Origin: Polymorphobacter multimanifer
Lineage (GTDB): Bacteria; Pseudomonadota; Alphaproteobacteria; Sphingomonadales; Sphingomonadaceae
Assembly (NCBI RefSeq): GCF_014205635.1
Contig: NZ_JACIIV010000025.1
Coordinates: 1-52,057 of the forward strand
Reading direction: 5' to 3'
Length of the DNA: 52,057 nucleotides
Shown: piece by piece, positions 1-52,057 of the stretch
How positions within the stretch are numbered: the first letter of the stretch is position 1
Layout of the letters: each line of letters starts with the position of its first letter
Position numbers and translations under genes: made by a program
The notes under the pieces: generated by a model
Database searches by the model: none
What the model was told of the DNA's origin: nothing
Seen by the model: the letters and a program-made list of their open reading frames with translations, nothing else

Positions 1-70
1 ATCGGTGATCTCCGTTGGTTGGATATTGCAACCCAAACCTAACCGAAGATCGCCGATGGCCAACCGCGAC

Positions 71-865
71 CTACACCACCACCTGGGACACGACCCCCAC
101 AACAAACAGGATGACGCTTGATCTCACCCAGATCTTTAAAGCTCCCGCCGCCTTCTCTCCGACTTTCCGGGCATCGTCTGCCGAATCGTCGAAGTTTCTA
201 TCGTCATTGTATTTCAGCACGGGGCCCCAATTATTCGGGACAATCCACCTCACCAGTCGCTTATGGAAAGTATTGATAATGTCGCAGGGCCAGTAATGGC
301 CCTTGTCTTCGCCGGGCAGTTCAACCCAGCCCTGCGGTTTGAATTTTTTCCGTGTTTCGTGAATAAACATGCACATGCTGTGCCATGGACGATACTGCGG
401 ATTGCCCTCATTGTTCTGCGAGGAATTGGCGTTTGGCGGCTTTCCGACAATTCGCTCAAGGGTTTTGTCGTCTTCTCCGCCTTTTTTGAGCTGACGCCAT
501 TCGACAGCGCGGCGACGACGATGATAGGCTTGCATGAAACTGCGCTGGGTATCCAATGCACGCTGCGCAGCTTGTGCCGCGCAGAGCAGTCCCAAAAGCC
601 AGGCTGCCGATGCAGCCACCAACCAGAAGAGCCCTTTGTCCACTACGCCGTTTTGTTTGTCGACCAATGTGACCAGCAATGTAAAGGCGCCGCCATTCAG
701 TAAAAAAAGCAGTTTTACGCGCTCCAACTCAAATGCATGCGTGAACCTGTTTAGCTCAAGTTCATGCTCTCGATCGCGATCGTACTTTCGAATTTCAAAC
801 TCGAAGGCGGCATCATATTTTTCCTTATATGACTCCGTAGGCTCGATTTGGTCGTTGGCTGGCAT
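71..865 (-). CDS. Hypothetical membrane protein
   Basis: A 264-residue protein of no family I recognise. I chose the ATG at 865 because GGAG sits seven bases upstream of it; the open frame runs further up to 1030 but that stretch has no ribosome binding site. An N-terminal charged segment rich in Glu, Arg and Lys (residues about 10-50, probably helical) precedes two membrane segments (about 52-68 and 78-97). A long soluble domain follows, rich in Lys, Asn and Trp, and the last 16 residues are hydrophobic (SSVILFVVGVVSQVVV), a third membrane segment at the very C-terminus. Base composition is visibly less GC-rich than in the neighbouring genes, and it lies next to a tRNA gene, which together suggest horizontal acquisition. 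The reading frame is intact. Function unknown. Confidence 0.7.
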   Translation of the reverse strand: MPANDQIEPTESYKEKYDAAFEFEIRKYDRDREHELELNRFTHAFELERVKLLFLLNGGAFTLLVTLVDKQNGVVDKGLFWLVAASAAWLLGLLCAAQAAQRALDTQRSFMQAYHRRRRAVEWRQLKKGGEDDKTLERIVGKPPNANSSQNNEGNPQYRPWHSMCMFIHETRKKFKPQGWVELPGEDKGHYWPCDIINTFHKRLVRWIVPNNWGPVLKYNDDRNFDDSADDARKVGEKAAGALKIWVRSSVILFVVGVVSQVVV

Positions 866-1149
866 ATCATTACTCCAAACGGACCGCCATTTTTGGCGTG
901 CAAAAGACGGTTTACTTCCCGTGTACCAGCCCAAATCCTTCTGAAGCCTATTGGTGCGCGCTGAGCAGCCAGTGTCAATCGGCGCGCAACCTGGTTTTCG
1001 CACCGCCACGAACAAATTGGTCCTCGGCACTAGAGGTATTGCTGGCCAGCCATCCGAAGCATCTCCAGGAACGGAGTTGACACGCCGAAGTCCGCACCAA
1101 CGCCGCAGTTTGCGGTGATGCTAACCAAATCAGTGTCTTAAAGGAAAAT
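866..1149. other. Non-coding stretch between membrane protein gene and tRNA-Pro
   Basis: About 280 bases with no gene I can support. The frame of the downstream minus-strand gene stays open through most of it, but without a ribosome binding site. It presumably holds the promoter of the minus-strand membrane protein gene. I see no repeat, integrase remnant or tRNA fragment in it. Confidence 0.4.
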
Positions 1150-1226
<77 letters not shown>

Positions 1227-1332
1227 AACCGGCACGTCCCCTAGGCCATACCCCCTGAAAGCGCAAGCGAAGCGGTCGAACCGATGGACACAGCAGCGAG
1301 CAACTCACGCGGTCTTGCGGCACACAGCCTCC

Positions 1333-2844
1333 TCATGCGTTCAATCCCAGGCTGTCGAAAAGCGGGATCGAAAACACTTCGCGCTGGGCCGTGTCGGGCA
1401 GCAGCCTGTGCCGCGCCGCTGTCCAACGATCCAGATTGCTGCCGTAGCTGGAGCGCACCCGGGCTGCCGTCAGGCCGTGCAGCTTGCCCCAGTGCTGGGC
1501 GTAAGGCAGGCCGTCCGCATCGAATGCCGCGCGCACGCCTTCCATCACCGTTCGCACCGCCTCATTGTCCAGCCCATCCACATCCAGCACGCAGCACGGA
1601 TCATAGCGTGTGAAGGACAGAAGCCCCGGCGAGCGCCGCACGAAGCGGCACGCGATGATGACAGGTGCTCCCGTATTGGCGGCAAAGACGCGTCGGGCAA
1701 GGTCGAGCGCCCGGCTCGTATAACCCACCGGGACAGCCATAGCCGAGCCGGCGGAGCCGGGCCGAGCGGCAGTATAGCTGTAGGTTTCTCCGGGCAGCCC
1801 AAGCCTGTCGGCAAACGGGCGCAGTTCGGACTTGATGAGCAGCGACACCACCGTCTGGCGCATCGCAGGCGCCACATCGAGCAGCTTGGCCAGCACCCCA
1901 GGCAGATCGTTGCCGGCCTCATAGCCCGATTTCAACGCATTGTCGCGCACATGGCCCGGTGGACACGGCTGCTTGTAGCGCACGGTGCAATGCATGGTGT
2001 CCGGCCGTGCCGGATCCATCACCGCCTGGAAAAAATAGGGCCGCGCATGCGCCAGTGGCAATGGTGCGCCGGCGAAATCCAGCGTGTTCAGTGCCCGTGT
2101 CACATCGGCCGTCGGCAACGGCATCAGCCAGGATCGCAGCAGATACCGCCCGGTCGTGCGAAGCAGCACGGCGTGGACGATTCCCAGCGCACCCAGCGAG
2201 ACCAGCGCCGCTTCGAACAGCAGATCGTCACGCACAAGCTCAGCGCCGAGCTTGCTTGCAAAGTCCGCGCCCATCACCGGGTCGGACGGGCGTTCCAGCC
2301 AGAGGCTGCGCGTTGCCGTGACAATGTGCAGGCCGGCGACCTGGCTTTGCATCGCGCCGACATCGACAGCCGAGCCATGAACGCCCGTGCCTATCGCGCC
2401 GGCAATCGTCTGGCCATTGGACGCACCCGATGTGCGCAACGCCTGGCCATTGTTTTCCAGCTCGGCGTTGATTTCGGCGATCGATGCCCCGCACTGGGCC
2501 AGCAGCAATTCCTCGGCGATCCCGCGAAAGCCGGGGTCGAGGCTCGAGGCCGACAGGCGGAACTGCCAGTTGAGCTGGTCTGTCTGCAAGATCCAGCCAC
2601 CGGCCGGATCGCAGATTTCCGAGAATGACCAGCGTGCGCCATGGCAGCGCAGCCGCATCTCCGCCGTCATGGCCGCCTGGATCAACGCCTGCAAGCGCCC
2701 GGCGGTCTTGCGCAGGCCGGCGATGCTCGGGCCCCCCGGTTCATTGGCGATGTACCAGCGCTCGGCTGCAGGACCTTTCACCGTGCCATGGAAATTGACG
2801 GTGGTGCCAGGGCCACGGCGGATGAGCTGGGCATCCTCGGCCAT
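1333..2844 (-). CDS. FAD-linked oxidoreductase, D-arabinono-1,4-lactone oxidase family
   Basis: A 503-residue flavoprotein of the VAO/PCMH fold. The N-terminal half shows the FAD-binding pattern: GARWSFSEI around residues 69-77, where sugar-lactone oxidases carry their GxGHS-like loop, and IAGAIGTGVHGSA at 147-159. The C-terminal substrate domain of the aldonolactone-oxidase family ends with the characteristic HWGK motif (451-454). Family members oxidise aldonolactones or related alcohols with oxygen or a dehydrogenase acceptor; the substrate here cannot be read from sequence. The His that is often FAD-linked in this family is replaced by a Trp-Ser pair in the first loop, so the flavin may be bound non-covalently. 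The start at 2844 lies three bases after the stop of the lipoprotein gene, so the two are co-transcribed. A bare annotation as arabinono-lactone oxidase would overstate the certainty. Confidence 0.85.
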   Translation of the reverse strand: MAEDAQLIRRGPGTTVNFHGTVKGPAAERWYIANEPGGPSIAGLRKTAGRLQALIQAAMTAEMRLRCHGARWSFSEICDPAGGWILQTDQLNWQFRLSASSLDPGFRGIAEELLLAQCGASIAEINAELENNGQALRTSGASNGQTIAGAIGTGVHGSAVDVGAMQSQVAGLHIVTATRSLWLERPSDPVMGADFASKLGAELVRDDLLFEAALVSLGALGIVHAVLLRTTGRYLLRSWLMPLPTADVTRALNTLDFAGAPLPLAHARPYFFQAVMDPARPDTMHCTVRYKQPCPPGHVRDNALKSGYEAGNDLPGVLAKLLDVAPAMRQTVVSLLIKSELRPFADRLGLPGETYSYTAARPGSAGSAMAVPVGYTSRALDLARRVFAANTGAPVIIACRFVRRSPGLLSFTRYDPCCVLDVDGLDNEAVRTVMEGVRAAFDADGLPYAQHWGKLHGLTAARVRSSYGSNLDRWTAARHRLLPDTAQREVFSIPLFDSLGLNA

Positions 2845-2847
2845 GCC

Positions 2848-3168
2848 CTATTCCTCGATGATGCCAGCCGGGCCCGCGGGAACCTTGGCGCAGCGATATT
2901 CGATGCGCGCCCGCTGCCACAGGCCAAGGGTCAACACCGAGGTGAGTGCCTGGCCGAGGTTCTGCTTGACCCGTACCTCATCGATCAGGTTCGACGGGCA
3001 ATCGGCGACGGTGCGCCGCTGCACCGCCCCCAGTCCGAAGCTGTCGCTGTCGAACGCGACAGCCTCGCCCGATGGATTGGGGTTGGCGACGACGAGCCTG
3101 TGCGTGGCACAGCCCGATACGCTTGCCAGCACGGCCAGTGCCACCGCAAAATGTGGAATGCCCGCCAT
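2848..3168 (-). CDS. Small lipoprotein, Bor/Iss-like
   Basis: A 106-residue exported lipoprotein. The N-terminus is a short hydrophobic signal with lipobox VSGC (Cys20), so the mature protein is lipid-anchored. The remaining 85 residues show the organisation of Bor/Iss-type small lipoproteins: a short beta-rich stretch, then a segment resembling their conserved C-terminal portion (DEVRVKQNLGQALTSVLTLG, residues about 64-83), ending in an RCA motif with a second cysteine. The resemblance is by pattern only. It is translated immediately upstream of the FAD oxidase gene with a three-base gap, forming a two-gene operon. Role unknown; outer-membrane or periplasmic anchoring is inferred from the lipobox. 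Confidence 0.7.
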   Translation of the reverse strand: MAGIPHFAVALAVLASVSGCATHRLVVANPNPSGEAVAFDSDSFGLGAVQRRTVADCPSNLIDEVRVKQNLGQALTSVLTLGLWQRARIEYRCAKVPAGPAGIIEE

Positions 3169-3252
3169 CGCGATTTTTCCCCCACAGTGCCGAATTTTAA
3201 CGCCGCAGGCCTTGGCAGGTCAATCGCCGTTCGCATCAGCCGGGAGCCGGCC

Positions 3253-3852
3253 TCACGGTGACCAGGGTGTCTTGCGAACCATGATCCCCTGGAACAGCGC
3301 CGATGCCAGATGCCCCGCCAGCCAGGGTTTCAGGCTCGGGAGCGGCTGGGCTTCGAACCAATCCCGGTCCGTCGCCGCAAACTGCCGGACGAAAGGCATG
3401 ACGGCGGCATCTGCAAACCCCCGCACCGGACCGCAAAGCTGGCCGGAGGCCGCGAGGCGTCCATCGAGCTCCTGCAGAAAGGCCAGCCCGCGCTCACGGT
3501 GCACCAGCGGATCGCTGCCATGCCGCTCAGGATATTTGTACCGGTCGAGATCGTGCTTGAACGCACCGTCGTTGATGGCAATCAGCGCCGTGTCGTCACG
3601 ACCGAGCCATGCTTCGGGATCCCGGATCTCGAGAACGCGGCGCATGATGTCGAGGCTTTCATCGATGACTTCACCACTGGCAAGCACCAATACGGGAACG
3701 GTTCCCTTGGGCGAAGCAAGCAACATCCCGGCAGGCTTGTCGGCCAGCCTTACTTCCCGCAGCTCATACGCCGTGCCACTCACCGCCAACGCCAGCCGCG
3801 CCCGCATCGCATAAGGACAGCGCCGAAAGCTGTACAAGACAGGACTGGCCAT
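3253..3852 (-). CDS. Glutathione S-transferase family protein
   Basis: A 199-residue cytosolic protein of the thioredoxin-fold GST superfamily. The N-terminal thioredoxin-like domain starts directly with the typical strand YSFRRCPYAMRARLAL, which carries a CPY motif of the glutaredoxin/omega-GST type. It continues with KGTVPVL, containing the cis-proline of the glutathione site, and DESLDIM, where ES is the gamma-glutamyl binding pair. The C-terminal helical domain carries FADAAVMPFVRQFA, matching the conserved N-capping region. I start it at the ATG at 3852; an in-frame ATG at 3897 would add 15 residues that do not look like GST. It points the same way as the lipoprotein/oxidase pair, with about 85 bases between. 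Substrate unknown. Confidence 0.85.
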   Translation of the reverse strand: MASPVLYSFRRCPYAMRARLALAVSGTAYELREVRLADKPAGMLLASPKGTVPVLVLASGEVIDESLDIMRRVLEIRDPEAWLGRDDTALIAINDGAFKHDLDRYKYPERHGSDPLVHRERGLAFLQELDGRLAASGQLCGPVRGFADAAVMPFVRQFAATDRDWFEAQPLPSLKPWLAGHLASALFQGIMVRKTPWSP

Positions 3853-4084
3853 CACACCCCGGAGCCGCTTGTGCCAACGGGCGTGGAGACCGAGCATTCC
3901 CGCGCCATGGCGATCTTCACCACGGTGCGGCCGGCAATGCTGAAGCTGACGTCAGACAATCCGCAGATCCTGTTCACGACCGGCGCCGCCAGCAGCATCG
4001 CTGGCGCACCGGAATACCGCCGGTCAGCAACGTGAACAAGTTTTGCGAGGCGGACCCATTGTGATAATCCAGCGTTCAACTCCG

Positions 4085-5089
4085 ATGATACAGTTCCTCA
4101 ACACCGCCGCGATTGCCGGGCTCGCCTTGTCGGCCAGCGTCGCCATGGCGCAAACCGTGCCGCTCGGCGCCAATCTCGAACTCTTCGACTATGCGTCCCC
4201 GGTCCATTGGTATGAAGCGTCCTCGCAAGGCCACCCGATCCGGATGGCCTATCTGGACCTCGAACCCGCGGCGCGCGCAAACGGCACCACGGTCGTCCTG
4301 CTGCACGGCAAGAACTTCTGTGCCGGGACCTGGGACGAAACCGCGCGCGGGCTCGCCGCCTCGGGCTATCGGGTGATCGCACCCGATCAGGTCGGCTTTT
4401 GCAAATCGTCCAAACCGCAGGGCTATCAGTACAGTTTCCACGCGATGGCCGACCTCACCGCCAGGCTGCTGGAGCAGGCCGGGGCGGAGAAGGTAGTACT
4501 CGTCGGCCACTCGACCGGCGGCATTCTTGCTGTCAGGTTCGCCCTGCTGCATCCGGAACGCGTGTCGCGGGTCGTGCTCGTCAACCCGCTTGGCCTCAAC
4601 GACACGCTGGCGGAGGGCGTGCCCTATGCCGGTCTCGGCAAGCTGCGCGAAGACGAGGCTAACACCGACGCAGCGTCGATCAAGGCCTATCAGCTGCGCA
4701 CCTATTATCACGGCGAATGGCGCCCGGCCTATGACCGTTGGGTGGCGATGCTGGCGGGCCAATATGCAAGCCCCGACGGCAATGTGGTCCGCGATGCGCA
4801 GGCGCGCCTGTCCGACATGATCCAGACCCAGCCGATCGAGGCCGAGCTTCCGCAGCTGAAAATGCCGGTGACGTTGATCATCGGGCAGCGCGATCTCACC
4901 GCGTTTCGCGCCGGCAGCGCACCGCCGGATCGACGTGCCAAGGTCCGCACCGTTCCGCAGGCAGCCGAGACCGCGGCAAAAGCCATTCCCGATGCCACGC
5001 TGATCCGCCTCGAGGCGCTTGGACACTCTCCGCAGGTGGAGGCGCCAGCGCTCTTTCTCCAGACATTGAACGAAGCCATCGGGTCGTGA
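4085..5089 (+). CDS. Exported alpha/beta hydrolase
   Basis: A 334-residue protein with a Sec signal peptide (residues 1-23, ending AMAQ), so it is periplasmic or secreted. The alpha/beta-hydrolase core is complete: oxyanion strand VVLLHGKNF (about 70-78), nucleophile elbow GHSTGG with Ser143, an acid candidate in the loop GQRDLTAF, and the catalytic His in LGHSPQ (His314). The ATG at 4085 gives the signal peptide its proper N-terminus; an upstream TTG would add 14 residues. Its stop overlaps the GTG start of the beta-lactamase-fold gene (GTGA), so the two products are translationally coupled. This suggests two serine hydrolases acting together on an ester or amide in the cell envelope. The substrate cannot be predicted. 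Confidence 0.88.
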   Translation: MIQFLNTAAIAGLALSASVAMAQTVPLGANLELFDYASPVHWYEASSQGHPIRMAYLDLEPAARANGTTVVLLHGKNFCAGTWDETARGLAASGYRVIAPDQVGFCKSSKPQGYQYSFHAMADLTARLLEQAGAEKVVLVGHSTGGILAVRFALLHPERVSRVVLVNPLGLNDTLAEGVPYAGLGKLREDEANTDAASIKAYQLRTYYHGEWRPAYDRWVAMLAGQYASPDGNVVRDAQARLSDMIQTQPIEAELPQLKMPVTLIIGQRDLTAFRAGSAPPDRRAKVRTVPQAAETAAKAIPDATLIRLEALGHSPQVEAPALFLQTLNEAIGS

Positions 5090-6189
5090 AATGGCCAATG
5101 CTGCTGCTGGCCCTGCCGCTGGCCTGGGGCTGCGACGCGGCGCCCGTAGGCCAAATGGAAACCGGCCAGACGCAAACCGCCCAGGCTCCGGTGGCCCGCC
5201 CGAATGCGTCACCGACGCGCGGTCTCGATCCCGAAACCATGGCTCGCGCGGTGGCTGCAGCCGACCAATTGCCGCGCCTCCGCGCATTGCTGGTGCTGCG
5301 CGACGGACAGGCGCTGGCCGAGCACCGCTTCAACGGTGGCCCGCCGCTCGATCGCCCGGTAAACATCAAATCCGCATCGAAATCGGTCATCTCGGCGCTT
5401 GTCGGCATTGCGATCCAACGCGGGGTTCTCGAGGGCACAGAACAGCCGATCGTGTCGGTCCTCGGTGCCGACGCGCCCTCCAACCCCGATCCGCGGCTCG
5501 CGCAGGTCACTGTCGGCAATCTGCTGTCGATGCAGGCCGGGCTGGAGCGTACGTCGGGCGCCTATTATGGCCGCTGGGTGTCGAGCCCCAATTGGGTCAG
5601 GTCGGCGCTGTCGCGGCCCTTTGTCGATGATCCCGGCGGCAGCATGCTCTACTCGACAGGCAACACCCATCTGCTGTCGGCGATGCTCACGCGCGCCTCG
5701 GGCAAGAGCACGTTGCAGCTCGGCAGGGAGTGGCTCGGGGCGCCGCTCGGCATCACCATCCCGTCCTGGCCCGCCGATCCGCAGGGTGTCTATTTCGGCG
5801 GCAACGACATGCTCCTGTCCCCGCGCGCGATGGCCCGCTTCGGCGAGCTCTATCGGCTCGGCGGGGTTGCCGAAGGCAGACGCGTCTTGCCAGCGTCCTG
5901 GATCGAGCAGAGCTGGACGCCGCAGACGATCTCGCCGTGGAGCGGCGGGCAATATGGCTATGGCTGGTTCATCGGCAACGCCGGCGGCCACCCCGTGCGC
6001 TTCGCATGGGGCTATGGCGGACAGATGATCTATGTGGTGCCCGATCTGCGGCTCACCGTGGTGATGACCTCCGATGCGACCGGTGCGCGCGACGGCGGGC
6101 ACATCGATGCGCTTCACCGCCTGCTCGCGACAGGCATCGTGCCGGCGGCCGAAACCGGTGCCCAGGCAAACCCGCAAATGTCATCATGA
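5086..6189 (+). CDS. Serine hydrolase lipoprotein of the beta-lactamase / class C fold
   Basis: A 367-residue protein starting at a GTG that overlaps the upstream stop codon. The N-terminus is a lipoprotein signal with lipobox AWGC (Cys16). The active-site tetrad SASK (Ser96-Lys99) is followed by the second-site YSTGN (Tyr-x-Asn type, in GSMLYSTGN) and by a WGYGGQ segment in the position of the KTG strand. This is the layout of class C beta-lactamase-like esterases and D-amino-acid peptidases rather than of a dedicated antibiotic-degrading enzyme; genuine AmpC proteins carry KTG. Coupling to an exported alpha/beta hydrolase argues for an envelope hydrolytic role. A resistance function should not be assumed from the fold name. 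Confidence 0.85.
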   Translation: MKWPMLLLALPLAWGCDAAPVGQMETGQTQTAQAPVARPNASPTRGLDPETMARAVAAADQLPRLRALLVLRDGQALAEHRFNGGPPLDRPVNIKSASKSVISALVGIAIQRGVLEGTEQPIVSVLGADAPSNPDPRLAQVTVGNLLSMQAGLERTSGAYYGRWVSSPNWVRSALSRPFVDDPGGSMLYSTGNTHLLSAMLTRASGKSTLQLGREWLGAPLGITIPSWPADPQGVYFGGNDMLLSPRAMARFGELYRLGGVAEGRRVLPASWIEQSWTPQTISPWSGGQYGYGWFIGNAGGHPVRFAWGYGGQMIYVVPDLRLTVVMTSDATGARDGGHIDALHRLLATGIVPAAETGAQANPQMSS

Positions 6190-6221
6190 TCGAGCAAGAC
6201 GCTCCAAAGGAAGGTTTCAAC

Positions 6222-7283
6222 ATGGCCAGAACGGCCCTCGTCGTCGGTTCCAGCGGCATTGTCGGCAGTGCTGCCGCCGACGTGCTTGCAGCAGCCGGTT
6301 GGCACGTCCTTGGATTGGCACGGCAGCCCTCCGCACGGCCCGGCGTGACGCCGGTCGCAGCCGACCTGCAAAAACCGGCCGCGCTCGCGACTGCCCTTGC
6401 CGGCCTGGCACCCGATGCCGTCTTCATCGCGACATGGTCACGCCAGGCGACCGAAGCCGAGAACATCCGTGTCAATGCCGCGATGGTCCGCAACCTGCTC
6501 GATGCCCTGCGGCCAGCCGGCAGCGTCCGCCACGTCGCACTCGTCACCGGCCTCAAACACTATCTCGGGCCGTTCGAAGCCTATGGCCAGGGCATGCTTC
6601 CACAAACGCCATTCCGCGAAGACCAGGGCCGGCTAGACGTGGAAAACTTCTATTATGCCCAGGAGGACGAAGTCTTCGCCGCGGCCGCGCGCGATGGCTT
6701 CGGCTGGAGCGTCCACCGCCCGCACACCATCATCGGCAAGGCCGTCGGCAACGCCATGAACATGGGCACCACGCTCGCGGTCCATGCATCGCTGTGCCGC
6801 GAGACGGGCCGGCCCTTCCGCTTTCCGGGCTCGGCGGTCCAGTGGAAGGGCCTGACCGACATGACCGACGCGCACCTGCTGGCCCGCCACATGCTATGGG
6901 CAACGGCGACACCTGCCGCGCGCAACCAGGCCTTCAACGTCGTCAACGGCGACGTGTTTCGCTGGGAATGGATGTGGGGCCGCATCGCCCAGTGGTTCGG
7001 CCTGCAGCCTGCCGCGTTCGACGGCACGGTCCTTCCGCTCGAAACCCAGATGGCCGGAGACGCCGGCCTCTGGCGCGACCTTGCCGCTCGCCATGGTCTG
7101 GCCGAGCCCGATCTGTCGCGCCTGGCCTCACCCTGGCACACCGACGCCGACCTTGGCCGCCCGATCGAGGTCGTCACCGACATGGGCAAGAGCCGCCGCC
7201 TCGGCTTCACCGACTATCAGCCCACCGATGATGCGTTTTTCGCACTGTTCGAGGCGCTTCGTGCGGACCGACTGATCCCCTAG
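6222..7283 (+). CDS. PRISE-type (progesterone 5-beta-reductase-like) SDR enoyl reductase
   Basis: A 353-residue NAD(P)-dependent reductase. The start at 6222 follows a strong AAAGGAAGG. The Rossmann motif GSSGIVG lies near the N-terminus. The two catalytic signatures of the PRISE family are both present: the Lys in TGLKHYLGPF (about residue 111) and the Tyr in NFYYAQED (about 143), where classical SDRs would have YxxxK. The RPHTIIG and VVNGDVFRWEWMW stretches also match this family. PRISE enzymes reduce activated C=C bonds of enones using NADPH; plant members act on steroids and iridoids, bacterial substrates are mostly unknown. It lies 32 bases after the beta-lactamase-fold gene and in the same direction, so probably in the same transcript. 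Confidence 0.86.
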   Translation: MARTALVVGSSGIVGSAAADVLAAAGWHVLGLARQPSARPGVTPVAADLQKPAALATALAGLAPDAVFIATWSRQATEAENIRVNAAMVRNLLDALRPAGSVRHVALVTGLKHYLGPFEAYGQGMLPQTPFREDQGRLDVENFYYAQEDEVFAAAARDGFGWSVHRPHTIIGKAVGNAMNMGTTLAVHASLCRETGRPFRFPGSAVQWKGLTDMTDAHLLARHMLWATATPAARNQAFNVVNGDVFRWEWMWGRIAQWFGLQPAAFDGTVLPLETQMAGDAGLWRDLAARHGLAEPDLSRLASPWHTDADLGRPIEVVTDMGKSRRLGFTDYQPTDDAFFALFEALRADRLIP

Positions 7284-7419
7284 CCGTCAGCAGCGCGGCG
7301 CAACTTCGGCATGCGTTGGTCGGTCCTGAAACCTTCGGCAACCCGGACGGTTGACGAGAGGTGAAACCGATCCGATCTCCCCAATCTCCGAGCCAGGGTG
7401 CCGGCCATCCGAGCATCTG

Positions 7420-9882
7420 ATGGCCGAAAAACCTCTTGTCCTGATCACGGGTGCCGCCGGCAACATCGGCCGCACGCTCGCGAAAGCGCTCCGGAAACAC
7501 TATGCCGTTGTCGGCATCGACATGTCGGCAGGCGATACCGACTTTCCTGTCATCGAAGCCGATCTCGGCGACGAAAGGAGCGTGGCCGAAGCCCTTGACC
7601 TGATCGGAGCCGAGCACGGCCGCCACATCGCGAGCGTGGTCCATCTTGCTGCCTTCTTCGATTTCAGCGGCGAGGACAAACCCGAGTACAACGCGGTCAA
7701 TGTCGACGGCAGTCGCAACCTCATCCGAGGCTTGCAGGCGTTCGAGGTCGAACAATTCGTCTATTCGGGCACCATGCTCGTCCATGCGCCGGGCCGACCA
7801 GGCGAGCGGATCGATGAAAGCCGTCCCATCGCACCCGGCTGGGCCTATCCGAAATCAAAGGCCAAAGCCGAGCAGGCGATCAGCGAGGATCGCGGCGACA
7901 TTCCCGTCGTCTTCCTCCACCTCGCCGGCCTCTACGACGAGCGCACGTCCGTGCCGACTTTCGCCAACCAGATCGCGCGCATCTACGAACGGGATTTCCA
8001 GAGCCATCTCTATTCCGGCGATACCGAAGCCGGACAGGCGATGGTCCACCGCGCAGACATGATCGACGCCTTCGTCCGCACCATCGACCGGCGCGGCCGC
8101 CTGCCCGACGAGACCGTCATCCTGATCGGCGAGCCCGACACGATCGGCTATGACGACCTGCAGGATCGGATCGGCCGCCTCGTCCATGGTGAAGGCTGGG
8201 CCACAGTGCGCGTGCCTGCCGCGGTGGCAGGCGCCGGCGCCTGGGTGCAGGACAAGGCCGAGCCGGTCATCCCCGATGCCATCGACCAGGGCGAGCGGCC
8301 CTTCATCCAGCCGTTCATGACACAGATGGCGAGCGATCATTACGCGCTCGATATCGGCCGCGCCCGCGCACTTCTCGGTTGGGAGCCGAGGCGCGCCCTC
8401 GCCGACGAACTGCCCGCCATCGTGGCCGCGCTGAAGGATGATCCCGCCGGCTGGTACGAGGCCAACCGCGTTCCGCCGCCGGCTTTTGTGTCCGATGCCG
8501 AAGCAGTCGGCGAAAACCCCGAGGCCCTGCGCGCGCGCCATGAACAATGGCGCCGCGAAGCGCATGGCGAAACGCGCTGGGCGCACTTCGTCAATATCGC
8601 GCTCGGTTGCTGGATCATCGTCCAGCCCATGATCGTGCAGGTCGAGGAGCCCGGGCTTTTCTGGTCCGAGGCAGCACTCGGCGCAGCACTGGTCGTGTTC
8701 GCCACCCTGTCGCTGTCGTGGCGGCTGGCGTGGGCGCGCTGGGCCAGTGCAGCGGTCGCCGCCGGCATCATGGCAGTCCCGTTCCTGTTCTGGACAGCCA
8801 ACCCCGCCGCCTTCCTGTCCGACACGCTCGTCGGCGCCCTGGCCTTCGGCCTCGCGGTCGGCACGCGGCCCGAGCCGGGAACCGCCGCCATCGCTGCAAT
8901 GACCGGGCCGGACATTCCGCCTGGCTGGAGCTACAATCCGTCGAGCATGGCACAGCGGCTCCCGATCATCTTCCTCGCACTCATCGGCCTGCTCGTGGCG
9001 CGCTACCTTACCGCTTATCAGCTCGGCCATATCGACCGCGTCTGGGATCCGTTCTTCCCCGGCCTGCCCGATGATCCCGCCAGGAACGGGACGGAAGCGG
9101 TGATCACATCGTCGGTCTCCCGCGCCTTTCCGGTCCCCGATGCAGCGCTCGGCGGCTATGTCTATGCGCTCGAGATCGTCACCGGCATCATCGGATCACG
9201 CGCGCGTTGGCGCACCATGCCCTGGCTGGTCTTCCTGTTCGGCCTGATGATCGCGCCGCTCGGCGTCGTCTCGATCCTGTTCGTCATCATCCAGCCGATC
9301 ACCATCGGCACCTGGGCAGCGCTCACGCTGGTCGGTGCGGCAGCGATGCTGATCCAGATCCCCTATTCGCTCGACGAGCTGCTCGCGACGGTCCAGTTCG
9401 TGCGCCGACGCGCAAGGGCCGGCCGGCCATGGCTTCGCGTCTTCCTGTTCGGCGACACCGACGAGGGCCAGCGCGAGGAGCGCCGCGACGAGTTCGAACG
9501 GGGCCCCGTTGCAGTGCTGCGCGATATGGTGTCCGGCGGCGTCAACCTGCCGTGGAACCTCGCGCTGGCCGGCGTGATGGCAGCATCGCTTCTGTTCACC
9601 CGGCTGACCTTCGGTGCAGAGGGCGCCATGGCCGATGCCGATCACGTCATCGGCTTCCTGGCGTTGACGATCGTCTCGCTCGCGTCCGCCGAAGTCGCAC
9701 GGCCGCTGCGCTTCTGCCTCGTTCCGCTGGGGGCCGCCCTGCTGGTCACCCCCTTCATGCTTGGTGCCGGCACGGCGCATGCCATCGCAAGCTGCGCCAT
9801 CGGCGTCGCGCTGATCGCCCTGAGCATCCGGCGCGGCCAGGTCCGGGAACATTACGGCAGCTGGAACCGCCTCCTCGTCTGA
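7420..9882 (+). CDS. Fusion of NAD-dependent epimerase/SDR domain with a multi-pass membrane domain
   Basis: An 820-residue protein. Residues 1-340 form an extended SDR: GAAGNIG (11-17), the catalytic Ser in VYSGTM, and YPKSK as the YxxxK pair. From about 385 onward the protein is a membrane domain with roughly ten hydrophobic segments. Its first part (WAHFVNIALGCWIIVQP and following) resembles SPW-repeat proteins. A later part (AVITSSVSRAFPVPDAALGG and the membrane segments after it) resembles the vitamin K epoxide reductase fold but lacks the redox cysteines expected there. I take ATG 7420; a TTG at 7351 is also in frame. It follows the PRISE gene with a 136-base gap. The linkage suggests a membrane-bound oxidoreductase on a lipid-soluble substrate, which is inference; the catalytic role of the membrane half is unknown. 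Confidence 0.78.
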   Translation: MAEKPLVLITGAAGNIGRTLAKALRKHYAVVGIDMSAGDTDFPVIEADLGDERSVAEALDLIGAEHGRHIASVVHLAAFFDFSGEDKPEYNAVNVDGSRNLIRGLQAFEVEQFVYSGTMLVHAPGRPGERIDESRPIAPGWAYPKSKAKAEQAISEDRGDIPVVFLHLAGLYDERTSVPTFANQIARIYERDFQSHLYSGDTEAGQAMVHRADMIDAFVRTIDRRGRLPDETVILIGEPDTIGYDDLQDRIGRLVHGEGWATVRVPAAVAGAGAWVQDKAEPVIPDAIDQGERPFIQPFMTQMASDHYALDIGRARALLGWEPRRALADELPAIVAALKDDPAGWYEANRVPPPAFVSDAEAVGENPEALRARHEQWRREAHGETRWAHFVNIALGCWIIVQPMIVQVEEPGLFWSEAALGAALVVFATLSLSWRLAWARWASAAVAAGIMAVPFLFWTANPAAFLSDTLVGALAFGLAVGTRPEPGTAAIAAMTGPDIPPGWSYNPSSMAQRLPIIFLALIGLLVARYLTAYQLGHIDRVWDPFFPGLPDDPARNGTEAVITSSVSRAFPVPDAALGGYVYALEIVTGIIGSRARWRTMPWLVFLFGLMIAPLGVVSILFVIIQPITIGTWAALTLVGAAAMLIQIPYSLDELLATVQFVRRRARAGRPWLRVFLFGDTDEGQREERRDEFERGPVAVLRDMVSGGVNLPWNLALAGVMAASLLFTRLTFGAEGAMADADHVIGFLALTIVSLASAEVARPLRFCLVPLGAALLVTPFMLGAGTAHAIASCAIGVALIALSIRRGQVREHYGSWNRLLV

Positions 9883-9922
9883 TCGGCGTCAGTCGCCTCG
9901 GCGTCCTCCAGCGCCCTGGTAT

Positions 9923-10381
9923 TCAGCCCTCGCCCGGCAGCCCGTTCGTCTGGCGCAGCGCCTCGCCGAGCGCCAGCGCCACAGCCGTGGCAAGGTTCAT
10001 CGAGCGCACTTCCGGCCGGATCGGCAAGCGCACTCGCTGGTCGCATCCGGCGGCAACATCGGCCGGCACGCCCGCACTCTCCTTGCCGAACAGCAACACA
10101 TCATCGGCATCGAAGCCGAAGTCATACGCCGAGTGCGTGGCCTTCGTCGTGAACAGCACCAGCCGCCGCGCGCCGATCGCCGTCCGGAAGGCGTCGAAGC
10201 CGTCATGGCGGGCAATCACCACATGGTCGATATAGTCCATCGCCGTCCGCCGCACCCGCCGGTCATCCCATGCAAAGCCCAGCGGCTCGATCAGGTCGAC
10301 AGCAGCACCCAGGCACGCGCCGAGCCGCAGCACCGCCCCGACATTTCCGGCAATCTCGGGTTCGAACAGGGCAACGCGCAT
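9923..10381 (-). CDS. trmL: tRNA (cytidine(34)-2'-O)-methyltransferase
   Basis: A 152-residue SPOUT-class methyltransferase of the TrmL family, which methylates the ribose of the wobble nucleotide in certain tRNA-Leu species using S-adenosylmethionine. The N-terminus MRVALFEPEIAGNVGAVLRL matches the family start (E. coli begins with a similar LYEPEIPPNTG pattern). Motif 2 is FGKESAGVP and motif 3, at the trefoil knot, is SMNLATAVALAL. Length is that of a minimal single-domain SPOUT protein. I start at the ATG at 10381; an in-frame ATG eight codons upstream is possible. It is convergent with the SDR fusion gene and divergent from the pucC-like gene. Confidence 0.9.
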   Translation of the reverse strand: MRVALFEPEIAGNVGAVLRLGACLGAAVDLIEPLGFAWDDRRVRRTAMDYIDHVVIARHDGFDAFRTAIGARRLVLFTTKATHSAYDFGFDADDVLLFGKESAGVPADVAAGCDQRVRLPIRPEVRSMNLATAVALALGEALRQTNGLPGEG

Positions 10382-10501
10382 CACCGCTGCTTGGCGGCCG
10401 CGCATCAATTGCACAAGGCCCCCGGCGAAGCGCCAACCGCCCTTGCCTATACGCCATCGCATCCGATAGGCGTGGCAGAGCGTCGCAGGGGGAGCACCGG
10501 C

Positions 10502-11890
10502 TTGAGCCGAATCGATCGCACTTTGAACGGAATCTGGAACCGCTGGGGCACCCGCGTGCTGCCCTTCGCCGATGTCGCCAGCCCCGATCTGCCCTTGTCG
10601 CGGCTTTTGCGGCTGTCGCTCATCCAAGTGTCGGTCGGCATGTCGCTCACCCTGCTCGTCGGCACGCTCAACCGGGTGATGATCGTCGAGCTCGACGTCC
10701 CCTCCACCATCGTCGGCGTCATGCTGGCGCTGCCGCTGCTCTTCGCCCCCTTCCGCGCCCTCATCGGCTTCCGGTCGGACACCCACCGCTCCGCACTCGG
10801 CTGGCGGCGAGTGCCGTTCATCTACCGCGGCACCATGATCCAGTTCGGCGGCCTCGCCATCATGCCCTTCGCGCTGCTCGTGCTCGCCAAATCATTGAAC
10901 GCCGCCCTCGCCCCCGATTGGGTCGGCCAGATGGCCGCCGCCATCGCCATCCTGCTCGTGGGCGCCGGCATCCACATCACCCAGACCGTCGGCCTCGCCC
11001 TCGCCACCGACCTCGCCCCCGAGCACCAGCAGGCCAATGTCGTCGGCCTCATGTACGTCAGCCTGCTCATGGGCTCGATCGTCTCCGCACTGGCTTTCGG
11101 GGCATTCCTTGTCGATTTCTCGCCCGGCCGGCTCATCCAGGTCATCCAGGCCTCGGCGGTCATCACCGTTCTCCTCAACTTCATCGCCACATGGAAGCAG
11201 GAAGCCCGACGCCCCGCCCGCCTGCTCACGACGCCCCTCCCGCCACCCCCAACCTTCAAGGCAAGCTGGAACAGTTTCATCGCGCAGAACCAGGCGCTCC
11301 GCCGGCTCGTCGCCGTCGGCCTCGGCACGCTCGCCTTCACCATGGAGGATATCCTGCTCGAGCCCTATGGCGGGCAGGTGCTCGGGCTGGGGGTCGGCGC
11401 CACCACCAAGCTCACCGCCACCTTTGCCGGCGGCAGCCTCGTCGGCTTCGCCATGGCCTCGCAACTGCTCAGCCGCGGCGGCGATCCCTTTCGCATGGCG
11501 AGTGCCGGCGCACTCATCGGCCTGCCGGCCTTTGTCATGGTCATGGCGTCGGCTCCCATGCAGGCGCCGCAGATGTTCAACATCGGTGTGCTGCTCATCG
11601 GGCTCGGTGCGGGCCTGTTCGGCCATGGCACCCTCACCGCCACCATGAACAACGCCCCTCCCGAGCAGGCCGGCATGGCACTCGGCGCCTGGGGGGCGGT
11701 GCAGGCGACGGCAGCGGGCGCAGGCGCAGCACTCGGCGGCGGCCTGCGCGATCTCGGCTCCGGCCTCGGCTTCACCGGCCCCTGGCCGCGCGTCGCCGAT
11801 GGCTACATGCTCGTCTACGGCCTCGAAGTGCTGCTGCTCGTCATCACGCTCCTCGCCATGCTCCCCCTCATCCGCCGCAAGCCCGGCTGA
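10502..11890 (+). CDS. pucC: PucC-type BCD-family light-harvesting complex assembly protein
   Basis: A 462-residue membrane protein of the BCD (bacteriochlorophyll delivery) branch of the major facilitator superfamily. PucC, LhaA and Bch2 of this branch are needed to insert bacteriochlorophyll into light-harvesting complexes. I place the start at a TTG (10502) because AGGGGGAG lies eight bases upstream. The conserved first loop PLLFAPFRALIGFRSD (about residues 78-93), the GWRRVPFIYRG segment and the later FTMEDILLEPYGGQVLGL are diagnostic of BCD proteins. About twelve membrane helices are apparent. It lies convergent with pucBA, whose products it is expected to assemble. Distinguishing PucC from LhaA needs a tree; the pucBA neighbourhood favours PucC. 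Confidence 0.88.
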   Translation: MSRIDRTLNGIWNRWGTRVLPFADVASPDLPLSRLLRLSLIQVSVGMSLTLLVGTLNRVMIVELDVPSTIVGVMLALPLLFAPFRALIGFRSDTHRSALGWRRVPFIYRGTMIQFGGLAIMPFALLVLAKSLNAALAPDWVGQMAAAIAILLVGAGIHITQTVGLALATDLAPEHQQANVVGLMYVSLLMGSIVSALAFGAFLVDFSPGRLIQVIQASAVITVLLNFIATWKQEARRPARLLTTPLPPPPTFKASWNSFIAQNQALRRLVAVGLGTLAFTMEDILLEPYGGQVLGLGVGATTKLTATFAGGSLVGFAMASQLLSRGGDPFRMASAGALIGLPAFVMVMASAPMQAPQMFNIGVLLIGLGAGLFGHGTLTATMNNAPPEQAGMALGAWGAVQATAAGAGAALGGGLRDLGSGLGFTGPWPRVADGYMLVYGLEVLLLVITLLAMLPLIRRKPG

Positions 11891-11900
11891 TCCACACACG

Positions 11901-11928
11901 AAAAAGCCGGGATCTTGCGATCCCGGCT
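11901..11928 (-). terminator. Rho-independent terminator of pucBA
   Basis: A perfect 10-bp stem (11905-11914 pairing with 11919-11928) with a 4-base loop. Read on the minus strand it is followed by five T residues (the complement of 11901-11905). It lies 28 bases past the pucA stop. Because pucC ends at 11890, the hairpin also separates the two convergent transcripts, although on the plus strand no T tract follows. Confidence 0.85.
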
Positions 11929-11956
11929 CATCCCGCCTGCCCGAAAGCAGAACCGA

Positions 11957-12226
11957 TTATTCCGCCGGAGCAGCGTCCGCAGGAGCAGCTTCAGCCGGAA
12001 CGGCTTCAGCTTCCGCCGCAGGAGCGGTTTCTTCGGCAGCCGGAGCAGCTTCCATGGCAGCCGGAGCTGCCGTTTCAGCCGCAGCACCCTGCCAATAGCC
12101 GGCGAACCAGGTGGTGTTGGTCAGGATCGCGGCATGCACGATCAGCGCCGTCGCCACCAGCGCCAGGAAGAACAGCGGGATCGCCACTGTCGGGCTCACA
12201 TAAAGAAAAAGACGACCTTCATTCAT
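11957..12226 (-). CDS. pucA: Light-harvesting complex 2 alpha subunit with long Ala/Pro/Glu tail
   Basis: An 89-residue antenna polypeptide, one membrane helix. It aligns without gaps to LH2 alpha chains such as that of Rhodoblastus (Rps.) acidophilus. Met1 is the B800 ligand in that protein, His31 ligates B850, and Tyr44-Trp45 (in WFAGYWQG) are the residues that hydrogen-bond the B850 acetyl groups in B800-850 complexes. The TNTTWFA segment marks LH2 rather than LH1. From about residue 48 it continues in a 42-residue Ala/Pro/Glu-rich tail, whereas typical LH2 alpha chains end at 53-60 residues. GGGGGA precedes the start, and the gene lies 13 bases after pucB. Confidence 0.9.
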   Translation of the reverse strand: MNEGRLFLYVSPTVAIPLFFLALVATALIVHAAILTNTTWFAGYWQGAAAETAAPAAMEAAPAAEETAPAAEAEAVPAEAAPADAAPAE

Positions 12227-12239
12227 GGTACAATCCCCC

Positions 12240-12389
12240 TTACTGGAGCCAAGGCGTCAGAATGTACGCCAGGATATGGGCGAACACGGCGATGGCGCCA
12301 TAGATGCGGGTGCCCCACTTGAGGCCTTCATTGATTTCGATGGCTTCCTTCTCGGTAAGCCCTGTCGGGTAAACCTTTTCATCAGTCAT
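12240..12389 (-). CDS. pucB: Light-harvesting complex 2 beta subunit
   Basis: A 49-residue beta chain with the standard layout: a charged N-terminus (GLTEKEAIEINEGL), GTR, one membrane helix, and the B850-ligating His38 in AHILAYILTPWL. Arg28 in GTR corresponds to the Arg that contacts B800 in known structures. The otherwise conserved His eighteen residues before the B850 ligand is Asn20 here. An in-frame ATG 28 codons upstream exists, but the extension does not resemble any LH chain, so I start at 12389. It is the first gene of the pucBA operon, with a long leader behind a recognisable promoter. Confidence 0.9.
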   Translation of the reverse strand: MTDEKVYPTGLTEKEAIEINEGLKWGTRIYGAIAVFAHILAYILTPWLQ

Positions 12390-12564
12390 GGATGAATTCC
12401 CCTCTGTCAGTTGCGATTGCCGGGGAAAGATTGCGCAAAAGCCCGATCCTGCCCCCGATCGAAACACCGCCACGCCAGCGGTTCCCCGATCCTCGCCAGA
12501 AACCTCGTCTGCATCGCTGCCGACCGGAGCGTTAAACTGCTCCCACGCGATTCCTTGCCGTTCC

Positions 12565-12593
12565 TTTATTCATCAACTCGAGGGGTGTGTCAA
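12565..12593 (-). promoter_or_regulatory. Putative sigma70-type promoter of pucBA
   Basis: On the minus strand a consensus -35 TTGACA (12588-12593) is followed after exactly 17 bases by AATAAA (12565-12570), a four-of-six match to the -10. Transcription would begin near 12558, giving a leader of about 170 nt before pucB. I looked for TGT-N12-ACA (PpsR/CrtJ) in the region between pucB and pyrG and found none in canonical form. Mapping of the 5' end would settle it. Confidence 0.55.
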
Positions 12594-12661
12594 TTCGCCG
12601 CGTCATCAAATTGTCGCAGGCCAAGCCACGGATGAGGCGCGCTCTTTGTTGCGCTGCAGCG

Positions 12662-14290
12662 TCAGACCAGCCGGCTCTGCCGCACCGCCGCCGCCACGAA
12701 ACCCGCAAACAACGGGTGCGGATCAAATGGCTTGGACTTCAGCTCGGGGTGGAACTGCACGCCAACGAACCACGGATGCTCCGGCCGCTCGACGATCTCG
12801 GGAAGCAGCCCATCCGGAGACATGCCGGTGAACATCAGCCCCTCCGCCTCCAGCCGGTCGCGGTAATGCACATTCACCTCATAGCGGTGGCGATGCCGCT
12901 CATGGATCGTCTCGCTGCCATACACGCTCGCCGCCAGGCTGTTGCCCGCAAGCCGCGCCGCATAGCTCCCCAGCCGCATCGTGCCGCCCAGGTTGCCGCC
13001 GGCCTCGCGCACCTGCAACCCCTCCGGGCTCATCCATTCGGTGATCATCCCCACCACCGGCTCCTGCGTCGGCCCGAATTCGGTGGTGGAGGCGCCCGCC
13101 ACCCCGGCCTGGTTGCGCGCCGCCTCGATGCACGCCATCTGCATGCCGAGGCAGATCCCGAAGAACGGCACGCCATGCTCGCGCGCAAAGCGCACACAGG
13201 CGATCTTCCCCTCGCTGCCGCGCTCGCCGAAGCCGCCCGGCACCAATATGCCGTGCATCGGCTCCAGCCGCGGCATTGCATCGTCGCCCTCGAATTCTTC
13301 GGCATCGAGCCAGCGGACATTCACCTTCACCCGGTTGGCGATCCCGCCATGCACCAGCGCCTCGGTCAACGACTTGTAGGCATCCTTCATGCCGGTATAT
13401 TTGCCCACCACGCCGATCGTCACCTCGCCCTCGGGCGTGGCAAGTGCCTCCGAAATCGCGTCCCAGCGGCTCAGGTCGGGTGCGGGCGCATCGGTGATGC
13501 CGAAGGCCTTGAGAACCTCCTCGTCGAGCCCCTCGCCATGATATTGCAGCGGCACATCATAAATGCTCGGCGCATCGAGGGCGGCGATCACCGCCTTGCG
13601 ATCGACATTGCAGAAAAGCGCTATCTTCGCCCGGTCCGATTCCGGCAGCGGGTGCTCGGATCGGCACACCAGCACATCGGGCTGGATGCCGATGCCGCGC
13701 AGCTCGGCCACGCTGTGCTGGGTCGGCTTGGTCTTCAGCTCGCCTGCCGCCGCCAGATACGGCACCAGCGTGCAATGGATATAAACGGCATTGGCCTTGC
13801 CGACATCGATCGAAAGCTGGCGGATCGCCTCCAGGAACGGCAGCCCCTCGATATCGCCCACCGTGCCGCCGATCTCGCACAGCACGAAGTCCAGCCCCTC
13901 CGTCTCGGCCCGCGCGAAGGTCTTGATCGCATCGGTCACATGCGGGATCACCTGCACCGTCGCGCCCAAAAAGTCGCCGCGCCGCTCCTTGGCGATGATG
14001 TCCCGGTAAACGCGCCCCGAGGTGATGTTGTCGGTCTGCCGGCTCGGCACGCCGGTGAACCGCTCGTAATGCCCCAGATCGAGGTCGGTCTCGGCGCCGT
14101 CATCGGTCACATACACCTCGCCGTGCTGATAGGGGCTCATCGTCCCCGGATCGACATTGAGATAGGGATCGAACTTGCGCACGCGCACGCTGTAGCCACG
14201 CGCCTGCAGCAAAGCCGCGAGGCTCGCAGCCATGAGACCCTTGCCGAGCGACGAAACCACGCCACCGGTGATGAAGATAAACCGTGTCAT
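12662..14290 (-). CDS. pyrG: CTP synthase (glutamine-hydrolysing)
   Basis: A 542-residue enzyme that converts UTP to CTP using ATP and glutamine, the final step of pyrimidine nucleotide synthesis. The N-terminal synthetase domain begins [16 protein letters not shown] (P-loop) and continues with [20 protein letters not shown], the invariant family block. [11 protein letters not shown] is the Mg/ATP site. The C-terminal glutamine amidotransferase domain has the nucleophile Cys in [11 protein letters not shown] and the His/Glu pair in VQFHPE near the end. Length equals that of the family. It is transcribed toward pucBA with about 70 bases between its stop and their promoter. Confidence 0.98.
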
Positions 14291-14375
14291 GGGAGGATGG
14301 TCTTAGCGCGCCTGCCCCCGCATGCGCCAGTGCGACAACTCGATTAGCTGTGGAAAACTGCGCCTGCCGCCCGCG

Positions 14376-15665
14376 TCATTCCGTTTCGATCCGCGAATTC
14401 GCCTTGGTGTCGGGCAGGCTCCACGCCGCCACCAGCGCCACGCCGCACATCGCCGCCACATACCAGAAGAAACCGGCCTCGAGCCCGGCCGACTTGAAGC
14501 CCAATGCCACCGTCTCCGCCGTGCCGCCGAACACCGCCACCCCCACCGCATAGGGCAACCCCACGCCGAGCGCCCGGATATTGGCCGGGAACATCTCGGC
14601 CTTCACCAGCCCGGAAATCGCCGTGTAACAGCTGAGCACGCACAGCGCCGAGAACATCAGCAGCAGCCCCTCATAGGGATAGGTCGCCGTCCCCAGCGCC
14701 GTCAGCGCCGGCACGCTCAGCAAGGTGCCGCCGATCCCGAAAGTGATCAGCAGCGGCCGCCGCCCCACCCGGTCCGAAAGCGCCCCGAACACAGGCTGCA
14801 GCAGCATGTATCCGAACAGCGCCACCGTGCTCACATTGGTCGCCTCGGTCTTGCTCCAACCCGCTGAAAGCACCAGATATTTCTGCATGTATGTGGTGAA
14901 GGTGTAGAAGGCCAGGCTGCCACCCCCGGTCAGCGCCACCACCGTCAGCAGCGCCCGCGGGTGCGCCAGCAGCCGCCGCATCAGCCCCTTGCGGGCTTGC
15001 GCGTCGATCTTCTGAAAGGCCTCGGTCTCCACCAGCCCGCGCCGCAGCCAGAACACCAGCACCGCACACAGCGCGCCGATCACGAACGGCACCCGCCAGC
15101 CCCAGTCGAGCAGTTCGGCCTCGGTCAGCGTCGCCTGCATCGTCACCAGCACGCCCAGCGCCACCAGCTGCCCGCCGATCAGCGTCACATATTGAAAGCT
15201 CGCCCAGAAGCCGCGGTGCTTCGCATCGGCCACCTCGGCCATGAAAGTGGCGGACGCCCCATATTCGCCGCCCACGCTCAACCCCTGCACCAGCCGCGCC
15301 ACCAGCAGAAGTGCGGGTGCCGCCAGCCCCACCTGGTCATAGGTCGGCGCCACCGCGATCATCAGCGAACCGAAGCACATCAGGCTCACCGACAGGGTGA
15401 GTGCAGCCTTGCGCCCATGCCGGTCGGCATAAAGCCCCAGCAGCCAGCCGCCGAGCGGCCGCATCAGAAAGCCGATCGCGAAGATGATCGCGCCGTTCAG
15501 CTGCTGCGCGAGCGCATCGTCCCTGGGAAAGAAGCGCGGCGCAAAATACAGCGCAAACGCCGAATAGGCATACCAGTCATACCATTCGACAAGGTTGCCG
15601 GCGGCCCCGCCGAAAATCTGCTTGACCCGCGAAGGCCCGGCAACTGGTCCTGTGGATGCCCCCAC
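14376..15665 (-). CDS. MHS-family MFS transporter (alpha-ketoglutarate permease-like)
   Basis: A 429-residue, 12-helix transporter of the metabolite:H+ symporter (MHS) branch of the major facilitator superfamily, the group with KgtP, ProP and CitA. Family signatures are GNLVEWYDWYAYSAFALYFA in helix 1, PLGGWLLGLYADRHGRKAAL (loop 2-3) and RLVQGLSVGGEYGASATFMAE (helix 4). A second DRVGRRPLL loop follows helix 8. Substrate is probably a dicarboxylic acid or a zwitterionic compatible solute, unresolved. It separates pyrG from secG on the same strand, with 85 and 33 bases on the two sides, so it may share a transcript with them. Confidence 0.88.
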   Translation of the reverse strand: MGASTGPVAGPSRVKQIFGGAAGNLVEWYDWYAYSAFALYFAPRFFPRDDALAQQLNGAIIFAIGFLMRPLGGWLLGLYADRHGRKAALTLSVSLMCFGSLMIAVAPTYDQVGLAAPALLLVARLVQGLSVGGEYGASATFMAEVADAKHRGFWASFQYVTLIGGQLVALGVLVTMQATLTEAELLDWGWRVPFVIGALCAVLVFWLRRGLVETEAFQKIDAQARKGLMRRLLAHPRALLTVVALTGGGSLAFYTFTTYMQKYLVLSAGWSKTEATNVSTVALFGYMLLQPVFGALSDRVGRRPLLITFGIGGTLLSVPALTALGTATYPYEGLLLMFSALCVLSCYTAISGLVKAEMFPANIRALGVGLPYAVGVAVFGGTAETVALGFKSAGLEAGFFWYVAAMCGVALVAAWSLPDTKANSRIETE

Positions 15666-15698
15666 CCCGCTTCGATGCCCCCCGGACGCAGCGCCAGA

Positions 15699-16169
15699 TC
15701 AGCGCGCGAGCGGCGCGCCGCCCGGCTCGGGCTGCGGCGCAGCCGGCGCTGCACCATTGACGTCATTGGCGCCAGCATTGGGCACAGCCTCGGTCACAGC
15801 ATTCGGCACAGCACCTGTCAAAGGCGCACCCAGCGGCACACCGGGCAGGATCGGCTGCGCACCCGGCGCGGTGAGCGGTGCACCGGTCGGCGCACCACCC
15901 AGCGGCACAAGGCTGGTATCCACCGCACGCGGCTTGCTCGTGCCGGCGGCCAGAACCGCGAGCAGGATCGAGGTCGAAATGAACATCACCGCCAGAACCG
16001 TGGTGGCGCGCGTCAGCAAATTGGCCGCGCCCCGCACCGACACCATGCCGCCGCCGGTGCCGCCGCCGATGCCCAGCCCGCCGCCCTCGGAGCGTTGCAG
16101 CAGGATCACCGTCACAAGGGCGAGCGCGATCAGCGCATGAACGACAAGAAGAAAGGTGGTCACGGGCAA
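15699..16169 (-). CDS. secG: Preprotein translocase subunit SecG
   Basis: A 156-residue SecG of the SecYEG channel. Two membrane helices (about 4-22 and 55-73) flank the conserved cytoplasmic loop ILLQRSEGGGLGIGGG with GGMVSVRGAANLLTRAT. The last 80 residues form an Ala/Pro/Gly-rich low-complexity tail of the kind common in alphaproteobacterial SecG, making the protein about twice the length of the E. coli one without the tail. It is in the usual place downstream of tpiA. Confidence 0.93.
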   Translation of the reverse strand: MPVTTFLLVVHALIALALVTVILLQRSEGGGLGIGGGTGGGMVSVRGAANLLTRATTVLAVMFISTSILLAVLAAGTSKPRAVDTSLVPLGGAPTGAPLTAPGAQPILPGVPLGAPLTGAVPNAVTEAVPNAGANDVNGAAPAAPQPEPGGAPLAR

Positions 16170-16242
16170 TATATCCGGATGGTCGGGGAATAATCCCGTC
16201 CCCTAGCGGCTCCACCCCGCAACTACAAGCGCCAGGGATACG

Positions 16243-16977
16243 TCAGCCCGCCGCCTTCACGATCGCCAACAGGCTCGCCGCGGTCAGGCTCGCCCCGCCC
16301 ACCAGCGCGCCGCCGACCTCGGGAACACCCAGCAGCAAGGCAGCATTGTCGGGCTTCACCGATCCCCCATAGAGAATCGCCACCCCCGCCCCCGCCGCCC
16401 CGAAGCGATCGACCAGCGCTGCCCTTACGTGCGCATGCATCGCCGCCACGTCCTCGGGCGTCGGCGTGCGCCCGGTGCCGATCGCCCACACCGGCTCATA
16501 CGCCACGATCAACCCGTCCGCCGCATCGGGCAAAGACCCTGCCAGCTGTCCCGCCACCACCGCCTGCGCCTGCCCGGCATCGCGCTCCGCCTCGGTCTCG
16601 CCCACGCACACGATCACCTGCAGTCCCGCCGCCCGCGCGGCCTCGGCCTTGGCGCGCACGTCGGCGTCGCTCTCACGCTGGTCCGCCCGCCGCTCGCTAT
16701 GCCCCACGATCACGAACCTCGCCCCGGCATCGGCGAGCTGTTCGGCCGAAACACAGCCGGTGTGCGCGCCCTTCGCCGCATGGTGGCAATCCTGCCCGCC
16801 GATCGGCACCGCCCCGCCGGCCGCATCCACCGCTGCCGCCACGAGCGTGAACGGCGGCGCAATCCAGACGTCAGCCAGCTCGGCCGTCGCCACCGCCCTT
16901 GCCACGGCCGCCACTTCGGCAAGCGAGGCCTTCAGCCCGTGCATCTTCCAGTTGCCCACGATCAGCGCCACAGCCAT
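16243..16977 (-). CDS. tpiA: Triosephosphate isomerase
   Basis: A 244-residue TIM-barrel enzyme interconverting dihydroxyacetone phosphate and glyceraldehyde 3-phosphate. The catalytic residues are present: Lys11 in GNWKMHG, His in VGHSERR and Glu in [11 protein letters not shown]. The phosphate loop [12 protein letters not shown] is intact. Length is normal. It is divergent from ppiD, with a 91-base shared upstream region, and leads the minus-strand set tpiA-secG. Confidence 0.98.
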
Positions 16978-17068
16978 CCTCCTGTTCTGCGCCGCGCTTG
17001 TGGCAAGCCGCCGCCATGGTTACAAGCCGCCGCACGCGCACGCGCCCGGTTTTGCAAGCAAGGTCTTC

Positions 17069-18970
17069 ATGCTCCAGTTCATCCGCAAGGGTCTCTCCAG
17101 CCCGATCGCCCTCGGCATCCTTGCCCTGGTCGTCGTCGCGTTCATCATCACCGGCGTGGGAGATCCTTTTGCCGGCAGCGCCACCCGCCAGGGTGTCATC
17201 GCCACGGTCGGGGACCGCACGATCAGCGAAGGCGATCTGCTCCGCACCCTCGACACCGTGCTGCAGACCGCCCGCCAGCAAACCCCCGATGCCACCCTCG
17301 CCGATCTCGCCAATGATGGCGCCGTGGGGCTGATGGCAGACCAGCTCGTCGGCCGCGCCGCAATCGAAGTCTATGCCGAATCGCTCGGCCTCGCCGCATC
17401 CGACCGCGCGGTCGGCGCCGTCATCGCCGCCATTCCCGCCTTCCAGGTCGCCGGCAAGTTCGATCAGGACACCTACAACCGCGTCATTTCCCAGCAGCGC
17501 CTGTCCGACGCCCAGCTCCGCCAGGATATCGCCGGCGACATCAGCCGCAAGGCGCTGCTCTCGCCGCTCACCGCCGCCATGAACATGCCCGCCGGCATGG
17601 CCACGCCGCTGGCGCAGTCGCTCGTCGATATCCGCCGCGGCGGGGTCGCCTTGGTGCCGCCTGGCACCGTCACTCCCGCCACCGATGCCGAAGTCACCGC
17701 CTTCTACACCGCCAACCGCAGCCGCTTCGCCGTGCCCGAGCGGCGCGGCTTCCGCTATGCGCTGCTCGATCCCGCACAGGTCGCGGTCACCGTCACCGAT
17801 GCGGACATCGCCGCCGCCTTCGCCAAGGATCCGGCGCGCTATGGTGCCGCCCCCACCCGCCGGCTGCTGCAGGTCGTGGTGCCCGATGAGGCCCGCGCCA
17901 AGGCCGTCGCCGCCGCTGCCGCCACCGAAGGCTTTGCCGCCGCCGCCCAGCGCCTCGCCGGCTTCGGCGCTGCCGACATCGCCATCGGGGAAAAGTCGCA
18001 GTCCGCGCTCGCCGCCGAAACCAGCCCCGCCGTCGCCGCAGCCGCTTTCGCGCTGCCGGTCGGCGGCATCAGCGCACCGGTCAGGTCGGCCTTCGGCTGG
18101 CATGTGCTGTCGCTCGAAGCCATGGGCAATCCGGCAAGGAGCCTGGCGCAGGTGCGCGACACCATCCGCCAGGAGTTGACCGCCCGCGCCGCCGCCGATG
18201 GCCTCGCCGCCACCGTCGCCCGCATCGAGGAAGCGGCCGAAGACGGCAAGAGCTTCGCCGACGTCGCCACCGCCGAGCGGCTCAACCTGTTCAGCCAGCC
18301 GCCCGTAACACGCGAAGGTGCGAGCATCGATGCTGCGCCGCTCGAAGGCGTGCCCGCCCGGCTCGCAGCCCTCGCCTTCGCCCAGCAGCCCGAGGACGGC
18401 ATCACCGTGCAGCGCCTCGAAGGCGAGCAGCTCGCCGCCATTGAAACCACCACCATCGTCGGCGCCACCGTGCGCCCCCTCGCAGAGATCAAGCAGTTGG
18501 TCGCCGAGCTCGCGGCGCGCGACAAGGCGGTCAAGGCCTCGCGCGCCCGCGCCGATGCCATCGTCGCCGCCGTCAAGTCGGGCACCCCCTTCGCCAAGGC
18601 CGTCACCGATGCCGGCCTGCCCGCCCCGCAGCCGCTCACCGGCCGCCGCGTCGATGTCCTCCAGCAGCCGCAGGTGCCACCCCTCATCCAGGCCTTCCTC
18701 ACCACCCAGCCCGGCACGACGCGCGTCATCGGCGGCATGGAAGGCTGGGCGCTTGTCCATGTCGCGGAAGTCACCCCCGGCAACCTCGCCGAGGCCCCAG
18801 GCCTCGTCGATGCGATGCGCCGCGAGATCGCCGGCCAGCTCCCCAACGAGTTCGCCGAAGCCCTTGCCGCCGCTGCCGAGCGCGAGATCAAGGCGACCCG
18901 CAACACCGCCGCCGTCGATGCCGTCCGCCGCCGGCTGTCGGGCGCAGGCGCGGCCGACCCCGCTTCATGA
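17069..18970 (+). CDS. ppiD: Peptidyl-prolyl isomerase PpiD-like periplasmic chaperone
   Basis: A 633-residue inner-membrane-anchored folding factor. An N-terminal membrane helix (about residues 10-30, ALGILALVVVAFIITGVG) anchors a large periplasmic part made of SurA/PpiD-like helical N-domains and parvulin-type rotamase segments. The best is at about 255-355, ending FGWHVLSLEAM, the typical last strand of a parvulin domain. Start ATG 17069 places the membrane helix at the N-terminus. The last four bases (ATGA) overlap the trpE start, so this chaperone gene heads the tryptophan run, an arrangement known in sphingomonads. Distinguishing PpiD from a SurA relative rests on the N-terminal anchor. 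Confidence 0.88.
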   Translation: MLQFIRKGLSSPIALGILALVVVAFIITGVGDPFAGSATRQGVIATVGDRTISEGDLLRTLDTVLQTARQQTPDATLADLANDGAVGLMADQLVGRAAIEVYAESLGLAASDRAVGAVIAAIPAFQVAGKFDQDTYNRVISQQRLSDAQLRQDIAGDISRKALLSPLTAAMNMPAGMATPLAQSLVDIRRGGVALVPPGTVTPATDAEVTAFYTANRSRFAVPERRGFRYALLDPAQVAVTVTDADIAAAFAKDPARYGAAPTRRLLQVVVPDEARAKAVAAAAATEGFAAAAQRLAGFGAADIAIGEKSQSALAAETSPAVAAAAFALPVGGISAPVRSAFGWHVLSLEAMGNPARSLAQVRDTIRQELTARAAADGLAATVARIEEAAEDGKSFADVATAERLNLFSQPPVTREGASIDAAPLEGVPARLAALAFAQQPEDGITVQRLEGEQLAAIETTTIVGATVRPLAEIKQLVAELAARDKAVKASRARADAIVAAVKSGTPFAKAVTDAGLPAPQPLTGRRVDVLQQPQVPPLIQAFLTTQPGTTRVIGGMEGWALVHVAEVTPGNLAEAPGLVDAMRREIAGQLPNEFAEALAAAAEREIKATRNTAAVDAVRRRLSGAGAADPAS

Positions 18971-20496
18971 GCCACACCGATGCGGTGATGCCCGCCGCCG
19001 ACGAAGCGATCGCCACGCTCGCCGCCGGCCGGGCGCTGCTTCTCCACACCAGCATCGTCGCCGACACCGAAACCCCGGTCTCCGCGATGCTCAAGCTCGG
19101 CACCAGCGGCTCGGGCGCCTTCCTGCTCGAATCGGTCGAAGGCGGCCAGGTCCGCGGCCGCCACTCGCTCATCGGCCTCGATCCCGATCTCGTATGGAAG
19201 GCCAGCGGCAACCAGGCGCGCATCAACCGCAACTGGCAGCAGGACCGCACTGCCTTCACCGACCAGCCCGGCGATGCCCTCACCCAATTGCGCGCGCTGG
19301 TGGCAGAAGCCCGCGCCGATGTTCCGCAAGGCCTGCCCGCCGCACTCGCCTGCCTCGTCGGCTATATCGGCTATGAAGCCGTCCGCCTCACCGAGCCCAG
19401 CGTCCCCGCAGCCCCCCCGTCGCCGCTCGGCCTGCCGGACATGATCTTCGTCCGCCCCCAGCTGCTGCTGGTGTTCGACCGGCTTCGCGACGTGCTCCAC
19501 ATCGTCGCCCCGCTATTCCCCGATCAGCCCGGCACGCCGGAAGCCCGCCACGCCGCCGCCCTCGACCGGCTGCACGCCGCCGCCCGGTCGCTGAGCGCCC
19601 CCCTGCCACCCCGCAACACCCCTTCGGCACCCCTTCCCGACCCCATCCTCACCGCGCACACCCCGCCCGAACGCTATGCCGCGATGGTCGAGACGGCGCG
19701 TGAATACATCCTCGCCGGGGACATTTTCCAGGTCGTCCTCGCGCAGCGATTCAGCCTGCCCTTCCCGCTTCCCCCCTTCGATCTCTACCGCGCTCTGCGC
19801 CGCATCAACCCCTCCCCCTTCCTCTATTTTCTCGATCTTCCGGGCTTTGCCCTTGTCGGCTCCAGCCCCGAGATCCTCGTCCGCGCGCGTGAAGGCAAGG
19901 TCACCATCCGCCCCATCGCCGGCACCCGCCCCCGCGGCCGCGACGCGGCGCAAGACGCCGAGAACCGCGCCAGCCTCCTCGCCGACGCCAAGGAGCAGGC
20001 CGAGCACCTCATGCTCCTCGATCTCGGCCGCCACGACACCGGCCGCGTCAGCATCCCCGGAACCGTGCGCGTCACCGACCGTGCCGGCGTCGAATTCTAC
20101 AGCCATGTCATGCACATCGTCTCCAACGTCGAGGGCCGGCTGGCCCCCGGCGTCGATGCCGTCGATGCCCTTCTCGCCGGCTTTCCCGCCGGCACGGTGA
20201 GCGGCGCCCCCAAGGTCCGCGCCGCCCAGGTCATCGCCGAACTCGAACCCGAAGCCCGGGGCGCCTATGCCGGTGGTGTGGGCTATTTCAGCCCGAGCGG
20301 AGACATGGATAGCTGCATCGTGCTGCGCACCGCGGTGGTCAAGGATGGCACCATGCACATCCAGGCGGGTGCCGGCATCGTCGCCGACAGCGTGGCGGCT
20401 TACGAGCAGCGCGAGTGCGAAGCCAAGGCCGGAGCGCTTGTCGCAGCCGCCCGCGCCGCTCTCGCCGCCGCCGCCGAGCCGGGCTATGGGCAGTGA
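18967..20496 (+). CDS. trpE: Anthranilate synthase component I
   Basis: A 509-residue chorismate-utilising enzyme that, with the TrpG glutaminase, makes anthranilate, the first committed step to tryptophan. The N-terminal region has the feedback-inhibition segment FLLESVEGGQVRGRHSLIG, containing the LLES element that binds tryptophan in related enzymes. The C-terminal catalytic region includes PIAGTRPRG, DLGRHDTGRV, EFYSHVMHIVSNVEG and FPAGTVSGAPKVRA. It starts four bases before the ppiD stop and is followed by a DUF427 gene before trpG. No leader-peptide attenuator is possible here, because the gene is coupled to ppiD. Confidence 0.97.
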   Translation: MSHTDAVMPAADEAIATLAAGRALLLHTSIVADTETPVSAMLKLGTSGSGAFLLESVEGGQVRGRHSLIGLDPDLVWKASGNQARINRNWQQDRTAFTDQPGDALTQLRALVAEARADVPQGLPAALACLVGYIGYEAVRLTEPSVPAAPPSPLGLPDMIFVRPQLLLVFDRLRDVLHIVAPLFPDQPGTPEARHAAALDRLHAAARSLSAPLPPRNTPSAPLPDPILTAHTPPERYAAMVETAREYILAGDIFQVVLAQRFSLPFPLPPFDLYRALRRINPSPFLYFLDLPGFALVGSSPEILVRAREGKVTIRPIAGTRPRGRDAAQDAENRASLLADAKEQAEHLMLLDLGRHDTGRVSIPGTVRVTDRAGVEFYSHVMHIVSNVEGRLAPGVDAVDALLAGFPAGTVSGAPKVRAAQVIAELEPEARGAYAGGVGYFSPSGDMDSCIVLRTAVVKDGTMHIQAGAGIVADSVAAYEQRECEAKAGALVAAARAALAAAAEPGYGQ

Positions 20497-20511
20497 AAGA
20501 GGAGAAAACCC

Positions 20512-20796
20512 ATGGCCAAAGCTGAGTGGAACGGCGTCACCATCGCCGAATCGAACCACACCGTGATTGTTGAAAACAATCACTATTTCCCGCCCGAAAG
20601 CGTCAACGCAGCACTGCTTCAGCCAAGCACCCTCACCAGCGTGTGCGGCTGGAAGGGTACCGCGCATTATCACAGCCTCAACGTCGATGGTGCGGTCAAC
20701 AAGGATGCCGCCTGGTATTACCCCGAGCCCAAATCCGCCGCGTCGAACATCAAGGGCCACATCGCCTTCTGGAAAGGCGTCAAAGTCACCGCATGA
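20512..20796 (+). CDS. DUF427 domain protein inside the trp operon
   Basis: A 94-residue single-domain protein of the DUF427 family: [10 protein letters not shown] at the start, then [19 protein letters not shown] (the conserved Cys-x-x-Lys-Gly patch), and [20 protein letters not shown] near the end. It has its own strong ribosome binding site (AGAGGAG) 15 bases after trpE, and its last four bases (ATGA) overlap the trpG start, so it is an integral operon member and not an accident of position. DUF427 proteins are small beta-rich proteins without an established activity. The tight coupling suggests a role near chorismate/anthranilate metabolism, but this is inference. Confidence 0.9.
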
Positions 20797-21386
20797 TCCT
20801 TGTCATCGACAACTATGACAGCTTCACCTTCAACCTCGTCCACTATCTCGAGGAACTGGGGGCGCCGACGCACGTCGTCCGCAACGATGCCATCACCGTG
20901 GCAGACGCCATGGCGCTGCGCCCCGCCGCCATCCTTCTCTCCCCCGGCCCCTGCACCCCCAATGAAGCCGGCATCTGCCTGGGTCTGATCGCCGCCGCGG
21001 CGCAAGCCCGGCTGCCGCTGCTCGGCGTCTGCCTCGGCCATCAGGCGCTCGGCCAGGCCTTCGGCGGCCGCGTCATCCGCGCACCCCGGGTGATGCATGG
21101 CAAGACCAGCGACATCGCCCACACCGGCACCGGCGTGTTTGCCGGCCTCCCCAGCCCCTATCTCGCCACCCGCTACCACAGCCTGATCGTCGAAGCGGAA
21201 ACCCTGCCCACCTGCTTCACGGTCAACGCGCGCGCCGACGGCCTCATCATGGGCATGCACCACAAGACGCTGCCGCTCCACGGCGTGCAGTTCCACCCCG
21301 AGAGCATCGCCACCGAGCATGGCCATGCGCTGCTCGCCAACTTCCTCGATTCCGCAGGGATCGCCCACAGCGCTGTCCCGGCATGA
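20793..21386 (+). CDS. trpG: Anthranilate synthase component II (glutamine amidotransferase)
   Basis: A 197-residue class I glutaminase that supplies ammonia to Trp[15 protein letters not shown] at the N-terminus, the nucleophile Cys in [13 protein letters not shown] and the His-Glu pair in [15 protein letters not shown] are all present. It overlaps the DUF427 gene upstream and trpD downstream by four bases each. Such glutaminases can also serve para-aminobenzoate synthase (PabA); no separate pabA is visible here, so dual use is possible. Confidence 0.96.
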
Positions 21387-22372
21387 TCCGGCCGCTCCCC
21401 GATCCGTCCCGGCCCCTCGACGCGCAAGCCGCCGCCGATGCCTTCGCCCGCATCCTCGACGGCGACGCCGAGGACGCCGCCCTCGCCGGCTTCCTCACCA
21501 TCCTGGCCGAGCGCGGCGAAACCGTCCTGGAAGTCACTGCCGCCGCTCGCGCCCTCCGCGCCCGCATGGCGCACCGTGTCGATGCCCCCGACACCGCGAT
21601 CGACGTCTGCGGCACCGGCGGCGATGGCATGCACAGCCTCAACATCAGCACCGCTGTCAGCCTCGTCGTCGCGGCCTGCGGCGTGCCCGTCGCCAAGCAC
21701 GGCAACCGCGCCGCGTCCTCGGCGAGCGGCGCCGCCGACGTCCTCGCCGCCCTCGGCGTCCCCGAGCTGCCGATCGAACGCCTCGGTCCCTGCCTGCGCG
21801 AGGTCGGCATCACCTTCCTCCACGCCGCGCGCCACCACCCCGCCATGGCGCGCGTGGCGCCAGTGCGCCGCGCGCTCGGCCGCCGCACGATCTTCAACCT
21901 GCTCGGGCCCCTCGCCAACCCCGCCGGGGTCAAGCGGCAGATCGTCGGCGTCTTCGCCCCCCACGCCATGCCCCTCCTCGCCGGCGCCCTCGCCAGCCTC
22001 GGCACCCGCCGCGCCATGGTCGTCCACGGCGACGGCTTCGACGAGCTCGCCATCTCGGCGGCGAGCGAGGCCCTCATTGTCGAAGGCACCAGCCTGACCA
22101 GGCAGCGCATTCACCCCGAAGACGCTGGCCTGCCCCTCCACCCCGCCGCCAGCCTCGCCGGCGGAGACCCCGCCCACAACGCCCGCGCCCTCGAAGCCCT
22201 GCTGGCGGGAGCCAATGGCGGCTACCACGACATCGTCGTCCTCAACGCCGCCGCCGCCCTCACTGTCGCCGATCCCGCCCTCACCCTCCCTGCCGCCGCC
22301 GCGCGTGCCGCACAGGCACTGGCCAGCGGCGCTGCTGGCGATACACTGGCGCTATGGAAAGCCTTTCGATGA
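21383..22372 (+). CDS. trpD: Anthranilate phosphoribosyltransferase
   Basis: A 329-residue enzyme that transfers phosphoribosyl from PRPP to anthranilate. The PRPP-binding glycine-rich loop [16 protein letters not shown] (about 73-88) and the second signature [20 protein letters not shown] (about 106-125) are intact, as is [12 protein letters not shown]. Single-domain, not fused to trpG as in enterobacteria. Starts at the ATGA overlap with trpG and ends in the overlap with trpC. Confidence 0.97.
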
Positions 22373-23151
22373 CCGACACGCTCACCACAATCTGCGCCAA
22401 CAGCCGCGCCCATGTCGCCATGCGCAGCGAAAAGCACAGCCTCGCAGATCGCGAAGCCGCCGCCGCGGCCGCTTCGCCACCCCGCGGCTTCATCGCCGCC
22501 ATCCACGCCGCGCATGCCCGCGAGGACAAGGCGCTCATCGCAGAAATCAAGAAAGCATCGCCCTCCAAGGGCCTTATCCGAAAGGATTTCCATCCCGCCG
22601 CCATCGCCCGCGCCTATCAGGCCGGCGGCGCTACCTGCCTCTCCGTCCTCACCGAAGAGCGTTGGTTCCTCGGTGCGGACAACTACCTCATCGAAGCCCG
22701 CGCCGCCTGCACCCTGCCGGTCCTCGCCAAGGATTTCTTCGTCACCCGTTGGCAGATCGCCAACGCCCGCGCCATCGGTGCCGATTGCATCCTGCTCATC
22801 ATGGCAGCCCTCTCCGACGCCGAAGCCATCGACCTCGAAGCCTATGCCCACAGCCTCGGCCTCGATGTCCTTGTCGAAGTCCATGATGCTGCCGAACGCG
22901 ACCGCGCGCTGCAGCTCAAGACCCCGCTTCTCGGCATCAACAACCGCAATCTCAAGACGTTGAACGTCGATCTTGTAACAAGCTTCGAGCTCGCTGACAC
23001 CCCCGGCCGCACCCTTGTCGCCGAATCCGGCCTTTCCGGCCCCGCCGAACTTGCGGCCCTTCAAGCGCGCGGCATCAACACCTTCCTCATCGGAGAATCG
23101 CTCATGCGCCACTCCGATGTCGAAGCCGCCACACGTGCACTGCTGGCATGA
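22369..23151 (+). CDS. trpC: Indole-3-glycerol phosphate synthase
   Basis: A 260-residue TIM-barrel enzyme that closes the indole ring. Characteristic segments are LIAEIKKASPSKGLI (catalytic Lys and phosphate site), VLTEERWFLGA, PVLAKDFFVTRWQI, GINNRNLKTLNVD and VAESGLSGPAELA. Not fused to TrpF, and trpF and trpBA are not in this window. The start (ATGA with trpD) is chosen over a second ATG six codons earlier because it keeps the four-base overlap used throughout this run. Confidence 0.97.
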   Translation: MTDTLTTICANSRAHVAMRSEKHSLADREAAAAAASPPRGFIAAIHAAHAREDKALIAEIKKASPSKGLIRKDFHPAAIARAYQAGGATCLSVLTEERWFLGADNYLIEARAACTLPVLAKDFFVTRWQIANARAIGADCILLIMAALSDAEAIDLEAYAHSLGLDVLVEVHDAAERDRALQLKTPLLGINNRNLKTLNVDLVTSFELADTPGRTLVAESGLSGPAELAALQARGINTFLIGESLMRHSDVEAATRALLA

Positions 23152-23618
23152 GCCGCCTCACCCATCTCGACGGCCAGGGTGCCGCGCATATGGTCGACAT
23201 CTCCGCCAAGACCGCGACCCGCCGCGAGGCGCTCGCCGAAGGCCGCATCACTATGGGCGAGACCGCCCTCACCGCCATCCGCGACGCCACGCTCAAAAAG
23301 GGCGATGCTCTCGCCACCGCGCGCATCGCCGGCATCATGGCCGCCAAGGCCACCTCCTCGATCATCCCCCTCTGTCACCCGCTCCCCCTCGATGCCGTCA
23401 GCGTCGATCTGGCGCTCGAGGAGGACGGCATCCGCGTCCAGGCGCGCGTCGTCACCACCCATGGCACCGGCGTGGAAATGGAAGCACTTACAGCAGTTTC
23501 CGCCGCACTCCTCACCTTGTACGACATGGCGAAATCGCTCGATCGGTCGATGGTCATCGGCCAGGTGCGCCTGCGCGAAAAGTCCGGCGGCCGCTCGGGC
23601 GACTTCCAGGGGACATGA
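23148..23618 (+). CDS. moaC: Cyclic pyranopterin monophosphate synthase MoaC
   Basis: A 156-residue molybdenum cofactor biosynthesis enzyme acting after MoaA in the conversion of GTP to cyclic pyranopterin. The conserved IIPLCHPLPLD and the catalytic stretch GTGVEMEALTAVSAALLTLY with DMAK are present. The common Cys of the DMCK variant is Ala here, while the catalytic Lys and Asp are kept. It starts four bases before the trpC stop and overlaps moeA by four bases. Confidence 0.97.
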   Translation: MSRLTHLDGQGAAHMVDISAKTATRREALAEGRITMGETALTAIRDATLKKGDALATARIAGIMAAKATSSIIPLCHPLPLDAVSVDLALEEDGIRVQARVVTTHGTGVEMEALTAVSAALLTLYDMAKSLDRSMVIGQVRLREKSGGRSGDFQGT

Positions 23619-24814
23619 GCCTGCTGCATCCCGACGAAGCCCTCGCCCGCCTGCTCGCCAGCGCCGGCCCTCTCGGCACCGAGACCCTTCTGCTGGCGGT
23701 AGCCGCCGGCCGCATCGCTGCCGAACCCGTCCACGCCCGCCTCACCCAACCCCCCTTCGCCGCCAGCGCCATGGACGGCTGGGCCGTGCGCTGGGCAGAC
23801 ATGCCCGGCCCCTTCCGCATCATCGGCGAATCCGCCGCCGGCCATGGCTTCGCCGGCCATATCGGTACCGGCGAGACCGTCCGCATCTTCACCGGCGCAC
23901 CGCTGCCGGCCGGCGCCGACACGGTGATCGTGCAGGAAGAAGTGCACCGGGAGGGCCAGATCGCCATCCTGTCCGGCGAAGGCCCACCAACGATCGGCGC
24001 CCATATTCGCAAGGCAGGCCAGGACTTTGCGGAAGGTTCCTCCGTCATCACCCAAGGAACGCGCCTCACCGCGCGCCACCTCGGACTGCTCGCCGCCGCT
24101 GGCCATGGCAGCGTCCGCGTGCTCCGCCGTCCCCGCGTCACCCTCATCGCCACCGGCGACGAACTCGTCCCCCCCGGCACCCGCCCCGGCCCCGGCCAAA
24201 TCATCAGCAGCAACGGCGTGATGCTCGCCGCCCTTTTCACCGCAGCCGGCGCCCACGTCACCGATCTCGGCATCATTCCGGATGACAGCAGCGCCATCGC
24301 CGCCGGCATCAGCGGCACCGAAGCCGATCTCATCGTCACCATCGGCGGCGCCTCGGTCGGCGACCATGATCTCATCATCCCCGTCCTGCAGGGCCTCGGC
24401 GCCACGCTCGATTTCTGGAAGATCGCCATGCGCCCGGGCAAGCCGCTCATCGCCGGAGCGCTCGGCAGCACGCGCATCCTCGGCCTCCCCGGCAATCCCG
24501 TCTCCGCCTATGTCTGCGCATTGCTCTTCGGGTGGCCGCTGGTCCGCGCGCTCGGTGGGCGCGCCACCGAATTGCCGACCATACGGGCACCGCTGGCAGT
24601 CGCCCTCCCCGCAAGCGGCAACCGCCGCGATCATCTGCGCGCTTGGCTGCTCCCCGATGGCAGCGTGCAACCCGCCCCCGCCCAGGACAGTGCGCAGCTC
24701 GCGGCGCTGGCACAAGCCGAAGTCCTCATCATCCGCGAAGCCCATGCCCCGCCTGCGGAAACGGGCGAAACCGTCACTTGCATCGCGCTTGACATGTTCT
24801 CGGATGTTGCCTAA
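23615..24814 (+). CDS. moeA: Molybdopterin molybdenumtransferase MoeA
   Basis: A 399-residue enzyme that inserts molybdate into adenylated molybdopterin. Family segments: [14 protein letters not shown] (about 45-58), [65 protein letters not shown] (molybdopterin/nucleotide site), [10 protein letters not shown] and [12 protein letters not shown]. Complete and of normal length. Its stop ends two bases before the LexA box, so the run ppiD-moeA ends exactly where lexA regulation starts. Confidence 0.97.
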
Positions 24815-24816
24815 TC

Positions 24817-24831
24817 GTTCCGCATGTGTTC
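24817..24831 (+). promoter_or_regulatory. SOS (LexA) box upstream of lexA
   Basis: GTTC, seven bases, GTTC: the alphaproteobacterial LexA recognition motif, 33 bases before the lexA start codon. This implies that lexA is autorepressed and induced by DNA damage independently of the upstream operon. I did not search the whole window for further copies systematically. Confidence 0.88.
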
Positions 24832-24863
24832 CCAAGGCAGCTGTGCCAAACAGGGGGTTAAGC

Positions 24864-25523
24864 ATGTTGACGCGCAAACAGCAGGAACTGCTCGGTTTCA
24901 TCGATGACCGGCTCAAGGCGAGCGGTGTTTCCCCGAGCTTCGAGGAAATGAAGGAGGCGCTCAGCCTTCGCTCCAAATCCGGCGTCCATCGCCTAATCAA
25001 TGCCCTTGAGGAGCGCAACTTCATCCGCCGCCTCCCCAACCGCGCACGCGCGCTCGAAGTGCTGCGCCTGCCCGATGCGATGAAGCCGGCGCCCGCGGTC
25101 GCCGCCAAGTCATCGTTGCCGCTCCCCGAGCCCGCCAACGACAGCGTGTCGGTGCCGCTTCACGGCCGCATCGCTGCCGGTCTGCCGGTGGAGGCACTTG
25201 AATCCGATCGCTCGCTTGCCGTGCCCTCGGCCCTGCTCGGCCCCGGCGATCATTACGCGCTCGAAGTCTCGGGTGACTCGATGATCGAGGCCGGCATCTT
25301 CGACGGCGATTATGCCCTCATTCGCCGCTGCGAGGATGCACGCGACGGTGATATCGTCGTGGCACTCATCGACGACAGCGAGGCGACGCTGAAGTACATC
25401 CGCCGCGAAAAGAACATGGTCCGTCTCGATCCTGCCAACAGCACTCACACCCCGCAGCACTACCGCCCCGAGCAGGTTCGTGTGCAGGGCCGCCTCGCCG
25501 GGATCCTCCGCCGCTACCATTGA
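24864..25523 (+). CDS. lexA: SOS response transcriptional repressor LexA
   Basis: A 219-residue repressor. The N-terminal winged helix-turn-helix (residues 1-65, [38 protein letters not shown]) matches LexA of this class. The latent protease domain has the Ala-Gly cleavage site in GRIAAGLP, the nucleophile Ser in [10 protein letters not shown] and the Lys in [10 protein letters not shown]. RecA filaments trigger its self-cleavage in known systems. The start at 24864 follows AGGGGG, with the SOS box upstream. It is convergent with comEC, with six bases between the stop codons. Confidence 0.98.
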
Positions 25524-25529
25524 GGTAGA

Positions 25530-27641
25530 TCAGCGCCAGCGATGGTCCCCGAGGCCATCGCGCGCGCCCACCACTTTCCCCGTCCGCAACCATACCGCCA
25601 CCGCTCCGCGTTCGGTGAGGGCGGTTCGGTCGAGCCGCAACCATCGCGCCGCACACCAGTCGGGCAAACGCCGCTCGCTCACCACGATATCGGCCGCCGT
25701 ACACGCCGGTTCCATCGTCGCTTGCGGCAGCCAATCGTGTGAGCGCGTCGCAAACAGCGTCAAGCGCCCGACCATTCCAAGACAGGCGTCACGGCTGCAA
25801 TCCATCCCTGGCAGGTCATCGAACGCGCGTCCCTGCCCGTCCCCCGCCACCGCCGCCCCCCAGCTGTCGCGCAGATACTCCCCGGTGCGCGGCCGCAGAA
25901 ACGCAAGTTCACCGCTCTCGAGCACCAGCGCCACATGCCGGCCATCGCGGCTCACCAGCAGGTCGGGCGGCGTGCCGAACAGCGCCAGCATGGCGCCCGC
26001 CGCCACCAGCGGCACGCCCCCCAGCCGCAACCGCGTCCGCCACAGCACCAGCCACAGCCCACCCAGCGCCAGCAGCGGAAATGCCAGTACCGGCATCACC
26101 GGCAGCCGTGAAACCGCCCCCGGCAAGCCCGCCGTCGCATAGGCAATGTCGAGCAACAACATCACCGCCCACCCCGCAGGCGCAAAGGCCACAGCCCCCA
26201 GCCCCAGCGCATCCCCGACCAGCCCAAGCCCCAATGCGGGCATGATCGCAAAACTCGCCAGCGGGATTGCCAGCAGATTGGCCCCGACGCCGAACAACCC
26301 CGATTGCTGGAAGTGGAACAGCCCGATCGGCGCCAGCACCATCTCCGCCACCAGCCCCGTCGCCACCAGCGCCACCACGCCATGCCCCAGCCGCCGCAAC
26401 ACCCCGGCATCCTCGCGCGGCGCCAGCGCCGCCTTGGTTGCCGGCGCTTCATAAAGCGCGATGATCGCCGCCACCGCGGCAAAGCTCATCTGGAAGCTCG
26501 GCCCCATCAGCACCTCGGGTCGCGCCAGCAGGATGATGACCGCCGCCGCCCCGAGCAGCCGCAGCGAAATCGCATCACGCCCCGCAACCAGCCCCAGCAG
26601 CACGATCAGCGTGGCGAGCAAAGATCGCACCGTCGGCACCTCCCCGCCCGCCAACAGCGTATAGCCCAGCCCCGCCACCGCCCCGCACAGCATCGCCAGC
26701 GCGCGCACCGGCAGCCGCAGCGCCATCCATGGCCAGAGCCCCACCAGCCGCCGCACCAGGAAGATCACGCCGCCCACCACCACCGCCATGTGCAGCCCCG
26801 AGATCGACAGCAGATGCGCCAGCCCCGAATCGCGCACCGCCGCTGCCGTCTCCAGCGGCACCGCCCCACGATCCCCGGTCACAAACACCGCCGCCACCGC
26901 ACCCGCCTCGCCCGGCACCGCCGCCAATATCCGCGCATTCAGCCGCCGCCGCGCCGCCGCCATCCACGCCGAAATTCCATCCGGCGCCGGCGCCGCCTCC
27001 ACCACGTCAACCCGCCCCAACACGATCCCGGTGGCCCCCACCCCCTCGAACCACAGGGCCCGCGCCGCATCATAGCCCCCAGGTACCGCCGGCCCCATTG
27101 GCGGCATCAGCATCGCCCTCAGCTGCACCCGCGCACCCTCCGCCAGCCCCGGCAGCGCCTGCGCCCGCTCCGCCGCCACCCCCCGCAGGCTCACCCGCAC
27201 CCGCTCGGGCAACGCAGGATCGTCCAGCGCCAGCACCAGCCGCAGCTGCTCGCGCGCCGCGCGCGGCTCCACCGCCAGCACCCGCGCATCGATCCGCACG
27301 ATCGTCCGCTCCACCAGCACCCGGTGCGCCACCGTCCGGTCGCGCACCTCCGCCGCGGCCATCCCCAGCGCCGCCATCAGCAGCAGTGCGGCCGGCCATC
27401 TTGTGCGCAGCACCACCAGCGCCCCGCCCAGCCCCGCCAAAGCCAGCCCCATCGCCAGCCGCTGCCCCGCCCAGGGCAAGGTGAACCACAGCGCGATTCC
27501 CGCCCCCAGCGCCACCGGCAGCCACAGCGGCAGCGCCTCGCGCTCGCCATCGATCAGCGCCTCGAACCGCGCGCCAAAGCCCGGCCACAATCCCCCTGCC
27601 GGCACTGCGGTTTGAACCGCCCCAAGGCTTCTGCTAGTCAC
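25530..27641 (-). CDS. comEC: ComEC/Rec2-type DNA uptake channel protein
   Basis: About 703 residues; a polytopic membrane protein of the competence family that carries single-stranded DNA into the cell in transformable bacteria. The competence domain shows SGLAHLLSISGLHMAVVVG, LLAGGEVPTVRSLLAT and MGPSFQMSFAAVA. The N-terminal region has the DUF4131-like part. The C-terminal metallo-beta-lactamase domain of Gram-positive ComEC is missing; instead there is a shorter non-metal tail with four Cys, as in many alphaproteobacteria. The start is uncertain: a GTG at 27641 avoids overlap with gltX, and upstream ATGs at 27686 and 27719 are in frame. Presence does not prove competence. Confidence 0.88.
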   Translation of the reverse strand: MTSRSLGAVQTAVPAGGLWPGFGARFEALIDGEREALPLWLPVALGAGIALWFTLPWAGQRLAMGLALAGLGGALVVLRTRWPAALLLMAALGMAAAEVRDRTVAHRVLVERTIVRIDARVLAVEPRAAREQLRLVLALDDPALPERVRVSLRGVAAERAQALPGLAEGARVQLRAMLMPPMGPAVPGGYDAARALWFEGVGATGIVLGRVDVVEAAPAPDGISAWMAAARRRLNARILAAVPGEAGAVAAVFVTGDRGAVPLETAAAVRDSGLAHLLSISGLHMAVVVGGVIFLVRRLVGLWPWMALRLPVRALAMLCGAVAGLGYTLLAGGEVPTVRSLLATLIVLLGLVAGRDAISLRLLGAAAVIILLARPEVLMGPSFQMSFAAVAAIIALYEAPATKAALAPREDAGVLRRLGHGVVALVATGLVAEMVLAPIGLFHFQQSGLFGVGANLLAIPLASFAIMPALGLGLVGDALGLGAVAFAPAGWAVMLLLDIAYATAGLPGAVSRLPVMPVLAFPLLALGGLWLVLWRTRLRLGGVPLVAAGAMLALFGTPPDLLVSRDGRHVALVLESGELAFLRPRTGEYLRDSWGAAVAGDGQGRAFDDLPGMDCSRDACLGMVGRLTLFATRSHDWLPQATMEPACTAADIVVSERRLPDWCAARWLRLDRTALTERGAVAVWLRTGKVVGARDGLGDHRWR

Positions 27642-27709
27642 CCCGCCGAGCGCTCCATTCTGGCGCGTAACGCATCCACGGCCCATATCCAGAATTGGAC
27701 ATTCCCCGC

Positions 27710-29167
27710 ATGAGCGCAAGCGCTCCCTCTTCAGCTGTCGTCACCCGCTTCGCGCCCTCGCCAACCGGTTTCCTCCATATCGGCGGCGCCCGCACGGCGC
27801 TGTTCAACTATCTGTTCGCCAGGCATCATGGCGGCAGCTTCCGCCTGCGCATCGAGGATACCGACCGCGCCCGCTCCACCGATGCCGCCATCGCCGCCAT
27901 CCTCGATGGCATGGGCTGGCTCGGCCTCGATCATGATGACGAGATCGTCTACCAGTTCAGCCGCGCCGCCCGCCACGCCGAGGTCGCGCACGCGCTGCTC
28001 GAAGCCGGCCACGCCTATCGTTGCTATGCAACAGCTGAGGAGCTGGAGGCCATGCGCGCCCAGCAGCGCGCCGAAAAGCGCCCGCTGCGCTACGATGGCC
28101 GCTGGCGCGATCGGTCCGACGGCCCCGAGGGCGCCCCCTTCGTCATCCGACTGAAAGCACCGCAAACCGGTGAAGTCACCATCGACGACAAGGTCCAGGG
28201 TCCCGTCACCGTCGCCAATGCCGAGCTTGACGACATGGTGCTGCTGCGCTCGGACGGCACCCCCACCTACATGCTCGCCGTGGTCGTCGACGATCATGAC
28301 ATGGGTGTGACGCATGTCATCCGTGGCGACGATCACCTCAACAACGCCTTCCGCCAGCTCGCCCTCATCCGCGCCATGAATGAAGTCGAGGGGGAGTGGC
28401 CCGAGCCCATCTACGCGCACATCCCGCTCATCCACGGCGCCGATGGTGCAAAACTCTCCAAGCGCCACGGCGCGCTCGGCGTCGATGCCTATCGCGATCA
28501 GCTCGGCCTGCTGCCCGAGGCGCTGGAAAACTACCTTCTCCGCCTCGGCTGGGGTCACGGCGATGATGAGGTGATCAGCCGCGCCCAGGCCATCGAATGG
28601 TTCAGCCTCGAAGCCGTTGGTCGCAGTCCGTCGCGCTTCGACATGAAGAAGCTGGAATCGGTCAACGGCCATTATATCCGCGCGACCGGCGATGCCCGGC
28701 TCACAACCCTGATCCAGCCGAAGGTCGAGTCGGCCCTCGCCCGCCCGCTGGCCCCGCAGGACATCGAACTGCTGCAGCGCAGCATGGCCGAACTGAAGAA
28801 AAGAGCGCCGGATCTCAACAGCCTGGCCGCTTCCGCCCTCTTCTATCTTCGCACCCGCCCAATCCCCATGGACGAAGCGGCGCTGCGGCTGCTAGCATCG
28901 GCACCATCGGGACTGCTCGTCCGGGCGCGCGCGGCCCTTGCCGCCGTGTCGCCCTGGGTGGTCCCCGATCTGGAGGCAGCAGCAAGGGAGCTTGCAACGG
29001 CGGAACAGCTCAAGCTCGGCGCGGTCGCACAACCGCTGCGCGCCGCCCTCACGGGTGCGGGCCAGTCGCCTGGCCTGTTCGAAGTGATGGAAGCGCTCGG
29101 TCGCGACGAAACGCTGGGCCGCATCGACGACGCCATTGCCCAGACCCACGAAACAACAAGCGCCTGA
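27710..29167 (+). CDS. gltX: Glutamyl-tRNA synthetase
   Basis: A 485-residue class I aminoacyl-tRNA synthetase. [20 protein letters not shown] carries the HIGH motif (HIGG) and [10 protein letters not shown] the KMSKS-equivalent; [10 protein letters not shown] is the ATP/glutamate region. The anticodon-binding C-terminal half is of ordinary length. ATG 27710 is preferred over a TTG at 27695. Divergent from comEC, co-directional with gltA. Alphaproteobacteria often have two GltX paralogues, one charging tRNA-Gln with Glu for amidation; which type this is cannot be said without a tree. Confidence 0.97.
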
Positions 29168-29186
29168 GAGCGAAAGGGACCAACGC

Positions 29187-30473
29187 ATGACCAACACAGC
29201 CAACATAGCACTGGGCGACAAGTCGGCCGAATATCCCGTGCTGAGCGGCAGCGTCGGCCCCGATGTCATCGATATCCGCAAGCTCTACGGCAACACCGGG
29301 CGCTTCACCTATGATCCGGGCTTCACCAGCACCGCGGCATGCGAATCCAAGATCACCTATATCGATGGCGATCAGGGCATCCTGCTCTATCGCGGCTACC
29401 CCATCGACCAGCTCGCCGAAAAGTCCAACTTTCTCGAAGTCGCCTATCTTCTGCTGAACGGCGATCTGCCGAGCAAGCCCGATCACGACGAGTTCACCCA
29501 TCTCATCACCCGCCACACCATGATCCACGAGCAGCTCGCGCAATTCTACCGCGGTTTCCGCCGCGATGCGCACCCGATGGCGATCATGTGCGGCATCGTC
29601 GGTGCCATGGCCGCCTTCTACCATGATTCGACCGACATCCATGATCCGCAGCAGCGCGTCATCGCCTCGCACCGGATCATCGCCAAGATGCCCACCCTGG
29701 CGGCGATGGCGTATAAATATTCGATCGGCCAGCCTTTCCTCTACCCCGACAATTCGCTCAGCTTCGCCGGCAACTTCCTGCGCATGACCTTCGGCGTCCC
29801 CGCCGAGCCCTATGTCATCGATCCGGTGGTCGAAGACGCCATGGAAAAGCTGCTCATCCTGCAGGCCGATCACGAGCAGAACGCCAGCACCTCGACCGTC
29901 CGCCTCGCCGGCTCGTCGGGCGCCAACCCGTTTGCCTGCATCTCGGCCGGCATCGCCTGCCTCTGGGGCCCGGCGCATGGCGGCGCCAACGAAGCCGCCC
30001 TCAACATGCTGCGCGAAATCGGCACGCCGGACCGGATTCCCGAGTTCATCGCACGCGCCAAGAACAAGGATGATCCGTTCCGCCTCATGGGCTTCGGCCA
30101 CCGCGTCTACAAGAACTACGATCCCCGCGCCAAGGTGATGAGCAAGGTGGCGAAGGACATTCTCGACAAGCTGGGCCGTTCCGATCCCATCTTCGACGTG
30201 GCGCGCGAGCTCGAGCATATCGCCCTCAACGACCCCTATTTCATCGACAAGAAGCTCTATCCCAACGTCGATTTCTATTCGGGCGTCGTCATGTCCGCCA
30301 TCGGCTTCCCCACCTCGATGTTCACCGTGCTGTTCGCCATCTCGCGCGCCGTCGGCTGGATCGCGCAATGGACCGAGATGATGGAAGATCCCGAGCAGAA
30401 GATCGGCCGCCCGCGCCAGCTCTACACCGGCCCCACCCAGCGCGATTTCGTGCCGCTCAACGCGCGCGGCTGA
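29187..30473 (+). CDS. gltA: Citrate synthase (type II)
   Basis: A 428-residue hexameric-type citrate synthase of the tricarboxylic acid cycle. The substrate and catalytic residues are in [27 protein letters not shown] (His), [15 protein letters not shown] (His and Arg) and PNVDFYSG (Asp). The start at 29187 follows AAAGGG with nine bases of spacing, and lies 19 bases downstream of gltX. Type II enzymes are usually inhibited by NADH; this cannot be judged from the sequence. Confidence 0.98.
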
Positions 30474-30481
30474 CAGCGTCA

Positions 30482-32059
30482 GTGCGTGTTTTCACCGCCA
30501 GCGCCCGGCTCATCGCCGGCGCGCTGGCCCTCGGCTTCGCCACCGCCGCCAGTGCCGGCCCCTTCGCCGATGTTGGGGACCGGCAGTTGCGGCAAGATGT
30601 CGGCACGCTCGCCGCCGCCGGCCTCATCCGCGGCCCGGTCGACAGCTGGCCCCTGCCCTGGGCGCAGATCGACGCCGGCCTCAACCGCGCCAGGGATGGC
30701 CGGGCGCTGCCCGCGCACGTCGCCGCCGCCGCGCGACGCCTCGATCGGCTGGCCGATTTCGCCGCGCAGCGCCTCGCCTTCGAAGCCCGGCTGATGGGCA
30801 CCAACGAAGTGAGCGTGGCGCGCGATTTCGGCACGCTTGCGCGCGGCCGTGCCGATGTGTCGGGCCGGGTGGAGGCCACCGGCGAGGTATTCTCGATCAG
30901 CCTCGGCGGCGGCTACCGGTCGGATCAGGATGTGGCGCGCTGGCACCCCGAGCCATCGCAGGTCACCGCCCGCCTCGGCAACTGGGCCGTCTACGCCGGC
31001 AACACCGAGCAATGGTTCGGCCCTGGCGTCGATGGCGCGCTGCTCTTCTCCAACGCCACCCGTCCGATGCCCAAGCTCGGCATCAAGCGCCTCGAGCCCT
31101 ATCCCATCGATCTGCCGGTCCTGCGCTGGCTCGGCCCGATCCGGCTCGACATGTTCGCCGGAGTCCTCAACGAAGACCGGGATTTCCGCAACACGCTCAC
31201 CATCGGCACCAGGCTCGGCTTCACGCCCGCAGCCGGCCTCGAGATCGGCCTCAACCGCGCCCAGATGCTCTGCGGCGCCGGCCGGCCATGCGGCCTCAAG
31301 CAGATCGCCCAATCCTTCATCGGCATCGGCAATGCCGACAATCCCACCGTTGGCGACACCGATGCCTTCCTCAACCAGCCCGGCAACCAGATCGCCGGCT
31401 TCGACATCAGCTACACCCACAACTTCGGCAATGTCGCGGCAAAGCTCTATTTCGAAGGCGAGGCCGAGGATTTCGACAATGTCATCCTCGAACAATGGGG
31501 CCGGCTCATCGGCCTCACCGTCTCCGGCCCGGCCGGCAGCGGCGGCGGCAGCTTCACCACCACGCTCGAATATTCCGACACGCTGGCCGTCTCGCTGTTC
31601 AACGGCACCCCGCTCGAAGGCCTCACTGGCGGCGAGACGCAATATCCCGGCTCCTTCTACAACAACAGCCTCTACACCTCGGGCTTCACCTATCGCGGAC
31701 GCCCGATCGGCCACTGGACCGCCGGAGACAGCCGCAACCTCGCCCTCCACGCCGCCGTCACCGACACCCGCAATCGCCGCTGGTACGGCTCGGCACGCGC
31801 CGTCCACCTGAACGTCATCGATCTCGGGAACCCGCCCACCGCCATCTTCCCGCGCCCCGATGGCAGCCCCGGCCCGGCGATCAGCAACCCCGTCTCTGCA
31901 TCCTCGGAAAAACTCGCCATCCTCACCGCGGGTGCCGAGCTGCCGATGACATTCGGCGATCTCCGCATCGAAACCCGCTGGCAATCCGACAGCCCGAGCA
32001 CCCCCGGCCGCCGCGCACCGCGCGCCGCGATCGAAGTCCAGTTGCGGCAGCGGTTCTAG
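30482..32059 (+). CDS. Wzi-like outer-membrane beta-barrel protein
   Basis: A 525-residue exported protein beginning at a GTG eight bases after the gltA stop, with a Sec signal peptide (residues about 1-23, ending in Ala-Ser-Ala). The mature N-terminus GPFADVGDRQLRQDVGTLAA, followed by GLIRGPVDSWPLPWAQ, is the pattern of the Wzi family of capsule-anchoring outer-membrane lectins. The rest is rich in alternating aromatic/hydrophobic strands with Gly-Asn-Asp turns, as in an 18-strand barrel. In Klebsiella, Wzi anchors capsular polysaccharide; sphingomonads often have such proteins beside exopolysaccharide genes. None are visible here, and the next genes make inositol compounds, so the ligand is open. 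Confidence 0.75.
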   Translation: MRVFTASARLIAGALALGFATAASAGPFADVGDRQLRQDVGTLAAAGLIRGPVDSWPLPWAQIDAGLNRARDGRALPAHVAAAARRLDRLADFAAQRLAFEARLMGTNEVSVARDFGTLARGRADVSGRVEATGEVFSISLGGGYRSDQDVARWHPEPSQVTARLGNWAVYAGNTEQWFGPGVDGALLFSNATRPMPKLGIKRLEPYPIDLPVLRWLGPIRLDMFAGVLNEDRDFRNTLTIGTRLGFTPAAGLEIGLNRAQMLCGAGRPCGLKQIAQSFIGIGNADNPTVGDTDAFLNQPGNQIAGFDISYTHNFGNVAAKLYFEGEAEDFDNVILEQWGRLIGLTVSGPAGSGGGSFTTTLEYSDTLAVSLFNGTPLEGLTGGETQYPGSFYNNSLYTSGFTYRGRPIGHWTAGDSRNLALHAAVTDTRNRRWYGSARAVHLNVIDLGNPPTAIFPRPDGSPGPAISNPVSASSEKLAILTAGAELPMTFGDLRIETRWQSDSPSTPGRRAPRAAIEVQLRQRF

Positions 32060-32060
32060 C

Positions 32061-32075
32061 CTCCGGCGGCCGGAG
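32061..32075. terminator. Intergenic GC-rich hairpin between convergent genes
   Basis: A near-perfect inverted repeat CTCCGGC-G-GCCGGAG starting directly after the Wzi-like stop and ending three bases before the cytidylyltransferase stop. No T tract follows on either strand, so it is at most a weak or Rho-assisted bidirectional terminator. It is the only structure in the 19-base gap. Confidence 0.45.
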
Positions 32076-32078
32076 CCC

Positions 32079-32759
32079 TCACCTGGCCACCCACTCCTCG
32101 GCCAGCGCCAACGCCCGCGGATCATCGATGTCGATCCAGTCATGCGCCGAAACATCCGCCACCGCGGCCCGGCGGCGCGCAGCCAGCGCCCGCACCCCAT
32201 CCGACAGGCCCGGCCGCGGCAGCCCCGCCAGCGACTCCATCAGCTCGGGCGTGATCAGGAACACCCCGCAGTCGTAGCAATCATAGCTGGCAATGGTCTT
32301 GCCGATGGCGAGGATCCGGTCGCCGCGCGTCGAGACGCGCGTCACATCCTCCTCATCGACCCAGGGGTGACCCAGGCGGCGGTCGATGCCGAGCACCAGC
32401 CCGGCATCGGCGAGCGATGCCCCGGCAACGGCGGCATAGAGCGATGGCGAGGCCAGATGGTCCCCCATCACCAGCAGCGCCTTGTCCTCCAGCACACCGG
32501 CGGCCGCGAGCACCGACACTCCATTGGGCTCGGCCCAATCCGGATTGTGAACGATCTCGGCACCCGCAGCGCGCGCCACGGCGCCGACGCGCTCGCCCTC
32601 ATAGCCGGTAATCACCACCGGACGGGTCACGCCGGCCGCAGCAAGATTGGCAAGGATGCGGACCAGCAGGACCTCGCCGCCGACCGGAGTCAGCGGCTTG
32701 GAGGCCGAAACGCTGCGCAGGCGCGTGCCCATGCCCGCGGCAAGGACAATCGCCTGCAT
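32079..32759 (-). CDS. Inositol-1-phosphate cytidylyltransferase-like nucleotidyltransferase
   Basis: A 226-residue nucleotidyltransferase of the GT-A-like sugar-nucleotide fold. AIVLAAGMGTRL is the nucleotide-binding loop, KPLTPVGG the Lys-containing substrate loop, LVMGDH the metal-binding Asp region, YDCYDCGVFLI and WIDIDDP the later conserved blocks. The LVMGDH, CGVFLI and WIDIDDP blocks and their spacing are those of the archaeal IPCT enzyme, which makes CDP-inositol from CTP and inositol-1-phosphate. Located 17 bases downstream of myo-inositol-3-phosphate synthase and before two CDP-alcohol phosphatidyltransferase genes, so CDP-inositol production is the coherent reading. A general sugar nucleotidyltransferase remains possible. 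Confidence 0.72.
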   Translation of the reverse strand: MQAIVLAAGMGTRLRSVSASKPLTPVGGEVLLVRILANLAAAGVTRPVVITGYEGERVGAVARAAGAEIVHNPDWAEPNGVSVLAAAGVLEDKALLVMGDHLASPSLYAAVAGASLADAGLVLGIDRRLGHPWVDEEDVTRVSTRGDRILAIGKTIASYDCYDCGVFLITPELMESLAGLPRPGLSDGVRALAARRRAAVADVSAHDWIDIDDPRALALAEEWVAR

Positions 32760-32776
32760 ACAGTGCTTCCGCGGTC

Positions 32777-33880
32777 TTAGTTGACCGTCACGCCCGCGAT
32801 GAAATCCTCGACGGCGGTGAACGCTTCATCGTCGGTCACCTGCACCGGCGGGTGCTTGCAGAAGTAGGACGATGGCCCGAGCACGGGACCGGCCAGACCA
32901 CGGTCGAGCGCGATCTTGGCGCAGCGGATCATGTCGATCGCCACACCCGCCGAGTTGGGGCTGTCCTCCACCGAAAGCCGAAGCTCGATGTTCATCGGCA
33001 CGCCACCGAACATCCGGCCTTCCATGCGCAGGAAGCAGACCTTGTTGTCGTTCTGCCACGGCACATAGTCGGACGGGCCGACATGGATGTTCTCGTCGTC
33101 GAGCCGCGTGTGCGCCACCGACTGCACGGCTTCGGTCTTCGATTCCTTCTTCGATGCCAGCCGCTCGCGGTTGAGCATGTTGAGGAAGTCGGTGTTGCCG
33201 CCGGTGTTGAGCTGATAGGTGCGATCGAGCGTCACGCCGCGCTTGGCGAACAGGTCGGTCAACATGCGGTGGACGATCGTCGCCCCCAGCTGCGCCTTGA
33301 TGTCGTCCCCGATGATCGGCACGCCGGCGCTGCGGAACTTCTCCGCCCACACCGGATTCGAAGCGATGAACACCGGCATGTTGTTGACGAACGCCACGCC
33401 GGCAGTGATCGCGGCATCGGCATAGAATTCGGTGGCCTGCTGGCTGCCGACCGGCAGATAATTGCACATCACCTGCGCGCCCGAGCGCTTCAGGCTCTCC
33501 ACCACCTCGGCCTTGGTAGGCTCCGGGGCATCGGACACCAGGAAGCGGCGATGGTCGGGATGCGATGCCATATGCGGCGACACGCCATCGAGGATGCGGC
33601 CCATCTGCACGATGGCACCGGTCTGCCCGACATGGTCGCAGAACACGGCAGTGCAATTCGGCTTTGCGAAGATCGCTTCGGACACATCCTTGCCGACCTT
33701 GCGCGAATCGACGTCCCAGGCAGCGACGACCGAGATATCCTTGGGCCGATAGCCGCCCATATCCCAGTGCATCAGCCCCTGCTCATCGTTCGATCCACCG
33801 TTGGCGTAGTGGAAGAGCCCCTGAACGAGGGACGAAACACAATTGCCAACCCCCACCAGGGCGACGGGAATCAACGACAT
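32777..33880 (-). CDS. Myo-inositol-3-phosphate synthase
   Basis: A 367-residue NAD-dependent isomerase that makes inositol-3-phosphate from glucose-6-phosphate. VALVGVGNCVSSLVQG (residues 6-21) is the NAD-binding loop. CNYLPVGSQQATEFYADAAI, VGVPIIGDDIKAQLG-like and TGGNTDFLNML segments are the family's catalytic blocks, and the HVGPSDYVPWQNDNKVCFL region is typical of actinobacterial/archaeal synthases. I start at ATG 33880, for which AAGGA sits ten bases upstream; ATG 33889 is too near the same AAGGA. It is the committed step of inositol production and heads the minus-strand pair with the cytidylyltransferase. Confidence 0.95.
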   Translation of the reverse strand: MSLIPVALVGVGNCVSSLVQGLFHYANGGSNDEQGLMHWDMGGYRPKDISVVAAWDVDSRKVGKDVSEAIFAKPNCTAVFCDHVGQTGAIVQMGRILDGVSPHMASHPDHRRFLVSDAPEPTKAEVVESLKRSGAQVMCNYLPVGSQQATEFYADAAITAGVAFVNNMPVFIASNPVWAEKFRSAGVPIIGDDIKAQLGATIVHRMLTDLFAKRGVTLDRTYQLNTGGNTDFLNMLNRERLASKKESKTEAVQSVAHTRLDDENIHVGPSDYVPWQNDNKVCFLRMEGRMFGGVPMNIELRLSVEDSPNSAGVAIDMIRCAKIALDRGLAGPVLGPSSYFCKHPPVQVTDDEAFTAVEDFIAGVTVN

Positions 33881-33952
33881 TTCAAGCATTTCCTTTCAAA
33901 GCCACCCGAGCGTCCGCATCCGGGCGCCTCCCATGATTTTGTGGCAGTTATA

Positions 33953-35278
33953 CTACAGCCGGTCACTGGGCAAGGACGCTTTGGCAAGGAAATCATACCG
34001 CGTCGCAGCGATGTTCTCGCGCACACGCGCGTCGCCCGTTTGCGCAAAGGCGCCCAAGCGCTTGTAAAACCGCCACTGTGCCACGGCGGTCGTGAGGATG
34101 CTGTAGATCGCGATGGCAACAAATCCTTCGAACCAGTGTCCGAAAACGGCAAAAATCGCCCAGGTCCACAGGAAGGTGTTGCGCCGCCCCGCCACCAGCC
34201 GCGCCGTTCGCTCGAAGCGCCCGCTGTCATCGAGCTGCAGCCCCGTCAGCCGCCGGTAGAATTCGCCCTGCACGGCCTCGGCAAGCGCCGGCAGGATGAT
34301 CAGCGCCGCCACCGCCCAGGGCAGGCCGGTGCCACGCGTGCTGGCAAACCAATAGGCCACGCAGAGGTACCAGCCATATTCGAGCACCTTGTCGAGCGCA
34401 TGCTCCAGGTCCCCCCAGCGTGAAAACTCGATGCGTGTCCGCGCCAGCTTGCCATCGACGCCGTCGAGCGGCCCGCACAACAGCGCCAGCCCCAGCCCCC
34501 ACCACAAGGCCCCGCTGGCAAAGGCCAGTCCGGCGGCCACCCCTATCACCCCGGTGAGCAGCGTCACCATGTTCGGCGTCACCGCCGTGGGCGCCAGCAA
34601 GCGCACCAGCATGTCCTCGATCAGCGGATGGATGAACCGCGCCGGCCAGTCGAGGCAGCCCTTCTGCGCCGCCGCCACCACCGCATCGCTCGCCGCGCGC
34701 GCACCGGCTTCGTCGCGCGGCAGCGCCCAGAGCAGCGGCACTTCGCGGCGGCGCTCGGCCGAATAGAGCGCAATCCCTTCAATCGGCACGCGGATCACCG
34801 ACGCATCGGCCGCAGCGGTGCGGATCAGCGTCGATCCCAGGTCCCAGTCGCCCAGCCCTTCGGCCACCGCCGCCACGCTGCGCGCCGCCAGCCGCAGCAC
34901 GCCGGCGGCATGCGCCTGCGCATCGAGTCGCTCCACGCCGCGCGCGGCCTCGGGCGGGCCGGTCCCGCGGCCATTGCTCACCAGCATCGCCGGGCCGGGC
35001 GCGGCTGCCACCGCGCGCAGCGCCCGCTCATCGATCACCAGCCCGGCCGCGATCAGCAGCACCTCGTCCGCACCCGCCAGTGCCGCACCCAGCTCGCCCA
35101 TCTTGAGCAGTTCGGCCCCCGCCGGCACCGGCGTCAGCGGCGGCGCCGCCACCAGCAGCAGCCGTGCACAGCCGACGCGCGCCAGCAGCCGTGCCTGCCG
35201 CTCGAGCACGGTCAAGCCGCCGATCCGCACCAGCGCCATTTCAGCCTCCGGGGCCAGAAGAACACCGATCCGTGTCAT
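33953..35278 (-). CDS. CDP-alcohol phosphatidyltransferase with N-terminal nucleotidyltransferase-like domain
   Basis: A 441-residue fusion. Residues about 1-190 resemble a nucleotidyltransferase in layout (GGLTVLERQARLLARVGCARLLLVA, later RVPIEGIALYS) but lack the glycine-rich nucleotide loop and the metal Asp, so the domain is probably inactive. From about 205 (KGCLDWPARFIHPLIEDMLVR) a six-helix CDP-alcohol phosphatidyltransferase domain follows. The motif DGVDGKLAR plus eight residues plus G is standard, but the next conserved Asp is His and the last Asp is displaced by one position (GDLEHALDK). IPCT-DIPPS fusions in thermophiles have the same architecture. It lies 73 bases upstream of the synthase gene on the same strand, so the three form one operon. 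Confidence 0.82.
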   Translation of the reverse strand: MTRIGVLLAPEAEMALVRIGGLTVLERQARLLARVGCARLLLVAAPPLTPVPAGAELLKMGELGAALAGADEVLLIAAGLVIDERALRAVAAAPGPAMLVSNGRGTGPPEAARGVERLDAQAHAAGVLRLAARSVAAVAEGLGDWDLGSTLIRTAAADASVIRVPIEGIALYSAERRREVPLLWALPRDEAGARAASDAVVAAAQKGCLDWPARFIHPLIEDMLVRLLAPTAVTPNMVTLLTGVIGVAAGLAFASGALWWGLGLALLCGPLDGVDGKLARTRIEFSRWGDLEHALDKVLEYGWYLCVAYWFASTRGTGLPWAVAALIILPALAEAVQGEFYRRLTGLQLDDSGRFERTARLVAGRRNTFLWTWAIFAVFGHWFEGFVAIAIYSILTTAVAQWRFYKRLGAFAQTGDARVRENIAATRYDFLAKASLPSDRL

Positions 35279-35303
35279 GCGTCAGCGCCTCATAGGGTGT
35301 GTT

Positions 35304-35330
35304 TCGGAAAAGTGGGAACCGGTTTTCCGA
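35304..35330. repeat. Short perfect inverted repeat between divergent CDP-alcohol transferase genes
   Basis: An 8-bp perfect inverted repeat (TCGGAAAA / TTTTCCGA) with 11 bases between the arms, located 26 bases upstream of the minus-strand gene start, in the shared control region of two divergent CDP-alcohol phosphatidyltransferase genes. Read as RNA it could form a hairpin; read as DNA it could be an operator. Inverted repeats of this look occur at many intergenic sites in alphaproteobacteria, so it may be an unspecific repeat. Confidence 0.5.
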
Positions 35331-35445
35331 TAAAAAACACACGACAACAAAAGCTGGACCCGCTTTTTCATGCCATCACGATGCGGGTGCAGGGTGCGAC
35401 CGTGGCTCTTGCCAAGCCGGCCCCGCCGGGCCTAGCAGAACAGCT

Positions 35446-36324
35446 GTGCACAAAAGCGCCACACACACCGCCGCGGGCGCCGACAGCGCCCGTCCCGAGG
35501 CGATCGAAGATCCATCCAACCTCTGGCTGGTGCACGCCATGTCATGGCGGCTGCTGCCGCTGGCGCTCAGGCTCGATATCCACCCCAACACCGTGTCCTT
35601 CACCGGCATGGGCTTCGGCCTTCTGGCCGGCTTCTGCTACTGGCACTGGCAGTCGCCACTGTTCGTCGTCGCCGGCTTCCTGCTCATGGTCGGCTGGCAT
35701 GTGATGGACGGGCTCGATGGCAAGCTCGCGCGCGCATCGGGCAAGGCCAGCCCGCTCGGCCGCGTCATCGACGGCATGTGCGATTATCTCGCCTTCATCT
35801 TCGTGCTGGCGCCCATCGCGCTCAGCTTTGCCGATTGGCAGCCGGTGCTGGCGCTCGCCGTCGTGTCGGGACTCTTTCACGCCGTCCAGTCCGCCTGGTA
35901 CGAAGCCGAGCGTGACGCCTGGAAGCGCCGCCTCACCGGCAACTTCGTCACCCCCATCCGCCCCCCCGGCCCGGCCATCGCCGCCGCCTATGATTGGGTC
36001 GAGGCCCGCTTCAACGCCGCCCACCGGCGGATGGACGCCGCCCTGGCAGCCCACCCCGGCCTGCTGCCGCGCTATCTCGACGCCACCGCCCCGCTTGTCC
36101 GCCGCCTGTCGATCCTCTCCGCCAACAACCGCACCGTCGCCATCGCCCTCGCCTGCCTCGCCGGCGATCCGCGCCTCTACTGGTATTGGGAGATCGCCGC
36201 CCTCACCGTCATCGCGCTGGTCATGGGCCGGCGGCTCCGCGCCCGCGAAGCGGCGCTGGCCAGCAGCAGCGGCACGGTGCTAGGTCAGGACACCTGTTCC
36301 CAGGGCACACTTCCCAAGGATTGA
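35446..36324 (+). CDS. CDP-alcohol phosphatidyltransferase family protein
   Basis: A 292-residue membrane enzyme. The full family motif D-x2-DG-x2-AR-x8-G-x3-D-x3-D is present in HVMDGLDGKLAR followed by PLGRVIDGMCD, so the metal and CDP binding site is intact. About six membrane helices form the first 200 residues, preceded by RLDIHPNTVSFTGM, the amphipathic entry helix of this family. An extra C-terminal segment (about 200-292), moderately hydrophobic, is not part of the core. Start GTG 35446 is a guess, since the frame is open to 35299. Divergent from the fusion gene. Substrates unknown; the neighbouring inositol genes suggest an inositol phospholipid or phosphodiester. Confidence 0.82.
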   Translation: MHKSATHTAAGADSARPEAIEDPSNLWLVHAMSWRLLPLALRLDIHPNTVSFTGMGFGLLAGFCYWHWQSPLFVVAGFLLMVGWHVMDGLDGKLARASGKASPLGRVIDGMCDYLAFIFVLAPIALSFADWQPVLALAVVSGLFHAVQSAWYEAERDAWKRRLTGNFVTPIRPPGPAIAAAYDWVEARFNAAHRRMDAALAAHPGLLPRYLDATAPLVRRLSILSANNRTVAIALACLAGDPRLYWYWEIAALTVIALVMGRRLRAREAALASSSGTVLGQDTCSQGTLPKD

Positions 36325-36333
36325 CGAGAGCCG

Positions 36334-38460
36334 ATGTCCGATCTGCCGACCCCGCCGCGCTGGCCCATCCTCGCCGCTGGCGCCGCAACGCTCCTGTGGC
36401 TGGCAATGATCATCGTCACGGCAATGCTCTTCCTCCCCGGCGCCACCATCCCCGCAAGCTTCGAGGCTTTCCCGGTCATTGCCGGCATCGCCCTCAACAT
36501 CGCCGCCCCGCTCACCGTCCTCTGGCTTGTCGCCACACGCCTGCGCGATACCAGCGCCGCCCAGGCCGCGCGCAACGCGCTGATGGCCGAGCAGGCGGAG
36601 TTCACCGCCCTCCGCCTCCGCGAAGGCGCCGACGCCCTCGCCGCGCTCGAAACGCGCCTGTCGGATTTCACCGGCCAGCTCACCGCCATGGCCAAGCCCG
36701 TCGAGCGCCAGCACGCAGCCCTCGCCACCAGCATCGCCGCCCTGCACGAATCCACCGCCAGCCTCACGGCCGCGGCCGAGCGTGCCGATGCCGCCACCCG
36801 CCAGCTGGGCCAGGAAACACCTGCCGCCACCGCCGCCGCCGAGGCCCTCACCATCCTGCTCGGCAGCGCCCAGGCGCTCCTCACCGGCGAAGTCAGCCGC
36901 GCCGACGGTCTCATCGCCAGCCTCGCCGCGCGCCTTGCCGAAGCGCGCATCGAAGCCAGCGCCACCGCGAGCGAAACCGAAGCCCGCCTCGAAGCCGTCA
37001 CCGCCGCTTCGGATGCCGCGCGCGCCGCCCTCGTCTCCCCGCTGGCGGAGCTCGACCAGGGCATCGACGCCGCCCTCGCGCGCACCGGGGAGGCCCTCGA
37101 CATCACGCGCGACGGCGTCCACGCCCAGACCAACGCCATCCTCGCCAGCATCGACCAGGCGCGCACCAGCATCGAGCATATCGGTGGCGAGGCCGCCAGC
37201 GCCATCGCCGCGCGGCTGGCCTCGCTCTGCGCCGGCCTCGCCAACCTCGGCACCAACCTCGACGAGCAGGCCGCGCGCGCCGCCACGCTGGTGGACGACC
37301 TCGGCGAGCGCTTCCAGAGCTTCGATGCCACGCTCGGCGCCAGCACCGACCGCGGCGACGCCATGCTCGCCAGCGTCACCGACCGGCTCGGCGATGTGCG
37401 CACCGCCATTGCCGGCCTCATCACCCCGGTCGCCGAGACCGAAGCCAGCCTCGATGGCCTGTCGGCCCGCCTTGCGCACCTCGATGACGGCGCCACAAGG
37501 CTGTTCGGCACCATGGACGAGCGCCTCCCCGCCACCGTGCCCGGCCTCGACGATCTCGCCAGCCGCCTCGCCCGCCTCCACGACGATGCCACTGCCCTCG
37601 CCGCCCCCATCGAAGCGGGCGCCGACACCATGGCGGCCGCCCATGCCCGGCTGCAGGAGGCTGCCGCCACCCTCGACGCCAGCGCCGACACGCTGGCGAA
37701 CCGGCTGGCCAGCGCCGAAGCCAGCCTCGCCGCCCTCACCCGCACGGCCGAAGACGATGCCCTCGCCGCCTCCGCCACCCTGCTCGACAGCTTCAGCCGC
37801 ATCCGCGAGATTGCCGGCCAGGCCGCGGGCACGATGCGCGAGACACTGGCCGGCGTCGTCGCCGAAGCCGAAGCCGCCCTCGATCAAGCCGGCACCAGCC
37901 GCGCCGAAATCGCCTTCGGCGCCCCCGTCCGCACCGCCATCGCCGCGCTCGAAGTCCAGCACGCCAACGCCGCCAGTGCGGCCCAGGTCGCCGCCGAGCG
38001 CGTCTCGTCGCGGCTGGTGGCGCTCACCCGCACCATGGCCGACATGGAAACCCATTTCGACAAGCGGCAGACCGAGATAAACATCCGCGAGCGCTCCGAT
38101 CTCGCCAAGCGCGCCACCACGCTTCTCGCCACGCTGCACGAAAGCGCCATCGACCTGTCGCGCCTGCTGGCACTCGACATCGAGGATCAGGACTACGAAG
38201 CCTGGCTCGCAGGCGACCGCAGCCGCTTCCTCCGCCGCCTCACCTCGGGCCTCGACGAGGAGACCGGCCGCGCCATCGCCCGCCACCTCGCCCACGACCC
38301 CGCCTTCCGCACCGACGCCACCCGCTTCGCCGAAGCCTTCGAAACCCTCATCGAACACGTCAGCACCGACCGCCAGGGCCGCCCCCTCGCCGCCACCCTG
38401 CTCGCTTCGGACCCGGGCAAGCTCTACCTCGCCCTCACCCAGGTGGTGAAGGGGGACTGA
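36334..38460 (+). CDS. Large coiled-coil membrane protein with two N-terminal membrane helices
   Basis: A 708-residue protein, 9 bases after the transferase gene and in the same direction. Two hydrophobic segments (about 11-34 and 47-66) are followed by roughly 480 residues of Ala/Leu/Glu-rich coiled coil with short heptad-like repeats. A distinct globular C-terminal domain (about 585-708, starting RSDLAKRATTLLATLHESA) completes it. This is the architecture of TipN, the Caulobacter polarity factor, but I see no specific sequence signature that proves it. The very repetitive composition makes family assignment by eye unsafe. The last part of its coding sequence (38301-38412) is duplicated at 39489-39600. 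Confidence 0.7.
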   Translation: MSDLPTPPRWPILAAGAATLLWLAMIIVTAMLFLPGATIPASFEAFPVIAGIALNIAAPLTVLWLVATRLRDTSAAQAARNALMAEQAEFTALRLREGADALAALETRLSDFTGQLTAMAKPVERQHAALATSIAALHESTASLTAAAERADAATRQLGQETPAATAAAEALTILLGSAQALLTGEVSRADGLIASLAARLAEARIEASATASETEARLEAVTAASDAARAALVSPLAELDQGIDAALARTGEALDITRDGVHAQTNAILASIDQARTSIEHIGGEAASAIAARLASLCAGLANLGTNLDEQAARAATLVDDLGERFQSFDATLGASTDRGDAMLASVTDRLGDVRTAIAGLITPVAETEASLDGLSARLAHLDDGATRLFGTMDERLPATVPGLDDLASRLARLHDDATALAAPIEAGADTMAAAHARLQEAAATLDASADTLANRLASAEASLAALTRTAEDDALAASATLLDSFSRIREIAGQAAGTMRETLAGVVAEAEAALDQAGTSRAEIAFGAPVRTAIAALEVQHANAASAAQVAAERVSSRLVALTRTMADMETHFDKRQTEINIRERSDLAKRATTLLATLHESAIDLSRLLALDIEDQDYEAWLAGDRSRFLRRLTSGLDEETGRAIARHLAHDPAFRTDATRFAEAFETLIEHVSTDRQGRPLAATLLASDPGKLYLALTQVVKGD
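38301..38412. repeat. Direct repeat A (copy 1; 3' part of the coiled-coil gene)
   Basis: About 112 bases within the coiled-coil gene that recur at 39489-39600 in the same orientation with roughly seven differences and one single-base gap (counted by eye). The longest identical block is about 66 bases. This copy is in an intact reading frame and is presumably the original. Confidence 0.9.
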
Positions 38461-38523
38461 CTCGTTGCAAATTCAGCCTCTGAAAGGTTATGTCGCGTTG
38501 TTTTTCCAAAAGGATAACTGAAA

Positions 38524-39270
38524 GTGCGCTTTTCCGATCTCAGTTTTCGAAGGCGTCATATCAGCCATTCAGTCAAGGATTATCGGAGGGTCGTTCGGCG
38601 CATGTTGCGCAGGATGCCGAATGACCGAGCGCTTGCTCTGGCCCAATCTATCGGTTCTGAAACCATGGAGGGTTTCGTCGCGCAGGGCGACGGCCATGTG
38701 GCCGCGCTGCGCCACCATGGCCTGACCGATGGCATGACGGTTTACGACGTGGGCTGTGGCTGCGGACGCACCGCGCAGGCATTGCGCAGGTCCGGGTGGC
38801 AGGGCCAATATGTTGGTGCAGACGTCGTCCGCGAGTTGCTGGACGAATTGAAGCGGCAGTGCCCGGGCTACGAAACGGTGTTGAACACCACCCCAACCAT
38901 CGTCGCGCCTGACGCCTCCATCGATCTGGTGTTCCACTGGTCCTTGTTCACGCATCTCTATCCGGCGGAATGCTATCTCTACATCGCCGATAGCTACCGT
39001 GCCCTCAAACCCGGCGGAAAACTGGTATTTTCCTTCCTCGAGATGGCGGATCCGGCGCACAACAGGGTATGGCAGAACAACCTCGACCACTTGCGTCGGG
39101 GGGATGCCGGTCAGCAACTCGACAACTTTCTCCACCGCGACTGGATCGCACGCTTTGCGCGTGACGCGGGATTCTCACTGCCGCAATTCACCGACGGCTC
39201 CGACGGCAGCAATCATCCGCAACTCTGGCAGGCTCTGGCTGTCATGGAAAAACCTGATGTAACGCGATGA
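38524..39270 (+). CDS. Class I SAM-dependent methyltransferase
   Basis: A 248-residue methyltransferase starting at GTG with AAGGA upstream. Motif I TVYDVGCGCGRTA (about residues 72-84), followed by an acidic motif II (VGADVV), the SIDLVFHWSLFTHL segment and the ALKPGGKLVFSF motif, are those of a Rossmann-like methyltransferase domain. The N-terminal 60 residues are basic (RRRHISHSVKDYRRVVRRML). Base composition is lower in GC than the neighbouring genes, and it sits between copies of the flanking gene ends, so it was probably acquired. Substrate unknown; not one of the ubiquinone or rRNA methyltransferases I recognise. Confidence 0.8.
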   Translation: MRFSDLSFRRRHISHSVKDYRRVVRRMLRRMPNDRALALAQSIGSETMEGFVAQGDGHVAALRHHGLTDGMTVYDVGCGCGRTAQALRRSGWQGQYVGADVVRELLDELKRQCPGYETVLNTTPTIVAPDASIDLVFHWSLFTHLYPAECYLYIADSYRALKPGGKLVFSFLEMADPAHNRVWQNNLDHLRRGDAGQQLDNFLHRDWIARFARDAGFSLPQFTDGSDGSNHPQLWQALAVMEKPDVTR

Positions 39271-39410
39271 TTTGATGATTGGATCAGGCGCATTCTTCAG
39301 CAGAGTTGCTGGCGAAGCGCCGATCAGTCATCTGCGATTTATGAGTCGTTCTTCTGGCATCGCTACCGCCGAAGCTTCAAAGCCGCCATTCGCCTTCCCA
39401 ACCAATTCCG

Positions 39411-39491
39411 GCCATTCAGCTTGTTTGAGCAATCTGCCAATTGCAGACCTTCATCCAGGTCTGAAGTCGCCTACCCCGCAAAACTCCCCGC
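39411..39491. repeat. Repeat C (copy 1; decayed copy of the matB 3' end and its flank)
   Basis: About 80 bases resembling 40115-40203: it begins with GCCATTCAGCTTG in both copies and ends with a near-identical block (CTACCCCGCAAAACTCCCCG here), which in the second copy is the reverse complement of the last codons and stop of matB. The middle is diverged. It abuts repeat copy B directly, placing the ends of two unrelated genes side by side in the order expected after a tandem duplication. The stretch 39271-39681, about 410 bases without an intact gene, consists mostly of this copy and copy B. Confidence 0.75.
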
Positions 39492-39600
39492 CTCCGCACC
39501 CACGCCACTTGCCTCGCCGAAGCCTTTGAAACCCTCATCGAACACGTCAGCACCGACCGCCAGGGCCGCCCCCTCGCCGCCACCCTGCTCGCCTCGGACC
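39489..39600. repeat. Direct repeat A (copy 2; fragment of the coiled-coil gene)
   Basis: Copy of 38301-38412, about 104 of 111 positions alike. Here it is an orphan fragment: it lacks the rest of the gene and no start precedes it. It lies upstream of the acetyltransferase gene and immediately after repeat copy C1. Confidence 0.9.
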
Positions 39601-39681
39601 AGCCGCAATGGTCTTGCCAGACCCTTGTCGTCAGCAAACGACGCCGTTTCGGAAATTGGCATCCGCGCGTTATTACGGGTG

Positions 39682-40101
39682 ATGGCTGAGATCCTCACAT
39701 ACGAAGACAGGCACTTTGCAGGTGTTGAAGCGCTCTGGGAGGAAGTGTTCCCAACGGACTCACCTTGGAACAAGGCAGCGGAAGCCATCCCGGCGAAACT
39801 CAAGGTCCAGCCCGAATTGTTCATTGTCGCCGAAGAAGCTGGTGACGTCATCGGGACCGTCATGGCAGGATATGACGGCCATAGAGGCTGGCTTTACACA
39901 GTTGCAGTCAAGCCTGAGCATCAAAGAAGGGGCATTGGCACGGCATTGTTGATCGAGGCCGAGATTCGCCTTTCGCGATCCGGCTGCAAGAAGACCAACT
40001 TGCAGATCAGGGCTGGCAATGAGGCTGTAGCAGCATTTTATCGGCGGCATGGCTATCTGGTTGAAGAGCGGATCAGCATGGGCAAGCGCTTTGACTGCTG
40101 A
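39682..40101 (+). CDS. GNAT-family acetyltransferase, YpeA-like
   Basis: A 139-residue N-acetyltransferase. The acetyl-CoA loop (HQRRGIGTALLIEAE, about residues 84-98) and the family-specific VMAGYDGHRGWLYTVAVKP plus AAFYRRHGYLVEERISMGK are those of YpeA-type proteins, small cytosolic GNATs of unknown substrate. I start at the ATG at 39682, which matches the N-terminus of relatives; upstream the same frame runs through repeat copy B. GC content is lower than in neighbouring genes. It is the cargo of the second duplicated unit. Confidence 0.87.
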   Translation: MAEILTYEDRHFAGVEALWEEVFPTDSPWNKAAEAIPAKLKVQPELFIVAEEAGDVIGTVMAGYDGHRGWLYTVAVKPEHQRRGIGTALLIEAEIRLSRSGCKKTNLQIRAGNEAVAAFYRRHGYLVEERISMGKRFDC

Positions 40102-40114
40102 CAACCCACTCACT

Positions 40115-40203
40115 GCCATTCAGCTTGCGCCAGCGTTTGCGGACTGCCGAACATCGTGCAAATCTGAACCCGTCCACCCTGCCTACCCCCCAAAACTCCC
40201 CGC
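40115..40203. repeat. Repeat C (copy 2; matB 3' end and flank)
   Basis: The second and probably original copy: it contains the stop and the last codons of matB (40183-40203) and 68 bases of flank. It corresponds to 39411-39491, with conserved ends and a diverged middle. Confidence 0.75.
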
Positions 40204-41688
40204 AAACCGCGCCCGCAGCCCCGCCTTCTGCACCTTGCCCATCGCATTCTTCGGCATCTCGTCCAGAAACACGAACCGCCGCGGCTGCTTGAACCGCGCC
40301 AGCCGGTCAGCAATCGCCGCCTGCAGCGCCGCCCCATCATCAAACCCCAGCTCCGCCGCCACGATGATCGCCACCACCCCCTCGCCAAGGTCGGGATGCG
40401 GCGCGCCGATCACCGCCGATTCCTTCACTTGCGGCAGCTCGTCGAGCGCCGCCTCCACCTCGGCCGGATAGACGTTGAAGCCCCCACAAATGATCAGATC
40501 CTTGCCGCGCCCCACAATCGACACATAGCCGCGCGCATCGATCATCCCGAGATCGCCCGACACGAACCAGCCACCCCGAAACTCCGCCGCGGTCTTCTCG
40601 GGCATCCGCCAATAGCCGCCGAACACATTGGGCCCGGCAATCTCGATCATCCCCACCTCGCCCGCCGGCAGCGCCGCACCCGTCACCGGATCGGCAATCC
40701 TTATCGAAACCCCCGGCAGCGCCGGCCCCACCGTCCCCGCAATCCGCTCGCCGTCATAGGGGTTCGACGTGTTCATCCCCGTCTCGGTCATCCCGTAGCG
40801 CTCCAGGATCGCATGGCCGGTGCGCGCCGAAAATGCCCGGTGCACCTCGGCCGAAAGCGGCGCCGATCCCGACACGAACAGCCGCATGTGCTGCACCAGC
40901 CGCCGCTCGAACGCCGGCGTATCGAGCAGCCGGATATAATAGGTCGGCACCCCCATCATCACACTGGCCTGCGGCAGTGCCGCCAGCACCGCGTTCACGG
41001 CAAATTGCGGCTGGAAGATCATCGACGCCCCCGCCGCCAGCACCACATTGGTCGCCACGAAAAGCCCATGCGTATGAAAGATCGGCAGCGCATGCAGCAG
41101 CACATCATCCGCCGAAAACGCCCAGGCCTCACGCAACGTCAGTGCATTCGACGCCAGATTGCCATGGCTCAGCATCGCCCCCTTCGAGCGGCCAGTGGTG
41201 CCTGACGTGTAGAGGATCGCCGCCATCGCATTGTCGGGCACGTCGAGCGTCTCGAAGTCCGGCGCCATCGTCGCCACCAGCGCGCCCCAGCTGCCGCCGT
41301 CATCCCCCAGCGTCTCCACCCGCGCAACACCCGCCGCCGCCGCCACCCCCCGGCTGTCCTCCGCCCGCGCCGCCTCGCACACGAACAGCGCCGGCTCGGC
41401 ATCACGCAAAAAATAATCGAGCTCACCCGCCGGATACGCCGGGTTGAGCGGCAGGAACACCGCCCCCGCCCGCAAACACCCCAGATACAGCAGCAGCATC
41501 TCGAAGCGCTTCTCGCACTGCACCGCCACCCGGTCCCCCGGTCCCACCCCGCACGCCCGCAGCGCCTGCGCATGCCGCGCCGATGCCGCCGCCACATCGG
41601 CATAGGTCGCAGCAGCACCATCCGGCAGCTGCGCAAAAACGCGCGCGCCGTGGCGGCTCAGGTCGAGCGTGTCGAAAAGATTGGCCAT
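40183..41688 (-). CDS. matB: Malonyl-CoA synthetase-like acyl-CoA ligase
   Basis: About 501 residues from ATG 41688 (the upstream ATG at 41700 adds four). An adenylate-forming enzyme. The phosphate loop YTSGTTGRSKGAMLSHGN, the A5 block RYGMTETGMNTSNPYDGER and the hinge VGRGKDLIICGGFNVYPAEVE are present, as is the catalytic Lys in PKNAMGKVQK near the C-terminus. The MNTSNPYDGER and SGSAPLSAEVHRAF segments favour malonyl-CoA synthetase (MatB), which makes malonyl-CoA from malonate, over a general fatty-acyl ligase. It is the last gene of a minus-strand run with a DUF885 protein and a TonB receptor. Confidence 0.82.
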   Translation of the reverse strand: MANLFDTLDLSRHGARVFAQLPDGAAATYADVAAASARHAQALRACGVGPGDRVAVQCEKRFEMLLLYLGCLRAGAVFLPLNPAYPAGELDYFLRDAEPALFVCEAARAEDSRGVAAAAGVARVETLGDDGGSWGALVATMAPDFETLDVPDNAMAAILYTSGTTGRSKGAMLSHGNLASNALTLREAWAFSADDVLLHALPIFHTHGLFVATNVVLAAGASMIFQPQFAVNAVLAALPQASVMMGVPTYYIRLLDTPAFERRLVQHMRLFVSGSAPLSAEVHRAFSARTGHAILERYGMTETGMNTSNPYDGERIAGTVGPALPGVSIRIADPVTGAALPAGEVGMIEIAGPNVFGGYWRMPEKTAAEFRGGWFVSGDLGMIDARGYVSIVGRGKDLIICGGFNVYPAEVEAALDELPQVKESAVIGAPHPDLGEGVVAIIVAAELGFDDGAALQAAIADRLARFKQPRRFVFLDEMPKNAMGKVQKAGLRARFAGSFGG

Positions 41689-41765
41689 CACCCAGAACAC
41701 CTCATGCCGCCGGCGTCACCACCGGCGGCAGAAGTTGTCCATATCCCGATGCGGAGGTCCAGCGG

Positions 41766-43472
41766 CTATTGCGCCGGCAGCGGATCGGCCTTCCAGAAGT
41801 GCTGCACTTCATTGTCGAGCCCGGTCATCTCCCAGCGGAGCAGGCTCATCTGCACGCGCCCGGCCGCCATGAAGTCGTCATGGAAGGTCTTCAGCACGAA
41901 CTTGTCGCGCTGCTGCACCTTCACATCGGCGATCAGCTTCGACATCTCGATCATCCCGATCGTGTAGCCAAGCCCATAGCCGGGCGGGCGCCGCAGATAG
42001 ATTTCCGCATCCACCCGCGCCACATTGTTGTCGAGCCAGGGTGTCAGCGTCTTCCAGCGATCGACGATCTGCTGCAAATTGGCCCGGTTGAGCTGCAGGT
42101 CGATATCCCCCGCCACCCGCACCGCGCGGAAGATGCCGAAGATGTCGATCAGCTCGCGCACCCGCGGAATATCCTCGAAGAAGCCGAGCCGCTGCGCCGC
42201 TTCCTCCAGATAAACACCCCAGCCCTCGTTGCGCACGCCATCGGCAATCGTCGCGCGAATGGGGTTCTTCACCCGCTTCGCCATCTGCCCGTCAAAGGCA
42301 TGGCCGGGGATCGTCGCATGGAAATAATCGGGCGAAGGATCGCGGAACTGCACCTCCTCCCAGAAGTTGCGCCCGCCATCGCGGACGATCCATGGCACAT
42401 TGACATAGAGCTTGCCGATGTCCGCGGGCACGGTGATGATCTCTTCCTTCGCCAGGAAGGTGCGGATGCGCCGGTCGGTCTCCTTCTTCAGCGCCTCATA
42501 TTCGGCTTCGGATGCCGCCGGCTTCAGCTCGGGCAAATTGCGGTTGCGGTGCTTTTCCAGCGCGTGCTGCGCCCACAGCCGCTCGGTTTCGCGCGCGCCC
42601 AGCACCAGCAGGTCATCGGTGTTGTAGGGCAGCAGCTTCACATTCTTCAGATACCAGTTGAAGTTCGCCTTCCCCACGCCCGCCGGCGCTGTCCAGCGGC
42701 CCCGGTTGGCCTTCAGATGCGCTTCCAGCTCCACGGCGGCGCGCTTGGCGGCTTCGAGATCGGCCACCAGCTCGGGTTGCGCGGTGCGCGCCCGGCCCAG
42801 CATGTCGTCATACCAGCCGATCACACCCGCCGGCGGCACCGGCCGATACGGCATCCCATGCCCCACGCCATCGGCATTGCGCAGGTTGAACAGCGCCAGC
42901 GTCACGAAGTCCGCCGGCACATTCTGCAGATTCGCCTTGGCACCCTGCACCAGCAGCGGAATATCCTGCAGCCCGCGCTTGATCTTCGCCAGATCCTGTC
43001 CGGTGGCCGGCAGATCGGCATAGGCGACCGACTGCATCTGGTCGACATAAAAGCCCGGGTCGCGCTCCCAGGGCTTGCCGACCTGCAGCGTGAAATGCTG
43101 CTGCAGCATCTTGGCGCGCACCGCCAGCCAGTCGACCTGCTGTGATCGATCCCACGACGCGACGTTCATGTCCTCCATGCGCGAAAGATAGCTGGCCATC
43201 TCGGTCCGCCGCTTCGCCACCGTGGCCGCACTGAAGTCCCGCACCCGCGAAGGCACGCCCACACTGTCATCGCCGTCGGCCGGGCTCAGATTCTGCCAGC
43301 GCATGAAGTCCGCATAAAGCGTTGCCATGTCCTGGTAGCTGCCACGGCCCTTGGGTGGCCCGGCCCGTTCGGACTCGGCCATCGGCGTGGCCAGTGCCGA
43401 TTGCGCCGCCGCCGGCATGCTGGCAAGCGCCAGCACCGCCAATGCGGACGCGGTAGCCAAGGTCTTCAACAT
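41766..43472 (-). CDS. Exported DUF885 family protein, degenerate metal site (paralogue 1)
   Basis: A 568-residue protein with a Sec signal peptide (residues 1-23, ending AAAQ). DUF885 proteins have a gluzincin-like fold related to metallopeptidases; canonical members carry HExxPGHH followed downstream by an EGWA-type Glu. Here the first site reads HATIPGHAFD (about residues 383-392): the Glu is replaced by Ala. The downstream region NEGWGVYLEEAAQRLGF is preserved. Loss of the Glu argues against ordinary zinc peptidase activity. It lies between a TonB receptor gene upstream (62-base gap) and matB downstream. Function unknown. Confidence 0.85.
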   Translation of the reverse strand: MLKTLATASALAVLALASMPAAAQSALATPMAESERAGPPKGRGSYQDMATLYADFMRWQNLSPADGDDSVGVPSRVRDFSAATVAKRRTEMASYLSRMEDMNVASWDRSQQVDWLAVRAKMLQQHFTLQVGKPWERDPGFYVDQMQSVAYADLPATGQDLAKIKRGLQDIPLLVQGAKANLQNVPADFVTLALFNLRNADGVGHGMPYRPVPPAGVIGWYDDMLGRARTAQPELVADLEAAKRAAVELEAHLKANRGRWTAPAGVGKANFNWYLKNVKLLPYNTDDLLVLGARETERLWAQHALEKHRNRNLPELKPAASEAEYEALKKETDRRIRTFLAKEEIITVPADIGKLYVNVPWIVRDGGRNFWEEVQFRDPSPDYFHATIPGHAFDGQMAKRVKNPIRATIADGVRNEGWGVYLEEAAQRLGFFEDIPRVRELIDIFGIFRAVRVAGDIDLQLNRANLQQIVDRWKTLTPWLDNNVARVDAEIYLRRPPGYGLGYTIGMIEMSKLIADVKVQQRDKFVLKTFHDDFMAAGRVQMSLLRWEMTGLDNEVQHFWKADPLPAQ

Positions 43473-43534
43473 GGGGTTCCCTCCCTGATAAGTGCCGCCG
43501 GCAGGGTGCGCCCCGCCGGCGTTGTTGTCAGCCC

Positions 43535-46489
43535 TCAGAAGCGGACGTTGACGCCCGCGAAATACTGGCGGCCGATCACGTCATAAAGCTGCGGATTGGT
43601 GTTGGAATCGCCGCCCGCCGCAAAGCCCATGATCGGCGGCTGGTTGTCGAGCAGGTTGTTGATGCCGCCGAACAGCTCGAAGTTCTTGAACACCTTCATC
43701 CGCGCCGAAATGTCCCAATAGGTCTCGGCCCCCAGAGTCCCCGATTGCGACGGCGGCGCTCCCGGCAGCAGCTCGAGGGTGCCGATGTAGCGGAACTGGT
43801 TGCGCACGCTCAGCGGCCCCGAGGTATAATCGATCCCGGCAAACGCCCGGAAGTCAGGCGAGATCCGCGCCGAGTCCGAAGAGCAGGCGCCGCCGTAGAA
43901 GCCGGCGCAATCGATCGTCGGCAGGCCGGCCGCCGGCACCGTGCTGTTCTGGAACTGCCACGATGCGTTGAGCGACAGCCCCAGCCGCGCCCCTTCACCC
44001 GAAATCGCCACCGCACTCGGCAGGTCGAGGCCATAATTGGCCCCCACATCGAGGCCACGCACCCGCCGCTCCGCCACATTCTGCAGCGAGGCGCGGATGA
44101 ACTGGATGTTCCCCGAAAAGGTATCGCGGCTGATCGCCTGGCACGACACGCTGTTGGCTTCGAGCGTGTTGAAGCAGGTGTCGAGCAGCACCTGCGCCCC
44201 CACCTGGGCAATCGCACCCTCCACCTTGATGTCGTAATAATCGACCGTGAACGCCAGCGCCCGCGCCGGGGTGATCACCATGCCCAGCGTCAGCGTGTTG
44301 GACTTTTCTTCCTCGAGCAGCCGGTTACCGCCGCTTTCCACCTGGAAGCCCTGGCTCTGCCCCACCGTCAGCGTATCGACAAACGCCTGCGGCACACCCT
44401 GCGCCACGCAAAGCGCCTTCTGCGCCGCACTCGGATTGTTCACCGCAAGGCACGGGTCACGCCCGCCCTGGAACCCCTGCGAGGTCGGCGAAAACAGCTC
44501 GGAAAGGTTGGGGGCCCGGATCGAGCGGCTGTAATTGCCGCGCAGCCGCAGCCAGTCATTCACTTCCCAATCGACCGCCGCCTTCCACGCCAGCGCGCCG
44601 CCGATGGTGTTATAGTCGGCGTAACGCGCCGCACCCTCGAGCGCCAGGCTCTTCACGAACGGCAGGTCGGCCAAGATCGGCACCCGCACTTCGCCGAACA
44701 CCTCGAACAGGTTGAACGACCCCGCGTTGATGACCGGCGGCACGGCAATGGCCGCCAGGTCATTCTGCAGCGCCACCTCGTCGGGGGTGATCGAGAAGCT
44801 GTCCTTGCGATACTCCACACCGAACGCGGTGCTCACGGCACCCGCCGGCAGCGAGAACAGATCGCCCGCCACGCTGCCACCCGCCACCACACGGCGGAAA
44901 CGGCTGTCGATGGTGGAGTTCACGCTCAGGAAGTCGGCCATGGCCGGCGTCAGCGTGTCGGTGCCGAAGATGTTGACGGGAATGCACCCCGGGATCTCCG
45001 AGTTGCGGCAGCGCGGCACCCCGTTCACCAGCACCACGTCGAGCCCGGCGGTGGTCCGCGACCGGCTCAGCAGATTCTGCCGCGTGTTGCTCTCATCGAC
45101 CTGCTGATACTGGAAGAAGGTGTCCCAGCGCCAATTGTTGGCGCCGATGTCGAAGTCACCGCGCAACCCGCCGGTCGCGTTGAAGCTGTCGGTCACGAAG
45201 CTCACCGTGCGCGGCCCGAACTCCTCGAAGCGGCGGCCATAGCCACGCACCGTGAAGATATTGTCGCCGTCGGGGTCGAAAAACGCCCGGTTGGCGCCGA
45301 AGAAAGCCTGCTGCGCCGGGCTGAACAACGGGTTGGTCGTGGCATTGGGAATCAGCACCGTGCCCGCCGGCTGCCCCGAAGACGATGGGTTCACCGCCTC
45401 GGCCGCCTGCTGGAACGAATTCTCCTTCTTGGTGAAGAAGAACTGCCCATAGGCCTCGATGCCATCGGTCAGCTCGTAATTTGCCGTCAGCGCCGCCTGG
45501 TAGCGCTCGAGCGGCCGCAGCAGGAAGTTTGGCGCCGCATAGTTGAACTGGTCACGCAACCGGCAGAACGGCTCGGGTGCACCGCCATTGCCGCCGAATT
45601 TGATGCCGGCATTGCCGGTGTTGCACGCTCCCGACGCATTGTTCAGATCAGGCACACCATTGATCTGCCCCTGCTGCGCCGCGTTGAGCCCGATCGAGCC
45701 CCCCGGAATATTCCCCGAGCCGAACGGCTGGAACACGCCATTGGCATCGGCCAGGAAAGGCTGCTTCGAGAAATCCCGGTCGCCCATCAGCACCTGGTCG
45801 CGCTTGGTATAGCTGAAATAGGCGGTCACATTGCCCCGGCCATCGCCCGAGTTGGCACCGAAGATCACATCGACCTTGTGGCTCGCACCATCGCCGCGAT
45901 CGGTCTCGCCATAGGCATATTGCGCCTGCAGCCCCTCGAAATTGCGCTTGAGCACGAAGTTCACCGCACCCGCCACGGCATCCGACCCATAGACCGCCGA
46001 CGCACCGCCGGTGATCACCTCGATGCGGTCCACCAGCAGATCGGGAATCGTCGCAAGGTCGGAAAGGCCCGAGAAGTTGGCGGGGTTGTACCGCCGGCCA
46101 TCGACCAGCACGAGCGTCCGCTCCGGCCCCAGCCCGCGCAGATCGGCCGCCAGCACGCCCGATCCACCCGACTGGTTGGACGAGGATGTCGTCGAAGGCT
46201 GCAGCTGCGGCAACTGGTTGACCACCGTCTCCAATGTCGGTGCGGCCTGGGACTGGATCACCTCGGCACCGATCGTCGCGATCGGCGATGTCGCCACCAG
46301 GTCCCGCCGCGCCAGGCGTGAGCCGGTCACCACAATCTGCTCTTCGGCCACGCCCTCGTCCGCGGTCACCACCTGTGCAAAGGCCGGCGCCGCGATCGTC
46401 TGCACCAGCACGCCGACGGCACTCGCCAACAACGCCTGTTTGCGGAGCGAACGCATTCCCCCTCTAAGCTGCCGATTCATCCGCTGCAT
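43535..46489 (-). CDS. TonB-dependent outer-membrane receptor
   Basis: A 984-residue barrel receptor. The start at 46489 follows AGGGG by nine bases. After a long signal peptide (ending APAFAQ) come the TonB-box region EEQIVVTGSRLARRDL and a plug domain (TPLEIV-like LETVVNQLPQLQP, RTLVLVDGRRYNPAN, DRIEVITGGASAVYGSDAVA). The barrel of about 750 residues ends in the aromatic FAGVNVRF. There is no FecA-type signalling extension. Such receptors import siderophores, oligosaccharides, peptides or aromatic compounds. The operon with DUF885 and matB suggests a peptide or small carboxylic substrate, which is inference only. Confidence 0.93.
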   Translation of the reverse strand: MQRMNRQLRGGMRSLRKQALLASAVGVLVQTIAAPAFAQVVTADEGVAEEQIVVTGSRLARRDLVATSPIATIGAEVIQSQAAPTLETVVNQLPQLQPSTTSSSNQSGGSGVLAADLRGLGPERTLVLVDGRRYNPANFSGLSDLATIPDLLVDRIEVITGGASAVYGSDAVAGAVNFVLKRNFEGLQAQYAYGETDRGDGASHKVDVIFGANSGDGRGNVTAYFSYTKRDQVLMGDRDFSKQPFLADANGVFQPFGSGNIPGGSIGLNAAQQGQINGVPDLNNASGACNTGNAGIKFGGNGGAPEPFCRLRDQFNYAAPNFLLRPLERYQAALTANYELTDGIEAYGQFFFTKKENSFQQAAEAVNPSSSGQPAGTVLIPNATTNPLFSPAQQAFFGANRAFFDPDGDNIFTVRGYGRRFEEFGPRTVSFVTDSFNATGGLRGDFDIGANNWRWDTFFQYQQVDESNTRQNLLSRSRTTAGLDVVLVNGVPRCRNSEIPGCIPVNIFGTDTLTPAMADFLSVNSTIDSRFRRVVAGGSVAGDLFSLPAGAVSTAFGVEYRKDSFSITPDEVALQNDLAAIAVPPVINAGSFNLFEVFGEVRVPILADLPFVKSLALEGAARYADYNTIGGALAWKAAVDWEVNDWLRLRGNYSRSIRAPNLSELFSPTSQGFQGGRDPCLAVNNPSAAQKALCVAQGVPQAFVDTLTVGQSQGFQVESGGNRLLEEEKSNTLTLGMVITPARALAFTVDYYDIKVEGAIAQVGAQVLLDTCFNTLEANSVSCQAISRDTFSGNIQFIRASLQNVAERRVRGLDVGANYGLDLPSAVAISGEGARLGLSLNASWQFQNSTVPAAGLPTIDCAGFYGGACSSDSARISPDFRAFAGIDYTSGPLSVRNQFRYIGTLELLPGAPPSQSGTLGAETYWDISARMKVFKNFELFGGINNLLDNQPPIMGFAAGGDSNTNPQLYDVIGRQYFAGVNVRF

Positions 46490-46517
46490 GGTGACAATCC
46501 CCTCTGTCCCGACCCGA

Positions 46518-46545
46518 GTTGAAGAAAACACAAAAGTTTTTCAAC
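46518..46545. promoter_or_regulatory. Inverted repeat upstream of the TonB receptor gene
   Basis: GTTGAA and TTCAAC arms at 46518-46523 and 46540-46545 with 16 bases between, rich in A/T (AACACAAAAGTTTT). It lies 29 bases upstream of the receptor start in the 242-base divergent region between receptor and methyltransferase. It could be an operator for a regulator of this locus or simply the AT-rich part of the promoter; no regulator gene is nearby. Confidence 0.45.
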
Positions 46546-46731
46546 GCCTTGCGACGAAGCTGCGCAATCGGCACTCCCCTGCCGGCACAACCGAGCCCGT
46601 TCATCGAATATTTCTCCGATGTGACAGACTGTCAACAAAATATGCACGCTGGGCGCACTTTAGGTTGCTATGCGAACAAAATTGGTGGCCGCTCTGTTGC
46701 CAATCGGCCACGCTCTCTCCATGCTCGCCGC

Positions 46732-47586
46732 GTGACACAGCAAGACCCCTGGACGTCGTTCTGGCGCGAGGCGCAGCCGCATGGCTGCACCACCGGCTTC
46801 CCGCCGGCCGCCCAGGCACTGCTTGCCGATCGCTGGCGCCAGCTGTTTGCAGCCGCCCCCCGTCCGGTGCTCGACATCGCCTGCGGTCGCGGCGCGCTCT
46901 GGCACCATGCCGGCACGCCGACGCACGATTGGCTCGGCATCGACCTTGCCACCATCATCGCCGCCCCCTTCCCCTTCCAGTCAGGCCTCGACGCCGCCGC
47001 CCTGCCCTTCCCCGACAAGGCATTCGCGCTGGTCGTCAGCCAGTTCGGCCTCGAATATGCCGGCTTGCCCGCTGCGATCGCCGAAGCCGCCCGCGTCTGC
47101 AACGCCCGCCTCGTGGCGCTTGTCCACGCCACCGAAGGTGCGCCCTGCGAACAGGCCCGCGAGCAGCTGGCACAGATCGACTGGCTCGAAGCCCAGGCCC
47201 TCGCCCCCCGCCTCCACCGCCACTTCAGCAACGCCACCGAAACCACCGCCGCCGACATCGACGCGCTGCTCGCCGCCATCGTCGCGCGCGCCGATGAGGA
47301 CGCCAACAACAGCCTGCTCGAAGCCGTCTGGCGCGGCACCATGGCCACGCAGCAGGACCCGCATGGCCCCACTTCCGCGGTCGATGCCCTCGCCGCCGGC
47401 CTCGCCGGCCACCGCGTCCGGCTCGCCGCCATGCTCGCCGCCGCCCCCGATGCCGCCGCAACCCAGGCCGCCGCCGATCAGCTCCACACGTCAGGATTTT
47501 CCGCCCGCATCGAAGACGCCAGCCTCGCCGCCGACACCGGCACGCTGCTCATCGGCCGCTGGCTCATCGCAGATCGCATCAAATGA
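46732..47586 (+). CDS. SAM-dependent methyltransferase domain protein
   Basis: A 284-residue protein; start GTG 46732 chosen because the following TQQDPWTSFWREAQPHG looks like a methyltransferase N-terminus, whereas the upstream frame is AT-rich and unlike protein. PVLDIACGRGALWHHAG is motif I (about residues 45-61), WLGIDLAT motif II, PDKAFALVVSQFGLEYAG motif IV/V. The C-terminal half (about 140-284) is largely helical and not recognised. It shares a plus-strand unit with the second DUF885 gene, 23 bases downstream. Substrate unknown. Confidence 0.8.
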   Translation: MTQQDPWTSFWREAQPHGCTTGFPPAAQALLADRWRQLFAAAPRPVLDIACGRGALWHHAGTPTHDWLGIDLATIIAAPFPFQSGLDAAALPFPDKAFALVVSQFGLEYAGLPAAIAEAARVCNARLVALVHATEGAPCEQAREQLAQIDWLEAQALAPRLHRHFSNATETTAADIDALLAAIVARADEDANNSLLEAVWRGTMATQQDPHGPTSAVDALAAGLAGHRVRLAAMLAAAPDAAATQAAADQLHTSGFSARIEDASLAADTGTLLIGRWLIADRIK

Positions 47587-47609
47587 CAGCATCCAAGGGG
47601 AGACAATCG

Positions 47610-49268
47610 ATGAAACCGGCTCTGAAGGCGCTCATGATGGCCGCCATGCTCGGCAGCACCATGCTCGCCGCCCCCGCCACAGCCATGGCGCAATCCGCAA
47701 CCACCACCACCGCCACTCCGGCCGCGCTCGCCACGCTCTTCACCGAATGGCGCAGCTTCCAGGCCAGCGGCGAGAAGAACGGCGCCCCCGATTTCTCGGC
47801 CGCCGAGCTGTCCCGCAAGCGCGCCGGCCTCAAGACCATGCAGGCCCGCCTCGCCGCCATCGACACAAGCGGCTGGAGCCCCTCGGCCCTCGTCGACTAC
47901 AACATCGTCCGCGGCGAAATGAACGGCCTCGATTTCGATCTGCGCGTCCTCAAGCCCTGGGAGCGCGACCCCGCCTGGTACAACAGCGTCTGGGCCGCCC
48001 AGAGCGACACCCCCAGCCACGAAGGCCCCACCCTGCCGCGCCTCGTCGAACTCTGGCAGTACAACTTCCCGCTCTCGAGCGCGGACTCGGCCAAACTCGC
48101 TGCCGAGCTCGCGCATGTCCCACCGCTGCTGCAGGGTGCGCGCGGCTGGCTCACCGGCAACGCCCGCGATCTCTGGACCTCGGGCACCGGCACCATGGCA
48201 GATCAGGCCGAAACCCTCGCAAAACTCCGCAACCTCGTCGGCAATGGCGACCCCAAACTCGTCAAGGCGATCACAAACGCCGAAACCGCCACCAACGACT
48301 TCGTCGCCTGGCTCAAGGCCGAAACCCCCAAAAAGACCGGCCCCTCGGGCGTCGGCAAGGAAAACTACACCTGGTACCTCCGCAACGTGCAGCTGTCGGA
48401 CCTCAGCTGGGAGCAGGAAGTCGCCATCCTCCGCCGCGAGCTCGCCCGCGCCCATGCCGCGCTCCGCCTCGAGGAGCATCGCAACCGCAAGCTCCCCCAG
48501 CTCGCCGGCGTCACCTCGCCCGCCGCCTATGACGCCCAGGCCGAAGCCTCGGTGGACAAGTTCATCGGCTTTCTGGGGCAGAACGACATCCTCACCGTCC
48601 GCGATTACATGCGCCCGGCGCTGATGAAGCGCGTCGACAGCTACGTCCCGCCCGAAAAGCAGAATTTCTTCGCCATCTCGATGCACCGCGCCCCGATGAC
48701 GCTCTGGACCCACTTCTACCATTGGTGGGATCTAGAGATGATGGCCGCCGACCCGCAGCCGAGCGACATCCGCCGCGGCCCGCTGCTCTACAACCTCTGG
48801 CTGTCACGCTCCGAGGGCATGGCCACCGCCATGGAGGAGATGATGCTCCACGCCGGGCTGTTCGACGATGATCCGCGCGCCCGCGAAATCGTCTGGATCA
48901 TGCAGGCACAGCGCGCCGCCCGCGGCCTCGCCTCGCTCTACATGCAGGCCAACATGATCGACATGCCCGCCGCGATGAAGATGCAGGTGACCCGCACCCC
49001 CAACGGCTGGATGAGCCCCACCCTGCCGCTGCTCGCCTCCGAACAGCAGATCTACCTGCGCCTCCCCGGCTATGGCCCCAGCTACATCACCGGCAAATAC
49101 CAGATCGAGAAACTCTATGCCGAGCGCGCCGAAGCCCAGGGCAAGGCCTTCTCCACCAAGGCCTTTTTCGACGAGCTGAACAGCTATGGCATGATCCCGG
49201 TCTCGCTCATCCGCTGGCAGATGCTCGGCAAAGATGACGAAGCCGAGGCGCTCGGCATGAAGCGCTGA
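47610..49268 (+). CDS. Exported DUF885 family protein, degenerate metal site (paralogue 2)
   Basis: A 552-residue DUF885 relative with a signal peptide ending ATAMAQ. The start at 47610 follows AAGGGGAGA with seven bases of spacing. In place of HExxPGHH it has MHRAPMTLWTHFYHWW (about residues 357-372), which has neither the Glu nor the Pro-Gly pair. The later EGWA-type helix reads RSEGMATAMEEMMLHAGLF. Overall pattern (ERDPAWYN, GVGKENYTWYLRNV, EEHRNRKLP) is shared with the other two paralogues in this window, so the family relation is secure although the supposed active site is gone. It ends six bases from the convergent deacetylase gene. Confidence 0.85.
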   Translation: MKPALKALMMAAMLGSTMLAAPATAMAQSATTTTATPAALATLFTEWRSFQASGEKNGAPDFSAAELSRKRAGLKTMQARLAAIDTSGWSPSALVDYNIVRGEMNGLDFDLRVLKPWERDPAWYNSVWAAQSDTPSHEGPTLPRLVELWQYNFPLSSADSAKLAAELAHVPPLLQGARGWLTGNARDLWTSGTGTMADQAETLAKLRNLVGNGDPKLVKAITNAETATNDFVAWLKAETPKKTGPSGVGKENYTWYLRNVQLSDLSWEQEVAILRRELARAHAALRLEEHRNRKLPQLAGVTSPAAYDAQAEASVDKFIGFLGQNDILTVRDYMRPALMKRVDSYVPPEKQNFFAISMHRAPMTLWTHFYHWWDLEMMAADPQPSDIRRGPLLYNLWLSRSEGMATAMEEMMLHAGLFDDDPRAREIVWIMQAQRAARGLASLYMQANMIDMPAAMKMQVTRTPNGWMSPTLPLLASEQQIYLRLPGYGPSYITGKYQIEKLYAERAEAQGKAFSTKAFFDELNSYGMIPVSLIRWQMLGKDDEAEALGMKR

Positions 49269-49274
49269 AGCAGC

Positions 49275-50162
49275 TCAGGCGGACGCGTGCGCAAGACACC
49301 AGTCCGCCACCTGCTCATGCGTTGCAAACCACACCGGCCCCAGGCTCCTCGCATGCTCGATCATCGCATCGAGCATCCAGATGCGGCTCCGATAACCGAT
49401 CACGAACGGGTGCATCACCAGCTGGAACAGCCCGCCCTCGGCCACCGCCCCCTCGATCTCGCGGCGGAAGATCGTGAACACATCATCGGGCGTCGTCCAG
49501 GGCCGCGTCGCGGGGTTGCGGTTGAACAGCAGATACACCGCATCGTCGCGGATCCACTCGACCGGCACCTCGACCACCCCCGAAGGCACCCCCTCGATCA
49601 GCAGCTCATAGGGGTTTTCATCCGCCATCAGCGAGCTGTCATACGCCAGCCCCAATTCCTTCACGAGCGCGATCGTGTGCGGCGACAAATCCCAGTTCGC
49701 CGAGCGAAACCCCCGCACCGGCCGCCCCAGAATCCCCGTCAGCACATCCTGCGCACGCATCATCAGCCCGCGCTCGGTCTCGCGGTCGAGATGGCTGTTG
49801 TTCTCATGGATCCACCCATGCAGCCCGATCTCATGCCCGCCGCCGGCAATCCGCCGCGTCTCGTCGGGGTCGAGCAGCGCCGTCACCGCCGGCATGAAGA
49901 AGCTCGCCGGCACCCCCTGCCGTCCGAGATGCTCGAGGATCCGCGGCACCCCCACCCGGCGCCCGAACTCCCCCCAGGCCAGCCGGCCGATCGTCTCGCC
50001 GCCGCCGCCAAGCTCGAAACATTCATGGTCACAATCGAACGATAGCGCCACCGCCGCCTTCGCCCCATCCGGCCAATGCGTCGGCTTCAGCGATCGCCCG
50101 GCGCGCACACGCTCGACCCGGCTTCGCCATTCGGTTTCGGGCTGCAGGTGGGGGGTTTCCAT
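49275..50162 (-). CDS. Polysaccharide deacetylase-fold hydrolase (NodB homology)
   Basis: A 295-residue enzyme without a signal peptide, so cytosolic. The NodB metal site is in AVALSFDCDHECFE (Asp44 in position of the ligand Asp) and GHEIGLHGWIHENN (His115 and His119). The FRSANWDLSP motif and VMHPFVIG with the catalytic His at the end are complete. The pattern SFDCDHE with HGWIHE is that of the PgdA/PuuE-like branch, which includes peptidoglycan deacetylases, allantoinases and cyclic-imide hydrolases. A cytosolic member acting on cyclic imide or ureide is therefore as likely as a cell-wall enzyme. Start at 50162 chosen from the N-terminus of relatives. Confidence 0.85.
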   Translation of the reverse strand: METPHLQPETEWRSRVERVRAGRSLKPTHWPDGAKAAVALSFDCDHECFELGGGGETIGRLAWGEFGRRVGVPRILEHLGRQGVPASFFMPAVTALLDPDETRRIAGGGHEIGLHGWIHENNSHLDRETERGLMMRAQDVLTGILGRPVRGFRSANWDLSPHTIALVKELGLAYDSSLMADENPYELLIEGVPSGVVEVPVEWIRDDAVYLLFNRNPATRPWTTPDDVFTIFRREIEGAVAEGGLFQLVMHPFVIGYRSRIWMLDAMIEHARSLGPVWFATHEQVADWCLAHASA

Positions 50163-50231
50163 GGCACGGTCCTTGAGCCTAGAGTGTTCGGCAGGGATAC
50201 ATTTGTTCGCATATTGAGAGGGGTCAACACA

Positions 50232-51878
50232 ATGCTGGACTTCAGAACGGCACTCGCCGTCAGCGTCATGGTCGCAGCCCCGCTGCAGGCCCAGCAGGTC
50301 GCCGATCATGCGGCGCTTGTCGATCTCTACAAGGGCTTTCGCGCCGCCGCCGAAGTCCCGGTGAGTGCCGGCGTCGCCGATCACGGCCCGCAAGCCATGG
50401 CCGCCCGCGCCGCGATGGCACAAACCGTCATGCAGCGCCTCGAAGCCACCGACGACAGTGCCTGGCCCGTCAAGCAGCGCGCCGACCTGATGCTCGTCCT
50501 CGCCGAAGCCCGCTCGGTCTGGTTCGAGCAGCAAGTGCTCCGCCCCTTCGCGCGCGACCCAAGCTGGTACGCCACCCTCGCCCTCGGCTGGGGGCCCAAG
50601 ATCAGCACCGCCATCCCCGTCCCCACCTACCCGCTCAGCCCCGCCGCCACCACCGCCTATACCCGCGAGCTCCCCCTGGTGCCCGCGCGCCTCGCCGCCG
50701 CCCGCCGCAGCCTCACCGAAATGAAGGGGGATCTCGTCACGCTGGGCCTCACCCATCACGGCATCGAAACCCGCGTCTATGGCCGCATGGCGCGCGAGCT
50801 CGCCAAGTCCAACCCTGCGCTCGCCAAACAAGCCGCCGCCGCCGAGCGCGCCAGCGCCGATTTCGTCCGCTGGCTCGAAGCCGAACAACCAAAACTCCCC
50901 AAGGCCGCTGGCGTCGGCAAGGCGCAGCTTGATTGGTATCTCCGCTACGCCCTGCTCTTCCCCTGGGGCTTCGACGACATGAAGCTCCTCGGCCGCCGCG
51001 AGCTCGAACGCACCTGGGCCTTCCTCAAGATGGAAGAGCATGAGCACCGCGACACGCCGATGCTCCCCCCCGTCACCACGCTCGCCGATTTCGAAGCCAT
51101 GCGCACCAAGGCCGACATCGATCTTCTAAAGTTCCTCAAGGAAAAGAAGATCTTCACCGTGCCCGATTGGCTCGCCCCGCCCGAGCCCGAAGTCCCCTAT
51201 GTGATGCCCGTCAACCGCGATCCCGCCGTCCCCGGCCCCTTCGATGCCCCCATCCGCCGCGGCTTCTTCCGCGAAACCGAGGACCGCGAGCCGCGCACGC
51301 TGCGCGCCCACAACCTCCCCGGCCACCAGTTCGACAGCATGTGGCGCCGCCGCAGCACCGATCCGATCCGCGCCGACACCCGCCTAAACTTCATCGATTC
51401 CTCGCGCATCGAAGGCTGGGCCTTCTACCTCGAAGAGCTCGTCACCCAGGCCGGCTGGCTCGACGATGGCCCCAAGGCCCGCGAAATCAGCTACATCCTC
51501 CTCGCCAACCGCGCCGCCCGCCTCTGGCCCGAGCTGCTCGTCCACTCGGGCGAATGGGACTACACCACCGCCGTCACCCGCCTCGCCACCGACACGCCGA
51601 TGTACATGACCCCGCAGGACGACACCGCCAACTTCGACATGACCCTCTACCTCCGCCAGCCCGGCCTCGGCCTCAACTACTACTTCGGCAAGCTGCAGAT
51701 CGAACAACTCCTCACCGACGTCGCCATGCAGCAAGGCAAAGCCTTCAACCTCACCAAATTCCACGACGATTTCATCGCCCGCGGCCTCGTTCCCATCGCC
51801 CTCACCCGCTGGGAAATGACCGGCCTCGAAGACCAGATCAAACCCCTGCGCAAGGCCCCGCCGATCCCGAAGGGCTAG
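50232..51878 (+). CDS. Exported DUF885 family protein, degenerate metal site (paralogue 3)
   Basis: A 548-residue exported DUF885 protein; signal peptide ending PLQAQ (about 1-21). GAGAGGGG lies upstream of the ATG at 50232. The metal-site segment reads RAHNLPGHQFDS (about residues 357-368): compared with HExxPGH, Ala-His stand in for His-Glu. The downstream IEGWAFYLEELVTQAGW is canonical. Motifs shared with the others are GVGKAQLDWYLRY and EEHEHRDTP. Divergent from the deacetylase gene. The reading frame is intact. Whether the shifted His could still bind a metal is open. Confidence 0.85.
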   Translation: MLDFRTALAVSVMVAAPLQAQQVADHAALVDLYKGFRAAAEVPVSAGVADHGPQAMAARAAMAQTVMQRLEATDDSAWPVKQRADLMLVLAEARSVWFEQQVLRPFARDPSWYATLALGWGPKISTAIPVPTYPLSPAATTAYTRELPLVPARLAAARRSLTEMKGDLVTLGLTHHGIETRVYGRMARELAKSNPALAKQAAAAERASADFVRWLEAEQPKLPKAAGVGKAQLDWYLRYALLFPWGFDDMKLLGRRELERTWAFLKMEEHEHRDTPMLPPVTTLADFEAMRTKADIDLLKFLKEKKIFTVPDWLAPPEPEVPYVMPVNRDPAVPGPFDAPIRRGFFRETEDREPRTLRAHNLPGHQFDSMWRRRSTDPIRADTRLNFIDSSRIEGWAFYLEELVTQAGWLDDGPKAREISYILLANRAARLWPELLVHSGEWDYTTAVTRLATDTPMYMTPQDDTANFDMTLYLRQPGLGLNYYFGKLQIEQLLTDVAMQQGKAFNLTKFHDDFIARGLVPIALTRWEMTGLEDQIKPLRKAPPIPKG

Positions 51879-52057
51879 GCCGTGGTTTCATCAAAGGTGA
51901 ACGGCCGGAACGGGGTGGCAAACGGTCATCCGCAATTCTTGCGGCGAGAGGCAGCTTCTGGGCCGATTGTGTTGAAGAAGTCAGCGTTGTTCGCGGGCCG
52001 ATAGGGCGATGTGAGCGGTGCGAGCGCGGGCGGTGTCGTTCAGGCCGGCACCGGATG
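51879..52057. other. Unassigned window end
   Basis: About 180 bases after the third DUF885 gene. No reading frame here is convincing. The stretch containing TGTTGAAGAAGTCAGC has the look of the end of some insertion sequences in sphingomonads, but the sequence is too short to support that call. Confidence 0.4.

Follow-up and report, generated by a model that had tools for sequence, protein, structure and literature searches.

What does Polymorphobacter multimanifer make with four adjacent genes for inositol phosphate and CDP-alcohol chemistry? We addressed this question in a window of 52,057 nucleotides, the whole stretch of contig NZ_JACIIV010000025.1 that was analysed. Bacteria rarely contain inositol lipids, and no description of genes for them in Sphingomonadales was found in the open-access literature searched. 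The reading that we favour, with somewhat more confidence than doubt, is a CDP-inositol route in which one transferase (P4) would give an inositol phospholipid and the other (P3) would serve an accessory branch. The module may be the missing pathway for the inositol lipids reported in related bacteria.

Gene content and co-inheritance

The gene set claimed in an earlier note on this DNA, an IPCT-like gene, a MIPS gene and two CDP-alcohol transferases with three of the four on one strand, was present as open reading frames with Pfam or NCBIfam matches. The minus strand carries IPCT, a predicted CTP:L-myo-inositol-1-phosphate cytidylyltransferase (32079..32759, 226 aa), MIPS, an inositol-3-phosphate synthase of the mycothiol INO1-like type (32777..33889, 370 aa), and P3, a CDP-alcohol transferase with a degenerate N-terminal nucleotidyltransferase-like domain (33953..35278, 441 aa), with intergenic gaps of 17 and 63 bases. 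P4, a CDP-alcohol transferase and probable CDP-inositol:lipid transferase, lies on the plus strand (35299..36324, 341 aa as listed). Both transferases passed the PF01066 cut-off of 22 bits (35.6 and 36.8 bits) and are two of the four CDP-alcohol transferases found by a PF01066 search of the whole genome. A sigma-70 promoter scan of the P3/P4 intergenic stretch found none. The enzyme families, catalytic residues and co-inheritance of these genes can be read directly from sequence.

IPCT matched the NTP_transf_3 family, and its best PDB match was the Archaeoglobus fulgidus IPCT 2xme (1.1e-17), with 4mnd at 7.4e-17. The best NCBIfam match was the IPCT/DIPPS family NF041135 (1.6e-30, 106 bits), whose cut-off of 580 applies to the whole protein while the gene here corresponds to the IPCT half alone. 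The motifs LAAGxGTRL, KPL, NGxS, MGDH and DCxDxG all aligned with 2xme; the nucleotide loop LAAGMGTRL (32718..32744, minus strand) faces LAAGLGTRL, and the MGDH motif (32457..32468, minus strand) is identical. MIPS exceeded the PF01658 cut-off (1e-36) and scored 438 bits against TIGR03450, below that model's cut-off of 638. MIPS would produce 1D-myo-inositol 3-phosphate, which is the same molecule as L-myo-inositol 1-phosphate, and IPCT with CTP would convert this to CDP-inositol. Four further alphaproteobacterial genomes, all outside the order, had MIPS-IPCT fusion reading frames of 625-698 aa in which the IPCT match lies inside the MIPS frame; one of the four was domain-checked. The IPCT motifs and these fusions argue that CDP is most likely borne by inositol and not by the lipid, which, as far as sequence can tell, answers a question that the earlier note had left open.

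Among 197 Sphingomonadales genomes, IPCT was present in 56 and P4 in 55; 57 genomes had at least one of the two, and 54 had both. MIPS accompanied every IPCT (56/56) and every P4 (55/55) and was found in 64 genomes of the order overall. A neighbourhood comparison across Sphingomonadales, a check proposed in the earlier note, recovered the IPCT-MIPS-P4 triad in other genomes, so the grouping is not due to chance. The order in S. parapaucimobilis was P4, MIPS, IPCT, with neighbouring genes sharing 1 and 4 bases at their junctions, and one genome (G089) retained all of the genes with P4, IPCT and a P3-MIPS pair separated by hundreds or tens of kb. For the 129 Novosphingobium genomes the counts were 81 (IPCT), 82 (P4) and 81 (both), and the module in 81 or 82 of them is a concrete gene set for genetics. 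The sole Novosphingobium genome with P4 but without IPCT was a 410-contig assembly.

The two CDP-alcohol transferases

GTG 35299, the listed start of P4, is probably too early and GTG 35446 is likelier, since homologues begin near the latter and residues 1-57 are predicted to be disordered save one. The class-I CDP-alcohol phosphotransferase (CDP-AP) motif is given in a passage of PMC4634129 as D1xxD2G1xxAR...G2xxxD3xxxD4. P4 holds it complete as D137..D140G..AR...G154...D158...D162 (35707..35784, plus strand), invariant in 45 aligned sequences. P4 profile matches were AF2299 (3.9e-13), CEPT1 (7.4e-8), PIP synthase (9e-5) and DIPPS (2.3e-4). The AF2 model had a pLDDT of 81.6, and its Foldseek E-values were weak (best 2.1e-3), yet the 28 best matches were all CDP-APs. 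The ERxxR-type acceptor motif of PIP synthases was absent from P4 in two alignments (0/33 and 0/45 rows), which counts in favour of the CDP-inositol reading.

P3 has a different history. A profile of 12 P3 and 8 sister (C6) proteins matched the IPCT-DIPPS 4mnd over positions 15-407 (2.1e-28), and 4mnd was also the best Foldseek match (1.7e-8) of the P3 AF2 model, which was of low confidence (pLDDT 67.6, residues 99-182 under 50). The structure comparison that the earlier note had suggested and the profile alignments name DIPPS, not PIPS, as the closest solved relative of P3. Long branches met in the tree, where P3 joined the PssA-like row of the host and C6 joined the DIPPS fusions; the link between C6 and DIPPS is therefore weak. 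The IPCT-like domain of P3 (residues 1-187; 34718..35278, minus strand) is without the GxGTR loop, AGxG[TS]R being kept in none of the 20 aligned P3/C6 proteins, and P3 does not have the active fused IPCT domain of a bifunctional IPCT/DIPPS. By these alignments, P3 is descended from a bifunctional IPCT/DIPP synthase and its IPCT half is dead.

The catalytic signature of P3, DGVDGKLAR...GDLEHALD (34391..34465, minus strand), keeps the first, second and fourth aspartates of the class-I motif (D272, D275 and D296); the third position is a glutamate (E292), with one residue fewer after the glycine as aligned. L116, one of the 12 P3 relatives, is without the first aspartate and has further losses. 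The sequence FERTARL (34196..34216, minus strand), placed by HMMER alignment to 6h5a/6h53, matches the ERxxRL of PIP synthases, and this ERxxR motif was present in 11 of 12 P3 and none of 8 C6 proteins. P3 would take its donor, CDP-inositol, from the separate IPCT, and its hypothetical acceptor is most likely a phosphate-bearing inositol, either inositol phosphate or an inositol-phospholipid headgroup; for both reasons we place it in an accessory branch. P3 offers a case in which the fusion to a dead IPCT domain persists and the donor can come from a separate IPCT.

Candidate acceptors and products

P4 probably transfers phosphoinositol to a lipid. It would join CDP-inositol and a lipid alcohol to an inositol phospholipid in one step by Kennedy-type logic, with no PIP intermediate or phosphatase; no phosphatase gene was found within the module. 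The acceptor, hypothetical at this stage, would be diacylglycerol or ceramide. The helices of P4 count against a lipid acceptor: by manual count there are about six of membrane type, one juxtamembrane and two amphipathic. Lipid-acceptor CDP-APs such as CEPT1 typically have 3-4 more helices than the six-helix form, which is the form of characterised prokaryotic CDP-APs and is used with soluble acceptors, as stated in part of PMC4634129; CEPT1 carries three to four additional membrane helices at its C-terminus, which P4 lacks. One genome (G141) had IPCT, MIPS and a transferase of C6 type yet no P4, which also speaks against the lipid route.

The sphingolipid genes that had been claimed for this host were found. 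Its serine palmitoyltransferase (SPT) scored 691 bits to PDB 2x8u and shares a stretch of about 11 kb with genes for an acyl-AMP ligase, an epimerase and a GNAT; the gene set of a sphingolipid producer is present, and production is predicted from it. SPT was present in 196 of 197 genomes of the order and, being universal there, says nothing on the acceptor; we rejected its presence as a guide. Outside the order, SPT was matched in only one of seven IPCT genomes (cut-off E 1e-85, which broken genes could escape), and two of the seven, both alphaproteobacterial, had a set of di-inositol-phosphate type (MIPS, an inositol-monophosphatase-type gene and an IPCT/CDP-AP fusion), both counts being unfavourable to a lipid product. 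One genome (G401) had a same-strand run of SPT, fatty acid hydroxylase, GNAT, MIPS/IPCT fusion and Gly_transf_sug, its GNAT being 42% identical to the GNAT near the P. multimanifer SPT; this run favours the lipid reading.

A direct inositol-phosphoceramide pathway is possible though doubtful: P4 (or P3) would be a CDP-inositol:ceramide inositolphosphotransferase acting without phosphatidylinositol or an AUR1-type transferase. The other transferase of the pair would then add another phosphoinositol to the headgroup. From Novosphingobium acidiphilum DSM 19966, which had no homologues of known clusters, Heaver 2022 reports, in part of the article, an inositol-phosphoceramide-like lipid (PMC9246714); S. 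paucimobilis ATCC 29837 was another strain of that study. If the inositol-phosphoceramide reading is true and that species has the module, this orphan lipid would be accounted for. In one scan of genome contigs N. acidiphilum was not among the best 80 of 126 confirmed loci, which is no sign of absence.

We consider it unlikely that the product is soluble di-myo-inositol phosphate (DIP), with DIPP formed from CDP-inositol and inositol phosphate by P3 (or P4) and then converted to the solute by a phosphatase. The full-length relationship of P3 to IPCT-DIPPS, the six membrane-type helices of P4 and the two genomes outside the order with the di-inositol-phosphate type set all suit such a product, as does the ERxxR motif of P3, which is linked to inositol-phosphate binding in a passage of PMC4634129. 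However, P3 was present in only 20 of 55 P4 genomes of the order whereas P4 tracks IPCT, so P3 is not the main CDP-inositol consumer, and the DIP-type IMPase from L209 had no match in 122 sequences around the module. DIP is also known mainly as a solute of thermophiles. The ERxxRL of P3 and a match to the PIP synthase model NF045883 (45.7 bits, cut-off 170) would suit a classical PIP-synthase route, in which P3 would use CDP-diacylglycerol and inositol phosphate to make PIP and IPCT would serve something else. We regard this as very unlikely given that 19 of the 20 P3 genomes had IPCT (G009, the one without it, is a 160-contig assembly), that DIPPS is the nearest solved relative of P3 and that the module has no phosphatase.

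A surface glycan, in which CDP-inositol would decorate a capsule-like polymer, appears most improbable, even with a Wzi-family gene beside IPCT in this genome, G089 and G133 (Pfam assignment for the copy in the window). Around the module, the flippase family Polysacc_synt_3, which would suit the favoured lipid module as well as a glycan, was found in 17 of 41 sequences, and an MMPL exporter, which counts for the lipid module, in 10 of 41, with Pfam identity taken from one representative each; outside the triad, no gene cluster reached more than 17/41. The characterised CDP-AP enzymes known to us have lipids or small solutes as substrates.

Relation to known routes

The CDP-inositol phospholipid route is already known as a kind, and the favoured CDP-inositol module would be a variant of it. 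Jorge, Borges and Santos reportedly described in 2015 such a route to glycerophosphoinositol lipids in Rhodothermus marinus, with dialkyl glycerol as acceptor, and their abstract is said to mention homologues in Alphaproteobacteria. By description, both systems have an IPCT-type enzyme and a CDP-alcohol transferase putting inositol on a lipid; a second, DIPPS-derived transferase such as P3 is not known to us from R. marinus. The 2015 study is cited in PMC9246714 and PMC10191378. The A. fulgidus di-myo-inositol-phosphate pathway (4mnd, 2xme) shares IPCT and the two-domain architecture of P3, but here the active IPCT is separate, the fused one is dead and the module is without a phosphatase; we know of no counterpart of P4 in that pathway. 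The mycobacterial/BT-type PI phosphate synthase route has in common the CDP-AP fold and the ERxxR motif of P3, and differs in that IPCT is present here and no PIP phosphatase lies in the module.

The comparison with Bacteroidetes drawn in the earlier note stood in part, and fits best the putative alternative inositol-lipid cluster of Heaver 2022, described in part of that article as an NTP transferase and a CDP-alcohol transferase with MIPS, the transferase being predicted to use CDP-inositol and DAG (PMC9246714). P4 and the CDP-AP of a Parabacteroides stretch, assigned to this cluster by its gene content, are homologous (24% over 250 aa, 2e-21) and grouped in the tree (96/95) on a long branch. 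The fourth aspartate of the Parabacteroides protein is missing at its usual place in the alignment, so the likeness is no proof of the same reaction. Its NTP transferase was weakly similar to IPCT (5e-4 over 66 aa), and no MIPS was annotated in the stretch shown. The part that did not stand is the HAD hydrolase: a search of the 122 sequences from around the module gave no match to the Parabacteroides enzyme, a HAD-dependent conversion was not adopted, and the second transferase P3 is a further difference.

In Caulobacter, a ceramide phosphoglycerate pathway likewise combines nucleotidyltransferase-like proteins with a CDP-AP (CC_1159) in a phosphosphingolipid headgroup route, as outlined in a portion of PMC11324152. 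The headgroup there is glycerate, not inositol, and the same portion of PMC11324152 states that the pathway requires a ceramide kinase and a CdsA-like protein.

Gene layout and inheritance in Sphingomonadales

The four genes proposed by an earlier note were confirmed as open reading frames, three of them on one strand as it had claimed. The CTP:inositol-1-phosphate cytidylyltransferase (IPCT, 32079-32759, 226 aa), inositol-3-phosphate synthase (MIPS, 32777-33889, 370 aa) and CDP-alcohol transferase P3 (33953-35278, 441 aa) lie on the minus strand in the order P3-MIPS-IPCT, separated by 63 and 17 bases. The second CDP-alcohol transferase, P4 (35299-36324, 341 aa as listed), lies on the plus strand and is directed away from P3. 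P3 and P4 are two of four such transferases found genome-wide by a PF01066 search. P4 probably starts downstream of the listed 35299, because residues 1-57 showed very low model confidence (one residue excepted), homologues start shortly ahead of the conserved RPxEIED segment, and a GTG is available at 35446. A Wzi-family gene (30368-32059) adjoins IPCT here and, in differing relative orientation, in genomes G089 and G133. Directly after P4 is a 708-aa coiled-coil-like protein (36334-38460) with nothing over cut-off in Pfam or NCBIfam; its relatives adjoin P4 in the same two genomes.

The module is real and conserved. The gene-neighbourhood comparison that the note had proposed showed that IPCT, MIPS and P4 are inherited together in Sphingomonadales. 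Presence in 197 genomes of the order was called at E < 1e-20 for IPCT and P4, < 1e-100 for MIPS and < 1e-30 for strict P3. IPCT was present in 56, P4 in 55 and both in 54, with G040 and G141 carrying IPCT without P4 and G009 the reverse; the genomes share kinship, so Fisher values for this co-occurrence overstate independence. MIPS was present in 64, including all 56 IPCT and all 55 P4 genomes, and eight of the 64 were without IPCT. Strict P3 was found in 20 genomes, all with P4 and 19 with IPCT. The genes of G089 (P4, IPCT and a P3-MIPS pair) are tens to hundreds of kb apart yet all retained, and those of draft genome G045 are spread over three contigs. The other two sampled members of the window's genus showed no IPCT, P4 or MIPS at these cut-offs. 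At the same thresholds, MIPS was the only one of the three detected in seven genomes of the order (G023, G048, G103, G136, G153, G166 and G168). Contrary to the P4-IPCT rule, L112:5501-9875 (G141) holds IPCT, MIPS and a transferase of type C6, the sister group of P3, with no P4.

Among the best 80 of 126 confirmed loci, all fetched through P4, open reading frames were called for P4 in 75, MIPS in 76 and IPCT in 63. In the 17 loci lacking an IPCT call, tblastn recovered IPCT in 10, whole in two and as pieces in eight, mostly where the fetched stretch ended; the other seven gave no match. C6 was present in 26 and strict P3 in one of these best 80 loci. In 8 of 41 analysed sequences C6 adjoins the IPCT-MIPS-P4 triad or, in the case of G141, just IPCT and MIPS. 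Judged from their translations, genes for an ABC transporter and a small protein similar to lasso-peptide processing enzymes (clusters 14 and 13) are found close to the module at five Novosphingobium loci (L098, L101 and L105-L107).

IPCT and the two CDP-alcohol transferases

The cytidylyltransferase, IPCT-like in the earlier note, had IPCT enzymes as its closest solved structures: A. fulgidus IPCT 2xme (1.1e-17) and 4mnd (7.4e-17), a bifunctional fusion of IPCT and DIPP synthase (DIPPS). Other nucleotidyltransferases followed from 4.5e-11 on. The alignment retained the motifs LAAGxGTRL, KPL, NGxS, MGDH and DCxDxG. A MIPS domain followed by an IPCT match was found in a single reading frame of 625-698 aa in four alphaproteobacteria outside the order (G202, G249, G322 and G401; one fusion confirmed by Pfam and NCBIfam). 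These fusions speak for an inositol phosphate as the likely IPCT substrate.

A profile of 12 P3 and eight C6 proteins matched 4mnd across almost its full length (2.1e-28), and structure prediction, suggested earlier and run on P3, also gave 4mnd as top match (1.7e-8) at low model confidence. The GxGTR loop was lost in all 20 P3/C6 proteins, and the N-terminal domain is degenerate in C6 as in P3. P3 retains D1, D2 and D4 of the signature, with glutamate at D3. Its FERTARL segment lines up with ERxxRL of PIP synthases, and the ERxxR motif has been tied to inositol-phosphate recognition (PMC4634129); an ERxxR-type motif was present in 11 of 12 P3 and none of eight C6 proteins. We infer that P3 probably accepts a phosphate-bearing inositol. 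A P3 relative in G025 (L116:7370-8728), adjoining a P4, has a broken signature (TGIDQKLAH) and is a likely dead transferase.

The P4 catalytic signature is complete and invariant across 45 sequences, and the ERxxR-type motif was absent from 33/33 and 45/45 alignment rows. The closest solved relatives of the P4 profile were AF2299, CEPT1 and cholinephosphotransferases, then PIP synthase and DIPPS. The proposed tree, built from 66 CDP-alcohol transferase cores, placed P4 apart from P3, C6 and DIPPS fusions and with a Parabacteroides transferase (support 96/95) on a long branch, the tool warning of long branches meeting. P3 was separate (98/96) and C6 grouped with DIPPS fusions (93/94, inner fork 90/86). 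The Parabacteroides stretch encodes an NDP-sugar synthase, a hypothetical protein, the transferase and a HAD hydrolase; from its gene content we take it to be the alternative cluster described in Heaver 2022 (PMC9246714), where the transferase is predicted to combine CDP-inositol with diacylglycerol, giving phosphatidylinositol. Unlike P4, the Parabacteroides transferase has its fourth aspartate away from the usual place.

Lipid or soluble product

As far as sequence can indicate, the most plausible reading of the locus is a CDP-inositol module that makes an inositol lipid, plus a DIPPS-derived side branch. A CDP-inositol lipid route is already known, and the acceptor is the testable point of this module. 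The earlier note had allowed an inositol lipid or a soluble inositol phosphodiester; the lipid is the best reading, and evidence for a solute is weighed beside it. A lipid product is favoured because P4, not P3, tracks IPCT, because flippase-family (17/41) and MMPL (10/41) genes recur near the triad (one representative of each identified in Pfam), because DIP-type IMPase had no match in 122 sequences around the module, and because the host carries sphingolipid genes. The description of the host as sphingolipid-producing was borne out at the level of genes: its serine palmitoyltransferase (SPT) scored 691 bits to 2x8u, and genes for an acyl-AMP ligase, an epimerase and a GNAT lie no more than about 11 kb away. 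This GNAT may be bCerS, described as an acyltransferase (PMC11087976).

Set against the lipid reading is a soluble product, or a general acceptor other than ceramide. Lipid-acceptor enzymes of the P4 family typically bear three to four extra membrane helices, according to PMC4634129, and the predicted P4 model has about six membrane-type helices, which counts against a lipid acceptor. Among 284 genomes outside the order, SPT was found in 38 and IPCT in seven, both only in G401. G209 and G386 each combine MIPS with an IPCT-CDP-alcohol transferase fusion and a gene of inositol-monophosphatase type, the last confirmed by Pfam for G209 only, which makes a di-inositol-phosphate type set. The two sets lie at L209:6329-10559 and L210:8916-12274, and neither of these alphaproteobacteria gave an SPT match.

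Also on the lipid side, one strand of G401, which is of another alphaproteobacterial family, carries in succession SPT, a fatty acid hydroxylase, a GNAT sharing 42% identity with that of the window organism, the MIPS-IPCT fusion and Gly_transf_sug. This stretch (L207:2402-8230), with the contig end inside SPT, is a candidate sphingolipid-inositol operon.

The lipid reading can be set beside two reported lipids. According to Heaver 2022 (PMC9246714), N. acidiphilum has a lipid consistent with inositol phosphodihydroceramide, yet is without both Bacteroidetes clusters, and S. paucimobilis has a lipid with the same headgroup mass and no 241 fragment. The distribution in Novosphingobium is patchy: among 129 sampled genomes, 82 have P4, and the 81 with IPCT all fall among them. 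The P4, MIPS and IPCT triad of S. parapaucimobilis is carried by an 853-kb replicon.
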